Made by a program: the position numbers and the translations under genes. The notes beneath the pieces are model-generated. The model saw only the letters and a program-made list of their open reading frames with translations. It did no database searches and was not told the origin of the DNA. Positions 1-64,000 of a stretch of DNA of 64,000 nt are shown here, one piece after another. Location of the stretch: contig CAJBNH010000098.1 of assembly GCA_903955385.1 (NCBI GenBank), positions 1 through 64,000 on the forward strand. Direction: 5' to 3'. Every line of letters begins with the position of its first letter. Position 1 is the stretch's first letter. The DNA is from an uncultured Myxococcales bacterium (GTDB taxonomy: Bacteria > Myxococcota_A > UBA9042).

Positions 1-1674
1 CCCGTCGACCGGCAGCACGCCGCCGAACAGCCGCCCGTCCTCGTCCGGCATCGCGACGCCCAGCAACAGCCGGTCCAGACCGAACTGCCAGGTGTTCTGC
101 GCGTCGTCCTGCTGCCGCTCGCGCTGGCGGTGGTCGGCGTCGATGCCCCAGCGCACGCCAGCCTCGCGCACCCAGCGTTGGATCTGCGGCACGTCGTCGG
201 GCTTCAGCTCAAAGCGGCGGCGCACCGGCTCCAGCTCCAGCAGCTCCAGCACCTCGGACGCCGTGGCGCGCGACCGGGCCAGGGTGAGCACCCGCAACAG
301 CGCATCGGCCACCGCATTGTCGCGGCGCAACGTGCGATCGGCCACCGACACCCGCAGCTGCGGCGCACCCTCGTCCCGGCCCCCCGCGGCAAACACGGCC
401 TCGACCAGCGGCGCAAACGTCTCGATGTCCGGACTCATCACCACGATGTCGCGCGGCTGCAGCGTCGGGTCGGCGTCCAGCAGCCCCAGCAGCTCGTCGC
501 GCAGCACCTCGACCTGCCGTACCGGACTGTGGCACACGTGGATGCGCAGCGAGTCGTCACCATCTGGCAGCGCGACGGGCGGGCAAGCGTCCAGACCCGG
601 CGCCACCCGCCGGCCCCGGTGCCGCAGGTGCAGCACGTCGGATTGCAGCACGCGCAGCAACGTCGCCTGCCCCGCGTCCATGTCTTGTTGCGGTGCGGGG
701 TCGACAAACGCCGTGTCCTGGTCCTGCACGTCCAGCTCGCTGCCGTCCTGACCCTCCAGCAGCAGCTGGAAGTCGCGCCCCAGCCGCCCCAGGGATGCCA
801 GCAGCGGGTTGCCCTCTTCCAAATTCAAGTCCTGCGCGGTCGCCTCGTCCTGCCGCCGACACAGCTCGCGGGCGATCTCGCGGCGGCTGCGGATGTGGTG
901 CCACAGCTCTTGCGACGGCGTCAGCGCGAACAGGTGCACGTCGATGGCACGCGCAAGCAGCCGCGCCGCCTGCAGGTGCAGCTCGGGCAGGGTCGAGATC
1001 GAGAACAGGATCCGTCGCCCCGGCAGCGTCTGACCGGCAAACGGCTCGGCGCCGAACGCATCGGCCTCCTCCAGCTCCCGTTGCAGCTCGGCCAGACGCA
1101 CATACAGGGGCTGCGCCGCGATCCGACCGCGCACGTCGCGCCACAGCACCGGCTGCCACGCGTGGTCGCCCACCGCCAGCTCGCCCGATTGCCCGGCGTC
1201 CCATTGGCGCATCAGGTCCGGCCGCCACGCGGCATAACGGTCGAACAGATCGCCGATCCGCTGGGCCAGCAGCCACTCGCGACGGCGCACCACCGACAGG
1301 TCGTCGCGGGCCAGCCACCGCCGCAGGGGCGCGAATTCGGGTTGCCCCAACCGGGCTTGCAGCGATGCGAGTACCGCCCACGCCAGATGGTCGGCGTCCC
1401 AGGCCGGCGCTCCCTCGACGATCGGTGCGGCCGAATTCGTCCCGAGCAGCCCCTCGATGGCCCCCTCGATCGCCTTGGCGGGAAACGGGAATTCGATGTT
1501 GGCGGTGGCGCCCAGCTCGGTGGCCAGCGCGTGCGACAGCCACCGCTCCATGCCCCGGCCCTGCACGGCCACCAGCTCGGGCGCCATCGGGTCGTCGGAA
1601 GGGTCGGACCGCAGCAGGTCGGCCAGCTGCCGGGCCAGCTCCTCGACGCGGTTGCTCCGGTACACGAACAGCAT
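1..1674 (-). CDS. recC: RecC, exodeoxyribonuclease V gamma subunit (C-terminus cut by window edge)
   Basis: This is the gamma chain of the RecBCD helicase-nuclease, which processes double-strand ends and recognises Chi. The open frame runs off position 1, so only the first 558 residues are present; family members are usually about 1,100. It begins MLFVYRSNRVEELA, the typical RecC opening, preceded by a G-rich SD-like GAAGGGGGG. Other RecC-like stretches are MERWLSHALA in the N-terminal helicase-like domain, VVMSPDIETFAPLVEAVF (about residues 410-430), and GIDADHR followed by NTWQFGLDRLLLG near the cut end. The longer ORFs in other frames across this stretch are R/A-rich shadows. recB and recD would be expected beyond the left edge. 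The family assignment is solid; the true end is not visible. Confidence 0.9.
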   Translation of the reverse strand, partial: MLFVYRSNRVEELARQLADLLRSDPSDDPMAPELVAVQGRGMERWLSHALATELGATANIEFPFPAKAIEGAIEGLLGTNSAAPIVEGAPAWDADHLAWAVLASLQARLGQPEFAPLRRWLARDDLSVVRRREWLLAQRIGDLFDRYAAWRPDLMRQWDAGQSGELAVGDHAWQPVLWRDVRGRIAAQPLYVRLAELQRELEEADAFGAEPFAGQTLPGRRILFSISTLPELHLQAARLLARAIDVHLFALTPSQELWHHIRSRREIARELCRRQDEATAQDLNLEEGNPLLASLGRLGRDFQLLLEGQDGSELDVQDQDTAFVDPAPQQDMDAGQATLLRVLQSDVLHLRHRGRRVAPGLDACPPVALPDGDDSLRIHVCHSPVRQVEVLRDELLGLLDADPTLQPRDIVVMSPDIETFAPLVEAVFAAGGRDEGAPQLRVSVADRTLRRDNAVADALLRVLTLARSRATASEVLELLELEPVRRRFELKPDDVPQIQRWVREAGVRWGIDADHRQRERQQDDAQNTWQFGLDRLLLGVAMPDEDGRLFGGVLPVDG

Positions 1675-1884
1675 GGCCGCGCCCCCCTTCGATCCGCGCT
1701 GCAGCGTCCGGCCCCCAGTCCGTCGCGCCGGGACCCGTTGCAGAACAGACGCTGCAGGGTGGCACGGTGCACGGCGAACGTGCAACGCAACCGTGACAGC
1801 AAGCGACACAGGCTGTCGGTTTGGGGACTTGCGCCCGCGCGCCGGATGCGCCACCTTCCCGCCCCCCGAGCCAAGGACACCGCC

Positions 1885-2775
1885 ATGACCGACAAGAAAA
1901 CGCCCGCCCCCCTCGACGCCGCCGCTCTGGGTCCGGCGCAATTGCTCAGCCGCAACAGCCTGTTGACGATCGGCGGCATCATCGCCGCGCTGTGGCTGAT
2001 CGCCGCCGTGTCCGGCCACTGGATCGTCACGACGATCATGGCCGTGCTGACGCTTGCGATTCTGGGCGGCCTGTTCTGGCTATATCGGCTGGCCCGCAAG
2101 CAACGCGACGTGATGTCCCTGCTGCAGGGCGCCGGCGCGTCTCCCGAAGCCCGCGCGGCGGCGTTGCTGCAGCTGCAGGCCAAGGACGGCGGCAGCAAGG
2201 ACGTGATCCACCGCATCGCCCGCGCCCAGCTCGAGGCGCAGACCGATCCCGACAAGGCGATCCTCACGCTGGAAGGCATTGATCTCAAAAAGGTTCAGGC
2301 TGCGGCGGCCGACGAGGTGCGCGCGCTGTTGGGGCAGCTGTACCTGTGGAAGGGGCGTGTGTCCGAGGCCCGCACGCTTGCCGACGACATCAAGCTCGCC
2401 AACGCCGGCAACAGCCAGTCCAGGGCCCTGATGATCGCGATGCAGGGCGAGTCCTGGGCGCGTACCGGCAAGCACGAGGCCGCGCTGGAGCTGCTCAGCG
2501 ATCTCAAGCTGGACGACCCGGAGCTGGCGCAGATCCGCGTCCCGCTGCTGATGGCGCGGGTGTTCGCGACCTATGCGTGCGGAAAGCGCGAAAAGACCCG
2601 CAAGGACCTGTCGTTGCTGATGAAAGAGGACGTGAACCTGCTGGGCCGCTTCGTCTCGCCGGGGCAGAAGGTGCACCCTGAGCTGCAGAAGATCGCCCGC
2701 GAAGTGCTGGCGGCCCACCCGGACATGAAGAGAATGCAGCGGCAACAGCAAAATCCCTATCGCCGGGTGCGCTGA
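1885..2775 (+). CDS. two-TM membrane protein with TPR-like cytoplasmic region, function unknown
   Basis: This is a 296-residue protein that I do not recognise as a named family. The start is ATG preceded by AAGGA (CCAAGGACACCGCC). Two hydrophobic helices lie at about residues 27-43 and 47-67 with a short turn between them, followed by basic YRLARKQR, so the C-terminal ~225 residues are probably cytoplasmic. That part is alpha-helical, Ala/Leu-rich and has tetratricopeptide-like pairs (for example GQLYLWKGRVSEARTLADD, then ESWARTGKHEAALELLSDL). This suggests a scaffold or protein-interaction role, which is inference. It is transcribed divergently from recC. A longer ORF beginning at 130 in the same frame covers antisense recC and is rejected as its N-terminus. 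Confidence 0.7.
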   Translation: MTDKKTPAPLDAAALGPAQLLSRNSLLTIGGIIAALWLIAAVSGHWIVTTIMAVLTLAILGGLFWLYRLARKQRDVMSLLQGAGASPEARAAALLQLQAKDGGSKDVIHRIARAQLEAQTDPDKAILTLEGIDLKKVQAAAADEVRALLGQLYLWKGRVSEARTLADDIKLANAGNSQSRALMIAMQGESWARTGKHEAALELLSDLKLDDPELAQIRVPLLMARVFATYACGKREKTRKDLSLLMKEDVNLLGRFVSPGQKVHPELQKIAREVLAAHPDMKRMQRQQQNPYRRVR

Positions 2776-2848
2776 CCCCCGGTTCGTCTTGACCTGACCG
2801 ACAGCGTGGCAGCAGGCTCAGCGGCAAGCTCTCCCCGCCGAGGTGGCC

Positions 2849-4261
2849 ATGCACACCCGCTCTCCAGCCGTCGCCGGTGCCTTCTACCCCTCTGATCCGC
2901 AAGATCTGGACCGCGAGCTCGACGCCTGCTTCACCCGCGGCGTCGCTTGGTCCGGCCCCGCGCCGCTCGCGCTGGTCGTGCCGCACGCCGGCTATGTCTA
3001 CAGCGGCCCGATCGCCGCCAGCGGCTACGCCACCCTTGCCCCGCTGCGCGGTCGCATCCGCCGGGTGGCGCTGCTGGGTCCCTCGCATCGCTTCGGCTTT
3101 CGCGGGTTCGCCATTCCTGAAGCTGAGGCTTGGTCGACTCCGCTGGGCGTCGTGCCGCTCGACCGCACGGCGCTGGGCGCACTGGCGACCCGACCCGACG
3201 TGGTCGCCAGCGACCGTATCCACGCGCAGGAACACAGTCTGGAGGTGCAGTTGCCGTTCCTGCAGCGGGTGCTGGGCGAATTCACCTTGCTGCCCATCCT
3301 GTTCGGGCAGGTCGACCTGAGCGTCGGCGAGGCCTTGGTGCAGCAACTGTGGGCCGACGAGGCCACGCTGGTCGTCGTCAGTACCGACCTGAGCCACTAC
3401 CACGCCCAGGACCACGCGCGTCGCGTCGATGCGCAGACCGTCGCCGACGTCGAATCGCTGCAGGCCGAGGCCGTCGAGCAGTCGGAAGCCTGCGGTTCTG
3501 CTCCCCTGGCCGCACTGGTCGCCGCCGCCCGCGCCCGGGGCTTGTCGCTGCACGCGATCGACGTGCGGACCTCGGCCGACACCGCCGGCGACCCGTCGCG
3601 CGTGGTCGGCTACGCCAGCCTGGTCGCCACCTTGGACGACGCCACGACCGCTGCATCTACCGACGCGACCGTCTTCGATCTGCACGCGACCCGCTTCGAC
3701 CGCGACCAACGGCGCCACCTGTGCGAGCTGGCCCACCTGGCGATCGCCCAGCGCCTGGGCCTGCCTGCACCCGCGCCGCTGGGGGGCTGGCGGGCCGACG
3801 CGTGGCTGCGCGAACCGGCGGCGGCGTTCGTCACCCTGGACCTGGATGGCGATCTGCGCGGCTGTATCGGCACCACTGAGCCACACTACGCGCTCGGCGA
3901 CGCAATCATGCGCCACGCCGTCGCCGCCGCGTTCCACGACCCGCGCTTCCCGCCGGTGACGCCAGACGAATTCGATCGGCTCGACCTGTCGATCTCCGTG
4001 TTGTCGCCCAGGGTTGCCGTGCCATGGCTGCCGCGCCGCGACTTGGAACGGCGGCTGCGGGTGGGCGTCGACGGGCTGCTGCTCGAGTCGGGCTCGCGGC
4101 GCGCGACGTTTCTGCCGTCGGTGTGGGAGGAGCTGTCGTCGCCCGCGGCCTTCGTCGCAGCGCTGCTGCGCAAGGCGGGCATCGGTCGGGACGAGTGGCC
4201 GGCCAACCTGCAGATCTCGGTCTACACCACCGAGTCCTGGCACGCGGTCGACGTCGCCTGA
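2849..4261 (+). CDS. Memo-AMMECR1 fusion (AmmeMemoRadiSam system proteins B and A)
   Basis: This 470-residue protein joins two domains usually encoded separately. Residues about 4-265 are Memo-like (system protein B): RSPAVAGAFYP, VPHAGYVYSGPIA, LGPSHR and a STDLSHYH motif, which are conserved in the dioxygenase-like Memo fold. Residues about 275-470 are an AMMECR1 domain (system protein A), with the hallmark LRGCIGT at about 337 and later FLPSVWEEL. In many bacteria and archaea these two travel with a radical-SAM protein, and the biochemical role of the trio is unsettled. No such partner is adjacent; the radical-SAM gene at 21,229-23,520 is of another type. The ATG at 2849 follows GAGG; an in-frame GTG six bases upstream is the alternative start. 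Confidence 0.88.
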   Translation: MHTRSPAVAGAFYPSDPQDLDRELDACFTRGVAWSGPAPLALVVPHAGYVYSGPIAASGYATLAPLRGRIRRVALLGPSHRFGFRGFAIPEAEAWSTPLGVVPLDRTALGALATRPDVVASDRIHAQEHSLEVQLPFLQRVLGEFTLLPILFGQVDLSVGEALVQQLWADEATLVVVSTDLSHYHAQDHARRVDAQTVADVESLQAEAVEQSEACGSAPLAALVAAARARGLSLHAIDVRTSADTAGDPSRVVGYASLVATLDDATTAASTDATVFDLHATRFDRDQRRHLCELAHLAIAQRLGLPAPAPLGGWRADAWLREPAAAFVTLDLDGDLRGCIGTTEPHYALGDAIMRHAVAAAFHDPRFPPVTPDEFDRLDLSISVLSPRVAVPWLPRRDLERRLRVGVDGLLLESGSRRATFLPSVWEELSSPAAFVAALLRKAGIGRDEWPANLQISVYTTESWHAVDVA

Positions 4262-4277
4262 CCGTCGGCACCGACCG

Positions 4278-5207
4278 CTAGGGAGCCCATCCGGCCGGCG
4301 GAGAAGCGAACGACTTCGAGTGGTTGCGGAACGGGCGGGCGGTCTCGCGGCGCCACGTGTCGTCGTCGTCCGGGTGATGCGGGTCCAGGTCGATGCCCAG
4401 CGCGATCAAGCCCGGTTCGTCGTTGTAGCGCAGCGTCAGCACGCGATCGGGACGCAACCGGGCGCGCTCGAACGACACCGACGTCACGCGCGAGTGGCGG
4501 CGCTCGCCGAATTCCGTCCCCAGACCAGGGCGTTCTGCATCGCGCGAACGCTCGTCGGCCTGCTCACGCGGTGCCGCTCGACCGGCCCCAGCCGACGGCG
4601 CAGCGGCCGGAGGCGCTGCATCGGCAGACGCGGAACGCTTGCGAGATTCGCTGCGTTGCGGGCCCGATCGCTCGGCCTGCCCGTAGTCCTCGTCGTCCAG
4701 CCATGGCCGCGGCTCGCGGTAGACGGGCGGCGGCGGCAGCGGCCGCTCAGGGAAGATCGCCACCCCGATCACGCCCACGTTGCGCGCATTCCCCATGCGG
4801 GCGGCATACGAGTCGGCCACCGACGAAAAGCGAAAGGTGGCGACCTTGGCCATCGACAGCCGGAATCCGTCGATCAGGACTTCTCCATAAGGTTCAATCA
4901 CATAGCCGCGCTTCTCAAACCCCGCCAACTTGCCGTCGATGGCGTCGCGACCGTCGACCGACACCACCGCCTCGACCCGCCGCCCCGAGCTGTTGCGAAC
5001 GCGAAGACGATAGCGCTCGCCCGCCTGACCCAGCACGTAGGTCCGGCCACGATGCAGGAAGGTCGACAGCGGCGCGCCCCAAGCATCGGTGACCTCGAGG
5101 CTCCAAGCCCCGGACGAGGCCCCAGACTCAGGCTCAGAGTAGCCGGGGGTCGCCCCGGCACAGGACAACACGGTCGCGGCAAGCATCAGGGCGAACAAGC
5201 GGCGCAT
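4278..5207 (-). CDS. putative lipoprotein, function unknown
   Basis: This is a 309-residue exported protein. The start at 5207 is chosen because a perfect AGGAGG sits seven bases upstream; an upstream in-frame start would add 15 residues with no comparable site. The N-terminus MRRLFALMLAATVLSCAG is a short lipoprotein signal with the lipobox Cys at about residue 15. Residues 30-140 look beta-rich (VRVRNSSGRRVEAVVSVDG, GEVLIDGFRL), and a DGRDAIDG segment resembles secreted domains seen with Gly/Asp turns. A Pro/Arg/Ala-rich low-complexity linker covers about residues 155-235, and a conserved-looking C-terminal part ends the protein. It is convergent with the Memo-AMMECR1 gene, with only 16 bases between stops. 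I do not recognise the family. Confidence 0.75.
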   Translation of the reverse strand: MRRLFALMLAATVLSCAGATPGYSEPESGASSGAWSLEVTDAWGAPLSTFLHRGRTYVLGQAGERYRLRVRNSSGRRVEAVVSVDGRDAIDGKLAGFEKRGYVIEPYGEVLIDGFRLSMAKVATFRFSSVADSYAARMGNARNVGVIGVAIFPERPLPPPPVYREPRPWLDDEDYGQAERSGPQRSESRKRSASADAAPPAAAPSAGAGRAAPREQADERSRDAERPGLGTEFGERRHSRVTSVSFERARLRPDRVLTLRYNDEPGLIALGIDLDPHHPDDDDTWRRETARPFRNHSKSFASPPAGWAP

Positions 5208-5289
5208 GGCGGAACCTCCTTCGCTGGGCAGCCACGACGTCCGACGCGTCAACCCAGGGAAGGATCTACGTCACCTGCAAGATTTGCGT

Positions 5290-6204
5290 TCAGGATGGGG
5301 TTTCGCGCACTTCGACCGTCACGTGGGCCAAGTCCGCCCGGTCCGGTAGCCGCGCGCGCACCTGTTCGACGGTGGTCCCGCGCGCCGTGGCGACCGACAC
5401 GATCACGGCCAGGTGCTGCGGCCCGACCCGCCACAAGTGCAGGTCCACGACGCGATCGCCGTCGGTCTCGACGCAAGCACGCAGCTCGGCCGTCAGCCGC
5501 GGGTCGGGGTCGACGTCCAGCAGCACGCGCGCCGTGTCCAGCAGCAACCCCTTGGACCAACGCAAGATCACCGCCGCCCCGACCAGCCCCATCGCCGGGT
5601 CCATCCACGTCCAGCCCCGCAACCGACCGGCCAACAGGGCGACGATCGCGAGGATCGACGTCAGCGCGTCGGCCAACACATGCAGGTACGCCGCTCGCAG
5701 GTTGTGGTCGTGTTCGTGAGCGTGGCTGTGCTCGTGATCGTGGCCGTGCTCGTGATCGTGGCCGTGACCCAGCACCACCGCGCTGACCAGATTGACCACC
5801 AGCCCCAGCGTCGCGACGGCGATCGCCTCGTCAAAGGCGACGTGCACGGGCTGCAACAGCCGCTGCATCGACTCCCAAGCCACCGCCAGCGCGACGACAG
5901 CCAGCACGATCGCGCTCGAGAACCCAGCAAGATCACCGACCTTTCCCGTTCCGAACGAGAAGGTCCTGTCGTTCGCCCGCTGCCTCGCCAGACGATAGGC
6001 CCACCCCGCGATGCCCAGCGCGCCTGCGTGGGTCGCCATGTGCCAGCCGTCGGCCAGCAACGCCATCGAGCCATACGCCCAACCGGCCGCGATCTCGCCC
6101 ACCATCATCAGCGCGGTCAGCACGACGACCAGCCAAGTGCGCCGCTCATGGCGGTCATGGGAGGCCGACAGGAAGACGTGGGAGTGCAAGTGCGGTTCCT
6201 GCAA
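5290..6204 (-). CDS. dmeF: DmeF-type cation diffusion facilitator (Co/Ni efflux)
   Basis: This is a 304-residue inner-membrane CDF transporter expected to export divalent metal (Co2+/Ni2+ or Zn2+) in exchange for protons. The N-terminal HVFLSASHDRHERRTW and the GSMALLADGWHMATHAGALG segment match the DmeF subgroup. CDF metal-site residues are visible as DGWHMATH in TM2 and HVLADALTS in TM5. Between TM4 and TM5 lies a long His/Asp loop (about residues 145-168, repeated GHDHEH), a metal-sensing or -binding loop. A cytoplasmic ferredoxin-like C-terminal domain follows. The start appears to be TTG at 6204, with GAGG seven bases upstream; an in-frame stop lies a short way upstream and no ATG/GTG is available. 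It is followed on the same strand after 82 bases by the lipoprotein at 4278-5207. Confidence 0.88.
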   Translation of the reverse strand: MQEPHLHSHVFLSASHDRHERRTWLVVVLTALMMVGEIAAGWAYGSMALLADGWHMATHAGALGIAGWAYRLARQRANDRTFSFGTGKVGDLAGFSSAIVLAVVALAVAWESMQRLLQPVHVAFDEAIAVATLGLVVNLVSAVVLGHGHDHEHGHDHEHSHAHEHDHNLRAAYLHVLADALTSILAIVALLAGRLRGWTWMDPAMGLVGAAVILRWSKGLLLDTARVLLDVDPDPRLTAELRACVETDGDRVVDLHLWRVGPQHLAVIVSVATARGTTVEQVRARLPDRADLAHVTVEVRETPS

Positions 6205-6332
6205 AGGGAGTGCCTCGTTCCAAGGGGTCAGTGGGGTACCCAGGACGGCGATGGGACCGAAATGCTACCCACCCGCGCCCGTGCTGACGAGGCCATCTGG
6301 CAAAGGAGTTGGAACCACAGCGGCTGCGGGTG

Positions 6333-6361
6333 TTGACGGGTTTCGCGTCCCTTGCCAGCAT
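6333..6361 (+). promoter_or_regulatory. weak sigma70-like promoter for the zinc-ribbon membrane protein
   Basis: TTGACG at 6333-6338 is separated by 17 bases from CAGCAT at 6356-6361, about 95 bases before the ATG at 6455. The -35 is 5/6 to consensus but the -10 only 3/6. It lies in the divergent region between dmeF and the downstream gene. This is sequence match only. Confidence 0.3.
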
Positions 6362-6454
6362 CCCACCGCACTGCGACCAGCGCCCCCGCGCGGCGCGCAC
6401 CTGCACGACTCGCGAGAGTCCCGCGCAACTGGCCACCACGACTAGGAATCTGCC

Positions 6455-8002
6455 ATGTCCACTCCCAAGTTCTGCGCCGAATGCGGCTTCTCCCTGCAGC
6501 CCGGTGCCAAGTTCTGCCCCCAGTGCGGCACGCCGCAGAAGGTCGCGGCGCCGGTCGTCGTGCCTGAGCCCAAGGTCGAGGCCAAGCCGGAGCCCAAAGT
6601 CCAGGCGCCCGCCGCACCGGAGCCTGCCAAGGCCGACAGCGGCGACCATCACATGGCGCGCCATGACGGTGGCTCGTTCGTGGATCCGCTCGCCTCTCTG
6701 CTGTCCGGCACGCCCGACCACGAGGACGAGGACAACGACGAGCTGGGCCCCCCGATCGATCAAGACGATCTGCCCGATGTCGCCCCGCAGAAGAAGTCGT
6801 ACGGCGGCAGTCTGGCGTTCGGCATTTTGGGCATCGTCGTCATCGGCATCGTCGCGTACGTCGCCCTGAACGAGGAGTCCAACGCCCGCTTCCAGTGCAG
6901 CGTGCTGAAGGTGCAGGAGAAGTGCGAGACCGACGAAGACCGCGCCTTCCGCATCGAGCAAGCGCAGAAGCAGGAAGAGAACGAGTACATGGTCAACCAC
7001 TACGGTGCGTTCGACCTGCAGTTCTCTCCCGACGCCGACACCGTGGTCGTCATTACCCAGAAGCGCTACGAAGAGACCCGCGCCGACTACCTGGCGCGTT
7101 TCCGTGACGGAGGCGAGGACAAGCGCGGCTTCAAGGAGAAGCGCACTGGCGTGTACACCACCTTGGCCAACAAGGCCGGCCAGTCTGTTGGCGGCATCGC
7201 CTTCAAGTCCGACGCGAGCTGCAACAAGCCCGCCGAGTGCCCCGACCCGTCGGCCGCCGCGGCCGTCGCCGCAGAAGCCGGTGCCCAGCCCGATGCTCTG
7301 GCGCTGCCGCCGCCATCCAACGCCAAGCCCACGATGCTGCCGACCTGCGCCACTTGGGCCCCCACCAAGGGCAAGAAGCTGGTGCTGCCGATGTCGCTGC
7401 AGAACCTGCCGCTGCTGGAGAAGGAGCAAGCCGACGGCAACGACAAGCGCCTGACTGCCGAGGACATCAAGATCATCGACGAGAAGCGCAAGGACCCGCC
7501 CCGCGACTCGGACGGCAACCCCATCGTCGACGCATCGTTGAAGGTCCACTCGGTGGCCCTGTCCAGCTGGGTCTACGAGGTCGAGCTTGCGTCGTGCGGT
7601 TACAAGCCCCGCAAGGTCATGTTCTACGAGCACCCGGCCCCTCCGGGCGTCGACGTCAAGAAGCTCGAGTCCGAGGGCTGGACGGTCCGCAAGTTCAAGC
7701 GCACGCCGGATGGCCGCTTCGTCATCGACAACGCCGCCTTCGACCTGCTGCCAGAGCCCCACACCTACCGCATCCGCTACATCCAGCTGCTCAAGGAGCT
7801 CTACTGCCTCAAGGAGTCGCCTGAGTACAAGGGCAAGACCGATCAGGGCAAGAAGGACGCAGAGGAGCTGATTTGGGTGCAGAAGTCGGTCGTCGGCGAG
7901 CTGCGCGACATCGCCAAGCAGAACGACCTCGACCCCAAGTTCGTCGAGTACCGCGACGCCCTGCTGAAGAGCTACGAGTGCCCGAAGATCGAGGCGCAGT
8001 AG
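6455..8002 (+). CDS. zinc-ribbon, single-TM protein of unknown function
   Basis: This is a 515-residue protein with an N-terminal zinc ribbon (CAEC at 7-10 and CPQC at 21-24). Next come a Pro/Glu/Lys-rich linker (30-60) and an acidic stretch (about 88-108). One transmembrane helix follows at about 119-138 (SLAFGILGIVVIGIVAYVAL). The large remainder is hydrophilic and probably periplasmic, and it contains a few cysteines (SDASCNKPAEC, LYCLKES, YECPK) that could form disulfides. The architecture of cytoplasmic ribbon, helix and exported domain is common among uncharacterised myxobacterial proteins. The ATG is preceded by AGGAATCTGCC. It is monocistronic as far as can be seen. Function is not assigned. 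Confidence 0.8.
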   Translation: MSTPKFCAECGFSLQPGAKFCPQCGTPQKVAAPVVVPEPKVEAKPEPKVQAPAAPEPAKADSGDHHMARHDGGSFVDPLASLLSGTPDHEDEDNDELGPPIDQDDLPDVAPQKKSYGGSLAFGILGIVVIGIVAYVALNEESNARFQCSVLKVQEKCETDEDRAFRIEQAQKQEENEYMVNHYGAFDLQFSPDADTVVVITQKRYEETRADYLARFRDGGEDKRGFKEKRTGVYTTLANKAGQSVGGIAFKSDASCNKPAECPDPSAAAAVAAEAGAQPDALALPPPSNAKPTMLPTCATWAPTKGKKLVLPMSLQNLPLLEKEQADGNDKRLTAEDIKIIDEKRKDPPRDSDGNPIVDASLKVHSVALSSWVYEVELASCGYKPRKVMFYEHPAPPGVDVKKLESEGWTVRKFKRTPDGRFVIDNAAFDLLPEPHTYRIRYIQLLKELYCLKESPEYKGKTDQGKKDAEELIWVQKSVVGELRDIAKQNDLDPKFVEYRDALLKSYECPKIEAQ

Positions 8003-8336
8003 TCCGCGTCGCCCACCGCAGAGGGGCCATTTCTGGCCGACCAAGGGCGGAAACATGGGCAATTCGCGACAAAGATCCCTCCTCAATTCAAGCACTTTGA
8101 CCTGAAGGTGGCGGATCCCCTGTGACCGCGATCGCCAGATTCGGCTGGGCATCCGCAGCGTGCCTTTGCAGCGCCGTCTGACAACCCGTGCGCCGCAACT
8201 ACGCAAAATCACATCAATCATCAGGATAATCATGGGTTGCAATCGCCGGTAGTCGCCCACCGCCACCTCTCCCCCGCGTGGCGCCCACGGCTGCGATCGC
8301 TTGTCTCGTCGTGCGTCTGACCGTAGCTTGGACGGG
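8003..8336. other. intergenic region, no gene seen
   Basis: There are 334 bases between the zinc-ribbon protein and the lytic transglycosylase. Short frames here lack SD sequences and start context. The part around 8,190-8,240 is noticeably A/T-richer than its surroundings and may hold the promoter of the downstream gene, but I see no convincing -35/-10 pair and no terminator hairpin. Confidence 0.5.
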
Positions 8337-10769
8337 ATGTCCGTCTCGCTGCCCCCCCGCCCCTCGCGACCATCGGAAGCCAGACTCCTTGGAATCCGAG
8401 CGGTTTTTGCGATTGCGCTGCTGAGTTTGCTGGCCCCGGGTCTGGCCGCCGCACAGATCGATCCTGCCGACGAGGTGGTCGACGACGTGCCGGAAGACGG
8501 GCCCGATGTCTCGCCCGTCACCCCGGCACGGCTGCTTGCGTCCACCGAAGATCTTTATGATTTCACGCCACTTGCTGACGGCGACGTGCGTTACGCCGCG
8601 CTGCTGCAGGCTTGGCAGCGTCACGACCACGCTGCTGTCGTGCGTCAGGCGCTGGAAGTCGCCAGCCGGACCGGACAGGCCGCGGTGCGTGTCGCCGCCC
8701 TGCACCTGCTTGCCCGCAGCTACGAACGCGTCAAGAACCGCCCGGAGGCCGAGCGCGCCTGGCAGCGGCTGGCGCAGTCGGGACCGTTCACGCAGACGGC
8801 GCGCCAACATCTGGCCAACCTGGCGCTGGAGCGTGGCGACGTCGACGGGGCGCTGGCGCAGCTGGCGGCGGTCGCGCCGTGGCACGTGGGTCGCGACGCG
8901 GCGACGCTGCTGATGGCGAAGATCGAGCTGGACCGCGGTCGCATCGGTCCGGCGCGCGATGCCTTGGAACGCGTCCAGCGCGCATCCCTGCCCAGCGAAC
9001 ACAAGGCCTGGCACGCGCTGCTGAGCGGCGAGGTGGCCCGGCGCTCGGGTCAGGTCGACGCGGCCGTGCGGTACTATCGGGAGGCGTGGTGGCTGGACGA
9101 GGGCGCGTACTCTGGGACCGCCTCGGACCGTCTGGCGGCCATGGAAGTGCCGATTCCTCCTGGGGATCAGGTCGAGCGGATCCTCGAACGCCGACCCCGC
9201 GGCCGCAACGACTTGCGCCGCTGGCTGGGCGACGTCGCGTCGATTGCGGCGGGCGACCAGGCCTTGCGCGCCTACGGTGAGGGGGCGCTGCTCTCCCGCG
9301 ACAAGAAGACCCGCAAGCGGGCACTGGAACTGCTGGAATCCGCAACGAATCAGGCCACCGACCCGGTGCAGCTCGGGCGGGCGCTGCACGCGTGGGGCGA
9401 TGCGCTGGGCAAGGCCGGCAACGACGCCAAGGCCATCGAGACGCTGCAACGCGCGCTGACGGTGGGCGCCGGCGAGGAGTTGGAAGCCCGCGCGCTGCAA
9501 CGCCTTCACCGCCTGTACAACAACGTCAATCGCCCGCAGGACGCCGAAGAGGCGCTGGTCCGCCTGCTCGAACGCCACCCGGCGGCAGAAGAGCGCGAGC
9601 TGGCCGTCTGGGGCCTGGCCTGGCAGCGCTACCTCGCCGGCAACTACCCGGGCGCCTTGAAGGGGTTCGTGCAGCTGGAGCGCGAGTTCGGCCAGCAGTG
9701 GACGGGCGGGCAGCAGCCGTGGCGCGCCAAGGCAATCTATTGGCAGGGTCGGTGCCTGGCGCACATGAAGCACACCGATGCGGCCATCGACGCGTGGTCG
9801 TCGGTCGCCAACATGTATGCGCAGACCTACTACGGCGTGATTTCGCTGGACCGCGTGCGCGAGATCGACCCCGAACGCGCTGCCCGTCTGCAAGGGCCGC
9901 CGCCCAGCCCCGCGGGCACGGGTCCCACCGCGCTGTCGTTGGACCGCGTGCGCGTCAGCCGCCACCCCGCATTGGACGAGGCTGCGCTGCTGGTGCGCAT
10001 GGGTCTGGAGTCCGAGGCGCGGACGTTGCTGAAAGGCCAGATCCAGCGCGGACTTCCCCGCGACGGCATCCACCTGCTGGCCACGCTGTACGAGCAGGAG
10101 GGCCAGCGCAAGGCCGCCTACGGCATCATGCAGCGCCACACCCGCCGCGCCGCCCGTCCCGACGAGGCCACTGCGGGCGTCTGGCGTCAGTCGTTCCCGG
10201 TGCCGTTCGGCGACGAGGCCCAGACGGCGGTGGCCCAAGCCGGCATCAGCAAGTCGTTGCTGTACGCGATCATGCGCCACGAGAGCGGTTTCTCGCCGAC
10301 CGCGCTGTCGCCCGTGGGTGCGCGCGGCCTGGTGCAATTGATGCCGACGTCGGCGCGCAGCATCGCCGAGCTGTACGGCATCCCGTCGCTCGGCGCCGGC
10401 GCTCTGTCGCGGCCCGGCTACAACCTGCAGATCGGCGCGCTGTTCCTGTCGCAATTGCTCAGCTTCTACCGCAGCAACCACGTGATCGTCGCCGCCGCCT
10501 ACAACGCCGGACCGTACGCAGCGGCGGGGTGGGTCAAGAAGTGGCGCCACCTGCCGACCGACGCCTTTGTCGAGTCGATTCCGTACCCGATCACGCGCAC
10601 TTACGTGATGCAGGTCACGGCCTCTGCCCAGACCTATGCGTGGCTGTACCCGGAGTGGGGCGAGATCGAGCGCGACCAACTGGGGCGCTCGCCGGCGATG
10701 CCCGGGACGTTCGGGCCGTTCATGAAGCGGCCAGATGACTCGGAGAGCTTGCGGGCGGCGGTCAACTGA
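8337..10769 (+). CDS. Slt70-like soluble lytic transglycosylase with long TPR-like N-terminal region
   Basis: This is an 810-residue exported peptidoglycan lytic transglycosylase. The signal peptide spans about residues 1-40 and ends GLAAAQ. A long alpha-solenoid of TPR-like helices (LLARSYERVKNRPEAERAW, ALGKAGNDAKAIETLQRAL and others) fills about 60-610, as in the superhelical U domain of Slt70. The C-terminal SLT domain starts near 630. It has the catalytic Glu in MRHESGFSP (about 648), then GARGLVQLMP, YNLQIGALFL and AAYNAGPYAA, all hallmarks of family 1 lytic transglycosylases cleaving MurNAc-GlcNAc bonds. The ATG at 8337 is preferred over an upstream TTG at 8301 because it places the signal peptide better. 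The gene is longer than E. coli Slt (645 residues). Confidence 0.9.
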   Translation: MSVSLPPRPSRPSEARLLGIRAVFAIALLSLLAPGLAAAQIDPADEVVDDVPEDGPDVSPVTPARLLASTEDLYDFTPLADGDVRYAALLQAWQRHDHAAVVRQALEVASRTGQAAVRVAALHLLARSYERVKNRPEAERAWQRLAQSGPFTQTARQHLANLALERGDVDGALAQLAAVAPWHVGRDAATLLMAKIELDRGRIGPARDALERVQRASLPSEHKAWHALLSGEVARRSGQVDAAVRYYREAWWLDEGAYSGTASDRLAAMEVPIPPGDQVERILERRPRGRNDLRRWLGDVASIAAGDQALRAYGEGALLSRDKKTRKRALELLESATNQATDPVQLGRALHAWGDALGKAGNDAKAIETLQRALTVGAGEELEARALQRLHRLYNNVNRPQDAEEALVRLLERHPAAEERELAVWGLAWQRYLAGNYPGALKGFVQLEREFGQQWTGGQQPWRAKAIYWQGRCLAHMKHTDAAIDAWSSVANMYAQTYYGVISLDRVREIDPERAARLQGPPPSPAGTGPTALSLDRVRVSRHPALDEAALLVRMGLESEARTLLKGQIQRGLPRDGIHLLATLYEQEGQRKAAYGIMQRHTRRAARPDEATAGVWRQSFPVPFGDEAQTAVAQAGISKSLLYAIMRHESGFSPTALSPVGARGLVQLMPTSARSIAELYGIPSLGAGALSRPGYNLQIGALFLSQLLSFYRSNHVIVAAAYNAGPYAAAGWVKKWRHLPTDAFVESIPYPITRTYVMQVTASAQTYAWLYPEWGEIERDQLGRSPAMPGTFGPFMKRPDDSESLRAAVN

Positions 10770-10843
10770 GGATCGCCCGCATCCCCAACCCATGCTAAAA
10801 GCCCAGCCAGCGCCCATCCCGGACGCCCGCGCCGAGCCCCACC

Positions 10844-12727
10844 GTGACCGACTCCCCCACCGACCGCTGGCCGCGCATCGCGCTGCTGGACCCGACCGTC
10901 GCCAACCAGATCGCGGCGGGCGAGGTCGTCGAGCGCCCGGCGTCCGTCGTCAAGGAACTGGTCGAGAACAGCCTGGACGCCGGCGCCACCCGCGTGCACG
11001 TGCTGCTGGAAGACGGCGGCCGCAAGCGCATCCAGATCGTCGACAACGGGCACGGCATGGACGGCCCCAGTGCGCACCTGGCATTTGCCCGCCACGCCAC
11101 CTCCAAGCTGCACACCGCCGACGAGCTGATGGACATCCGCTCGTTCGGCTTTCGCGGCGAGGCGTTGGCGTCGATTCTCGCCGTATCTCGCGTAACGCTG
11201 ACCACCCGCCGGCCCGACGTCGACGTGGGCGTGCGGCTGTCGGGCGGCGGCGGCGTGTCGATGCGCGAGGAGCCCGCCGGATGTCCGGTCGGCACCGATC
11301 TGGTGATCGCCGATCTGTTCTACAACGTGCCGGCGCGCCTGAAGTTCTTGCGCACGCCGGCGACCGAGCTGGGTCAGGTCCTGCGCTTCATCGACGCCCT
11401 GGCGCTGGCCCGCCCGGACCTGCACCTGACCGTCACACACAACGGCAAGCGGCTGGCCGACTATCCGCCGGACCCGGACCTGCCGCGCCGGGCGAACGCC
11501 GTGCTGGGCCGCGAGACCGCCGGCCGCCTGTACCCGATCGAGAGCCGCGAAGGCTATGAAGTCACTGGCCTTCTCAGCGACCCGGGGCTGGATCACGCGG
11601 GGCCGTCGCAACTCGTGCTGCTGGTCAACGGCCGCCACATCTCGGACCGCACGCTGCAGCACGCGATTGCCGCGGCGTACGGCACGTTGCTGGAAAGAGG
11701 CCGCTATCCCGTGGGCGTCGTCGCGCTGCAGTGCCCGCCAGACACGGTAGACGTCAACGTGCATCCGGCCAAGGCCGAGGTCCGCTTCGTCTCCAGCCAG
11801 GCCGTACACGCTGCCATCTCGCGCGCGGTGCGGGGCATGCTCGCCGCAACCCCTTGGATCAAGGCGCCGAATCCGGACGCGCCACGTCCGGCCCCCAGCG
11901 CCGCCTGGACCGCCGGCGAGGGCGTGACCGATGTCGAGACCGGCGAGGTGTTGCCTTCGCCTCGCAGCTCTTGGGCCGCGTCGTCCCGGCCGTCGTGGCC
12001 GCCGCCCAAATCGTCCGGCCTGTTCCGCGGCGACTCGGGCTGGCGTGCACCTGGCAGCGGCGCGGGATCCTCAAGCCCGACCGCGACTTGGACGACCTCG
12101 CCCGACACCGTGACCGAGCCGCTCGACACCGCCGCGCCCTTGGGCACGTTTGCGTCGCTGCGCTACGTCGGTCAGGTCGGGCGCTGCTTCCTGGTGTGCG
12201 AAACCGCCGACGCCCTGGTGCTGGTCGATCAACACGCGGCGCACGAGCGGGTGCTGTTCGAGCGGTTCGTGCAGTCGTTTCGCCAAGGCGGCTTTCCCAG
12301 CCAGCAACTGCTGATTCCCGAAACGGTTCCTCTCGCCCCCGCCGAGGTCGCGGCGCTGATCGAGGCCGACGACGTGTGGCGCCCGCTCGGGTTCGATCTC
12401 GAGGCATCCGGTGAGCGCATGGTCCGCGTGCGCGCCCAACCGTCGGTCGCCCGCGCGCTCGATCTGGGTGCCGAGGTGAAGTCGCTGGCCGCGTCGCTGC
12501 TGGAAGGCGGCCGCGGTCAAGCAACGGTCGAGAAGCTGGAAAGGGTCGCGGCGACGCTGGCTTGCCATGCCGCGGTCCGGTCGGGGGACTCGATGACGGC
12601 GCGGGAAGTGGCCGAATTGCTGGGTCAAATGGACGGCGTCGATCTGGCCACCCACTGCCCGCACGGCCGCCCCGTCGTGCTGCGCGCCCGGCTCGACGAA
12701 GTCGCGCGCTGGTTCCACCGCACATGA
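10844..12727 (+). CDS. mutL: DNA mismatch repair protein MutL
   Basis: This is a 627-residue GHKL-ATPase that couples MutS mismatch recognition to strand removal. N-terminal motifs are intact: IAAGEVVERPASVVKELVEN (start of motif I), DNGHGM, SFGFRGEAL and VNGRHI. VDVNVHPAKAEVRF marks the end of the transducer domain. A Pro/Ser-rich linker (about 335-425) follows. The C-terminal dimerisation domain carries DQHAAHERVLFE, matching the endonuclease metal-site motif DQHA(X)2E(X)4E of MutL from organisms lacking MutH. The start is GTG (VTDSPTDRW). Its TGA overlaps the ATG of miaA, so the two are translationally coupled, an arrangement also known in E. coli. Confidence 0.97.
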   Translation: MTDSPTDRWPRIALLDPTVANQIAAGEVVERPASVVKELVENSLDAGATRVHVLLEDGGRKRIQIVDNGHGMDGPSAHLAFARHATSKLHTADELMDIRSFGFRGEALASILAVSRVTLTTRRPDVDVGVRLSGGGGVSMREEPAGCPVGTDLVIADLFYNVPARLKFLRTPATELGQVLRFIDALALARPDLHLTVTHNGKRLADYPPDPDLPRRANAVLGRETAGRLYPIESREGYEVTGLLSDPGLDHAGPSQLVLLVNGRHISDRTLQHAIAAAYGTLLERGRYPVGVVALQCPPDTVDVNVHPAKAEVRFVSSQAVHAAISRAVRGMLAATPWIKAPNPDAPRPAPSAAWTAGEGVTDVETGEVLPSPRSSWAASSRPSWPPPKSSGLFRGDSGWRAPGSGAGSSSPTATWTTSPDTVTEPLDTAAPLGTFASLRYVGQVGRCFLVCETADALVLVDQHAAHERVLFERFVQSFRQGGFPSQQLLIPETVPLAPAEVAALIEADDVWRPLGFDLEASGERMVRVRAQPSVARALDLGAEVKSLAASLLEGGRGQATVEKLERVAATLACHAAVRSGDSMTAREVAELLGQMDGVDLATHCPHGRPVVLRARLDEVARWFHRT

Positions 12728-13665
12728 GCGAAAAGCCCTTGCGTATCGCGGTGTTGGTCGGCCCCACGGCGTCGGGCAAGACGGCGGTCGCCTTGGCCTT
12801 GGCGGCGCGATTCGGCCTGCCGATCGAAGTGATTGGCTGCGACGCCCTGCAGGTCTACCGCCGACTCGAGGCCGGCACAGCGAAGCCAAGCGCTGCTGAG
12901 CGGACGACCGTCCCGCACCACCTGATCGACGTGGCCGAGCCGACCGAACCGATGACCGCCGGGCGCTACGCCGAGCTCGCAATTGCCGCCATCGCCCAAG
13001 TCCACGCGCGCGGCAACTGGCCGCTGCTGGTCGGCGGCACCGGCCTGTACCTGCGGACGCTGGTGCGGGGCCTCGCCGAGATCCCGCCCGTGCCCAAGGA
13101 CTTGCGCGACGCCCTCGCCGCCGAGTTCGCCACACGCGGCCCCAACGCGCTGCACGCCGAGCTCGCCGCCGTCGACCCCGCGTACGCTGCAAGCGTGCCC
13201 GCCCAGAACCGCCAGCGGGTGCTGCGGGCGCTGGAGGTGTTTCGCGCGACCGGAAAGACGTTTTCCCAATGGCATCAGGAACATGCAAGTCAACCCGACC
13301 GCTTCGCCTGCTGGACGGCGCTGCTGGACCCGCCGCGAGACGCACACGACGCCCGCCTGACCGCGCGCGCTCGAGCGATGGCTGCCCCGCTGCTGCAGGA
13401 AGTCCGCTTGTTGCTTGACGAAGGTCTGTCGCCAGAGGCGCCTGCGATGCAAGCCCTGGGCTACCGCGAGGCCGTGGCGGTGGTGCGCGGCGAGCTGGAG
13501 CCCCCTGCGTTCACCGAAGCCCTGGTGCGCACCCACCGCCAGTACGCCAAGCGGCAGCGCACCTGGTTCGCGACCCAGCAGCGTATCGACCGGCGCCTGA
13601 TTCAGGCGGAACTGACAGAAGTGCTCGAGCTGGCTGCGGATCTGCGGCTTTGGTTCGCCAGCTAG
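12724..13665 (+). CDS. miaA: tRNA dimethylallyltransferase MiaA
   Basis: This is a 313-residue enzyme that adds the dimethylallyl group to A37 of tRNAs reading UNN codons. The P-loop GPTASGKT is at residues 12-19, followed by the DALQVYR substrate motif (S/D-x-Q-x-Y-R), GGTGLYLRTLVRG and, near the C-terminus, QALGYREA and KRQRTWF. The start ATG overlaps the mutL stop (ATGA). The stop TAG shares a CTAG with the stop of the convergent DUF2752 gene. Length is normal for the family. Confidence 0.97.
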   Translation: MSEKPLRIAVLVGPTASGKTAVALALAARFGLPIEVIGCDALQVYRRLEAGTAKPSAAERTTVPHHLIDVAEPTEPMTAGRYAELAIAAIAQVHARGNWPLLVGGTGLYLRTLVRGLAEIPPVPKDLRDALAAEFATRGPNALHAELAAVDPAYAASVPAQNRQRVLRALEVFRATGKTFSQWHQEHASQPDRFACWTALLDPPRDAHDARLTARARAMAAPLLQEVRLLLDEGLSPEAPAMQALGYREAVAVVRGELEPPAFTEALVRTHRQYAKRQRTWFATQQRIDRRLIQAELTEVLELAADLRLWFAS

Positions 13666-14279
13666 CCGTTCAGCCAGGTGCCGATCCAGCGCATCAACGG
13701 CGAGTCGTGCTGCATCGTCTGCCACGCGTCGGGCTGGGCGAAGAACCACGCCACCCGCCCCATCCAATAGCCCAGCACGACGGCAACCGCCCACAGCGCC
13801 GGCCGGGTCGGGATCTGCGGCACCTCTCGCCCCCGCAGCAGCGCCACGACGGCCACGCCCCACCAGCCCAGCATCGCCAGAAACGCGAACGGCGAAAGGA
13901 GGTTGAGCCCCACAGCCGTGACCAGGTGTCCGTGCGCCAGCTCAGCAAACGCCCGCGTCATGCCGCAGCCGCCGCACGGCAGGCCGGTGGTCCAGCGAAA
14001 CGCGCACAGGATCGGCCCCTTGTCGGCCCAAGCGTCCAGAAACCAGGCGGCGGCCACGATGGCCGGAACCAGCACCAGCCCCGGATGGCGCCAAAACAGC
14101 GACCGGAGCGTCGGGCGCCAAGGGGCAGCGGGTGGGGCGGCGGGCAGGATCAGGACGACCTCGGTGGCTCGGGGTGACGGCACAACGCCGCACGGCGGAG
14201 GCGGATTCTGCCCCACGCCGCGACCAAGCGCGAGTCGGGGTCGGTGAATCGGCGCGCCGTGCGAAACGTCCGGTTCCAT
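13662..14279 (-). CDS. DUF2752 family membrane protein
   Basis: This protein has the DUF2752 signature TGLPCGGCGMTRAFAELAHG followed by NLLSPFAFL. In the family, a Cys-rich turn and TR motif sit next to a conserved Asn-Pro-type loop (here NLLSP). Three or so hydrophobic helices are visible: VLVPAIVAAAWFLDAW, FAFLAMLGWWGVAVVALL and ALWAVAVVLGYWMGRVAWFF. Its biochemical role is unknown. The start is uncertain. ATG at 14279 gives 205 residues; an internal GTG about 115 bases downstream would remove a low-complexity N-terminus that overlaps the likely promoter region of the divergent gene. It is convergent with miaA, with the two stop codons overlapping. Confidence 0.8.
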   Translation of the reverse strand: MEPDVSHGAPIHRPRLALGRGVGQNPPPPCGVVPSPRATEVVLILPAAPPAAPWRPTLRSLFWRHPGLVLVPAIVAAAWFLDAWADKGPILCAFRWTTGLPCGGCGMTRAFAELAHGHLVTAVGLNLLSPFAFLAMLGWWGVAVVALLRGREVPQIPTRPALWAVAVVLGYWMGRVAWFFAQPDAWQTMQHDSPLMRWIGTWLNG

Positions 14280-14426
14280 GCACGGGCCGATGTCGGCTGC
14301 ACCGGCCCGCAGCGACCGCCCCGAGGCGGCCCGACCTCGTGCGGGTTGCCTAAGCGCTTGGAGCGGTTTACCTTGCGCACCGAGACGTCTGGCCCGCATC
14401 GGCCCGCGTCGCCTGGAGAATCGACC

Positions 14427-15329
14427 ATGCTCCGCAACCTCCCGTCTCTGGTCTTCACGCTCGTACTGCTGTCCGCCCTGCTCGGCTCAGCCTACGCTCA
14501 GGCTCCCGAAGCCGGCCCGCCGCCACCGGACAGCCCGCCCGCGCCCGACGCAGCTGCGCCCGCGCCCGCGCCTGCACCAGCGCCGGCACCAGCGCCAGCG
14601 CCAGCCCCCGGAGCCTCGAAGAGCGAGTCCCCCGACCGCGCCGCCGAGCGCCTGAACGAGGAAGGCAAGCGTCTGGTCGCCGCCGGCAAGTATGAGGAAG
14701 CGTTGGAGAAATTCCACGCCGCCCTGAAGTTCTACCCGCTCTCGAACGCGATCTTCAACGTCGGCTCGATGCTCTACACACTGCGCCAATACGAAGACGC
14801 CTTCCCGTACCTGGATCAGACGCTGCGCGCGCCGCTGGACCCCCGTCAGCGCGAGATCGTGACCAACCACATCGACACGGTGTTCGCCCAGCTGCGCGCC
14901 AGTCACGGTGCCGTGCTGGTCGAGACGAGCCCTCCCGGCGCCACGATCACGATCAACGGCAAGGAGATGCCCTTCGTGTCGCCGATGCGCGTGCTCATCC
15001 CGTTCGGTGCCGCCGACGTGATGGCCGTCACCGCCGGCTTCAAGCCCAACACGGTGGTGGTGAATTCGAGTCGCGCCGACATGCCCAAGGACATGAAGAT
15101 TCGGCTCGAGCGCGAAGAGCCTGATGCCCCCGTCAGCGTGCGCTGCCCCGGTGGCGCGGACGTCTTCATCGACGGCCAGATGCACGGCTTCGAGCTGGTG
15201 CGCCTGCGCCTGCTGCTGGGCCCCCACGTCGTGCGCTGTGGCAAGACCCAGAAGTCGCAAGCGTTCGAGCGCGCCGTCGAAGTCCGTCCTGGCCCGAACG
15301 CATTCGAATTCAGCAATCAGGTCAAGTAG
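14427..15329 (+). CDS. secreted TPR/PEGA-domain protein
   Basis: This is a 300-residue exported protein. The signal peptide MLRNLPSLVFTLVLLSALLG ends at AYAQ. An Ala-Pro repeat (about residues 45-62) forms an extended linker, reflected in DNA as a GCGCCC-type microsatellite. TPR-like helices (KRLVAAGKYEEALEKFHAAL, then IFNVGSMLYTLRQYEDA) cover about 70-140. A PEGA domain follows (VLVETSPPGATITINGKEM, about 160-215), with a second degenerate PEGA-like unit (DVFIDGQMHGFELVRLRLLL). PEGA proteins with TPRs are very common in myxobacterial envelopes. A GGAGA-type SD precedes the ATG. Role unknown; perhaps peptidoglycan or surface scaffold. Confidence 0.82.
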   Translation: MLRNLPSLVFTLVLLSALLGSAYAQAPEAGPPPPDSPPAPDAAAPAPAPAPAPAPAPAPAPGASKSESPDRAAERLNEEGKRLVAAGKYEEALEKFHAALKFYPLSNAIFNVGSMLYTLRQYEDAFPYLDQTLRAPLDPRQREIVTNHIDTVFAQLRASHGAVLVETSPPGATITINGKEMPFVSPMRVLIPFGAADVMAVTAGFKPNTVVVNSSRADMPKDMKIRLEREEPDAPVSVRCPGGADVFIDGQMHGFELVRLRLLLGPHVVRCGKTQKSQAFERAVEVRPGPNAFEFSNQVK

Positions 15330-15375
15330 CTCGCGTCAGGCTCTCCCCCCCTCCTGCCCCCCCCTCGAGGTTTGC

Positions 15376-16425
15376 ATGACCACGGCGTTCCGTACCGGCC
15401 GCGATCCGCTCGGCTGCCACCGCGTTCTTCACCCGCAAGGCACGCTGCCCCAAGCCGCCGACCGACTGGACAACAGCCTGCCGCCGTTTGAGGACGAGGT
15501 GCAGATCGCCGTCGAGCGCCTCAACGTCGACGCGGCGTCTTTCACCCAGCTCGAGTCGACCGGGCGGCCGGTGGCCCAGCAGATCGAGGAAATCGTCCAG
15601 CAACGCGGCAAGATGCAGAACCCGGTCACCGGCTCGGGCGGCATGCTGCTGGGCCGGATCGCCGCCATCGGTCCCGCCTACGAGGGGTGCCTGAAGGGCC
15701 TGCCGATCGGGACGTCCGTCGCCACGCTGGTGTCGCTGACGCTGACGCCGCTGCACCTCAAGCGCATTCTGGCCGTGCACCCGCACGCGCATCAGGTTGA
15801 AGTCGAGGCGTTCGCCATGCTGCCGTCATCGGCCCCTGCCGCGGTGGTGCCGAACGATCTCGCGCCGACGCTTGCCCTGTCGGTGCTGGACGTCTGCGGG
15901 GCTCCGGCGCTCGTGCATCGGATGGTGCAACGCGTGCCCCAGAACGGCCACATGCTGTTCATCGGCGCTGGCAAGTCCGGCGTGCTGTCGATGGCGGCGG
16001 CGCGTGCGGTGCGGCCCGACCTGAAGCTGTGGGCAATCGACCGCTACCAGGGCCCATTGGACGAGGCGTATGCCGCTGGCCTGTGCGACGGCGTCCACGC
16101 GGTCGACGCTGCCGATGCGCTGGCGGTTCGGGCGGCGGTGCAGGAGTTCACCCATGGCGCGCTCGCCGACGCCGTCATCCACATGACCAGCCTGCCGGGC
16201 ACCGAGATGGCCGGCATTCTGGCGACCCGGAAGCGCGGCACCTGTTTGTATTTCGGCATGGCCACGTCGTTTTCGCGCGTCGCCTTGGGCGCCGAGGGCG
16301 TGGGCGCCGACATCGACCTGCTGATCGGCAACGGGTTCGTCGAGGGCCACGCGGATCTGGCGATGGACCTCGTGCGGGCCAACCCGCGTCTGCGCGGCCT
16401 GATGTCCAAGCGTCTCGGCCTGTAG
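15376..16425 (+). CDS. kdd: L-erythro-3,5-diaminohexanoate dehydrogenase
   Basis: This 349-residue protein resembles Kdd of the lysine fermentation pathway, which oxidatively deaminates L-erythro-3,5-diaminohexanoate to 5-amino-3-oxohexanoate. Diagnostic stretches are GRDPLGCHRVLHPQGTLPQA at the N-terminus, ERLNVDAASFTQLE, QNPVTGSGGMLLGRI, ATLVSLTLTPLHL and SVLDVCGAPA. A Rossmann glycine motif GAGKSGVLSMAAARA sits at about 196, and LYFGMATSFSRVALGAEGVG near the end. The ATG follows GAGG. No other lysine-fermentation genes (kamA, kamDE, kce, kal) are within the window. The fold is secure; the substrate is inferred from family resemblance. Confidence 0.85.
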   Translation: MTTAFRTGRDPLGCHRVLHPQGTLPQAADRLDNSLPPFEDEVQIAVERLNVDAASFTQLESTGRPVAQQIEEIVQQRGKMQNPVTGSGGMLLGRIAAIGPAYEGCLKGLPIGTSVATLVSLTLTPLHLKRILAVHPHAHQVEVEAFAMLPSSAPAAVVPNDLAPTLALSVLDVCGAPALVHRMVQRVPQNGHMLFIGAGKSGVLSMAAARAVRPDLKLWAIDRYQGPLDEAYAAGLCDGVHAVDAADALAVRAAVQEFTHGALADAVIHMTSLPGTEMAGILATRKRGTCLYFGMATSFSRVALGAEGVGADIDLLIGNGFVEGHADLAMDLVRANPRLRGLMSKRLGL

Positions 16426-16463
16426 CCCGCCCCTCGCTCCCTTCACCCGACAAACCACGACGA

Positions 16464-16492
16464 AACGCAGGCCCCGCGGGGCCTTGCGCGTT
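16464..16492. terminator. bidirectional hairpin between kdd and the OmpA lipoprotein gene
   Basis: GGCCCC-GC-GGGGCC forms a tight core flanked by AACGC on the left and GCGTT on the right, with a small asymmetric bulge. It lies midway between two convergent stop codons (16425 and 16522), where a shared terminator is expected. No long U-tract is present. Confidence 0.55.
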
Positions 16493-16521
16493 ACCGTCGA
16501 TATGGGCAGGGGTGGCGGGTG

Positions 16522-17658
16522 CTATTGCAGGAAGTTGAACTCGACGCGGCGGTTCTTCTCCCACGCTTCCTTGGTGTGGCCCGGATCGAGCGGCCGTTCT
16601 TCACCAAAGCCGACCGGAACCAGCCGACTGCGGGCAAGGCCGCGGGCGACCATCGCGTTGACGACCGACTCGGCGCGAGCCTGACTCAACTTCTTGTTCT
16701 TCTTGTCAGGACCGCGCTCGTCGGTGTGGCCCTCGATCTGCACGCGGACCTCGGTGCGGGCGCGCAAGGCCTCGGCGGCCTCGTCCAGGATCTCTTCGGA
16801 CAGCTGACCGACGATCTTGGCCGAATTCGTCGCGAAGTTGATCTGCTTCTTGAACACGATGCGGTCGTCCTCGACCACGATGTTCTTGAATTCCTTGGGC
16901 GGAGGCGGCGCCTCGGGCAGCTCGTCCGGGCAGCCGTCCATGTCGTCCAAACCGTTGTAGACCTCCGGCTTGTCCGGGCACTGGTCCGACTTGACCGGGT
17001 ACTCGTTGATGCCGTCGCCGTCGTTGTCGAAGTCGGGGCAGCCGTCGCCGTCCTCGAACGAGTCCTTGTCCTCGGGGATGTTCGGGCAGCGGTCCTTGGC
17101 GTCGGCCACGCCGTCCTGATCGTTGTCCTCGTCCGGGCAGCCGTCTTCGTCCAGGAACTTGTCCTTGTCCTCGGCCTGGTCCGGGCAGCGGTCGTTCTGA
17201 TCGTGGATGCCGTCGCCGTCCCGGTCATACTCGGGGCAGCCGTCGTCGTCCTGGTCCTTGTCCATGTCCTCGGGGTCGTCGGGGCACTTGTCCTCGGCGT
17301 CGCACAGCAGGTCGCCGTCCCGGTCCGGGCAGCAGCCCTTCTGGTCCTTGACCGCCGTGACGGCCGCGGTGTGCTTCTTCGCGAGCTCCAAGTGCTCCGC
17401 AGCGTCGATCGTGTTGCCCAGCGCAGACTCGACCCGGGCAAACTCGATGTTCGCCTCGGCCAGCGCCAAGTCCTTGGGAGCGCAGTAGTACGCCGGCACC
17501 TTGGCCACACGCACCGCCTCGTTCAACTCTTCGGTCGTCTTGTTGACCTCGCCGGACGTCACGCACCCGGCCGCCGCCAACGCCAGAGCCAAGCCCAGCG
17601 CGAAGGTGCCCAAGGCGCCTCCGCTTCTGCCGCTTTGCCTCGTCACGATCCTGTGCAT
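16522..17658 (-). CDS. OmpA-family lipoprotein with thrombospondin type 3 repeats
   Basis: This is a 378-residue outer-membrane lipoprotein. The signal peptide runs to LALALAAAGC (lipobox Cys near residue 32). A helical DUF4398-like stretch follows (about 40-105). Next come Asp-rich calcium-binding TSP3 repeats (about 110-235), for example DRDGDGIHDQNDRCPDQAED. The C-terminal OmpA domain has INFATNSAKI, EGHTDERG, LSQARAESV and NRRVEF, including the Asp/Arg pair that binds diaminopimelate in peptidoglycan. It therefore likely tethers the outer membrane to the wall. ATG at 17658 is used; the frame continues upstream only through shadow sequence of the preceding gene. It is second in a two-gene operon, 14 bases after the DUF4398 gene. 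Confidence 0.9.
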   Translation of the reverse strand: MHRIVTRQSGRSGGALGTFALGLALALAAAGCVTSGEVNKTTEELNEAVRVAKVPAYYCAPKDLALAEANIEFARVESALGNTIDAAEHLELAKKHTAAVTAVKDQKGCCPDRDGDLLCDAEDKCPDDPEDMDKDQDDDGCPEYDRDGDGIHDQNDRCPDQAEDKDKFLDEDGCPDEDNDQDGVADAKDRCPNIPEDKDSFEDGDGCPDFDNDGDGINEYPVKSDQCPDKPEVYNGLDDMDGCPDELPEAPPPPKEFKNIVVEDDRIVFKKQINFATNSAKIVGQLSEEILDEAAEALRARTEVRVQIEGHTDERGPDKKNKKLSQARAESVVNAMVARGLARSRLVPVGFGEERPLDPGHTKEAWEKNRRVEFNFLQ

Positions 17659-17672
17659 GGTTGGTCCTGAAG

Positions 17673-18089
17673 CTAGTCGTCGCCAGAGGGGGTGAAGGCG
17701 GGCGGGCCCTTGCGCGGTTCTTCCCGGCGCGGCTCTTCTTTGGCCTTGGGGGCGAACTTCTCGCGACGCTTCGTGCGGTCCTGGGCCAGCCGAGCGACAT
17801 CCACGGCCTTTTCCGATGCTGCTTGGCTCTGCCGGGCGAAGTCGGCGGCCTGCTCGTACTTGCCGCGGCCGCGCAGCTCCTTGGACTTGGTCAGCAGCGT
17901 GTCGGCGCGGGTGTACTCGTACGGTGCGTTCTTCGCGGCGTCCAGGCCCTGCGCCTCTTCGAGGTCGCGGGTGGCGTCGCTGATCGAGGTCGCTGCCGTG
18001 ACGGACCCGCACCCCACCGCTCCCAAGAGCAGAAAGACCAGCCAGACGTGGCGGCGGACCGGATTCGAAGGGTGCGCAAGCGGGTGCAT
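17673..18089 (-). CDS. DUF4398-like lipoprotein, operon partner of OmpA protein
   Basis: This is a 138-residue lipoprotein with signal WLVFLLLGAVGC (Cys about residue 27). An alpha-helical body resembles DUF4398 (ATRDLEEAQGLDAAKNAPYE, then RADTLLTKSKELRGRGKYEQ), and the C-terminal tail is charged and Pro/Arg/Glu-rich. In many proteobacteria DUF4398 lipoproteins sit directly upstream of OmpA-like proteins, as here; the pair probably works at the outer membrane-peptidoglycan interface. Start ATG at 18089. Confidence 0.8.
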   Translation of the reverse strand: MHPLAHPSNPVRRHVWLVFLLLGAVGCGSVTAATSISDATRDLEEAQGLDAAKNAPYEYTRADTLLTKSKELRGRGKYEQAADFARQSQAASEKAVDVARLAQDRTKRREKFAPKAKEEPRREEPRKGPPAFTPSGDD

Positions 18090-18349
18090 GTGGTTCCGTG
18101 GCCGCAAGGCGGTTCGCAGTGGGGGTCTGGGCCTCAGGACGGCGCAGAACGCCGGACGGCAGCGAGGAGACCAGTCACCGTGAACCGTTACTTTGGCCGC
18201 GCCTGCCAGAGGTGTCAAGGCAACCCGACCGGGACGAAATGCCGCGCCCGTGCGGGGATGCGTCGGCTCGTCGCGCCTGCGGGTCCCCTGCGGACTTGTC
18301 GGGTCCGGCGGCGTGCGCCAAGATGCAGCGCCCACCCGTCAGGAGCCCC

Positions 18350-18937
18350 ATGCCCTCCGCCGCAGCGCTTCCCCCACGCCTTCCGCACACGCAGCGAAGT
18401 CTCGGCCTTGCCGGGGCGTGGCTGGTGGCTCTGGTTGCGCTTGGCGGCAGCTGCGACAAGGTTGAGACCGATCGCGCGCACTCGCTGGCGCTTCACGTGG
18501 CTGTCGCCGCCATCGACCACTATTCGGCGCAAGCGCAAGCGGCGACCCAGGCCCATGGCACGGTTCTGGCTGCCTTTGCCCGAGCAGCCAAAGCCAGCAA
18601 CCTGCCCGACTACAAGGCCGCGGTTCGCACGCAAGTCCTTCCAGCAATGGATGAATTCTTGCGCACGCTCGCGGCAGTGCGGGCCGACACGCCTGAGCTG
18701 CAGGCGATCCATGCGCGACTGCTCGCCGCTTACGCCAAAGCCAGGCAGGAGGTCGATGCCTTTGAGGCCGGGCTGACCGAAGCCGCCGGCCTGCGTGCCT
18801 TTGAGCCTGTCCGCACCCGTCTGCACCGTGCCGTCGACGCCTACCGCGGCGAATTGTCGGCCTATTGCGTCGCCAACCAACACGCGCTGACCCCGATTCC
18901 GCTGGCTTCGGCCGTCTCTTCGGTGGAGGCGCCATGA
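18350..18937 (+). CDS. putative lipoprotein, helical, function unknown
   Basis: This is a 195-residue protein. The AGGAG at 18341 supports the ATG at 18350. The signal region GLAGAWLVALVALGGSC gives a lipobox Cys near residue 35. The mature part is predicted almost all alpha-helical, with Ala-rich amphipathic helices (LAAYAKARQEVDAFEAGLTE, FEPVRTRLHRAVDAYRGEL), resembling small four-helix envelope proteins. Its stop overlaps the ATG of the UbiA-family gene, so the two are coupled. No family recognised. Confidence 0.72.
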   Translation: MPSAAALPPRLPHTQRSLGLAGAWLVALVALGGSCDKVETDRAHSLALHVAVAAIDHYSAQAQAATQAHGTVLAAFARAAKASNLPDYKAAVRTQVLPAMDEFLRTLAAVRADTPELQAIHARLLAAYAKARQEVDAFEAGLTEAAGLRAFEPVRTRLHRAVDAYRGELSAYCVANQHALTPIPLASAVSSVEAP

Positions 18938-19878
18938 CGGACACGCCGCGGACGGTGCCGGTGCAGACGCCCAAGCCCTTGCTGATCCGGGCGATCTGGC
19001 GCGAGGCCCGCCCCCACCAGTGGGTCAAGAACGCGTTCGTGGTGGCACCGCTGGTGTTTGCGGGACCCGAACTGCTGCGGGACCATGAGGTCGACGCCAG
19101 TCTGCTGATCCGGGTGGTGGCCGGGTTCGTGGCGTTCTGCCTGGCGTCGAGCGCGACCTATTTCATGAACGACATCCATGACCTCGAGGCCGATCGCGGC
19201 CATCCGGTCAAGCGGATGCGGCCGATCGCTGCCGGACTGCTGCCGATCGCTACGGCCTGGCGCTGGTTCTGGGGCCTGCTTGCGACGGCGGGGCTGCTGT
19301 CTTTGGTGTCGGGGCCGTTCTTCCTTGCCTGCGTCCTCGCGTATTTCCTCTTGAACGCCGCGTACTCCAAGGGTCTGAAGCACGTCGCCTATGTGGATGC
19401 ATTGGTCATCTCCGGCGGCTTCCTGCTGCGAGTGGTCGCGGGCGGTGCGGCGGCGCAGGTGTCGCTGTCGGGGTGGCTGATCGCGTGCATGGTGCTGCTG
19501 TCGATGTTTCTGGCGCTGGGCAAGCGCAAGCACGAGCTGCGGACGACCGGCGGCTCGCACCGTGCGTCGTTGGGCCTGTACCGCGAGTCGCACTTGAACC
19601 TTGCGCTGGCGGCATTGGCCGTGGCCACGACCGCGACCTACTTGGGCTATACGCTGGACCCGGGCACCGCAGCGCGTTTTCACACCCACCTGCTGCCGTG
19701 GACGGTGCCGTTTCCGCTGTTCGGTCTGTGGCGGTTCATGCGTTTGATGGACGCCCGCGACAGCGTCCACAGCCCGACCGAGCGGATGCTGCGGGACTTG
19801 CCCTTCACCGTGAACCTGGCGTCGTGGAGCGTCATCGTGGTGGTGGTGATCTACGGACTGCTGGGGGCTGAGCCATGA
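18934..19878 (+). CDS. UbiA-family prenyltransferase, decaprenyl-phosphate phosphoribosyltransferase-like
   Basis: This is a 314-residue polytopic membrane enzyme. Two Asp-rich UbiA motifs are clear: NDIHDLEADRGHPVKRMRPI (about residues 92-111) and YSKGLKHVAYVDALVISGGF. The pattern N-D-x-x-D-x-x-x-D-x-x-H-P-x-K-x-x-R-P, the early PHQWVKN and the later ALGKRKHEL all fit the 5-phosphoribose-1-phosphate:decaprenyl-phosphate transferase branch, which makes the precursor of decaprenylphosphoryl-arabinose in actinobacteria. Whether this organism uses the product for an arabinose- or ribose-containing glycan is unknown. Eight or so transmembrane helices are visible. It sits between two lipoprotein genes joined by ATGA overlaps on both sides. 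Confidence 0.85.
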   Translation: MTDTPRTVPVQTPKPLLIRAIWREARPHQWVKNAFVVAPLVFAGPELLRDHEVDASLLIRVVAGFVAFCLASSATYFMNDIHDLEADRGHPVKRMRPIAAGLLPIATAWRWFWGLLATAGLLSLVSGPFFLACVLAYFLLNAAYSKGLKHVAYVDALVISGGFLLRVVAGGAAAQVSLSGWLIACMVLLSMFLALGKRKHELRTTGGSHRASLGLYRESHLNLALAALAVATTATYLGYTLDPGTAARFHTHLLPWTVPFPLFGLWRFMRLMDARDSVHSPTERMLRDLPFTVNLASWSVIVVVVIYGLLGAEP

Positions 19879-20366
19879 CCGTGCGGCTGGCATTGGGTCT
19901 GACGGCGGTCGCGTGCGCGCTCGTCGCGTGCGGCAGCGCGCCCGCACGTCCTGCCGAACCACAGGAGGTACGGCGCGGTATCGCGGCCGGCGTTGCCGCG
20001 ATCGTCGCCGATGCTCCGCTGGAGCTGCGGTTCAATCCTGCCCCGTGCGAGTGCCCGCTGTTCGAGATCCGGCTGGGAACATCCTGGGTTCGCGCCGAAG
20101 TGAACGTGGATGACGTCGAGCGCGGCGCGGCGTGGCTGGCGCTGCTGGACGCGACGCCCATCGAGCATCTTCCCGTTGCTGTGCGCGCCCTTGGACGGGT
20201 AGACCGGGACGTGCTGCGCACGACGCAGGGCAGCTATGCCGTGCGGGTCGACCTGCGGAGCGCCGTTTCGCCCCCGCCACCGCCTGAGCCCGCCGCACTG
20301 CCCGACGCTGCGCCGGCCTCAACGCCCGCCCATGCGGCACCGGTGCCGCCCACCGCCGATCCCTGA
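19875..20366 (+). CDS. putative lipoprotein, function unknown
   Basis: This is a 163-residue exported protein starting at the ATG that overlaps the UbiA-family stop. Signal MTVRLALGLTAVACALVAC gives a lipobox Cys at about residue 19. The mature region (about 30-125) looks like a compact alpha/beta domain with a Cys pair (APCECPLFEI), followed by a Pro/Ala-rich tail (SPPPPPEPAALPDAAPAS). Coupling to UbiA suggests a role connected with the lipid product or its export, which is inference. Confidence 0.72.
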   Translation: MTVRLALGLTAVACALVACGSAPARPAEPQEVRRGIAAGVAAIVADAPLELRFNPAPCECPLFEIRLGTSWVRAEVNVDDVERGAAWLALLDATPIEHLPVAVRALGRVDRDVLRTTQGSYAVRVDLRSAVSPPPPPEPAALPDAAPASTPAHAAPVPPTADP

Positions 20367-20380
20367 ATCCCGGCGAATCC

Positions 20381-20414
20381 TTGACGCCCGCCGTGCGTGT
20401 TGAACAGTACACGC
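20381..20414 (+). promoter_or_regulatory. possible promoter/operator upstream of the secreted protein at 20431
   Basis: TTGACG at 20381-20386 resembles a -35. A perfect 6-bp inverted repeat GCGTGT/ACACGC with an 8-base spacer occupies 20395-20414, immediately before the SD GGAGG. There is no good -10 at standard spacing. It could be an operator or a leader hairpin; it has no U-tract, so it is a poor terminator. Confidence 0.3.
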
Positions 20415-20430
20415 AACCGGAGGTGTTCTG

Positions 20431-21219
20431 ATGTCGACCGTTCGCTCGTCCGCGCTCGCCCTGACCGTCTCGGCGACCCTGCTGGCCGCGGCGATCTTCG
20501 CTCCCGCCGCAATCGCCGCGCCCGAAGCCGCCAAGGCCGACGCGCTGAAGCTGAAGATCCTGCACAAGGAAAAGCCCGCAGGCACTTCGACGCTGCGCAC
20601 CCTGGCCGGCAAGGAAGGCCTGTACTACGCCATCGAGGCTGATCTGGAGGGCAAGGTCGGCAAGACCGTGCGGACATTTGCCCAGCGCGCGCATCTGGCG
20701 CTGAACCTGCAGGGCGAGGTCGTGAAATTCGATCGCTGGGTTGACGTCACCGGAGCCACGACCCAAGCCAAGCTGTTCCAGTACGAGGGTGCGTGGAAGG
20801 TGGCGTTGCCGACGGATGGGCCCAAACCCCGCGTCGTGCCTGTGCAAGTCAAGCAGCCCTTCGTGGTGGTGGATGAGCGGCTGCCGGCCCTTGCGCTGGT
20901 GGCCGTCGAGCGCATGGCCGGGCTTGCCGAATTCGACTACGTCAGACTCGACGATGCCACGTTTGGCCGCATGACCCAGACGACCGAGACCGTGGTCGAC
21001 AAGAACGGCGAAGAGTTCACGCGCGTCCGGCTGCAGGGCGGCAACGTGACGATCGACGTGGTTCGCGACGCAAAGGGCAAGACGACCTTGGGTGTCATCG
21101 GCTTGGGTGGCTGGAACGCGGTGGTCGAGGGTCGCAAGCTGCCGGTTGGCCTGAAGTCCCTGCCGTCCGCCGTGCCTCCGCCCGCGGATGCCACGCCGGT
21201 CGACGCCGACGCCAGGTAG
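20431..21219 (+). CDS. secreted protein of unknown function
   Basis: This is a 262-residue protein with a strong SD (GGAGG, 7 bases upstream) and a Sec signal peptide (ALTVSATLLAAAIFAPAAIAA). The mature part resembles a periplasmic beta-rich domain (LKILHKEKPAGTSTLRTLAG, YYAIEADLEGKVGKTVRTFA, QLKGGNVTID-like strands), reminiscent of lipid-chaperone or substrate-binding lipocalin-like folds, though no family is recognised. The tail is Pro/Asp-rich. Convergent with the tandem radical-SAM gene, nine bases between stops. Confidence 0.72.
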   Translation: MSTVRSSALALTVSATLLAAAIFAPAAIAAPEAAKADALKLKILHKEKPAGTSTLRTLAGKEGLYYAIEADLEGKVGKTVRTFAQRAHLALNLQGEVVKFDRWVDVTGATTQAKLFQYEGAWKVALPTDGPKPRVVPVQVKQPFVVVDERLPALALVAVERMAGLAEFDYVRLDDATFGRMTQTTETVVDKNGEEFTRVRLQGGNVTIDVVRDAKGKTTLGVIGLGGWNAVVEGRKLPVGLKSLPSAVPPPADATPVDADAR

Positions 21220-21228
21220 CCGCCTGCC

Positions 21229-23520
21229 TCAATCTCCGAAGCGCGCGCGGGCCGAGTCGCGCCACTCGTCGGGGAAGAAGTAGAACCCCTCGCAAGCAAA
21301 GGCGAACAGACAGGTCTCGCAGGCTGCCTCATGCCGCCGCCGCGCTTGCAGGTAGTCCTGCAGGTTCACCTCGTCACCGCCCACGAACACCATGTGGCGC
21401 TCGCGCTTGCCCAGGTCGGCCAGACCGTGCTGCTGGTAGCCGGGCAGATAACACAGCGGCAAGTTCACGATCTGAAAGCGGATCTTCTGTCCGTGCTGAT
21501 CGATCAGCGCCATCGCCGCCGTGGCAGCGTCGTGGGGGTCCGGCTGGCCATCCGCCGACGCGCGACCAAACGGCGTGAGGAACTGCAGGTTGCACGCGCG
21601 GACGCCCCAAGCCTCCAGCAGCGGCCCCATCCGCAACAAGTGCGGCACATTGCTGCGGGTCAGCGTCACGTTGACGCCGAAGCCCACGCCCAACCGCTCT
21701 GCCAGCGGCCGAGCCTGCGCGATGCCGGCCGAGGTCTGGGCGAACGCTCCCGGCGCCCCCACGTTGGCGTCGTGCACCTGGGCATCCGGACCGTGCAGCG
21801 ACACCAGCAGGTGGGTCAGACCGCTTCTCAGCAGGCGCTCGACATTGCGCGGCACCGCCAGCATCCGGCCGTTGGTCGTCAGGTTGATCTCGCGAAACCC
21901 GAGGTCACGCGCCGCCCCGAGCAGCTGCAGAAGCTTGGGATGGGTGGTGGGCTCCCCCCCGTCGAAGTCCACGAGATCGAAGCCCTTGTCTCGGTGCTCG
22001 CGCAATGCGGCGATCACGGCTTCGGGGTCCGCATGGTGCTGACTGCGGTTGCCGACAGCGCAAAACGCGCAGTGGTTGTTGCAGACGTAGGTCGTGTTGA
22101 CGATGACCTTGCGGGGCTGCCCTGAGGCGACGCGGACGGCAAGCGCCTGCTTGGCCACCTGCAGCTCTTCGGGCGTCCAGTCCAGCCCTCTCAGCACCGG
22201 ACGGCCCTGAAATAGGGGCCCGATGTCGCGATCTTCCCGCGAGATCCAGAGCTTGCGGGCCGTCACGTCGTCATGCAGCGCAGTGCCGCGAATGGGCACC
22301 GCGAACTGCAACAGCGGCGTGGCCCCCGTGCTGTCGTACAGTTCGACCGCGGCGTGCAGCGTCTGGCGAACTTCAGCCCGCGTCTCGTCCGGCAGCCCCA
22401 CCATCCAGTGCACCGACAGCGGCAACCCGGCGTCTCGCGCCCAAAGGGCCACGCGTTGCGTCGCCGCAAGGTCGAACCGCTTGCCGATCAAGGTGTTGGT
22501 GATGCGATCCGCTGCGCTCTCGGCCGACACGGATAGCTGCCTCGTCCGCGCCGCCAGCCGCTGCACTTGGCCCTGTGTCAGGCGGTCAGCCCGCAGGCCG
22601 TTCGGCAAATCGAGTTGCAGATCGAGCGACTCCGCAACGTCGAGAAGGTCATTCAGCGCCTGCTCTGTCGGGTTCGCCAGCTCGTCCAGTACCACGAGGC
22701 GCCGCACGCCGTACGTGTCTCGCAGCAGCCGGGCGTGACGCAGCAGCGCATCCCGGCTCAGACGGCGGTAGGCCTGCCCCTTGTGCCCGGCGCGCTGCCA
22801 CGGGTTCGACGTGCAGAAAGAGCAGCGAAATGCGCACCCGCGGCTGGTCTTGAACGGGGCGAGCGGCGGCTGATGCGAGAAGATCGAGTGCTTGGGCAGG
22901 GTTTCATGCACCCGCGCCAGAAAACGCTGAAACGCCGAGAAGTCGATCAGGTCGTAGGCTGGCGGCGGCAGATCGTCCAGGGCAGCTTCGGCAGGCCCCG
23001 ACGACGCAATGCGCTGCTCTGGTCGTTGGCCGACCGCCAGGGCGCGCACCAGAGGCTCGATGGTGCCCTCCGCCTCAAACGCCTGCCCCCAGTCGCAGCC
23101 CAGCTGGTCCAAGTCGGCTTCATCCCAAGCGATCCGGTGCATTCCGCCCACGTCGCAGTCGGCAAGCACGCGTGGAACGCCGGGCCAGCGTCGCTGCAGC
23201 GCGTCGGTCAACCGCCGGATCTCCGCCGACGCCACCCGAGCCCGCAGCCAGGGCGAGTTGGCGACCACGACGACGTCGGGTGCCAAGTCCCCCAGGTGAT
23301 GGAGGAAGCCAGCCAGCGCGACACCGAACCGCAGCCGTCCGTCGGGCTCAACCGCCAGCTTGGACGTCGGCAGGCAGAAAGCGTCCAGCACCGTCACGTC
23401 GTGTCCCGCGGCCCGCAGCCCCGCCGCAGCCTGCCACAGCCCCAGACCTGACAGCGCCGGGTAGTCGATGTGATCGACGTCCACCAGCAGCGGAGGTTGC
23501 AGAAGGAGCAAGCGGGCCAC
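21229..23520 (-). CDS. tandem radical-SAM protein with N-terminal B12-binding-like domain
   Basis: This protein of about 763 residues has two radical-SAM cores. An N-terminal Rossmann-like region (LLLLQPPLLVDVDHIDYPAL, GLRAAGHDVTVLD) resembles the B12-binding domain of BchE-type enzymes, but the cobalamin DxHxxG His motif is not evident. The first core has CAFRCSFC (CX3CX2C) at about 227. The second has CNNHCAFC at about 478, followed by DFDGGEPT, resembling MoaA/PqqE-type cores. A C-terminal Cys cluster (CETCLFAFAC) could hold an auxiliary Fe-S cluster. Both cores keep the three cluster cysteines. The GTG at 23520 has GAGG five bases upstream and gives the usual hydrophobic start; an ATG at 23562 without SD would add 14 residues. 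Substrate unknown. Confidence 0.82.
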   Translation of the reverse strand: MARLLLLQPPLLVDVDHIDYPALSGLGLWQAAAGLRAAGHDVTVLDAFCLPTSKLAVEPDGRLRFGVALAGFLHHLGDLAPDVVVVANSPWLRARVASAEIRRLTDALQRRWPGVPRVLADCDVGGMHRIAWDEADLDQLGCDWGQAFEAEGTIEPLVRALAVGQRPEQRIASSGPAEAALDDLPPPAYDLIDFSAFQRFLARVHETLPKHSIFSHQPPLAPFKTSRGCAFRCSFCTSNPWQRAGHKGQAYRRLSRDALLRHARLLRDTYGVRRLVVLDELANPTEQALNDLLDVAESLDLQLDLPNGLRADRLTQGQVQRLAARTRQLSVSAESAADRITNTLIGKRFDLAATQRVALWARDAGLPLSVHWMVGLPDETRAEVRQTLHAAVELYDSTGATPLLQFAVPIRGTALHDDVTARKLWISREDRDIGPLFQGRPVLRGLDWTPEELQVAKQALAVRVASGQPRKVIVNTTYVCNNHCAFCAVGNRSQHHADPEAVIAALREHRDKGFDLVDFDGGEPTTHPKLLQLLGAARDLGFREINLTTNGRMLAVPRNVERLLRSGLTHLLVSLHGPDAQVHDANVGAPGAFAQTSAGIAQARPLAERLGVGFGVNVTLTRSNVPHLLRMGPLLEAWGVRACNLQFLTPFGRASADGQPDPHDAATAAMALIDQHGQKIRFQIVNLPLCYLPGYQQHGLADLGKRERHMVFVGGDEVNLQDYLQARRRHEAACETCLFAFACEGFYFFPDEWRDSARARFGD

Positions 23521-23717
23521 GCGCACCTCGAATCGGTCCGGGGGCTCCGTGCGTCCAAGCATGGGCCGGCCCGGGCGGCGAGTATCCGGGCGGCGGATCC
23601 CGCGGGCAAGGCGATTCGACGTCCACCGGTGCCGATCCCGTCACAGGACCGAACCACAGCGCTTGTGCATCGCCCGGGCGGATCTTAGGCTGGCCGGGCA
23701 ACGGGGAGCCAGCAACC

Positions 23718-26700
23718 ATGCCGACGGGCCTACGACAACCCAACACACTGCGGCGGCGCGGCTTGATTCGCCTGCTGGTCTGCTTGCTTGCGTTGGGTCT
23801 CGGGGCGGTCGGTGCCTCTGCGCCCGCCCACGCGTGGAGCGCCCGCAAGACCGATCCCCCCAAGAAGCCGGGCAAGCCCAAGTCCACCGCCAAGCCCAAG
23901 TCCGCCCCGACGCAAGCCCCGGTGCCGGCTGCCGCCCCCACGCTGCAGGTCCGTGTCGACGCGCTGCTGGCCCGCAAGCCCAATGTGCCGGGAGCAGAGG
24001 CGCTGAAGCTGCTGCGCGAGGCCGTCACTGAGAGGCAAATGGCCCTCGCTGTTGCGGTTGCCGAGGCGATGGCCGCCTCTGCCAAGACAAGCCTGTCCAT
24101 CCTGACGGAGGCAGCGACGGTTTTGGGTCAGGACTATCCCGTGCAACGCAAGCTGTGGCAGCGGGCGTGGCAGGCGGGCAAGGGTGACCGGCTGCTGGGG
24201 CGCGTCATCGCCGAGGGCTGGTCTGACGCGCTGCTGGCGAGCGGTGATGCCACTGAAGCCCGCAAGGTGCTGGAATTTGCCCTGTCCCGAGCCGACCGCG
24301 GCGCCCGCAAGTCGCTGTTCGAGCGGCTGGTCGCCCTGGCGCGGCTACAAGGTGACCTGACGACGCTGGTCGAGCAGCTGCGCGGCTGGAACGACCCGGA
24401 TGCCGTGGTGCTGGCCTCCGGGCTGCTGGAAGAGGACGGCGACGACGACGGCGCGGTCGAGGAATTGCGTCGAGCAGTCAAGCAGTTCCCCGCTCACCGT
24501 GGCCTGCAAGCGGCACTGATCGACCTGCTGGGCCGGTTGGGTCGCCGGGAGGAGCTGCAGGCCGCCGTCGCACAAGTGGTTCGCCAGACGCCCGGCGACC
24601 CGATGCCGTGGCTGGTCGTTCTGGATGCCCACATCGCCGTGCGCGATGTCGAGGCTGCGCGGAATCTGATCGACGAGCTGGCGCGCAAGCACCCCCGCAA
24701 CGACGTGCTGCTGGAAGCCCTGATCGACCGCGAGCAGCGGCTGGACGACGACCCGACCCGAGTCGAGCGTCTGTACGAGGCGCTGCTGGCCGCCGCCCCT
24801 GAAGAAGCCCAGTACGTCGAAGCCTATGCCGAGTGGCTGCTGGGACGCGCCGACGAGGCCAAGGCCCTGCAGGTGCTGGGACGTCTTGCCAAGCTCAAAG
24901 GCGGAGAATTCGAAGGGTTGCAGCGACAGGCGTCGCTTCTCCTCGCCCAGAACCGACTGGCTGCGGCCCGTGCGGCGGCGCTGCGGATGCAACAGCTGAA
25001 GCCCGATGACCCGCGGGCCGTGCGGCTGTTGGCGCTGCTGGACGAGCGTGAAGGGCGTCTGCCGGATGCTGAGCGGCGCTGGCTGGGCTTGGCCACCCTG
25101 TCCGACAAGGCCACGCCGGGCGACCGTGCCCGCGCTGCCGAAGCCCGTCAGGCGCTGGCTGCGCTGCTGCGAAGAGCCAAGACGCTGGGACCTCGCACCG
25201 CCCAGCTGCGAGCGCAGGTGCGCGAGGGAAAGAACGACCTCGGCATGGCCCTGCTGCTGGTCGAGCTGGAGGGCCAACTGGACGGCGACGTGCCGCCTGC
25301 GGACGCCGCGACCTGGGCGGCGCTGACCGCGCAGTTGCTGCAAGCGTTTCCGGGCGACGCCGAGCTGCTGACCGCGCTGGCGCAATTGTCCCTGCAGCGC
25401 AACGAGTTGGAGCAGGCGCTGCCGATTCTCGACCGGCTGGGCGCCTTGGACCCGGACGCCGCCCGCCCGCTGCTCGCCGGCATTGTCGAGTCGGCGCTGG
25501 CCCAAGGTCGGCAGCAGGTCGCCGCAACGGCGGAGGGCATCCTGACTGCCGAGGGTCTCTCGACCGGCGTCCGTGCCGACGGTCCCACGTTGCTGCGTCT
25601 GGGCGAGGTTCACCTGCGCTACGGCGACACCGCTCACGCCGCCGCCCTGTTCCGCCGTGCCGCCGCCGCGGACCCGCGCGACACCCGCGCGACGGCTCGC
25701 CTCGCTGCGCTGTTCCGCATCGCCGGTGACTCGCAGGAAGAGGAGACGGCGCTTCGTGAAATCGTGTTCCGCGCCCGCGACGCCGATGAGCTGGAGACCG
25801 CTGGCCAGCGTCTGCTGACCCTTGCGCTGGCCGCCGGGCGGTCTGCCGAGCTGGTGCGCTGGCTCGACACCATCCAGCCCCAACACACGCAGGGAGAGGC
25901 GATCGAGCGCTTTCGTCTGGCGGCCTACGACGCCTGGATGCGCAACGCCGCGCTGGACCGACAGTTCGGCTCCACGGGGCCAGATCCGGTGCCAAGCCCG
26001 GTCGGAAACGCGCTGGCAAGCGGCGATTTGCCGATGCAAGTCCGGGCATTGCGGCAGATCGCATTCCTGGGTCGCCCGGTGCCTGCTGCGACCGCCCGTC
26101 AGCTGCTTCGCAGTCCCAACCCGATCCTGCGGCGCGACACCGCTCTGGCGCTGGGCGCATCCGGCACAGAGGCTGCGGCCCGGCTGCTGGTGGAAGTGCT
26201 GAACGAAGGACAGGAAAACGACGAAGATGTGTCCCGCGCGCAGGTGGTGGCGCTGGCGCGATTGCCGGCGGTGCCTGGCGCTGAACCGTTGCTCGTGTCC
26301 CTGCTATCGCGGGGCGAGGGTGGCTTGGCGGCCCTGTCGCTGGGTCGCACGGGCGGCCTCACCGCCCTTCCCGAGCTCATCCGCGCGGTGCTGACCGGGC
26401 TTCGCGTCAACCAGCCGGCCGCCATCCTGGGTCTTGGCGCACTGTTGGGCCGCCACCGTCAGCGGGTCGAAGTGAACGGCGCGACGGCCCTTTTGTTCGA
26501 TCAGGTGCTGGTCGAGGCCCTGCGTGGCCGCAACGTCCTGAGGGATGCTGCGTTGCTGTGGGCGCTGGCTGCCACGGGCCACCCGGACGCGCACCGTGAG
26601 CTGCTGCAGGTCGCCGTCCTGCACGACCAGCGCGGCATGCGCCGTCTGGCTGCCCGTCTGGCCGCTGCCTCCCAACCGCCCGTGCTGCCTGCGAGTCCCG

Positions 26701-26969
26701 AGGTGCCGAGCTACCCTGCGATGCTCCTCGAAGCCCGTGACCGCCAGGTGCGCGCGGTGCTGGGGCCGTGGCTGACGAGCACGCCCGACGATCTGCGGCC
26801 GGCGCTGGTGACCCTGGACGCCGAGCTGGGCCAGGCCGCGAGAGACAGCGTGCTGCGCACTGGCGGCCCCGAGCGACTGGCCGACTGGTGCGCAACCTGG
26901 ACCGAGGCGTGGCCAGCTGGCGGTGCCGTCGACCAGCTGTGCCGTGGTTCCGCTGCGGCCACGAACTGA
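23718..26969 (+). CDS. secreted TPR/HEAT solenoid protein, 1,083 residues
   Basis: This is a very large exported alpha-solenoid. The signal peptide ends near ASAPAHA, followed by a basic/Pro linker (KKPGKPKSTAKPKSA) and about 800 residues of TPR-like helix pairs (LLGRLGRREELQAAVAQV, LLGRADEAKALQVLGRLAKL, LGEVHLRYGDTAHAAALFRR). The last ~250 residues look like HEAT-type repeats (LRRDTALALGASGTEAAARL, LAALSLGRTGGLTALPELIR). Such proteins scaffold multi-protein assemblies. The ATG at 23718 is the first plausible start; the frame extends upstream into sequence antisense to the radical-SAM gene. Standing alone between two divergent/tandem genes, it has no obvious operon partner. Confidence 0.8.
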   Translation: MPTGLRQPNTLRRRGLIRLLVCLLALGLGAVGASAPAHAWSARKTDPPKKPGKPKSTAKPKSAPTQAPVPAAAPTLQVRVDALLARKPNVPGAEALKLLREAVTERQMALAVAVAEAMAASAKTSLSILTEAATVLGQDYPVQRKLWQRAWQAGKGDRLLGRVIAEGWSDALLASGDATEARKVLEFALSRADRGARKSLFERLVALARLQGDLTTLVEQLRGWNDPDAVVLASGLLEEDGDDDGAVEELRRAVKQFPAHRGLQAALIDLLGRLGRREELQAAVAQVVRQTPGDPMPWLVVLDAHIAVRDVEAARNLIDELARKHPRNDVLLEALIDREQRLDDDPTRVERLYEALLAAAPEEAQYVEAYAEWLLGRADEAKALQVLGRLAKLKGGEFEGLQRQASLLLAQNRLAAARAAALRMQQLKPDDPRAVRLLALLDEREGRLPDAERRWLGLATLSDKATPGDRARAAEARQALAALLRRAKTLGPRTAQLRAQVREGKNDLGMALLLVELEGQLDGDVPPADAATWAALTAQLLQAFPGDAELLTALAQLSLQRNELEQALPILDRLGALDPDAARPLLAGIVESALAQGRQQVAATAEGILTAEGLSTGVRADGPTLLRLGEVHLRYGDTAHAAALFRRAAAADPRDTRATARLAALFRIAGDSQEEETALREIVFRARDADELETAGQRLLTLALAAGRSAELVRWLDTIQPQHTQGEAIERFRLAAYDAWMRNAALDRQFGSTGPDPVPSPVGNALASGDLPMQVRALRQIAFLGRPVPAATARQLLRSPNPILRRDTALALGASGTEAAARLLVEVLNEGQENDEDVSRAQVVALARLPAVPGAEPLLVSLLSRGEGGLAALSLGRTGGLTALPELIRAVLTGLRVNQPAAILGLGALLGRHRQRVEVNGATALLFDQVLVEALRGRNVLRDAALLWALAATGHPDAHRELLQVAVLHDQRGMRRLAARLAAASQPPVLPASPEVPSYPAMLLEARDRQVRAVLGPWLTSTPDDLRPALVTLDAELGQAARDSVLRTGGPERLADWCATWTEAWPAGGAVDQLCRGSAAATN

Positions 26970-27022
26970 CATCTGTGCGCCCTTTCCGGTCCCTTTGGCC
27001 CCCAGCCCCCCATGGACGCCCT

Positions 27023-27051
27023 TTCCCTCCAAGCGAGGCCGCAGGTATACT
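27023..27051 (+). promoter_or_regulatory. possible promoter of the MopE-repeat lipoprotein gene
   Basis: TATACT at 27046-27051 is a good -10 (5/6) in a GC-rich context, 46 bases before the ATG. At 17-base spacing the -35 is TTCCCT (27023-27028), only 3/6, so activator dependence or chance are both possible. Confidence 0.35.
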
Positions 27052-27097
27052 GTGCGGTCATCGCCACACGCCCATTTCTGGGCCGTCAGGAGGCGTC

Positions 27098-32356
<5,259 letters not shown>

Positions 32357-32565
32357 CCCGCCGCGCACTTCGGGCAACTCCCGCCCGACGCGCCTCTCCT
32401 GACGCCGACGGGAACGCGGCAGAATCCTCGAATTCCCACGGCGGATAAGCGCCTTGCCGGACCAACACGGCCGCTGCCGCGCGCGGATCGGGTGCGTCTT
32501 CTGCACACGCGTGGTATACGAGCGCGCGATCTGTCCGTCTGAGAGCAAACTCCGCGGGAGCATCC

Positions 32566-33459
32566 ATGGACCCCAAGCGCGGCGCACCGCCCCCCAAGCG
32601 ATCCGCAGTTCCGTCCGCCTCGGCGAACAAGCGCAAGGCCATTGCCACATCCAAGGCATCGACCGCCGCTCCCGCAGCGGACAAGCCGGGCCGCACGCAG
32701 CGCCGTGAGCCTTCGGTGCCGGCAGAGGACATCTGCACAATCGTGTATTGCGACGCGGACTTGCTCGTCGTGAACAAATCCTCTGGGTTCCCCGTGGTGC
32801 CGTCCGGGGCCTTCCACCGCCGGTCGGTGCTGGTCGCGTTGTCCGAGCAGGGCATGGGCAACCTGTACCCGATCAGCCTGCTGGACCCGGAAGCTACAGG
32901 ACTCGTGCTGCTGTCACGCTCTGAGGTGGCGGCGCAGGCCCTGCGCTGGAACTGGCGCAGCAACCTGTGCGAGCGGCAATATCTGGCCGTGGCGCAAGGG
33001 GATATCGCCGGTGCCCGTGGCCGCATCACGCTGACGATCGGCGCGGTCCGCAACGGCCGCACGACCAAGCACCAAGTGCTTCCCCTCGAGCTGGGGGGCC
33101 GACCGGCGGTCACGACCTGGAAGCTGCTGGCCCGAGGCCGAGGCCTGTCGCGACTGCTCGTCACGCTGCAGGGCGGCCGCTGCCACCAGATCCGCATCCA
33201 TTTGGCCGCCATCGGTTTTCCCATCGTCAACGACCGCGCCTATGCGCTGCAGTCGACCGAGGTTCCGCTGGCCGCGCTGCTGGACACACCGCAAAAGCAC
33301 CACGACGCCTCGACGCTGCCACCGCACCAAATTGCCCTGCATTGCGCGCGGGTTCACATGCCTCACCCGATCACCAACCAGCCCATGGAGTTCACGGCCC
33401 CCGTGCCGCGCATCCTGCTGGACCTGATGCCGGGGGCTTGGGTGGTCGACGCCACCTGA
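32566..33459 (+). CDS. RluA-family pseudouridine synthase-like protein with atypical catalytic motif
   Basis: This is a 297-residue protein. A Lys/Ala/Pro-rich basic segment (1-50) replaces the usual S4 RNA-binding domain and may bind RNA. The catalytic domain shows DADLLVVNKSSGFPVVPSG, a family-typical opening. The catalytic loop reads ISLLDPEATGLVLLSRS where most RluA members have HRLDxxTSGLLLxA: the Asp is kept but the preceding His-Arg is lost. C-terminal motifs are intact (GRCHQIRIHLAAIGFPIVND). It probably modifies rRNA or tRNA uridine; the target cannot be read from sequence. Monocistronic upstream of nuoB (same strand, 190 bases apart). Confidence 0.82.
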   Translation: MDPKRGAPPPKRSAVPSASANKRKAIATSKASTAAPAADKPGRTQRREPSVPAEDICTIVYCDADLLVVNKSSGFPVVPSGAFHRRSVLVALSEQGMGNLYPISLLDPEATGLVLLSRSEVAAQALRWNWRSNLCERQYLAVAQGDIAGARGRITLTIGAVRNGRTTKHQVLPLELGGRPAVTTWKLLARGRGLSRLLVTLQGGRCHQIRIHLAAIGFPIVNDRAYALQSTEVPLAALLDTPQKHHDASTLPPHQIALHCARVHMPHPITNQPMEFTAPVPRILLDLMPGAWVVDAT

Positions 33460-33510
33460 CCCAACACCGCAGAATCCCGAATTCCCGGGCACTGCTGGGC
33501 ACCTGCGGGA

Positions 33511-33539
33511 TTGCCCGGACCGCGTGCCTGTTGTAGAAG
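33511..33539 (+). promoter_or_regulatory. possible promoter for nuoB
   Basis: TTGCCC (33511-33516), 17 bases, then TAGAAG (33534-33539), each 4/6 to sigma70 consensus, about 115 bases before the nuoB ATG. Weak evidence in GC-rich DNA, but nuoB otherwise has no visible operon leader. Confidence 0.3.
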
Positions 33540-33652
33540 GGAACCGCCTCCAGCCCGGCAGCGACCGGGTCCGGGGCACGCCCCCACTGCACACGCCCTT
33601 CCCCCAACTCCATGCGCTGGAGGGCGGCACTTTCGGTTCGACGAGGTCGCTG

Positions 33653-34168
33653 ATGGGTCTGATGTTCCGCCAGAGCGAGTCCGGGCTTTCCATCGAGGGT
33701 GCGAATCCCCTGGAAGATCAAGTGATCACGACCAAGGTCGATGATCTGGTCAACTGGGGTCGGCGGTTCTCGCTGTTCCAGTACCCGTTCGTGACGGCGT
33801 GCTGCGGCATGGAGTACATGTCGGTCAACGCGCCGCAGCACGATCTCGCCCGCTTTGGCTGCGAGGTTCCGCGCTTTTCGCCGCGCCAGTCGGACCTGCT
33901 GATGGTCGTCGGCACGGTGACGCACAAGAACGCGCCCGCGCTGAAGCGTGTTTACGAGCAGATGACCGAGCCCAAGTGGGTGCTGGCGTTCGGCGCTTGC
34001 GCCTCGACCGGTGGCTTCTACGACAACTACGCCACGGTGCCGGGCATCGACCACATCATCCCGGTCGACGTCTACGTGCCGGGCTGCCCGCCGCGCCCCG
34101 AGCAGGTCATGGACGGCATCCTGCTGCTGATGGAGAAGATCAAGAACGGCCGCGCCGTGATCCGTTGA
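33653..34168 (+). CDS. nuoB: NADH-quinone oxidoreductase subunit B, solitary
   Basis: This is the 171-residue complex I subunit that carries Fe-S cluster N2, the last cluster before quinone. The ligands are present: the CC pair in TACCGMEYM, the Cys in FGACAS and the Cys in VPGCPPRP. GGFYDNYATVPGIDHIIPVD is typical of NuoB. GAGG seven bases before the ATG supports the start. Unusually it stands alone: no nuoA, nuoC or nuoD beside it, an RluA-like gene upstream and the convergent rlmB gene 12 bases downstream. Confidence 0.95.
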   Translation: MGLMFRQSESGLSIEGANPLEDQVITTKVDDLVNWGRRFSLFQYPFVTACCGMEYMSVNAPQHDLARFGCEVPRFSPRQSDLLMVVGTVTHKNAPALKRVYEQMTEPKWVLAFGACASTGGFYDNYATVPGIDHIIPVDVYVPGCPPRPEQVMDGILLLMEKIKNGRAVIR

Positions 34169-34180
34169 TCGGTCGCTCCG

Positions 34181-34942
34181 TCACCCGTTGATCAGCCGCT
34201 CCAAGGCAATCCCCGTCGCCACGCCCACATTGAGCGACTCGACCGCGCCCACACCCTCGACGCGTACCGCCTGACGACACGCGGCGCGCACCTCGGCCCG
34301 CAGGCCGGTCTCCTCGGCTCCCGCGACCAGCATCCATCCCGGCGCATGGCGGCCTCGACCCGCGAGCTGCGCCAGCGTCTGTCGGCCGTCCATCGCCAGG
34401 CCCACGGCAAGGCCTCCCGCGGCCTGAAAGCTCTCGAGGTCGCGCACCAAGTTGCGACTGCGCCAGACGGGCAGGGTCTCGAGGCCACCCTCTGCCGTGC
34501 GCCAGGCCGCCGCGCTCGCCATCGAGTCCGCCCCCTGTTCGGCCAGCAACAGACCGCGCGCGCCCAGAAAGGCCGCCGTCCGGGCCAACGCCCCCAGGTT
34601 ATGCGGATTGCTGACGCCGTCGAGCGCCAGCGTCACGCCAGGTGTATGCGCCAAGTCCTGCAGCAGCCGCGCGTCGGTGTGCACGACCATGGGAGACACC
34701 AACACCGCCACAAGCCCCTGATGCGCCCTGGAGCCCGACAACCGCTCCAGCTCGCCGTCCGTCACCTTGCGAAAGACCCGCCGCTGCGCCGCCAGACCGC
34801 GCAACGCGTCGGCCAACGCGCGCTCGTGGCGCTCTGCATAGAACAACCGCAGCACATCGCCGGGACGCCGCGCCAAGGCGGCATGAACGGCGTGCAGTCC
34901 ACACAGGGTCTGCTCCTGGCGCGTTGTGGGCTGGTTGGACAT
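34181..34942 (-). CDS. rlmB: SpoU-family rRNA 2'-O-methyltransferase (RlmB-like)
   Basis: This is a 253-residue SPOUT methyltransferase that uses S-adenosylmethionine to methylate a ribose 2'-OH, most likely G2251 of 23S rRNA. The N-terminal substrate-binding domain begins LCGLHAVHAALARRPG. The SpoU motifs are NPHNLGALARTAAFLGARG (motif 1), GAEETGLRAEV (motif 2) and VESLNVGVATGIAL (motif 3), which form the trefoil knot. The ATG at 34942 with GCGAGG upstream is preferred over an upstream in-frame start in the terminator region. Closely related enzymes (TrmH, RlmB) cannot be fully separated by eye. Confidence 0.85.
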   Translation of the reverse strand: MSNQPTTRQEQTLCGLHAVHAALARRPGDVLRLFYAERHERALADALRGLAAQRRVFRKVTDGELERLSGSRAHQGLVAVLVSPMVVHTDARLLQDLAHTPGVTLALDGVSNPHNLGALARTAAFLGARGLLLAEQGADSMASAAAWRTAEGGLETLPVWRSRNLVRDLESFQAAGGLAVGLAMDGRQTLAQLAGRGRHAPGWMLVAGAEETGLRAEVRAACRQAVRVEGVGAVESLNVGVATGIALERLING

Positions 34943-34987
34943 CGGGCCTCGCGGGGCACACCGTAGCGAGCCCCCCAGAAACGAAGA

Positions 34988-35034
34988 CCTCCCTCCCGCC
35001 TTGCCTTGCCGAAGCGAAGGGGGCGAGAGGGAGG
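34988..35034 (-). terminator. strong hairpin terminator of the Cys-rich lipoprotein gene
   Basis: Read on the minus strand, CCTCCCTCTCGCC pairs with GGCGGGAGGGAGG over 13 positions with one G-U wobble. A smaller CCTT/AAGG stem lies inside the loop. The T-rich TCTTCGTTT follows. It begins about 31 bases after the stop of the 35066-37861 gene and isolates it from rlmB. Confidence 0.75.
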
Positions 35035-35065
35035 CCTTGCAGATCAACCGCTTGGCAGTACCGAA

Positions 35066-37861
35066 CTAGAGACCGAGGTAGGCCTTCAGCCAGGCGTAGA
35101 AGCCGAGGTCAGCCGTGTACTTGGCTCCCGCAGCCTTGCCGGCGACGACGCTGCCGCCCGCGAACACGCGTGCGCCGTACTTCGGACCCGATCCCGTCAC
35201 CACCGCAGCGCCGTAGCGAGCCGTGAAGCCGGTGGGGGCGCAACCCTCGTCCATCGTGCCGTCGCAATCGTTGTCGACGCCGTCGCAGAGCTCCTTCGGC
35301 CCAGGCAGCACTTCATCCTTGCAGACGTCGAGCGTGCCATCCACCTTGCACTGCTGCGTACCTTCCTTGCACTGACCCTTGTTCTTGGTGGCCGGGTCGC
35401 CGGTGTAGCAGGCCACCTTCAGCGTCGCGTCGGGCGTGAAGATGCAGCCCTTCGAGGCGTCGCAGGTGTCCTTCGTGCAGGGCTTGGAGTCGTCGCACGG
35501 CAGGGCCTTGCCAGGCACGCACGTGTACTTGCTCGTCGCCGGGTCGTTGCCGCAAGCGTCACCCGTGGTGCACAGGTTGTTGTCACTGCACGGCTTGACC
35601 AAGTTGATGAACTTGCAGTCGCCGGTTGCGGAGTCGCACGAATTCTCCGTGCACTCTTCGTTGTCCTCGCACAGCTTCTTGGCACCCGGGACACAGACGC
35701 CGCCCGAGCACGCGTCGTTCTGCGTGCACTTGTTGCCGTCGGCGTCGCAGGCGACCGCGTTGGGCTGGTAGACGCAGCCGATCTTCGCGTTGCAGCTGTC
35801 GTCGGTGCAGGGGTTCTTGTCATCGCAGCTTTCAACCTTGCCGGGCGTGCATTGGCCGTCCTGACAAGAGTCGCCGGCGGTGCAGATGGTGCCGTCCGCG
35901 TCGCAGTCCAGACCGTTCTGCTTCTTGTTCAGACCGCACTTGCCCAGCGCCGGGTCGCAAGTGTTGGTCTGGCAAGCGTTGTTCAGCGACTCGTCGCACT
36001 TGACGATCGTGTTCGGATTGACCTTGCACTGGTACGGGGCGGCGGACTTGTCGCAGTACAGCGTGCCGTTGCAGGCGTTGCCGTCCTCATACTGCGCGCA
36101 CTGGCCGTCGTTGATGCAGCCGCACTTGTTGGAGCCCGAGACGCACTTGCCGGCCTGGCACGAGTCGCCCTCGGTGCAGACGTTGCCGTCGTCACAGGCG
36201 CCCTGATTGGCCGGCGCATTCACGCAACCCTTGACCTTGTCGCACGAATCGATCGTGCAGGCGTTGGTGTCGTCGCACTTCTTGACGAGGTCCTGAACCG
36301 TGCCCACGCAGGCGCCGTCCTTGCACGCGTCGGGACCCGTGCAAGCGTCGCTGTCGTCGCAAGCACCACCGATGTTGGCGTGAGCGCAGCCCTTGGCGGG
36401 GTCGCAGCTGTCGCCCGTGCAGGGGTTCTCGTCGTTGCAGTCGATCGCCGTGCCCTTGCAGCTGTCGGTCGTGCACTTCTCACCGGCGGTGCAGGGGCTG
36501 CCGTCGTTGCAGGGGATGCCTTCCGAGAACTTGTACGAGCACTTGCCGTCGAGGATGCCGCACTTGCCTTCGATGCACTGGTCGTCGCTCTTGCAGGCCT
36601 TGGCCGGGCCGGGCTCGCAAATGCCGTCCTTGCAGATGTCGTTCACGGTGCACGCATTCTGGTCAGCATCACAGAACAGGGTATTGTCGTTGGTGAACTT
36701 GCAGCCCGTCACGGGGTCGCAGGTGTCCTTGGTGCAAGTGTTGCCGTCGTCGCACGCCAGCTGGGCGCCCGCCTGGCACTTGCCGTTCACGCAGGTGTCG
36801 CCCTTGGTGCAGACCGTGCTGTCGGCATCGCAGGGGCCGTTCTTGTTGGTCGACTGGCAGCCGCCAGCGCCGTTGCAGGCGTCGTCGGTGCAGGGGTTGC
36901 CGTCGTCGCAGGTTGCCTCGTCGGTCTGGCCGTCGCAGTCGTTGTCCTTGCCGTCGCAGGCCTCGACATCCGGCTTCGGGGCGTAGCAGCTGGTCAGGCC
37001 GCCCTGGTCGGGCGCGCCGGGCTTGCCGGCGGCGAGGCAGGTGCGCTTGCCCTCGCACTTGGCTTCGCCCGAGACCGTGAAGCACTTGGTCGACAGCTCG
37101 AGCGTCAGGGCCGCCGGGCTGCAGGTGCAGGCCGCGCCGCCCTTGACCACGCACTGCTTGCTGGTCTGGCCGGCGATGTCCTTGGCGTCCGCGCACTCGT
37201 AGCCGGAAGCGCAGTCATCGGTGGTGGTGCAGGCGCTGCCGCAGAACGCGCCGTTGTCGCCGCCGTCGACGCAGCGGGCGCCGCTGTTGCCGGGGGCTTC
37301 GCACTCGACGTTGGCGCTGCAGGGGTTGCAGAGCTTGGGGAACTTCGGCACGCAGATGTTGACGACGTCGCCACCCATCGCGGTCGAGATGCACTTCTCG
37401 TCGGCGGCGCAGCCCTCAGAGCAGAAGCCCGCGCAACGCTGGCCCTGGGTCGTGTCGATGCAGAAGCCTGAGTCGCAGTCCTCGACCGAGGAGCACCCGC
37501 ACCCGGCGGCGCCAGGGTTATCGGTGCACTTCGGCGGCTGCTGGATGTCGGTGCCGATGTCGATGTCGGGCTGGACGTTGGTGTCGACGTCATCGGCGAT
37601 CTCGGTGTCCAGAGCGTCGGTGTCGGCGACATCGGTCTGGGTCACGTCAGCCGGAATCGGCGTGTCGGCGGTGTCTGCCACATCATCGACGCTGATGTCC
37701 ACGTCCGGGTCGATGGCGGTGTCTTCCGGCACCGGGTCGCCGCCGACGGGCACGTTGTCGCCGCAGGACGCTGACATGGCCACGAGACACAGGACTGCAA
37801 CCCTCGTGGCAACCGAGAGCGTGCGAGTCGCAGTGCGAAGGTCCGACTGGATGTTACGCAT
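35066..37861 (-). CDS. Cys-rich repeat lipoprotein, paralog 1
   Basis: This is a 931-residue lipoprotein: signal LCLVAMSASC, then an acidic Asp/Thr/Val spacer (about 38-110, for example DPDVDISVDDVADTADTPIP). A Cys-rich head (110-290) has CGCSSVEDCDSGFC and CNPCSANVEC. One MopE-type CDGKDNDCDGQTDE follows, then at least seven CDDGNPCTDDAC-type modules with CxxGxCxxG spacers. One special cassette (CGCINDGQC through KCDESLNNAC) is present once. A second MopE motif (CDGVDNDCDGTMDE) precedes a ~57-residue C-terminal domain ending WLKAYLGL. Extensive disulfides and metal binding are likely, with an extracellular location. The ATG at 37861 has GGGGAGA upstream. The next gene upstream on the same strand is its longer paralog. 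Confidence 0.88.
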   Translation of the reverse strand: MRNIQSDLRTATRTLSVATRVAVLCLVAMSASCGDNVPVGGDPVPEDTAIDPDVDISVDDVADTADTPIPADVTQTDVADTDALDTEIADDVDTNVQPDIDIGTDIQQPPKCTDNPGAAGCGCSSVEDCDSGFCIDTTQGQRCAGFCSEGCAADEKCISTAMGGDVVNICVPKFPKLCNPCSANVECEAPGNSGARCVDGGDNGAFCGSACTTTDDCASGYECADAKDIAGQTSKQCVVKGGAACTCSPAALTLELSTKCFTVSGEAKCEGKRTCLAAGKPGAPDQGGLTSCYAPKPDVEACDGKDNDCDGQTDEATCDDGNPCTDDACNGAGGCQSTNKNGPCDADSTVCTKGDTCVNGKCQAGAQLACDDGNTCTKDTCDPVTGCKFTNDNTLFCDADQNACTVNDICKDGICEPGPAKACKSDDQCIEGKCGILDGKCSYKFSEGIPCNDGSPCTAGEKCTTDSCKGTAIDCNDENPCTGDSCDPAKGCAHANIGGACDDSDACTGPDACKDGACVGTVQDLVKKCDDTNACTIDSCDKVKGCVNAPANQGACDDGNVCTEGDSCQAGKCVSGSNKCGCINDGQCAQYEDGNACNGTLYCDKSAAPYQCKVNPNTIVKCDESLNNACQTNTCDPALGKCGLNKKQNGLDCDADGTICTAGDSCQDGQCTPGKVESCDDKNPCTDDSCNAKIGCVYQPNAVACDADGNKCTQNDACSGGVCVPGAKKLCEDNEECTENSCDSATGDCKFINLVKPCSDNNLCTTGDACGNDPATSKYTCVPGKALPCDDSKPCTKDTCDASKGCIFTPDATLKVACYTGDPATKNKGQCKEGTQQCKVDGTLDVCKDEVLPGPKELCDGVDNDCDGTMDEGCAPTGFTARYGAAVVTGSGPKYGARVFAGGSVVAGKAAGAKYTADLGFYAWLKAYLGL

Positions 37862-38182
37862 GGGAATCTCCCCTGAACCGTGTTGGATGCAGCCGCCCTT
37901 GGGCCGCCAACTCGCCACTCCACCGACGCGAGCCATCACCGAATCGCCCGCGAGGCACACAGGACATACCAAGTCCACGCTTGCGACAAGCTGCAAGCCT
38001 GCCACAAGGCATGGAGGGTTTCAAACGAACTTTGCGAGAAGGTGGGGCACCCCTGCCCCCGAAGCATTCCCGACGGTTTCCCCCTCCCGCAGAAGGGGGC
38101 CCTGCCAGTGGCTCACATCCCCGCAAGTCGAGCTTCCGAATGGGCCCCGCGCGCAGCGAAGCCGTCTCGTCCTGGCCTGGGG
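37862..38182. other. spacer between the two Cys-rich paralogs
   Basis: There are 321 bases with no convincing gene. The sequence holds the hairpin at 38080-38099 and several C/G-run palindromes, and it must contain the promoter of the 37861 gene if that gene is not transcribed through from its paralog. No clear -35/-10 pair is visible. Confidence 0.5.
38080..38099 (-). terminator. hairpin after the longer Cys-rich paralog, no U-tract
   Basis: On the minus strand CCCCCTTC and GGAGGGGG form an 8-bp stem (one G-U) around a TGCG tetraloop, about 85 bases after the stop of the 38183-41824 gene. No T-run follows, so it may be a Rho-type or RNA-stability element instead. Confidence 0.4.
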
Positions 38183-41824
<3,642 letters not shown>

Positions 41825-42057
41825 GGCGGCACTCCCGGGTGATTCGGCCACGGCGACGAGACTACTCAGAAAAGTGAGCATGTACACAATCTGAGGTGCA
41901 CAGGCAAGACCCGATTCCTCCATCAGGTCGTGACTTTTCGGGCTTGGTGTCGTTTGTCGAGAGACGACGGCGACCTCTGGCGGTTCCTCGACCACCGTGC
42001 GATCTTCCGCGCCCTGTCCGGAGGCCGGCGAAGGCACCCGCAAGGAGCTTGAACGAC

Positions 42058-42747
42058 ATGGCGGAATTCCAGTGCGCGGAGTGCGGCAAGCCGTTCCAGA
42101 TCGGCGACGAGACACTGACGCGGTTCCCCGGATGGACTCCGCGCTTCTGCATGCAGCACCGCAAGGCCCGGACCACCGACACCGCGAAGCCGCGGGCCGA
42201 CACCAGTGGACGCCCCGCAGCCAAGACCGCCCAGCGGTTTGCCTCCAGTGGCGGGTCGACCCACGGCGAGGGCGACCTGACACCGGCCGAAGTGCTGGAG
42301 CGCTACACGGCGGGACCGCAGGACGGCATCTTCACCGACGGCGGCGCGCGGCCGAACCCGGGCGCGGGCGGCTGGGGCTTCGTGCACGTCGAGGCTGGCC
42401 GCATCGTCGCCGAGGGCCACGGCGGCGAACCGCACACGACCAACAATCGCATGGAGTTGACGGCGCTCATCCAGGCGTTGGGACAGCTGCCGCTCGACTC
42501 GCGCGTCACGGTCTTCAGCGACAGCGATCTATGCGTGAAGACCCTGACGATTTGGGCGAAGGGTTGGCGCGCGCGCGGTTGGCGGCGCAAGGAAGGCGAG
42601 ATCAAGAATCTGGATCTCGTGCAACAGGCCTTCGCGCTGGTCGAAGCGCGACCCGGCGTGCGGCTGCAGTGGATCAAGGCACACGATGGCAGCCGATGGA
42701 ACGAATACGCGGACGCGCTGGCGACCACGTTTCTGCGCGGCGGCTGA
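42058..42747 (+). CDS. rnhA: ribonuclease HI with N-terminal zinc-finger-like extension
   Basis: This is a 229-residue enzyme that cleaves RNA in RNA-DNA hybrids. The catalytic residues are visible in FTDGGARPNPGAGGWGF (first Asp), NNRMELTALIQAL (Glu), FSDSDLCVKTL (Asp) and AHDGSRWNEYADALA (last Asp). Residues 1-40 carry FQCAECGKPF and later FCMQHR, a C-x2-C ... C-x2-H pattern that may bind zinc, and are separated from the RNase domain by a disordered Ala/Arg/Thr/Ser linker (40-85). AAGGAG lies about 10 bases before the ATG at 42058; a longer frame start upstream is not supported. Convergent with the zinc-ribbon gene. Confidence 0.92.
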   Translation: MAEFQCAECGKPFQIGDETLTRFPGWTPRFCMQHRKARTTDTAKPRADTSGRPAAKTAQRFASSGGSTHGEGDLTPAEVLERYTAGPQDGIFTDGGARPNPGAGGWGFVHVEAGRIVAEGHGGEPHTTNNRMELTALIQALGQLPLDSRVTVFSDSDLCVKTLTIWAKGWRARGWRRKEGEIKNLDLVQQAFALVEARPGVRLQWIKAHDGSRWNEYADALATTFLRGG

Positions 42748-42773
42748 ACCAATCCTTAAAGCAGCTTGAGGAG

Positions 42774-43526
42774 TTACAGGGCGGCGACCGACCCGTCGGG
42801 CTCGTGCGTCGTCTCGGCGTACAGGTAGCGGCTGCAGTGCGGACACATCACGATGCTGGAGGCGCGCAGGATGTTCTCCACGAACCGGGGCTGCAGGATC
42901 ATGTTGCAGCCCTTGCAGGCGCTGTCGAGGACACGAACGACCGCTACGCCGCCGCGGGCCTGGGCGATCCTTGCGTAACGATTGACGATGGAGTTGTCCA
43001 AGCGCGAGGTGATCGCCTTGCGCCGCAGGTCGACCTCGGCGATGCGGGCGTCCATGACCGCCAGACGCTCCCTGTTCGAGCGCTCCTCAGCCGCGGCCTG
43101 CGAGCGGAGGTCCTGGACCTTCTGCTCCTCGCGGGCGATGGCGTCGCGGAACTCGTTGACGGCCGTGTCGAGGTTCTTGATCTCGTCTTCGCGCTGCGTG
43201 ATGGTCTTGCGGACCGTCTCGAGCTCCTTGTTGACCGCCACGTACTCCTTGGAGCGCGTGACCCCCGAGAGCTTGGCCTTGGCCTTGGCGAGCTTCTCGC
43301 GCTCCGCCTCCAGTTCGGCAGTCTTGGTGCGATTCCAGGTCTCGGCCTCGGTCAGCTTGTCGCGCTTGTCGACGAGCTCGCGGTCGAGGTGGTTGAGCAC
43401 CTTCTGCAGGCGCTCCATGCTGCTGACCATGGCATCGCGGCTGACGCGGATGTCGCGGCTCTCGTCGTCCAGAGCCTGCAACTTGCGCAACACGTCCATG
43501 ATGTCAGCTGGCTTCGTTACAATCAC
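42774..43526 (-). CDS. C4-type zinc-ribbon coiled-coil protein
   Basis: This 250-residue protein is a long coiled coil (about 10-180, with heptads such as KLTEAETWNRTKTAELEAER) ending in a C4 zinc ribbon: CKGCNMILQP and, later, CPHCSRYLYAE. The arrangement is that of the zf-RING_7 (PF02591) family, whose members (for example CT398) are linked to sigma54/flagellar or nucleic-acid functions in some species, but the general role is unknown. The GTG at 43526 is preferred because AAGGAG lies five bases upstream; the internal ATG (MDVLRKLQ) is the alternative. It lies just downstream of the tRNA gene on the same strand. Confidence 0.85.
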   Translation of the reverse strand: MIVTKPADIMDVLRKLQALDDESRDIRVSRDAMVSSMERLQKVLNHLDRELVDKRDKLTEAETWNRTKTAELEAEREKLAKAKAKLSGVTRSKEYVAVNKELETVRKTITQREDEIKNLDTAVNEFRDAIAREEQKVQDLRSQAAAEERSNRERLAVMDARIAEVDLRRKAITSRLDNSIVNRYARIAQARGGVAVVRVLDSACKGCNMILQPRFVENILRASSIVMCPHCSRYLYAETTHEPDGSVAAL

Positions 43527-43567
43527 TTGAACTCCTTGCACCTGCTTCCCCGCAGGCCAGCCGATCG

Positions 43568-43586
43568 CGTCGGGACGCACCCGACG
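43568..43586 (-). terminator. 7-bp hairpin between tRNA and zinc-ribbon gene
   Basis: CGTCGGG/CCCGACG with a five-base loop lies between the 3' end of the tRNA and the zinc-ribbon gene. No U-run follows. It may aid tRNA 3' processing or attenuate read-through. Confidence 0.35.
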
Positions 43587-43632
43587 AGCGGCCGTTGGTG
43601 GATCGGAGTCGCGTCTCGGCGCTCGATCTCGG

Positions 43633-43705
43633 TGGGCCCACCTGGATTCGAACCAGGGACCAGCCGGTTATGAGCCGGCAGCTCTAACCGCTGAGCTATG
43701 GGCCC
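43633..43705 (-). tRNA. tRNA with CAT anticodon, probably tRNA-Ile2 (lysidine type)
   Basis: There are 73 bases folding into a full cloverleaf: acceptor GGGCCCA/TGGGCCC, D-arm GCTC/GAGC, anticodon stem GCCGG/CCGGC with loop CTCATAA, a five-base variable loop, T-arm CCTGG/CCAGG with TTCGAAT, and discriminator A. CCA is not encoded (CCG follows A). C4-G69 and C5-G68 pairs favour tRNA-Ile2, whose C34 is converted to lysidine by TilS; an elongator tRNA-Met cannot be excluded by eye. Confidence 0.9.
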
Positions 43706-43722
43706 GGCCATAGCGGCGCAGT

Positions 43723-43752
43723 AGTGAACCCCCCGGGGCGGTCCCGTGTCAA
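43723..43752 (-). promoter_or_regulatory. tRNA promoter
   Basis: On the minus strand a consensus TTGACA (43747-43752), 18 bases, then TTCACT (43723-43728). Transcription would start about 11 bases before the tRNA 5' end, as expected for a tRNA gene. The -10 is only 3/6. Confidence 0.5.
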
Positions 43753-43778
43753 GGAAACCGACGCCGCACCGAACGCTA

Positions 43779-43802
43779 TCCGCGTGCCGGGTGGGCCGCG
43801 GA
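43779..43802 (-). terminator. hairpin after rpoD
   Basis: TCCGCG-GCC pairs with GGC-A-CGCGGA (nine pairs, one bulge) around a five-base loop, about 20 bases after the rpoD stop and upstream of the tRNA promoter. No strong U-tract. Confidence 0.45.
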
Positions 43803-43821
43803 GCCAAGGGGGTGAAACAGG

Positions 43822-46551
43822 CTAACCCTCAGAGAAGGGCTTGAGAATCTTCGCGCGGGTGGTATGCCGCAGCTTGCGCAACGCCTTGGCTTCGATCTGC
43901 CGGATACGCTCGCGGGTGACGCCGAATTGCTGTCCGACCTCTTCCAGCGTGTGATCGCTGCGCTCGCCGATGCCGAAGCGCATGCGGATGACCTTCTCCT
44001 CGCGGGGGGCCAGGCAGGCAAGCGACTTGCGGACCTTTTCCTCCAGAGCGGCCATCGTGACGGCATCGACGGGGCTGACGGCGCGCTTGTCCTCGATGAA
44101 GTCGCCCAGGTGGCTGTCCTCTTCCTCGCCGATGGGAGTCTCTAGCGAAATCGGCTCCTTGGCGATCTTCAGGACCTTGCGCACCTTGTCGAGCGGCATC
44201 TCCATCTTGGCCGCGACTTCCTCTGGCATCGGCTCGCGGGCGAGCTCCTGCTGCAGGTAGCGACTGGTGCGGACCAACTTGTTGATCGTCTCGATCATGT
44301 GCACGGGGATGCGGATCGTGCGCGCCTGGTCGGCGATCGCGCGGGTGATCGCCTGACGGATCCACCACGTGGCGTAGGTCGAGAACTTGTAGCCGCGGCG
44401 GTACTCGAACTTGTCCACCGCCTTCATCAGGCCGATGTTGCCTTCCTGAATGAGGTCGAGGAACTGCAGACCGCGGTTGGTGTATTTCTTGGCGATCGAC
44501 ACCACCAGACGCAGGTTCGCCTCGACCAGCTCGCTCTTGGCCTTGTTCGCGATGCGCTCGCCGCGAACGATCGACTCGTAGATCTTCTTGAGCGAGTCCT
44601 GGTTGTGGCCGGTCTGCTTGGCATACGCGTCGATGATGCGCTGGCACTCGCGCATCGCCTTGTGGGCGTCGACCAGCTCGGCGCGCTGCACGCCGTACTT
44701 CTTCTCCAGCAGGCGCACCTGCGGCGGCTGGGCGTCCTTGAAGTCGCGGACCAGACGCACAACCTCTTTCTTGTACGAGAAACTGATCTCCGCCTTCTTC
44801 TTGCCCGCCGCCTTGAGTCGCTCTGCGGCAACGTCGGCAAGCTTCATCTCCTCTTGGGCAAGCGAGTGGTTGGCGTCCATCACCTCGCGCACGATCTTCT
44901 TGAAGTCGTCGATGATCAGGTCGTACTGCTTGCGGTGCAGGCCACAGTCGAGCAGGCGCTCCAGCAGGGCCCGCTTCTGGACCGTGTCGAAGAGCTTGAC
45001 CGATACCGGCAGATCCTCAAGCGCGCGCCGCACCTCGGCAAACACCACCGTTTCGGCGAAATTCGCGTTCAGAGAAGCGAAGTCGGGCGTCTCTGCGGTC
45101 GGACGTGGACTCGAGCCGTCCAGTGAGGCGGCCACCGGCGGACGCGGCGGCATCGGCTTGCCCTTGGTCCGCTGACGCGGCACCCAAGTAAACAGGTCGA
45201 TGATCTCATTGAGGATCTGCGCGATGCGCTCGTTGCGGTTGCGCAGCGTCTTCTGGTAGTCCTGCGACGACGGCTCGCCCAGCAGCACCTCGCCACGACG
45301 GGCGAACAGCTCTTCCACCAGCGGAACCACGTCCTCGAACGCAAGCGCCAGACTCTTCTGGAAGCTCTTGGCCTGCGCCTTGGTCAGCTTCTCGGGCAGG
45401 TTGTCCAGTACCTTGGCGGGGTCGATCGACTCGCTTTCGACCTGCCCGGCCAGCGCCATCAGGCCGCGCATGGAAGGCTCATCCTCCAGGACGGCGCGCA
45501 TCAGGTCGTCCAGCGGGCGGGTCGGCTTCTTGCGGGCCAGGTCGGCGCGGGCGGCCTCTGCGGGGTCCTCGCTGCGAACGCGCTTGCGGTACAGGCGGGT
45601 GATGCGCAGCAGGGTGGCCATCACGGGCAGCGTCTCGGCCTCGGTGCCGGTCCGCGAGCGACGCAGCGCCACCTCGACGATGTCGCTGACCGACGCGCGG
45701 CCCAGCTGCATCTTCTCGAGCATGTCGCCAATCACTTCGGCGAAGTAGGGCTCAGACACGGCCTTGTCGAGCTCAGAGCCCATCAAGTCGCGGCGCGTCG
45801 TTTCATTCTTGGCGTTGTGGACGTCGTGCTGGGTCTTGGTCTGAACCTGCGCGAAACGCTCGAGCTCGCTCAGCGCCTCGACCAGCTGCTGACAGATCGC
45901 GATCTCGTCGGCGCCGCCCACGCCGTCGTCCATGCTCTTGACGAGCTCCTTGAGGGAGAACGGCGGACGATCGCCCCCGCGGCGGTTCTCTGCGCGGCTG
46001 AGGATCTCCTCGCGGTCGGTTACGCCTTCGGCCGCCAGCTGCGCCTGCGCGCTGCGGTCCTGCTCCACCCACTGGATGATCTGGCGGGCGTGGTCGCGCA
46101 GGTTCAGCACGGCCTCGAACGTCAGCTTGGTGGACATCACGGCGTCAAGGACTTCGTGCTCGCCCATCTCGATGCGCTTGGCGATCTCGATCTCGCCTTG
46201 ACGCGTCAGCAGGGCGACCGACCCCATCTTGCGCAGGTACATGCGGACAGGGTCGTTGGTGCGCAGGTAAGTCTCTTCGACGTAGCCGACCGTCTCGTCC
46301 TTGTGGCCGGACGGCGTGGGCGGCGGGGCGACGGGCCGCGGCGGCGCAAAGATCGTGGTCTCGCGGGCCTGCTTGTGGTCGAGCACTTCGATGAAGTTCG
46401 CGCCCAGAACGGCCAGGATGTCGTCCAGCACGCCGCGGTCGAAGTCCGTGCTGCCGACCAGACGCTGGATGTCGTCGACAGAGACAAAGCCGGCGGCCTT
46501 GCCCCGCTCTACGAGTGCGCGGAGGTCGGGTTCCTTGATGTGCTCGAGCAT
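43822..46551 (-). CDS. rpoD: primary RNA polymerase sigma factor RpoD (sigma70)
   Basis: This is a 909-residue housekeeping sigma factor. Region 1.1-like residues are 1-60. Region 1.2 is at about 94-130 ([26 protein letters not shown]). A very long non-conserved segment (about 130-600) is followed by region 2 at about 690-755 ([40 protein letters not shown]), which binds core and the -10. Region 4.2 at about 868-895 ([20 protein letters not shown]) binds the -35. Group 1 is clear from region 1 and motif conservation. E. coli RpoD is 613 residues, so the insert is unusually large. GGAAGGAAGG precedes the ATG. It follows dnaG in the same operon (118-base gap). Confidence 0.97.
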
Positions 46552-46669
46552 GCCTTCCTTCCCCTGGATCCGTTCGGACTCTGGCGCCTTCGCCCTGCCC
46601 TCGTCGGATCAAATGCTAGAATGTCCCCATGCGATGGCGGCATTTCCTCAGTCGAGGAGGCCGCAAGCC

Positions 46670-48556
46670 TCACACCGGTTGGCCGGCCCTGCGGAGGGCG
46701 ACGCGCACGTGTTCCTTTTCCTGCTTCAGTCGCACCAGCCGCTGGCTCAGCGCCGCAAGCTGGTCTTCGGGACTTCCCGTGTGCACCAAGGCGCCGCGTA
46801 CGGCGTCGATCTCTTCGTCCAGCCTGCGCTCCTGCAGGCGCAGCACCACTTGCGTCAACCAAGGGTTGGCTTGATCGGCCGGTACCGGTGCCCCTTCCAT
46901 CAGCGAGCGCAGAATCAACCGTCTGGCGTGGCCGTCAGGCATCTCGCGGGCCCACTCGGCGATGACAGTGGCGTCCAGACCGGACTCGCGGCCTCGGCCC
47001 AGCAGGTCGCGCAGTGCCAGCCGCACGCCGTCGTGGCCGAGGTACTCGAGCGCGCCGAACTGCTGTGCCTGCCCCATCAACCCCGGATACCAGACCAGGA
47101 TCCGCGCAAGGTCCGCCTCGATCGTCGGCACCGGCGCCTCGTCACGGGTCGGGTCGGGAATCGGCTGCTCGCCCGACTCGGCCACCACGGCAGCGGGCAC
47201 GATGCGCTGCAAATACCGCTGCAAGGTCGCGCGGTTCTCGTCGGTGCCACGGTCCAGCAGTCGCGAGGCCAGATGGTCGCGGGCCATGTCACGCACGATC
47301 GGATTGGGGATCGCCGCCAGCAGCAGCCCCGCCTTCTGCACCACCTCTGCCTTGGCCTGCAGCGAACCGTCGCTCTCCGCGACCAACGCATCGATATAGC
47401 CCGTCACCAGGTTGGGCGCGGCCTGAATCAGGTCCTGCATCGCCTTTGCACCGAACTTGCGCACGTAGCTGTCGGGGTCTTCTGTCTCCGGCAACAGCAC
47501 GAACACGCCGTCGAACCCTTCGGCCACGCAGACCGGCACGGCCTTCATCGCCGCCTTGCGTCCCGCCGCGTCGCCGTCGAACACCAGCACGACCTTATTG
47601 GCAAACCGCTTGATCTCCTTGACCTGCATCTCGGTCAGCGCCGTCCCCATCGCGCAGACCGCGGACTCGAGACCGGCCTGGTGCAGCGTCATCACGTCCA
47701 GATTGCCCTCGACGATGATCGCCGTGTGCGTCTGGCGCAAGGACGCCCGCGCCTGGTGCAGACCGAAGACGCACTGCCCCTTCTTGTAGAAGTGGCGGAA
47801 GCGACTCTCCGGTGCCTCGGTGTCCAGCGTCGTCTCCGGCGTGTTCATGTACTTCGCGACTTCCTTGCCACCGCCCAGCGACCGCCCGCCGAAGCCGACC
47901 AAGTCGCCCGACGAGGTGTGGATCGGAAACATCAGTCGGTCGCGGAACCGGTCGTACAGACCGCCACTGTCGCGAGGCATTCCGAGACCGCTTGCGACGA
48001 TCTCCTGCTGCGAAAAGCCGCGACGGTGCAGATGTTGGACAAGCTCCTCCCAGCTGCGTCCGGCAGCACCGAGTCCGAAGCGCTCGAAAATCTCCGGGCT
48101 CAAGCCTCGATCCTGTGCGTACTTGCGGGCTTCTGCGCCCTCCGGCAGCCCCAGCGTGTGGCGAAAGAACGCCTGCGCCGCCTGATACAGCTCCAGCATC
48201 CGGCCGCGCTGGGACCGCTCCGCCAAGGCCCGCTGAATTTCCTCAGGCGTCGTCTCCTCGCGCTCGACCTGAATGCCGACGCGGTCGCCCAAGTACTCGA
48301 CGGCTTCGACAAAGCTCAAGCCTCTGGTCTCGGACACGAAGCGAATCACGTCGCCGCCAGCGCCACAGCCATAGCAGTGGTAAAGCTTGCGGTGCTCGTT
48401 GATGTGGAAGGAGGGCGTTTTCTCGTTGTGGAACGGACACAAACCCTTCAGGCTGGTGCCAGCGCGCCGCAGCTCGACGACTTCGCCCACGATGGACTTC
48501 ATGTCGGTCTGCTCGACAATGTCGCGAACCGTGCGGTCGGGAATGCGTCCTGCCAA
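46670..48556 (-). CDS. dnaG: DNA primase DnaG
   Basis: This is a 628-residue primase that makes RNA primers at the replication fork. The CHC2 zinc site is complete: C40-x2-H43 and C61-x2-C64 (CPFHNEKTPSFH, YHCYGCGAGG). The Toprim catalytic core has AIIVEGNLDVMTLHQAG and VLVFDGDAAGRKAA. A C-terminal helicase-interaction domain completes the protein. The start is TTG, giving MAGRIPD, which aligns with the usual MAGRIP opening; G-rich GGGGGG lies just upstream and no ATG/GTG fits. It is upstream of rpoD on the same strand, a macromolecular-synthesis operon lacking rpsU. Confidence 0.96.
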   Translation of the reverse strand: MAGRIPDRTVRDIVEQTDMKSIVGEVVELRRAGTSLKGLCPFHNEKTPSFHINEHRKLYHCYGCGAGGDVIRFVSETRGLSFVEAVEYLGDRVGIQVEREETTPEEIQRALAERSQRGRMLELYQAAQAFFRHTLGLPEGAEARKYAQDRGLSPEIFERFGLGAAGRSWEELVQHLHRRGFSQQEIVASGLGMPRDSGGLYDRFRDRLMFPIHTSSGDLVGFGGRSLGGGKEVAKYMNTPETTLDTEAPESRFRHFYKKGQCVFGLHQARASLRQTHTAIIVEGNLDVMTLHQAGLESAVCAMGTALTEMQVKEIKRFANKVVLVFDGDAAGRKAAMKAVPVCVAEGFDGVFVLLPETEDPDSYVRKFGAKAMQDLIQAAPNLVTGYIDALVAESDGSLQAKAEVVQKAGLLLAAIPNPIVRDMARDHLASRLLDRGTDENRATLQRYLQRIVPAAVVAESGEQPIPDPTRDEAPVPTIEADLARILVWYPGLMGQAQQFGALEYLGHDGVRLALRDLLGRGRESGLDATVIAEWAREMPDGHARRLILRSLMEGAPVPADQANPWLTQVVLRLQERRLDEEIDAVRGALVHTGSPEDQLAALSQRLVRLKQEKEHVRVALRRAGQPV

Positions 48557-48649
48557 CTGCCCCCCCGCCGCCTGTTGCCTGACCCTGTCCCAAACCCGCC
48601 ACCAGAGCCCCGCCGCTCGCTATAGCCAAGCCGTAGCGGGGGACCCTGT

Positions 48650-48677
48650 AGTGTAATGGCGAACGGAAGGCTGTCAA
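48650..48677 (-). promoter_or_regulatory. sigma70 promoter of dnaG-rpoD
   Basis: Minus-strand TTGACA (48672-48677, 6/6), 16-base spacer, TACACT (48650-48655, 4/6). The start site would be near 48643, leaving a leader of about 85 bases before the TTG of dnaG. It is the best promoter match near the operon. Confidence 0.6.
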
Positions 48678-48748
48678 GGCCGCCAGCCCCTACGGAAGGA
48701 TCGGTGAGATCTGCATGTCCTTGGATTCTCTGAGGTCCTGCGCGCGCC

Positions 48749-48801
48749 CTTTGTCAAGCCCCTTTGTCAAGTCCCCCCTTTGTCAAGCCCCCTTTGTCAA
48801 G
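48749..48801. repeat. four tandem copies of CTTTGTCAAG upstream of dnaG
   Basis: Copies start at 48749, 48762, 48778 and 48792 (spacing 13, 16, 14 bases), followed by C-runs. Read on the minus strand each is CTTGACAAAG, i.e. it contains a perfect -35 hexamer TTGACA in the orientation of dnaG, about 70-130 bases upstream of its real -35. Confidence 0.8.
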
Positions 48802-48962
48802 CCCCCTCTTGCGGGTGGTGCGTCCCTCCAAGTCAGAGGCCGCCGGGACTTCCCCGACTTGTTCGCCTCTGCCACCGGCCGTGTTAGACTTCGCGCCCTT
48901 TCGCGGCGCTGGGGTGCTCTGCATCGTGCCACAAGGCCGAACCTACGACGGAAACACCGCTC

Positions 48963-51900
48963 ATGAACGATCGCTTCAACACTTCCAAGCTCGCCTCCGC
49001 CCTGCAGCGCTGGCAGGTCCCGATCGCCTTGGCCCTGCTGGCTGCGCTGCTGTTGCCCGGCTTGGGCACCGCCGGCCTGCTGGACCCGTGGGAGATGGAC
49101 CGGGCCGCCGTCTCCCGCCGCATGGCTGCGGACCCCCGTGTGGTGGTCGTCGAGTCTGCCAACGGCGGCCTGCGCGCCCTGTGGGAGAAGCAGGCACCGG
49201 GTCACGCCTTCGCGCACCCGTTCGAGCAGGGTGAGCCGACGGCTGCTGCCGCTATGCAGGAGGCCGTGGGCGACCTGACGCGCAAGGTGGCGCACGCCGT
49301 AGTGATCGACGTGGCTGGCGTGGCGCAGGCCACCCCTCCGCCGCGGTTTGGCGCTGGACGGTTGGAGGCGCTCGCGGGCCAAATCGCCACGATGCAGGGC
49401 CAGAACCGCGGCACGGCGGTACTGCTGTTGGCCAGTCCCGAGTTGACCACTGAGCTGGGTCGCGCGGTGGGATCGGCGAGAATCCGACAGCTGCACGCTG
49501 GCTTGCGCGCCACGCCGCTGTCTACGCTGCTTGAGGGCGACCGCCCGGCGACGGCGCTGGGTCCGCTGCTGGCCGAGAACCTGCCGGCCGCCACCCGCGA
49601 GGGGATCGCCGCCTTGGTCACGGCGCAAACGCCCTCTCCGTGGTCGATGCCTGTGCACAAGAGCGACGGACAGACGGTGACGGTGCCTTGGCTCGAGGCC
49701 GCTGCGGTGGCGCACGGGCTGGACATGTTCGGGCCATCGGAGACCGCGGCGCGACTGCCCGGGGCTCTGCTGGTACTGCTGGCGGGCATGCTGGTCGTCT
49801 TCGTGGCGCAGCGGCTGTGGGGAACGACGGCGGGTTGGCTGGCGCTGCTGGTGTATGCAACCCTGCCCATGACCTGGGGAACTGCGCGCGCGGTGACGTT
49901 CGAGGCGGTCGCTCCACTGGGCATGGTGCTGGTGGCGGGCGGTCTGGCGCTGGCGGCCGCTCGCAAGCTGACACCACTGGCGTGGGCAACCTGGCTGGTG
50001 GCGGGCTTGGGCCTGCTGTTTCTGGGCAAGGGCTTGGGCGGACTGGCGATGGGCGCGGGAACGGCCGTCGCGGTGGCGGTGGTGGTCGGCGGCGCGCGGC
50101 GAGACCTGCTGGCCGCAGCCGTGGTCGCTGCGGCAGCGATGGGCGCGGGCACGCTGTGGGTGCTGGGGGACGAAGACTGCCTGGTGTTGCGCAGCCTGCG
50201 CTTCACCGAGTGGCCTTTCGGCGGCGGCGTGACCGCGGTGAGCCGCGACTTCGCCTGGTTTGTCGGGCAGCTGGGCTTTGCCGTGTTCCCGTGGGGCGCA
50301 GCGCTGGCGCTGGGAATTGGTCGGCTGATTGGCGGCCCGGCGGATCAGGACGAGGACGAGGAACGTTCCGGCGAGGTCGCTCTGCTGCTCGGCACCATCG
50401 TGCCGGCCGTGGTCGTGGCGGCTTTGATCTTCAAGTACAACCACTTCGTCGCGCCGGTGGGTCCGATGGCCGCGCTGATCATTGCCGGCTTCCTGACTGA
50501 GATCGTCGCGGGCAAGGTGTCCGGACGTGTGCTGGCCGTGTTCGTCGCGCTGGCCACGCTGCTGCTGCATCGCGAGATCGGCAAGGGCGCCGACGCCGTG
50601 ACGCGGTTCATCGCCTTCGATCCGCCGCTGATGACCACCGGCACCTACATCTGGCCGGAAGAGCTGCAGTTGCCCCGCGCGTTGAGGGCCATCGCGCTGC
50701 TGTCGGTCCTTGGCTTTGCGCTGGGTGCGGCGCGGCCAATGGCGTCGCTGCGCCTGGTGGTGGCCAAGCTGCGGACCGCGGGTTGGGCGGCCTGGACGCT
50801 GGGCGTGTTGGGCATCGTGTGGGCGCTGGACCTGCTGATCTCTCTGGGAACGCGGCTGGACGTGCTGCTGAAGACCCAGGCCAACGTCACCGGCTACCAG
50901 TACGACCGGATGTGGGTGACGATCCAAGGCATGCGTCCCGAGGTGATCGCGGGCGCCGTCGTGTTCGCGCTGCTGCTGGTTCTGGCGGCCGTGCTGCACA
51001 AGCGGGGTGAGTTGGCTGCCGCGCCCCGAGGCCTCGGCTGGCTGTTCGCGGTGACTCGGCGCCTGCAGTCTCCCGCGGTAGCGGTCGGCGTGATCGCGTT
51101 TGCCGCATTGGCCTTGCTGATCGCGGGCTTGAGCGTGTTCGCCGGCGTGCGGCACACCGGAGTCGGCACGGGCCTGAGCGTGGGTCTGGACTCCGCAGCC
51201 TTCGCGATCCCGGCGGTGCTGGGCGTCGTGGTGCTTGCAGTGCGGCGGTTCGTGCCCGCTGGCAAGGAATCGCTGTGGGCAGAGTTGGTCGGCGGGCCTG
51301 ACACCAAGATTTGGTTCCTGCCGTCGGTGATGTACCTGATCGCCTTGGCCGGCGTCGGTATCGGCGCCAGCCAGACCGCAGGAACGTGGACTTGGGCCGT
51401 GCTGGCTGCGGTCTGGGCGCTTGCCTTGGTGCTGGCCCTGGTCGTGGTCGGTCACGCGCAGACGCGCGCGGCCGGGTACGGTTGGCCGCTGTTCGGTGCG
51501 GGCGTGTTGGTCACGTTCACGGCATTTGTGCCGCTGGCGACCCGCTTCGCCGCCGAGACCCCGCAGAGTGGCGAGGCCGCCAAGTACCTGACGCACGCCC
51601 TGTTGACCTCGGCCGACAGTGGCGCCCTGCTGGTCGTTGCGGCCTTTGTCGCGCTGAACCGTCTGGCCGCCGGTGGCACGCTGGTGGCCCGTCTGGTTGA
51701 CGGCGCCGTCAACCTGTTCAGCCGACTGGAGCAACCGCGGGTCGCCACTGGGGCGTTGGTACTGGCGGGTCTGGTGTTCTCGGCGGGCTTCGGCTGGTCG
51801 CTGCTGCCCGGACTGTCGGTGCATTACTCGCAAAAGCACCTGCTGGTGCGGATTGCCGAGGCCGGCGGGGCAGAGGCGGACCCGTCCGGGGCACCGCGCA

Positions 51901-53036
51901 CGTTTACCTATGGCTCGACCAAGTCCGGAAGCGACAACAACTTCTACACGGCATCGATGCCGACGCTGGAAGACCGCACTGCGGTGCTGAAGCTGCTGGC
52001 CGACGTCGATGTGGCGACCCGGATTCTGGACTCGGCCAAGGGTGGCGCGCCGACGCCGGCGGTGCTGCCGGGTTGGAGCGACGCCAACGACCGCGACCAC
52101 GACCGCAAGCGCGACGCACCGGCCTGGTACGGCATTGCGACCAGCGTCGAAGGTGTTCGCGTGGAGGTGACGGGGGCTGGCTGGACGGCCGGTCAGTGGC
52201 GCGGGGCGCAGCTGACGGGGCCTGAGGGGGCGCGGGCGACGGTCGTCGACAGCGGCGCGAACTTCGTGAACCTGTCGCAAATGATCACCCTGACCGCGGG
52301 AGACCCCAACGACGGCGCGTTCGGTCTGGACTTCTTCGCCCAAGGGCCGCAGGGGCACGAGCTGCACTCGGCTACGGCTCCAGTGCAGCGCTTCGTGGTC
52401 GTGCCCAAGGACACGTTCTCAGAGCTGAATCACGCCTTTCGCGAAGCGCACGGCCGCCATCTGGCCGTGCTGGACGCGCGGTCGTCGCGGCTGGTGCTTG
52501 CGGCCAACCACCTGCAGCCCAACCAGACCGACGAGAATTGGCTGCGCAAGGCCATCCTGACGCAACCGCAATTCGACGCCGAACCGTCCGTGCGCCGCGT
52601 GTTCGTCAACTTCGACAACCAGATTCACTTGATCGGCTACAAGCTGGCCGAGGCCTCCGTCGCCCGCTCGCAGAAGTACCGCCTGACGCTGTACTGGCGC
52701 GTGAACAAGGCGACCCCGACGTCGTGGAAGCTGTTCATGCACCCGCACCCGCTGCACGCGGACCGCTGGCCGCTGACGGCGCCTGACCCGACCGAGGACG
52801 ACAACAAGCCCTGCGTCGGCTGCTTCCAGACCGACCACTGGATGCCGGGCGACATCATCGCCGACTCCTTCGAGCAGGAAGTGCCGCTTGGCGCGTCATC
52901 CGGCCCCAACGACATCATCCTGGGCTGGTACAACCCGACCAACGACCAGCGGATGCCCGTCCTCGCGGTCTCGGGGCAGGGCGTGGTCAAGCACGGCGAC
53001 AACCGGGCGACGATCGGCCAGCTACAGGTTCGTTAG
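48963..53036 (+). CDS. giant GT39-like polyprenol-dependent glycosyltransferase membrane protein
   Basis: This is a 1,357-residue polytopic protein. The N-terminus (LLPGLGTAGLLDPWEMDRAA) has the acidic first periplasmic loop (D41, E44, D46) typical of GT39/ArnT-type enzymes, and ARLPGALLVLLAGMLVVFVA is a family-like helix. These enzymes transfer sugars from polyprenyl-phosphate donors to protein or lipid A. Many Ala/Val/Leu helices follow, to about residue 970. The last ~360 residues are soluble and probably periplasmic (SFEQEVPLGASSGPNDIILG near the end). Typical GT39 proteins are 450-650 residues, so the duplicated-looking membrane part and the C-terminal domain are unusual. No strong SD. 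First gene of an apparent operon with mtnA. Confidence 0.78.
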   Translation: MNDRFNTSKLASALQRWQVPIALALLAALLLPGLGTAGLLDPWEMDRAAVSRRMAADPRVVVVESANGGLRALWEKQAPGHAFAHPFEQGEPTAAAAMQEAVGDLTRKVAHAVVIDVAGVAQATPPPRFGAGRLEALAGQIATMQGQNRGTAVLLLASPELTTELGRAVGSARIRQLHAGLRATPLSTLLEGDRPATALGPLLAENLPAATREGIAALVTAQTPSPWSMPVHKSDGQTVTVPWLEAAAVAHGLDMFGPSETAARLPGALLVLLAGMLVVFVAQRLWGTTAGWLALLVYATLPMTWGTARAVTFEAVAPLGMVLVAGGLALAAARKLTPLAWATWLVAGLGLLFLGKGLGGLAMGAGTAVAVAVVVGGARRDLLAAAVVAAAAMGAGTLWVLGDEDCLVLRSLRFTEWPFGGGVTAVSRDFAWFVGQLGFAVFPWGAALALGIGRLIGGPADQDEDEERSGEVALLLGTIVPAVVVAALIFKYNHFVAPVGPMAALIIAGFLTEIVAGKVSGRVLAVFVALATLLLHREIGKGADAVTRFIAFDPPLMTTGTYIWPEELQLPRALRAIALLSVLGFALGAARPMASLRLVVAKLRTAGWAAWTLGVLGIVWALDLLISLGTRLDVLLKTQANVTGYQYDRMWVTIQGMRPEVIAGAVVFALLLVLAAVLHKRGELAAAPRGLGWLFAVTRRLQSPAVAVGVIAFAALALLIAGLSVFAGVRHTGVGTGLSVGLDSAAFAIPAVLGVVVLAVRRFVPAGKESLWAELVGGPDTKIWFLPSVMYLIALAGVGIGASQTAGTWTWAVLAAVWALALVLALVVVGHAQTRAAGYGWPLFGAGVLVTFTAFVPLATRFAAETPQSGEAAKYLTHALLTSADSGALLVVAAFVALNRLAAGGTLVARLVDGAVNLFSRLEQPRVATGALVLAGLVFSAGFGWSLLPGLSVHYSQKHLLVRIAEAGGAEADPSGAPRTFTYGSTKSGSDNNFYTASMPTLEDRTAVLKLLADVDVATRILDSAKGGAPTPAVLPGWSDANDRDHDRKRDAPAWYGIATSVEGVRVEVTGAGWTAGQWRGAQLTGPEGARATVVDSGANFVNLSQMITLTAGDPNDGAFGLDFFAQGPQGHELHSATAPVQRFVVVPKDTFSELNHAFREAHGRHLAVLDARSSRLVLAANHLQPNQTDENWLRKAILTQPQFDAEPSVRRVFVNFDNQIHLIGYKLAEASVARSQKYRLTLYWRVNKATPTSWKLFMHPHPLHADRWPLTAPDPTEDDNKPCVGCFQTDHWMPGDIIADSFEQEVPLGASSGPNDIILGWYNPTNDQRMPVLAVSGQGVVKHGDNRATIGQLQVR

Positions 53037-53063
53037 AACTCGAAAAAAACCTACGGAAACAAG

Positions 53064-54182
53064 ATGATCGAGACGAAATCCACCATCCGCGCGGTCGCCT
53101 GGCACGACGGCCCGCGGGGTCCGGTTGTGCGGCTGTTGGACCAGCGCAAGCTGCCCTTGCAGACCGTGTGGCTGGACTGCGAACGGCCCGACGACGTCGC
53201 CGACGCCATTCGGACGCTTGCCGTGCGTGGCGCCCCAGCCATCGGCATTGCAGCGGCGTACGGCCTTGCGCAGTCGATGGTGCAGGCGTGCTCGTCGGAG
53301 CTTGCCGATGGGGCCTTCGACGCGCTGGTTGCCGAGGTGGCTCGCCGCTTTGCCGCGACACGCCCGACCGCCGTCAACCTGTTCTGGGCCCTTGAGCGCA
53401 TGGTCGCCCGCGCGGCCATGACCCGCGGACAGCCGGTCGCCGAGCGCGCCCGCGATCTGGTGGCCGAGGCCATCGCCATCCACGACGAGGACATCGCCTC
53501 GTGCCTGGCGATGGGAGCGCACGGCGCGCCACTGATGCCCCGGCAGGGCGGCGTGCTGACCCACTGCAACACCGGCGGCTTGGCCACGGGCGGTCACGGC
53601 ACCGCGCTGGGCGTGCTGCGGTCGGCCCTTGCACTGGGGCACGAGCTGCACGTCTACGTCGATGAGACAAGGCCGTTGCTGCAGGGCGCGCGCCTGACCG
53701 CGTGGGAGTGCGCGCAGGACGGACTGCCGGCGACCCTGATCACCGACAACATGGCGGCGCATCTGATGAAGCTGGGGCGGGTGCAGGCGGCCATCGTGGG
53801 CGCCGACCGGATTGCGGTTCAGGGCGACACCGCGAACAAGATCGGCACGTACGGCGTCGCGATCTTGTGCAAGTACCACGGCATCCCGTTCTATGTCGCG
53901 GCGCCCACGTCTACGGTGGATCTGCGCTGCCCGGACGGGGACCACATCCCGATCGAGGAGCGCGCCCCGGCCGAGGTGACCCACTTGGGTGGCCAGCGCA
54001 TCGCCGCGGAGGGCACAGGCGTGTTCAACCCGGCGTTCGACGTCGTGCCGGCCGCGCTGATCGCGGGGATCATCACGGAAGAGGGGGTCGCCCGGGCCCC
54101 GTTCACGCCGGACCTGACGGCAATGGTGGCGCGGGCACAGGAACGGGCCAAGCGGGTGCGGGCGCCGGGACTGCCCGCCTGA
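53064..54182 (+). CDS. mtnA: S-methyl-5-thioribose-1-phosphate isomerase MtnA
   Basis: This is a 372-residue methionine-salvage enzyme that converts 5-methylthioribose-1-phosphate to the ribulose form. Motifs are RGAPAIGIAAAYG, LTHCNTGGLATGG (catalytic Cys), DETRPLLQGARLTAWE, ITDNMAAHLM and GADRIAVQGDTANKIGTYG (catalytic Asp). The related eIF2B fold is shared, but these residues identify MtnA. It starts 27 bases after the GT39-like stop and nine bases before the next gene, so the three are likely co-transcribed. No other mtn genes are adjacent. Confidence 0.95.
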   Translation: MIETKSTIRAVAWHDGPRGPVVRLLDQRKLPLQTVWLDCERPDDVADAIRTLAVRGAPAIGIAAAYGLAQSMVQACSSELADGAFDALVAEVARRFAATRPTAVNLFWALERMVARAAMTRGQPVAERARDLVAEAIAIHDEDIASCLAMGAHGAPLMPRQGGVLTHCNTGGLATGGHGTALGVLRSALALGHELHVYVDETRPLLQGARLTAWECAQDGLPATLITDNMAAHLMKLGRVQAAIVGADRIAVQGDTANKIGTYGVAILCKYHGIPFYVAAPTSTVDLRCPDGDHIPIEERAPAEVTHLGGQRIAAEGTGVFNPAFDVVPAALIAGIITEEGVARAPFTPDLTAMVARAQERAKRVRAPGLPA

Positions 54183-54190
54183 AGGATGAC

Positions 54191-56761
54191 GTGAAGACAA
54201 CCTTCGACTCTGGGCTGACCGCGATCGTGGAGCCGCTGTACGGCTCGCCCGTCGTCGCCTTTCAGGTGTGGATCCACAGCGGTAGCTTCGACGAACGCGA
54301 CCATGAGCGCGGTCTGGCCCACCTGCACGAGCACATGCTGTTCAAGGGCACGCCGACCCGCGGCGTGGGCGAGATCGCTTCCGCCATCGAGGCTTGCGGC
54401 GGACAGATCAACGCCTGGACCAGCAACGACCAGACCTGCTACCACATCGTCCTGCCCGCCCACGAGTGGCGCAATGGCCTCAACGTCCTGGCCGACGCCG
54501 TCTGCCACCCGCTGTTCGACGCGACCGAGCTGGAGCGAGAGATCGAGGTAGTGGTCGAGGAGATCAAGCGCGCCGCCGACAGCCCGGGCCAGGTCGCCTT
54601 CCGCCGTGTATTCGAACGGGTTTTTGCCGGCCATCCCTACGCGCTGCCGGTACTGGGCACCGCCGAAAGCGTGCGGTCGATGACGCCTGCGCGGATGCGT
54701 GCCTTCTATGAGCAGCACTACGTCGCCGGCAACACGACCGTCGTTGCCGCGGGCGATCTGGACCCGGACGCCGTCCTGCTGGCGATTCGTGAGGCATTTG
54801 CCGACCTGCCGCCCCAGTCTGCGCCAGTTCGGCCGCCCGCCGAGGCCGAGGCCGTTGCCGCGAATGCGGAGGTGCTGGAGACCGCGTTCTCCGAGAGCCG
54901 CGTGCTGCTGTCGTGGCCCGCGCCGCCACTGCAGCATCCCGACGTGCCGGCGCTGGACCTGCTGGCCATCGTGCTGGGACAGGGCGACTCGTCGCGACTC
55001 GTCCGCACCGTTCAACGCGAGCAGCAGCTGGTCAACGACGTCGGCGCTTCCGCCTATACCCCTGAACGCGCTGGACTTTTCTCGGTGACGCTGCTGACCA
55101 GCCGGGATCGACTGGACGCAGCGCGCCATGCCGTGCTGGTCCAGATCCGCGAGCTGCTGGAGCGCGGCGTGACCCGCCCCGAGCTCGACAAGGCCCGCAA
55201 CAACGTGCTGGCCGACGCGACCTACAAGCTCGAGACGGTGCAGGGGCAGGCCCACTCGCTGGGCTACTTCGGAGTGGCGACGGGCGACCCGCATTGGGAA
55301 AAGACCTACGACCAAAGGGTGTTGCAGGCGACCTGCGAGGACCTGCTGCGGGTGGCGCGGGCCTGGCTGCGACCGGACCACGTGCAGGTGCTGGTGATGC
55401 CGGGCGTAGAGGCGGACATCCAGCCCGGAACCGCTGCGCCGCAGACGGACACCGGTGCGCTGCTGACCGAGGCCGTGACGCAGCTGACGTTGACGCCCGA
55501 GTCCTCTCGCCCCGGACGGTCGCGCGACGTCGTCGACCACATCGAGCGGATCGTGTTGCCCAGCGGCGACCTGCTGGTGGTGCAACAGGACCGCAGCGTG
55601 GCGATGATGGGCCTGCGCGTGGCGGCCCTGGGCGGCTTGCGGGCCGAGACGACGGCCACCAACGGCCAGTCACAGCTGATCGCGCAGCTGCTGACCCGAG
55701 GGACGCAGCGGCGGTCGAGTGACGAGATCGCCCACGAGATCGAGACGTTGGCGGCGGGCTTGGGCGGATTCGCCGGCCGCAACAGCGTCGGGATGCACGC
55801 GACCACCCTGTCGACCAACCGGGACGCCGTGCTGGACCTGCTGTTCGACACGCTGTTCGAAGCCTCGCTGCCAGAGTACGAGGTGGAACAGCAGCGCAAG
55901 GTGCAGCTGGAGGACATCCGCCACCAAGCCGACGCGCCGGCGCGACAGGCGTTGCGGGCGATGGGCGCGGCCCTGTACGGCAACCATCCGTACGGACAGG
56001 ATATTCTGGGAACGATCGAGACTGTGACGGCCCTGAGGCGCGAAGACCTGCTGGCCGATGCGCGCGGTCGCTTGGCCCCCGGCAGGTTGGTGTGGGCGGC
56101 CGCAGGCGACGTCGACGCGGATGAGCTGGCGGCGGCCATCGTGGCCCGGACGCCCGCAAACCGTCCCGCCCTCGCGCCGCCGACACCGCAGCCGGTCGAG
56201 CCCTTGAACGAGGTCGTGCGAGTCCGTCTGCACGCCGAAAAGCAGCAGGCACATCTGGCGATCGGCTTTCTGGGTACGACGATGTTCCGCCCGGAACGCT
56301 ATGCGCTGGACGTGCTCTCGACGATTCTGGGCGGTCAGGGCGGGCGGCTGTTCCTCGAGCTGCGCGACCGCCAGTCGTTGGCCTACACGGTCAGCGCGAT
56401 GCACGCCGATGGTGTCGACGAGGGGTACTTCGCGCTCTACATCGGCACCTCGCCCGACAAGGCGCAGACGGCACTGGACGGCCTGTATGCCGAGCTGGAC
56501 AAGGTGTTGCAGTCGCCCGTCACGGCCGACGAGCTGGACCGCGCGCGGCGGTATCTGGCAGGCGCCCACGCGATCGGCCTGCAGCGGCGGTCGTCGCGGG
56601 CGTCGACGATCTGCCTCAATGAGCTGTACGGACTGGGTCGCGAAGCCTACCGCGGCCACCTGGACGCGCTGCTGGCCGTGACGTCCGACGACGTGCTGAT
56701 GGCAGCGCGGCGGGTGCTGAACCGCGAGAAGTGCGTGGAAGTGGTGCTGAAACCGGAGTAG
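54191..56761 (+). CDS. M16 (pitrilysin) family metallopeptidase with two domains
   Basis: This is an 856-residue protein starting at GTG (AAGGA just upstream). The first M16 domain has the inverted zinc motif HLHEH (H44, E47, H48) in GLAHLHEHMLFKGT and the distal Glu region EIEVVVEEIKRAADSPG, so it should be catalytically active. The second M16-like domain (about 460-856) has the YGQDILGTIETV-type and GGRLFLELRDRQSLAYTVSA motifs, but the HxxEH is absent, as in the inactive half of such clamps. The substrate is unknown. No signal peptide, so it is cytoplasmic or uses another route. Confidence 0.9.
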   Translation: MKTTFDSGLTAIVEPLYGSPVVAFQVWIHSGSFDERDHERGLAHLHEHMLFKGTPTRGVGEIASAIEACGGQINAWTSNDQTCYHIVLPAHEWRNGLNVLADAVCHPLFDATELEREIEVVVEEIKRAADSPGQVAFRRVFERVFAGHPYALPVLGTAESVRSMTPARMRAFYEQHYVAGNTTVVAAGDLDPDAVLLAIREAFADLPPQSAPVRPPAEAEAVAANAEVLETAFSESRVLLSWPAPPLQHPDVPALDLLAIVLGQGDSSRLVRTVQREQQLVNDVGASAYTPERAGLFSVTLLTSRDRLDAARHAVLVQIRELLERGVTRPELDKARNNVLADATYKLETVQGQAHSLGYFGVATGDPHWEKTYDQRVLQATCEDLLRVARAWLRPDHVQVLVMPGVEADIQPGTAAPQTDTGALLTEAVTQLTLTPESSRPGRSRDVVDHIERIVLPSGDLLVVQQDRSVAMMGLRVAALGGLRAETTATNGQSQLIAQLLTRGTQRRSSDEIAHEIETLAAGLGGFAGRNSVGMHATTLSTNRDAVLDLLFDTLFEASLPEYEVEQQRKVQLEDIRHQADAPARQALRAMGAALYGNHPYGQDILGTIETVTALRREDLLADARGRLAPGRLVWAAAGDVDADELAAAIVARTPANRPALAPPTPQPVEPLNEVVRVRLHAEKQQAHLAIGFLGTTMFRPERYALDVLSTILGGQGGRLFLELRDRQSLAYTVSAMHADGVDEGYFALYIGTSPDKAQTALDGLYAELDKVLQSPVTADELDRARRYLAGAHAIGLQRRSSRASTICLNELYGLGREAYRGHLDALLAVTSDDVLMAARRVLNREKCVEVVLKPE

Positions 56762-56816
56762 CGCAGCCGAGCGAGGAAGCGGGCTCAGGCTTGCGTCGCG
56801 CTGGAGGCAGGACGAA

Positions 56817-57764
56817 CTACTCGGCCGTCAGGTTCTTGACCCACGTGGCTGCGTCGATCGGGCTCTCGCCCTCGCCCAGCTGGTTCTTGGCGGCCAAGGC
56901 CATGATACGGGCGGCCGGGACCTTGTCGCGCGACGTGCCTTGGGCCAACAGCTCTTCGCCCTTCTCGATCTCGCGCTGCACCGTCGACTTCAGCGCCAGA
57001 TACGAACCCCAGCCCACCTGACGCGAGCCGTTGACGAAGAACGCCGGCGTACCGGTCGCTCCCATGGACTCCGACCACTTCGACTCCTGATCCAGACGAG
57101 CCGCCAGAGCGGGGTCGGCAATGTCCTTCTCCCACCGCGCCATGTCGAGCCCAAGCTCCTGCGCGTGCTGACGCAGCGTGCCGTCGTCGAGTGCCTGCTG
57201 GTTGGCAAACATCTTGTCGTGGAACTGCCAGAACTTGCCCTGATTGCCGGCAGCCTTGGCGGCGAGCGCGGCGGGCTTGGCGCGGCCGTGCATGGCCAGC
57301 GCGTTGTTGCGGAAGTAGACCTTGACCTTGCCGGGGAAGTCGGCGGCCAGCTGCTTGATCGGGTCGGCCGAGCGCTTGCAGACCGGGCACTGGAAGTCGC
57401 TGAACACGTTGACGATCACCAGCGGCTGCGGCGTCCCCATGAACGGGCTCTTGTCCTTCGGCGAGAAGCCGATCTTGCTGACGTCGACGCCCTTGCCGGC
57501 GCCTTCATCGCTCTGGGAGTCCAGGAACGACGGGGCGGATGGCGCGGCCGGTGAGGGGCTGGGCGCGGCTGAGGGCGCGGCGGCCTCGCGGGTCGGCTCC
57601 GGGGTCGGTGCAGGCGCGGGTGCACCCTCTGGCAGGGCGGTGGCCACGGCGGCAGCGGGGTCGGCAGCCGCGGCCGGGGCGCGCGACTTGCCATCCCAGC
57701 GACCGATCAGGAAGCCCGCAACCAGCACAACCGCGCCCAGCGCGAACAGATTCGACTTCTCCAT
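56817..57764 (-). CDS. membrane-anchored DsbA-like thiol-disulfide oxidoreductase
   Basis: This is a 315-residue protein with a single N-terminal anchor (residues 5-21) and a Pro/Ala-rich linker (30-80). A thioredoxin-fold domain has VFSDFQCPVCKRSADPIKQL (C126 and C129, a CPVC active site) and the cis-Pro motif GATGTPAFFVNG. It fits the DsbA/BdbD-like group that introduces or isomerises disulfides in exported proteins. The organism encodes several Cys-rich lipoproteins in this window that would need such enzymes. CAGGAG ten bases before the ATG. It follows the OB-fold lipoprotein gene on the same strand. Confidence 0.88.
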   Translation of the reverse strand: MEKSNLFALGAVVLVAGFLIGRWDGKSRAPAAAADPAAAVATALPEGAPAPAPTPEPTREAAAPSAAPSPSPAAPSAPSFLDSQSDEGAGKGVDVSKIGFSPKDKSPFMGTPQPLVIVNVFSDFQCPVCKRSADPIKQLAADFPGKVKVYFRNNALAMHGRAKPAALAAKAAGNQGKFWQFHDKMFANQQALDDGTLRQHAQELGLDMARWEKDIADPALAARLDQESKWSESMGATGTPAFFVNGSRQVGWGSYLALKSTVQREIEKGEELLAQGTSRDKVPAARIMALAAKNQLGEGESPIDAATWVKNLTAE

Positions 57765-57830
57765 GCTCTTGACTCTCCTGTGAATCTCGACTCAGCCGGT
57801 CAGACGGTCGTCGCCCTCTTCGGCAGGGGG

Positions 57831-58715
57831 TTACTCGAGGATGGGGTCCTCGACCGGCAGCAGCTGGAACGCGCCGTACGTGTACTCGATGACGCCCTTG
57901 ATGGACTTGATCTTGGTGCCCTTGGGATACTTCTCGCTGTAGACCTTGGTGGTCTTGTCGTACTCCGTCATGTAGACCTTGCCGAAACCACCGGAGATGC
58001 GAACGGTCGGGCTGTTCTCGTCGGCGCCGACCAGGATCGCGCCGTGGGGCTTGCCGTCGGTTCCGTTGGCCAGCGAGTCGGCGACGACGACGTTCTCGAG
58101 CTCGACCAGCACGCCCTCGAAGGGCTCGACCGCATCCATCGCCGCCTTTTCGTCCAGCTGCGCGGGCGTGACCTTGACGGCCACGGCTTCCTTGGTCTCG
58201 CCGGACGGCACGACGCTGTCGGCCTGCAACTCGGTGAAGCAGTAGTACTCCTTGGCGTCGCCGACGATCGTCAGCACGTCGCCCGGGTTGACGTCGGCGA
58301 GTGCCGTCGCGGTGCCCTTCATCATCACGTAGATGCCCGAGTTCTCGCCGCCGCCCTCGTCCTGCACGAACACGCCCTCGTAGCCGCTTGAGATGCGCAT
58401 GGGCGAGGTGACGATGACGTCGCGGATCATCACGTCGTTCAAGAAGTTGTCGAACGGGACCGGCGGAGTGCCGCACGCCGTCTTCATCGCCTGCAGTTCA
58501 GCCACGGTCTTCGACGCACCCGAGGTGTCCGCGACCGTTGAGTCGGTACCCGTGGTCGAGTCGGTGCCGGCGGTCGTGTCGGTGGTCGAAAAATCGGTGG
58601 TATTGGTGTCGACGAACGTGGTGCCGCCTCCGTTGCTGGTATTCGCACAAGCGACGGCAGTCGCAGCGGTCAGGACGAGCGCGAGGATCCGGGGAGCGTG
58701 AGCGACGATATGCAT
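57831..58715 (-). CDS. lipoprotein with an OB-fold-like domain
   Basis: This is a 294-residue lipoprotein: signal ILALVLTAATAVAC (Cys near residue 23) and a Thr/Asp/Ser-rich spacer (DTNTTDFSTTDTTAGTDSTT). The domain from about 90 has GVFVQDEGGGENSGIYVMM and later VLTIVGDAKEYYCFTELQA. This resembles the OB-fold domain that precedes nuclease modules in secreted exonucleases, but no nuclease domain is attached here, so it may bind DNA or glycan. Probably co-transcribed with the DsbA-like gene 66 bases downstream. Confidence 0.75.
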   Translation of the reverse strand: MHIVAHAPRILALVLTAATAVACANTSNGGGTTFVDTNTTDFSTTDTTAGTDSTTGTDSTVADTSGASKTVAELQAMKTACGTPPVPFDNFLNDVMIRDVIVTSPMRISSGYEGVFVQDEGGGENSGIYVMMKGTATALADVNPGDVLTIVGDAKEYYCFTELQADSVVPSGETKEAVAVKVTPAQLDEKAAMDAVEPFEGVLVELENVVVADSLANGTDGKPHGAILVGADENSPTVRISGGFGKVYMTEYDKTTKVYSEKYPKGTKIKSIKGVIEYTYGAFQLLPVEDPILE

Positions 58716-58881
58716 GGCCAGCCTCAAGTGTCTCGGTGGGGGAATGCCGATGGGTACAAGCGGTACGGCCGCAAGCGCGACCCGTGCGGCAAGCACTCTA
58801 CGGGTCTCAGAGGGCCAGCGTCAACCGCAACCCGACGAAGGCGCATTCCATTCCCGCAATGGATGGTGCGACGGCGATGGG

Positions 58882-60144
58882 TCAAGGCGCGAGCACGTCG
58901 TCCGCGGCCTCGCGCAGCGTTCGCGCAGCAAAGTCACAGTGGTCGCGATCGACGATGAGCGGCGGCGTCAGTCGCAGGACGTTGGCGCCAGCAACCGACA
59001 CCAACAGGCCGCGGGCACGCGCCGCCTCAACCACGGCCTTGGGGTCGCCCTGGATCGCCACGCCGACCATCAGCCCGCGACCGCGCACGTCTACGGTGTA
59101 CGGCCGACCGTCGAATTCCTGATGCAGGCGCTGCAGCAGGAAGGCGCCTACGTCGCGCGAATGCTCGACCAGTCCGTCGCGGTCCATCACGGCAAGGGTC
59201 ACACGCCCCGCAAGCGTCGCCAGCGCGTTGGCGCCAAACGTCGTGGCGTGACACCCCGCAACCAAGGCTTGCGCAACGGGTTCTCGCGCCAGCATCGCAC
59301 CCACCGGCACGCCGCCGCCCAACGCCTTGGCCAGCCACAGGATGTCGGGGACGATCCCCTCCTGCTCAAAGGCAAAGAAAGTGCCGGTGCGCCCCAGCCC
59401 CGTCTGCACCTCGTCGAGCAGCAGCAGCAAGCCCCTGTCGTCGCACAGCTTTCGGAGGTCGCGGAAGAAGCCGGCCGGGGGCACGCACACGCCGCCCTCG
59501 CCCTGCACCACTTCGAGCATGACGGCGCCGGTCTGGTCGTCGATCAGGGCCTCGATCGAGGCGAGATTTCCGAATTTCGCGTATTTGAACCCCGGCACCA
59601 AAGGCTCGAAGCCGTCCTGGTATTTGGGCTGCGCGGTGGCGGTCATGGCAGCGTAAGTTCGGCCGTGAAACGACCCCTGCATCGTGATGATGCCCGGGCG
59701 CGGCTTGCCCAGCGTCTTGGCGTGGTAGCGACGGGCCAGTTTGACGGTGGCCTCGGTGCCCTCTGCGCCGCTGTTGCAGAAGAAGGCCCGGGCCTTGACG
59801 CCGCCCGTGGCCTGCTCGAAGCGGTCACAGAGGTTCTGGGCCAGCGGAGCTGCGTGGGCGTTGTGCCAGTAGTTCGATTGGTGAATCAGCAGGGCGACCT
59901 GCGCTTGCAGCGCGGCGACCAGATCCGGGTGACCGTGCCCCAAAGCGTTGACGGCCACGCCGGCTGAGAAGTCGAGGTAGCGCTTACCGTCTTCGGCGAT
60001 GTTCCACGGTCCCTCGCCCCGCACGAACACGATCGGCGCGTTCTTGTAGTTGGGCGTCAGGTACTTGTCGGCCAAGGCGACGATGCCGGCGGTGTCGTGG
60101 GAGGCAAGGTGAAGAGCGCGGGCGGGGGGAGTGGCGGTCGGCAT
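58882..60144 (-). CDS. argD: acetylornithine/succinyldiaminopimelate aminotransferase family protein
   Basis: This is a 420-residue class III PLP aminotransferase of arginine (and possibly lysine) biosynthesis. ALGHGHPDLVAAL, NSGAEGTEATVKLARRYH, GSFHGRTYAAMTATAQP and LLLDEVQTGLGRTG lead to the PLP lysine K273 in LAKALGGGVPVGAM. The GAEGTEA and FHGRT residues match ArgD rather than ornithine-oxo-acid aminotransferases. GAGG lies seven bases before the ATG. It is divergent from the pilM gene; no other arg gene is adjacent. Confidence 0.88.
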   Translation of the reverse strand: MPTATPPARALHLASHDTAGIVALADKYLTPNYKNAPIVFVRGEGPWNIAEDGKRYLDFSAGVAVNALGHGHPDLVAALQAQVALLIHQSNYWHNAHAAPLAQNLCDRFEQATGGVKARAFFCNSGAEGTEATVKLARRYHAKTLGKPRPGIITMQGSFHGRTYAAMTATAQPKYQDGFEPLVPGFKYAKFGNLASIEALIDDQTGAVMLEVVQGEGGVCVPPAGFFRDLRKLCDDRGLLLLLDEVQTGLGRTGTFFAFEQEGIVPDILWLAKALGGGVPVGAMLAREPVAQALVAGCHATTFGANALATLAGRVTLAVMDRDGLVEHSRDVGAFLLQRLHQEFDGRPYTVDVRGRGLMVGVAIQGDPKAVVEAARARGLLVSVAGANVLRLTPPLIVDRDHCDFAARTLREAADDVLAP

Positions 60145-60331
60145 GGACGGGCCTCGTGCAGGGCGAATCGGGGCCCCGCAAGGCCGTCGAGGATACTCCC
60201 GGGCACCGACGTTGGCGAGAATCCCGTTGGCGCGTGCTTCACTCCTCGCAGCGGTTGACGCTCGGCCAGCCTCCGCCTAGCCTTGCCGACCGGATCTTCC
60301 CTTCCCTTCAGCAAGCGCGGAGACTCGCCGC

Positions 60332-61387
60332 ATGGCCACCAGGAACGCGGTCGGTGTGGACATCGGCGCCTCGGCGATCAAGGTGGCGCAAGTCCGCGAG
60401 ACCCCCCAAGGTCTGCAGCTGGTGGCGTTCGACTCGCTGTTGCTGCCCCCGGACACCCTGCGTGACGGCGTGATCCGGCAGCCCGGACTGCTGACCCAAC
60501 GTCTGAAGGATGCTTTTCGGCTCAACGGCATCAAGCCGCGGCAAGTCGCGCTTGCGGTGTCCGGGCCGTCGGTGTTCGTCAAGCGACTGCGGCTGCCGCG
60601 GCTGTCGGATGCGCAATACCAAGCTGCGCTGCGCTTTCAGGCCGAACAGCACGTACCGTTCGACGTGAGCGACGCGTATCTGGACGGCGTCATCGTCGAC
60701 CCCTCGCCCGACCCGAGCCACATGGACGTTCTGCTGGTCGCCGCCCGCAAGGCCGCCGTGGACGAGTGGACCTCTGTGGCCCACGCGGCACGGCTGCAGC
60801 CGGTGGTCGTGGACGTGGCAACGCTGGCCGTCTGCAACGCTTTCGAGGCGAGCGGTCAAGGTGCTGCCAACGAGATGTCGCTGCTGCTGGACGTCGGCGC
60901 CGCGCACACCCACGTGGCGGTCGTGTCCCGCGGTGTGCCGCTGCTGGCGTGCGACGTCGCAACCGGCGGCAACGCCGTGACCGAGGAATTGGCCCGGCAC
61001 TTCGGAGTGCCGTGGGACGAGGCGGAGCACCTGAAGACGACCAACGACACGGACCTTTCGACTCCAGACGTGCTGCGTGAAGTCCAACGCATCTCCGCGC
61101 GGGGCAGCGAGGCGTTGGTGGAAGAGGTGCGGCAGACGCTGGACCAGCTGCCCCCGGCCAGCCCGCGACCCACTGCGGTCTGGCTGAGCGGCGGGGCAGC
61201 TTCGCAGCTGGGGCTCGCCGAAGCGCTGGAGAAGTGTCTGGGGGTGACGGTGCACGTGCTGGACCCGTTCCGGCGGCTGAAGGTCGACCCCAACCAGTTC
61301 GATGCCCTCCTGTTGCGACGCATGGCCCCCTGTGCCGCGGTCGCTGTCGGTCTTGCGCTACGCGGCATGGCGGAGGCGGACCGATGA
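60332..61387 (+). CDS. pilM: type IV pilus assembly protein PilM
   Basis: This is a 351-residue actin-like cytoplasmic ATPase-fold protein of the pilus alignment complex. VGVDIGASAIKVAQV, RLRLPRLSDAQYQAALRFQA and the phosphate-binding SLLLDVGAAHTHVAVV are typical of PilM, which binds the N-terminal peptide of PilN. GGAG lies ten bases before the ATG. It overlaps the next gene by ATGA. Length is normal. Confidence 0.93.
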   Translation: MATRNAVGVDIGASAIKVAQVRETPQGLQLVAFDSLLLPPDTLRDGVIRQPGLLTQRLKDAFRLNGIKPRQVALAVSGPSVFVKRLRLPRLSDAQYQAALRFQAEQHVPFDVSDAYLDGVIVDPSPDPSHMDVLLVAARKAAVDEWTSVAHAARLQPVVVDVATLAVCNAFEASGQGAANEMSLLLDVGAAHTHVAVVSRGVPLLACDVATGGNAVTEELARHFGVPWDEAEHLKTTNDTDLSTPDVLREVQRISARGSEALVEEVRQTLDQLPPASPRPTAVWLSGGAASQLGLAEALEKCLGVTVHVLDPFRRLKVDPNQFDALLLRRMAPCAAVAVGLALRGMAEADR

Positions 61388-62028
61388 TCCGTGTCAACCT
61401 GATCCGCCCTCGCCCCAAGCCCCCGGCCGTGCGCCGCAAACGGCCGTGGCGTGCCCGGGCGATCCTGCTGGGCATTGCGCTGCTGCTGGTCGGCGCAGCG
61501 TTGTGGCGGATCCGCGACGGCGTGGCTCCGCCGGTCGATCAGGTGCAACGACGTCCTGCGGCTCCACTGGGCCGCCCTGCCGACCGTGAGCCGCCGGCCA
61601 GCTGGCCCGAGGCTGGATCCGTCACGCCAACTCAGGACGTGGCGCCCTTGCTGCCGGTGCCTGTCGAGCCCGACCAGCCGCCGCAAGTCTTCCCCCCGCC
61701 TGCGGAACCGGCGCCTGAATTCCCCACGGCCCCGGAAGCGTCGGGCGACGCCGCTCGTCAGCGACGGCCGCTGGGCGACTACCGTCTGGTCGGCGTGTTG
61801 ACCGGTCTGGCCGAGCCCCGCGCGCTGGTCGTGGACCCCAACGGTCAGGACTACGAGGTCCGCCCCGGCGACGCACTGGGAAGCGAGGGCGGGCGCATCA
61901 AGGCAATGTTCCCCGACGAGCTGGTCATCGAGGTGCCGGGGCGCACCGACCCCGTGCACTTGTCGATCGCTCCCGCGGCGGTCCAAGCGCCTGCCACAGC
62001 CCCCACCGTGCCCCCGCGTCGCCAGTAG
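61384..62028 (+). CDS. compact PilN/PilP-like hybrid protein
   Basis: This is a 214-residue protein in the position normally held by pilN, pilO and pilP. It begins MIRVNLIRPRPKPP, the short PilN peptide that binds PilM, then one transmembrane helix (ILLGIALLLVGAALW, about 33-47) and a Pro/Glu-rich linker. It ends in a beta-rich domain LGDYRLVGVLTGLAEPRALV, then DPNGQDYEVRPGDALG, resembling the C-terminal domain of PilP, which contacts PilQ. There is no PilN periplasmic coiled coil and no PilO. The role is inferred; the domain similarities are by eye only. Confidence 0.72.
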   Translation: MIRVNLIRPRPKPPAVRRKRPWRARAILLGIALLLVGAALWRIRDGVAPPVDQVQRRPAAPLGRPADREPPASWPEAGSVTPTQDVAPLLPVPVEPDQPPQVFPPPAEPAPEFPTAPEASGDAARQRRPLGDYRLVGVLTGLAEPRALVVDPNGQDYEVRPGDALGSEGGRIKAMFPDELVIEVPGRTDPVHLSIAPAAVQAPATAPTVPPRRQ

Positions 62029-62087
62029 CCCCGCCCCCCGGCGAAGACCGGATGTGGCCGCCGCCGCTTCCCTTTTTTTGACAGCAC

Positions 62088-62115
62088 CGGGGTCTGCACT
62101 AGCATCGGACGACCT
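62088..62115 (+). promoter_or_regulatory. sigma70-like promoter of the PilQ-like gene
   Basis: TTGACA (62088-62093, 6/6) preceded by a T-run, 16-base spacer, TAGCAT (62110-62115, 4/6), about 43 bases before the ATG. It suggests the PilQ-like gene can be transcribed independently of pilM. Confidence 0.5.
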
Positions 62116-62157
62116 GCGTCTCCGCGCGTCGTACGGGCGCTCGGTGGAGAAGCAACC

Positions 62158-64000
62158 ATGCTTGCGGACGGCACTTTTCGATCGAGGCTGGGTCCTGCGC
62201 TGGCGATCGCGGTGCTGTGGATCCTGACGCCGCTGGCCCTTGCCGCACCCGTCAGTCCGCCGCGCCCCCAGTCGCTGCTCGCCGTCGAGGTGGTCGAGGC
62301 GCCGCAGGCGACCGTCATCACCCTGCGGACCCGCCAAGCCCCCGCCTTCACTTCGTTTCGTCTGGATCAGCCCGCTCGCCTGTTCATGGACGTGGCCGGG
62401 GCGGCGATCGAGGTGGGCGCGCTGGGCTCGCAGACGATCGACAACGGCGTCGTGCGGTCGGTCGAGGCCCTGCCGTTCCAGCGTGGCAGTGTTCGACACG
62501 CGCGCATCATCGTCACCTTCCAGCGCGACGCCCTGTACCACGTCAAGGTCGACGGACAGGCCGTGGTGCTGACGATCGACGGCACCGACCGCAGGCCTGC
62601 CGCGGACCCCGCCGTCGCCGCTGCCGAACGGGAGCGGGCCAGACTGCAGCAGGAGGCGAAGCTGCAAGCGGCGCTGGCCCAGCAGGCCGAAAAGCAACGG
62701 CAAGCAGAAGCGGCGCAGCAGGCCGAAAAGCAACGGCAGGCCCAGCAGGCTGAGACGAAGCGACAGGCCGAATTGGCGCAACAAGCCGAGAAGAAACGGC
62801 AAGCCGAGCAGGCGCTGCAAGCCGAAAAGCAGCGGCGTGCCGAGCTGGCACAGCAGGCCGAGACGAAGCGGCAAGCCGATCTGGCGCAGCGGGCCGAGAA
62901 GAAGCGGCAGGCCGAGCTGGCCAAACAGGTCGAAAAGCAACGGCAAGCCGATCTGGCGCTGCAAGCCGAGAAGCAGCGGCAAGCCGAGCTGGCGCAACAG
63001 GCCGAGCGGAAGCGGCAGGCCAGGCTGGCGCAACAAGCCGAAAAGCAAAGGCAAGCGGTGGCGGCGCTAGCGTCGCAGGAGAACCGGCTGGACGGTCTAC
63101 TTCGCGACCACGAGGCGCTGCAGCAGCAGTGGCTGGACGAGCTGCGGGTGCATGAAGTGACGCTGGTCGCTGCCTTGGACGACGCCCGCCAGCGCAAAGC
63201 CGCAGCGACGACGCCGGGCGAGGCGAAGGCGTGCGACGAAGAGATCGCCCGACAGAATACCGAGTTGCAGCGTCTTCGTATGCGGGTGCAGGCGCGTGAG
63301 CTGGCCCGGCAGGAGGCGACCCGCGAGGGCCTGCGGCTGACCGAGGAACGCCGCAGGGCCGAAGGAGCCACCACCGAAGCTGCTGTGGCGCAACGGGAAA
63401 GGCGTCTTGCGATTTGGGAGGCCGACGCGCGGGCCCGCGCCTCCACCGCTCGCCAAGGCCTGGCCGCCGAACACCGGCGTCGCGAAGAGGCCCTGCGAGC
63501 CGCGAAAGCTGCCCCGCCACCGCCCAAGAGCGCGCCGCTGGACGACCACCTGCGACGTCAGCAGGCGCGCCTGAGGCTGTTGGCAGAGCGGGACACGGGC
63601 AAGTCCAAGGACAAACCCAAAGAGAACAAGGACAACGGCGAGGCTTCCAGCGTCGCGGTCCCGCCCCCGCCTGCGCTGCCCAAGGGTCCGGCAGAGGTCG
63701 ATGACGTCGCCATCACCGCCCGCGGCCCGCAGCAGGGCCGGGTAGAGCTGCCGTTGACGGGAAATGCCGCGGGCGCGCGCGCGCAGGTGATCGAGCGCGG
63801 CGCCAAGCGGTTGGTGGTGCGCGTGACTGGGGTGCGCCTGCCGGATCGCCTGCAGCGCGCCTATGACACCAAGGCTCTGCTGGGGCCGGTGGACCGGGTG
63901 ACCGTGTTCCGTCCGGAGCAGGGCAACGACGAAGTGCGGTTGGTGCTGGATCTGGCGCGACCGACGCTGGACCACCTGACCGTCGCGAACGGCAAGGTTC
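62158..64000 (+). CDS. PilQ-like AMIN-domain protein with long coiled coil (C-terminus cut by window edge)
   Basis: 614 residues are present and the gene continues past the right edge. The signal peptide ends at LTPLALAA. An AMIN domain (about 40-145: RLDQPARLFMDVAGAAIEVG, FQRDALYHVKVDGQAVVLTI) marks the N-terminus of type IV pilus secretins and of AmiC-type proteins. A very long Glu/Gln/Lys/Ala/Arg coiled coil (about 160-460) is dominated by 12-residue TolA-like repeats. A second AMIN-like segment starts near 520 (VELPLTGNAAGARAQVIERG, VTVFRPEQGNDEVRLVLDLA). Position after pilM and the PilN/PilP-like gene makes a secretin likely, but the secretin domain itself is outside the window. GGAGAAG precedes the ATG. 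Confidence 0.7.
   Translation, partial: MLADGTFRSRLGPALAIAVLWILTPLALAAPVSPPRPQSLLAVEVVEAPQATVITLRTRQAPAFTSFRLDQPARLFMDVAGAAIEVGALGSQTIDNGVVRSVEALPFQRGSVRHARIIVTFQRDALYHVKVDGQAVVLTIDGTDRRPAADPAVAAAERERARLQQEAKLQAALAQQAEKQRQAEAAQQAEKQRQAQQAETKRQAELAQQAEKKRQAEQALQAEKQRRAELAQQAETKRQADLAQRAEKKRQAELAKQVEKQRQADLALQAEKQRQAELAQQAERKRQARLAQQAEKQRQAVAALASQENRLDGLLRDHEALQQQWLDELRVHEVTLVAALDDARQRKAAATTPGEAKACDEEIARQNTELQRLRMRVQARELARQEATREGLRLTEERRRAEGATTEAAVAQRERRLAIWEADARARASTARQGLAAEHRRREEALRAAKAAPPPPKSAPLDDHLRRQQARLRLLAERDTGKSKDKPKENKDNGEASSVAVPPPPALPKGPAEVDDVAITARGPQQGRVELPLTGNAAGARAQVIERGAKRLVVRVTGVRLPDRLQRAYDTKALLGPVDRVTVFRPEQGNDEVRLVLDLARPTLDHLTVANGKV
62669..63060 (+). repeat. 36-base tandem repeat encoding a TolA-like coiled coil
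   Basis: About ten units of the 12-residue pattern AELAQQAEKKRQ (variants AEQALQAEKQRR, ADLAQRAEKKRQ, ARLAQQAEKQRQ) in register within the PilQ-like gene. Codons between units differ at several sites, so slippage is not very recent. Length could vary between strains. Confidence 0.85.

Follow-up and report, generated by a model that had tools for sequence, protein, structure and literature searches.

We found that pilM, a short hybrid gene and pilQ follow one another on the forward strand near the right-hand end of the window (the whole 64,000-nucleotide stretch of DNA analysed), with the following features:

60332..61387, forward strand: pilM, 351 aa (Pfam PilM_2, E=1.5e-52; PDB matches 3jc8 and 2ych).
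61372..61376, forward strand: GGAGG, a Shine-Dalgarno-like sequence for the hybrid gene, read directly within pilM, 7 nt 5' of the ATG.
61384..62028, forward strand: PilN-PilP hybrid gene, 214 aa (open reading frame; Pfam, relatives' alignments, AlphaFold and Foldseek).
61384..61407, forward strand: residues 1-8, MIRVNLIR, PilN-type PilM-binding peptide (match to relatives' PilN; PMC6325625).
61447..61515, forward strand: residues 22-44, single transmembrane helix (AlphaFold helix H22-44).
61516..61764, forward strand: residues 45-127, long disordered proline-rich linker (low-confidence AlphaFold; sequence).
61765..61974, forward strand: residues 128-197, PilP homology-region (HR) domain, the secretin-binding module (46% identity to the PilP of relative G008; AlphaFold; Foldseek).
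62054..62074, forward strand: weak terminator-like hairpin with T tract, at chance level.
62078..62105, forward strand: promoter-like TTGACA-16-TAGCAT, 5' of pilQ (10/12 matches; 0/50 shuffles).
62158..64000 in the window, continuing to contig position 65499, forward strand: pilQ, 1113 aa (two AMIN stretches, N0/STN, N1 and Secretin).

The source is a single genome (G000) of a bacterium related to myxobacteria, a metagenome-type assembly of 201 contigs, probably a MAG like its relatives, with 95.6% completeness and 1.26% contamination, in which genes beyond the window were called with a simple codon-score gene finder. The initial annotation had described a 214-residue gene overlapping pilM, with a PilM-binding MIRVNL peptide, one transmembrane helix and a PilP-like C-terminus, and all of these are present. 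The start codon of the hybrid overlaps the pilM stop as ATGA. It begins with MIRVNLI, exactly as does the PilN of one relative, and nearly all relatives' PilNs open with MIR(I/V)NL or something close to it; from the window composition, the probability of meeting the strict motif at a start by chance is ~5e-7. The first eight residues of PilN occupy a channel of PilM (PMC6325625). Peptide and helix 22-44 follow one another as in PilN, and the periplasmic PilN domain (PF05137) has no match in the hybrid; relatives' PilN proteins match it at 1e-9 to 1e-12. The hybrid has no lipobox, since the protein contains no cysteine, and the PilPs of its relatives carry one of ACGG type. The segment GENPxWxPI, conserved upstream of the HR domain in the family's PilPs, is also missing from the alignment, and the corresponding region of PilP contacts PilNO (PMC11870540). 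The linker resembles no relative's sequence. The hybrid retains the two binding ends and has dropped the parts that hold or contact PilN and PilO.

We next consider the C-terminal part, for which the initial annotation had proposed similarity to PilP. The similarity is present: Pfam PilP matches residues 118-181 with E=3.7e-5 and 24.1 bits, just under the curated cut-off of 25.6, and genuine PilPs of the same family score even lower (11.9-17.8 bits). When compared with same-family PilPs in a 19-protein database, on which the E values are based, it shows 32-46% identity over ~70-76 residues (E 2e-10 to 5e-19), with the best match in G008 (46% over 70 residues) and the others at 32-42%. AlphaFold, given a 22-row alignment, predicts the HR fold with a pLDDT of 91-98, and Foldseek places M. 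xanthus PilP at the top of its PDB matches, with PilP structures 3jc8, 2lc4 and 2y4y (M. xanthus, P. aeruginosa and N. meningitidis) followed by GspC 3oss. The GspC family model TIGR01713 gives 13.8 bits, short of the 101.6 needed, and there is no type II secretion (T2SS) gene neighbourhood. The HR domain would dock on the N0 domain of PilQ. In the papers searched, no PilN-PilP chimera is described.

PilM retains its ATP-site lysine, K17, which corresponds in the alignment to Lys-26 of the T. thermophilus protein (PMC6325625). Its branch length is 1.36 substitutions per site vs 0.06-0.16 in other genera, a rate ~tenfold faster. No acceleration was observed in ArgD, encoded by the gene adjoining pilM (0.16 vs 0.28-0.48 for comparable genera), and RsmA likewise shows none. 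Of 114 PilM positions invariant across 12 relatives, 40 are altered here, many of them in residues 82-117, which may border the PilN channel; because of these changes, binding of the hybrid peptide by PilM is a prediction.

By its domains, the gene 3' of the hybrid encodes a real secretin, in agreement with the earlier reading of a PilQ-like gene at this place, and aroK-aroB come after it. TTGACA sites upstream of pilQ are also found in three relatives. The PilQ core is accelerated as well (0.86), and the family-invariant columns are retained to 80% in N0, 69% in N1 and 39% in the gate/lip stretch, so that N0, the partner of the HR domain, is the best-kept part of PilQ. Such a pattern, with N0 kept and the gate/lip diverged, would follow if PilQ needs its HR-N0 contact but does not have to let a pilus through. 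In P. aeruginosa the HR domain of PilP binds PilQ N0 and the AMIN domain of PilQ binds peptidoglycan (PMC5285504).

The frames of pilM, the hybrid and pilQ are all open over ~1,680 codons, with ordinary codon bias. In a neutral-drift simulation that used substitutions only and one ancestral stand-in sequence, pilM alone, taken to 60% amino-acid identity, acquired ~3.8 stops, and the frame remained open in 1.7% of runs. With a single MAG and no congener, any current selection on these genes is putative.

Upon examining the rest of the genome, we found no full-length pilN, pilO or pilP elsewhere, and the absence of PilO and of a PilN periplasmic domain claimed in the initial annotation holds genome-wide, with none over cut-off. 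The best PilO score in the G000 contigs is 12.7 bits, in an 833-aa frame of C143, under the cut-off of 22, and relatives' PilO proteins reach ~48-51 bits. The only PilN match is one of 12.6 bits inside GspL, and no second PilP was found. We judged the models adequate because, in relatives of the same family, they detect both PilN and PilO, at 1e-9 to 1e-13. A second PilM match (C24:68727-69617) with a weak PilN match (67773-67964) is GspL and not a second pilus, as both lie in one 672-aa frame in the T2SS locus; this GspL-like protein (L007 7630-9648, on C24) has a PilM-like N-terminal half and the weak PilN-like stretch near its C-terminus.

The T2SS locus is complete, with GspC, GspD, GspE, GspF, four pseudopilins, GspL and GspM, and it contains the only T2SSF protein and the only GspE-type ATPase of the genome. 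PilB, PilC and PilT were not detected in G000, where the ATPases and platform consist of GspE, GspF and an FHA-CpaF-like ATPase. The latter accounts for a 60-bit T2SSE match at C194, which was rejected as PilB or PilT: it is a 626-aa protein with an FHA domain fused to a CpaF/T2SSE-like ATPase (L014 1315-3195), adjoining a second FHA protein. No type IV pilins were found either, the four T2SS pseudopilins being the only N_methyl genes over cut-off. By its gene content the bacterium is pilus-less, having lost the motor, platform and fibre genes. The radically simplified alignment complex that the initial annotation had envisaged stands in so far as the PilN tip and transmembrane helix are joined to the PilP HR domain and PilO is gone; as part of a working pilus it does not, since the searches recovered no PilB, PilC, PilT or pilins, and pilBCSR is missing from its conserved site.

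When comparing with relatives, we observed complete pilM-N-O-P-Q operons in the same family, beside the same ArgD-like neighbour. A condensed pilNOP occurs in none of the readable loci among 80 pilM loci of relatives in public genomes, nor among the same-family loci read; some contigs stop before pilQ. Conservation of the fusion in relatives, a check proposed in the initial annotation, is therefore not borne out: a conserved fusion family is rejected, as no relative's readable locus carries it, and the PilN-PilP condensation is specific to the lineage of G000. Within the family, 21/21 other genomes have at least 4 T2SSF domain matches, and G000 alone has a single T2SSF protein. The order in relatives is atpBE-tsaD-rsmA-pilB-pilC-pilS-pilR, with pilA following too in several, and in G000 four other genes stand after rsmA (C193:48313-49155), and next to them come the genes found after pilR in relative G010. 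The left flank of the missing pilBCSR is the same as in relatives and the right flank the same as in G010; the site lies within a 104-kb contig, and the cluster is cleanly missing by synteny rather than lost in an assembly gap. In another family of the same class, f9, three genomes (G029, G032 and G036) are without a close PilM and have one T2SSF protein only; type IV pilus loss there is apparently independent and complete, with the T2SS retained.

From the observed gene content, domains, intact frames, lost cluster and rate shift, we consider it probable that PilN and PilP were condensed in this lineage alone and that the product, GspC-like in layout, connects PilM with the PilQ secretin now that the pilus is lost. 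A standard pilMNOPQ operon would have had its pilNOP part condensed into one gene, with the disordered linker connecting the PilM-binding peptide and transmembrane helix of PilN with PilP's PilQ-binding HR domain; PilO, the periplasmic coil and fold of PilN, and the lipobox and upstream conserved segment of PilP would have been lost on the way. The same lineage would also have lost the type IV pilus engine, that is, PilB, PilC, PilT, PilS, PilR and the pilins. Together the encoded proteins would most likely span the envelope as a three-part bridge, with no pilus: PilM, in the cytoplasm, would grip the N-terminal peptide of the hybrid, the single helix would span the inner membrane and the linker the periplasm, and the HR domain would dock on PilQ N0 while the AMIN domains of PilQ hold peptidoglycan. 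In M. xanthus an integrated PilM-to-PilQ structure is present without pili (PMC3724824). We infer that the genes are expressed, that these contacts form and that the bridge continues in use, as an envelope tether or for positioning or gating the secretin. More tentatively, the PilM, PilN-PilP bridge and peptidoglycan-anchored PilQ might constitute a pilus-free device reshaped for another job, either an envelope or polar tether or a gated export/uptake pore, in effect GspC re-invented from PilN and PilP parts.

The one-protein PilM-to-PilQ bridge would be the simplest account, and its main rival is a slowly decaying relic, in which the rest of the operon drifts after loss of the engine, pilN and pilP were fused and pilQ was shortened by deletions, and the gene products are now functionless. 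The strong acceleration of PilM and PilQ, the diverged gate residues of PilQ, its coiled coil of 356 residues vs 1,260-1,720 in relatives, and family f9, in which PilM and the second T2SSF protein are lost entirely, speak for such decay. However, the three genes have stayed open with ordinary codon bias, exactly both binding ends and the transmembrane helix survive in the hybrid, the Shine-Dalgarno sequence and the promoter-like site of pilQ are preserved, and N0 has kept four fifths of its invariant columns, and we regard the relic as unlikely.

The remaining explanations fare worse. An assembly or binning artefact might be suspected in a metagenome-type assembly of this many contigs, but the locus lies in a 71-kb contig and the empty pilB site in a 104-kb contig, with family synteny on both sides, codon use is normal, the linker matches no relative and several genes changed together, which makes an artefact barely credible. 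It is improbable that the reduced set gives the T2SS another exit through, or anchor in, the outer membrane, with GspE and GspF as its drive. A full T2SS is present in the genome and PilP and GspC have similar HR domains, but this T2SS already includes a GspC and a GspD, PilM is distant from GspL (28% identity), and the same T2SS stands beside a full pilus in relatives. A working minimal type IV pilus with unrecognised or T2SS motors could draw on the retained PilM, HR domain and PilQ, but besides GspE, GspF and the FHA-CpaF-like ATPase there are no PilB/PilC/PilT-type genes, no pilin over cut-off lies outside the T2SS locus and the PilNO cage is gone, so that we hold this to be extremely doubtful.

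Compared with known systems, the preferred one-protein bridge shares PilM, the PilN N-terminus and transmembrane helix, the PilP HR domain, PilQ with AMIN, N0 and N1, and the pilQ-aroKB order with the PilM-PilN-PilO-PilP alignment complex of type IVa pili (M. xanthus, P. aeruginosa, T. thermophilus). Unlike in that complex, one 214-aa protein here replaces PilN, PilO and PilP, there is no PilO, PilN periplasmic domain or lipobox, and the genome is without motor, platform or pilin. With GspC of type II secretion the hybrid shares a short cytoplasmic end, one transmembrane segment, a linker and an HR domain, with docking on secretin N0 predicted by analogy; the N-terminus of the hybrid is, however, a PilN-type PilM hook, and G000 has a separate GspC (L083 2692-3669). 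Thermus PilW, encoded between pilO and pilQ, also has a long flexible proline/glycine-rich part and a GspC-HR-like C-terminal domain, but the pilus in which it acts is functional and includes PilN and PilO, and no PilN N-terminus is fused to it (PMC13039148). In the Campylobacterota flagellar motor, alignment-complex parts are re-employed as FcpMNO and PflD, the latter combining a transmembrane segment, a PilP-like loop and a PilQ-N1-like domain (PMC11870540); PilN/PilO homologues are retained there as part of the flagellum, whereas no FliF was detected in G000, and re-use of this kind was rejected. The locus suggests that two contacts, PilM with the PilN peptide and HR with N0, are able to persist alone when the PilN/PilO cage is gone. 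If functional, the bridge would be a natural minimal construct for probing whether PilM can communicate with a secretin through a single protein, and an example of pilus parts outliving the pilus; re-use has a documented precedent in the flagellar cage of the Campylobacterota. The hybrid is also a model for the origin of an adaptor like GspC out of PilN and PilP parts.

Finally, we observed that the PilQ proteins of the family and class are giant (~2,050-2,620 aa; relatives' L049, L051, L053, L055, L057 and L084-L086), with ~1,260-1,720 coiled-coil-like residues before N0, apparently between the two AMIN stretches. If extended, this stretch would far exceed the length needed for spanning the periplasm. 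The coiled-coil-like part of the window's PilQ comprises 356 residues only, and a 36-residue (108-bp) tandem repeat of the QAEKKRQAELAQ type is found in this PilQ at window positions 62739-63056.
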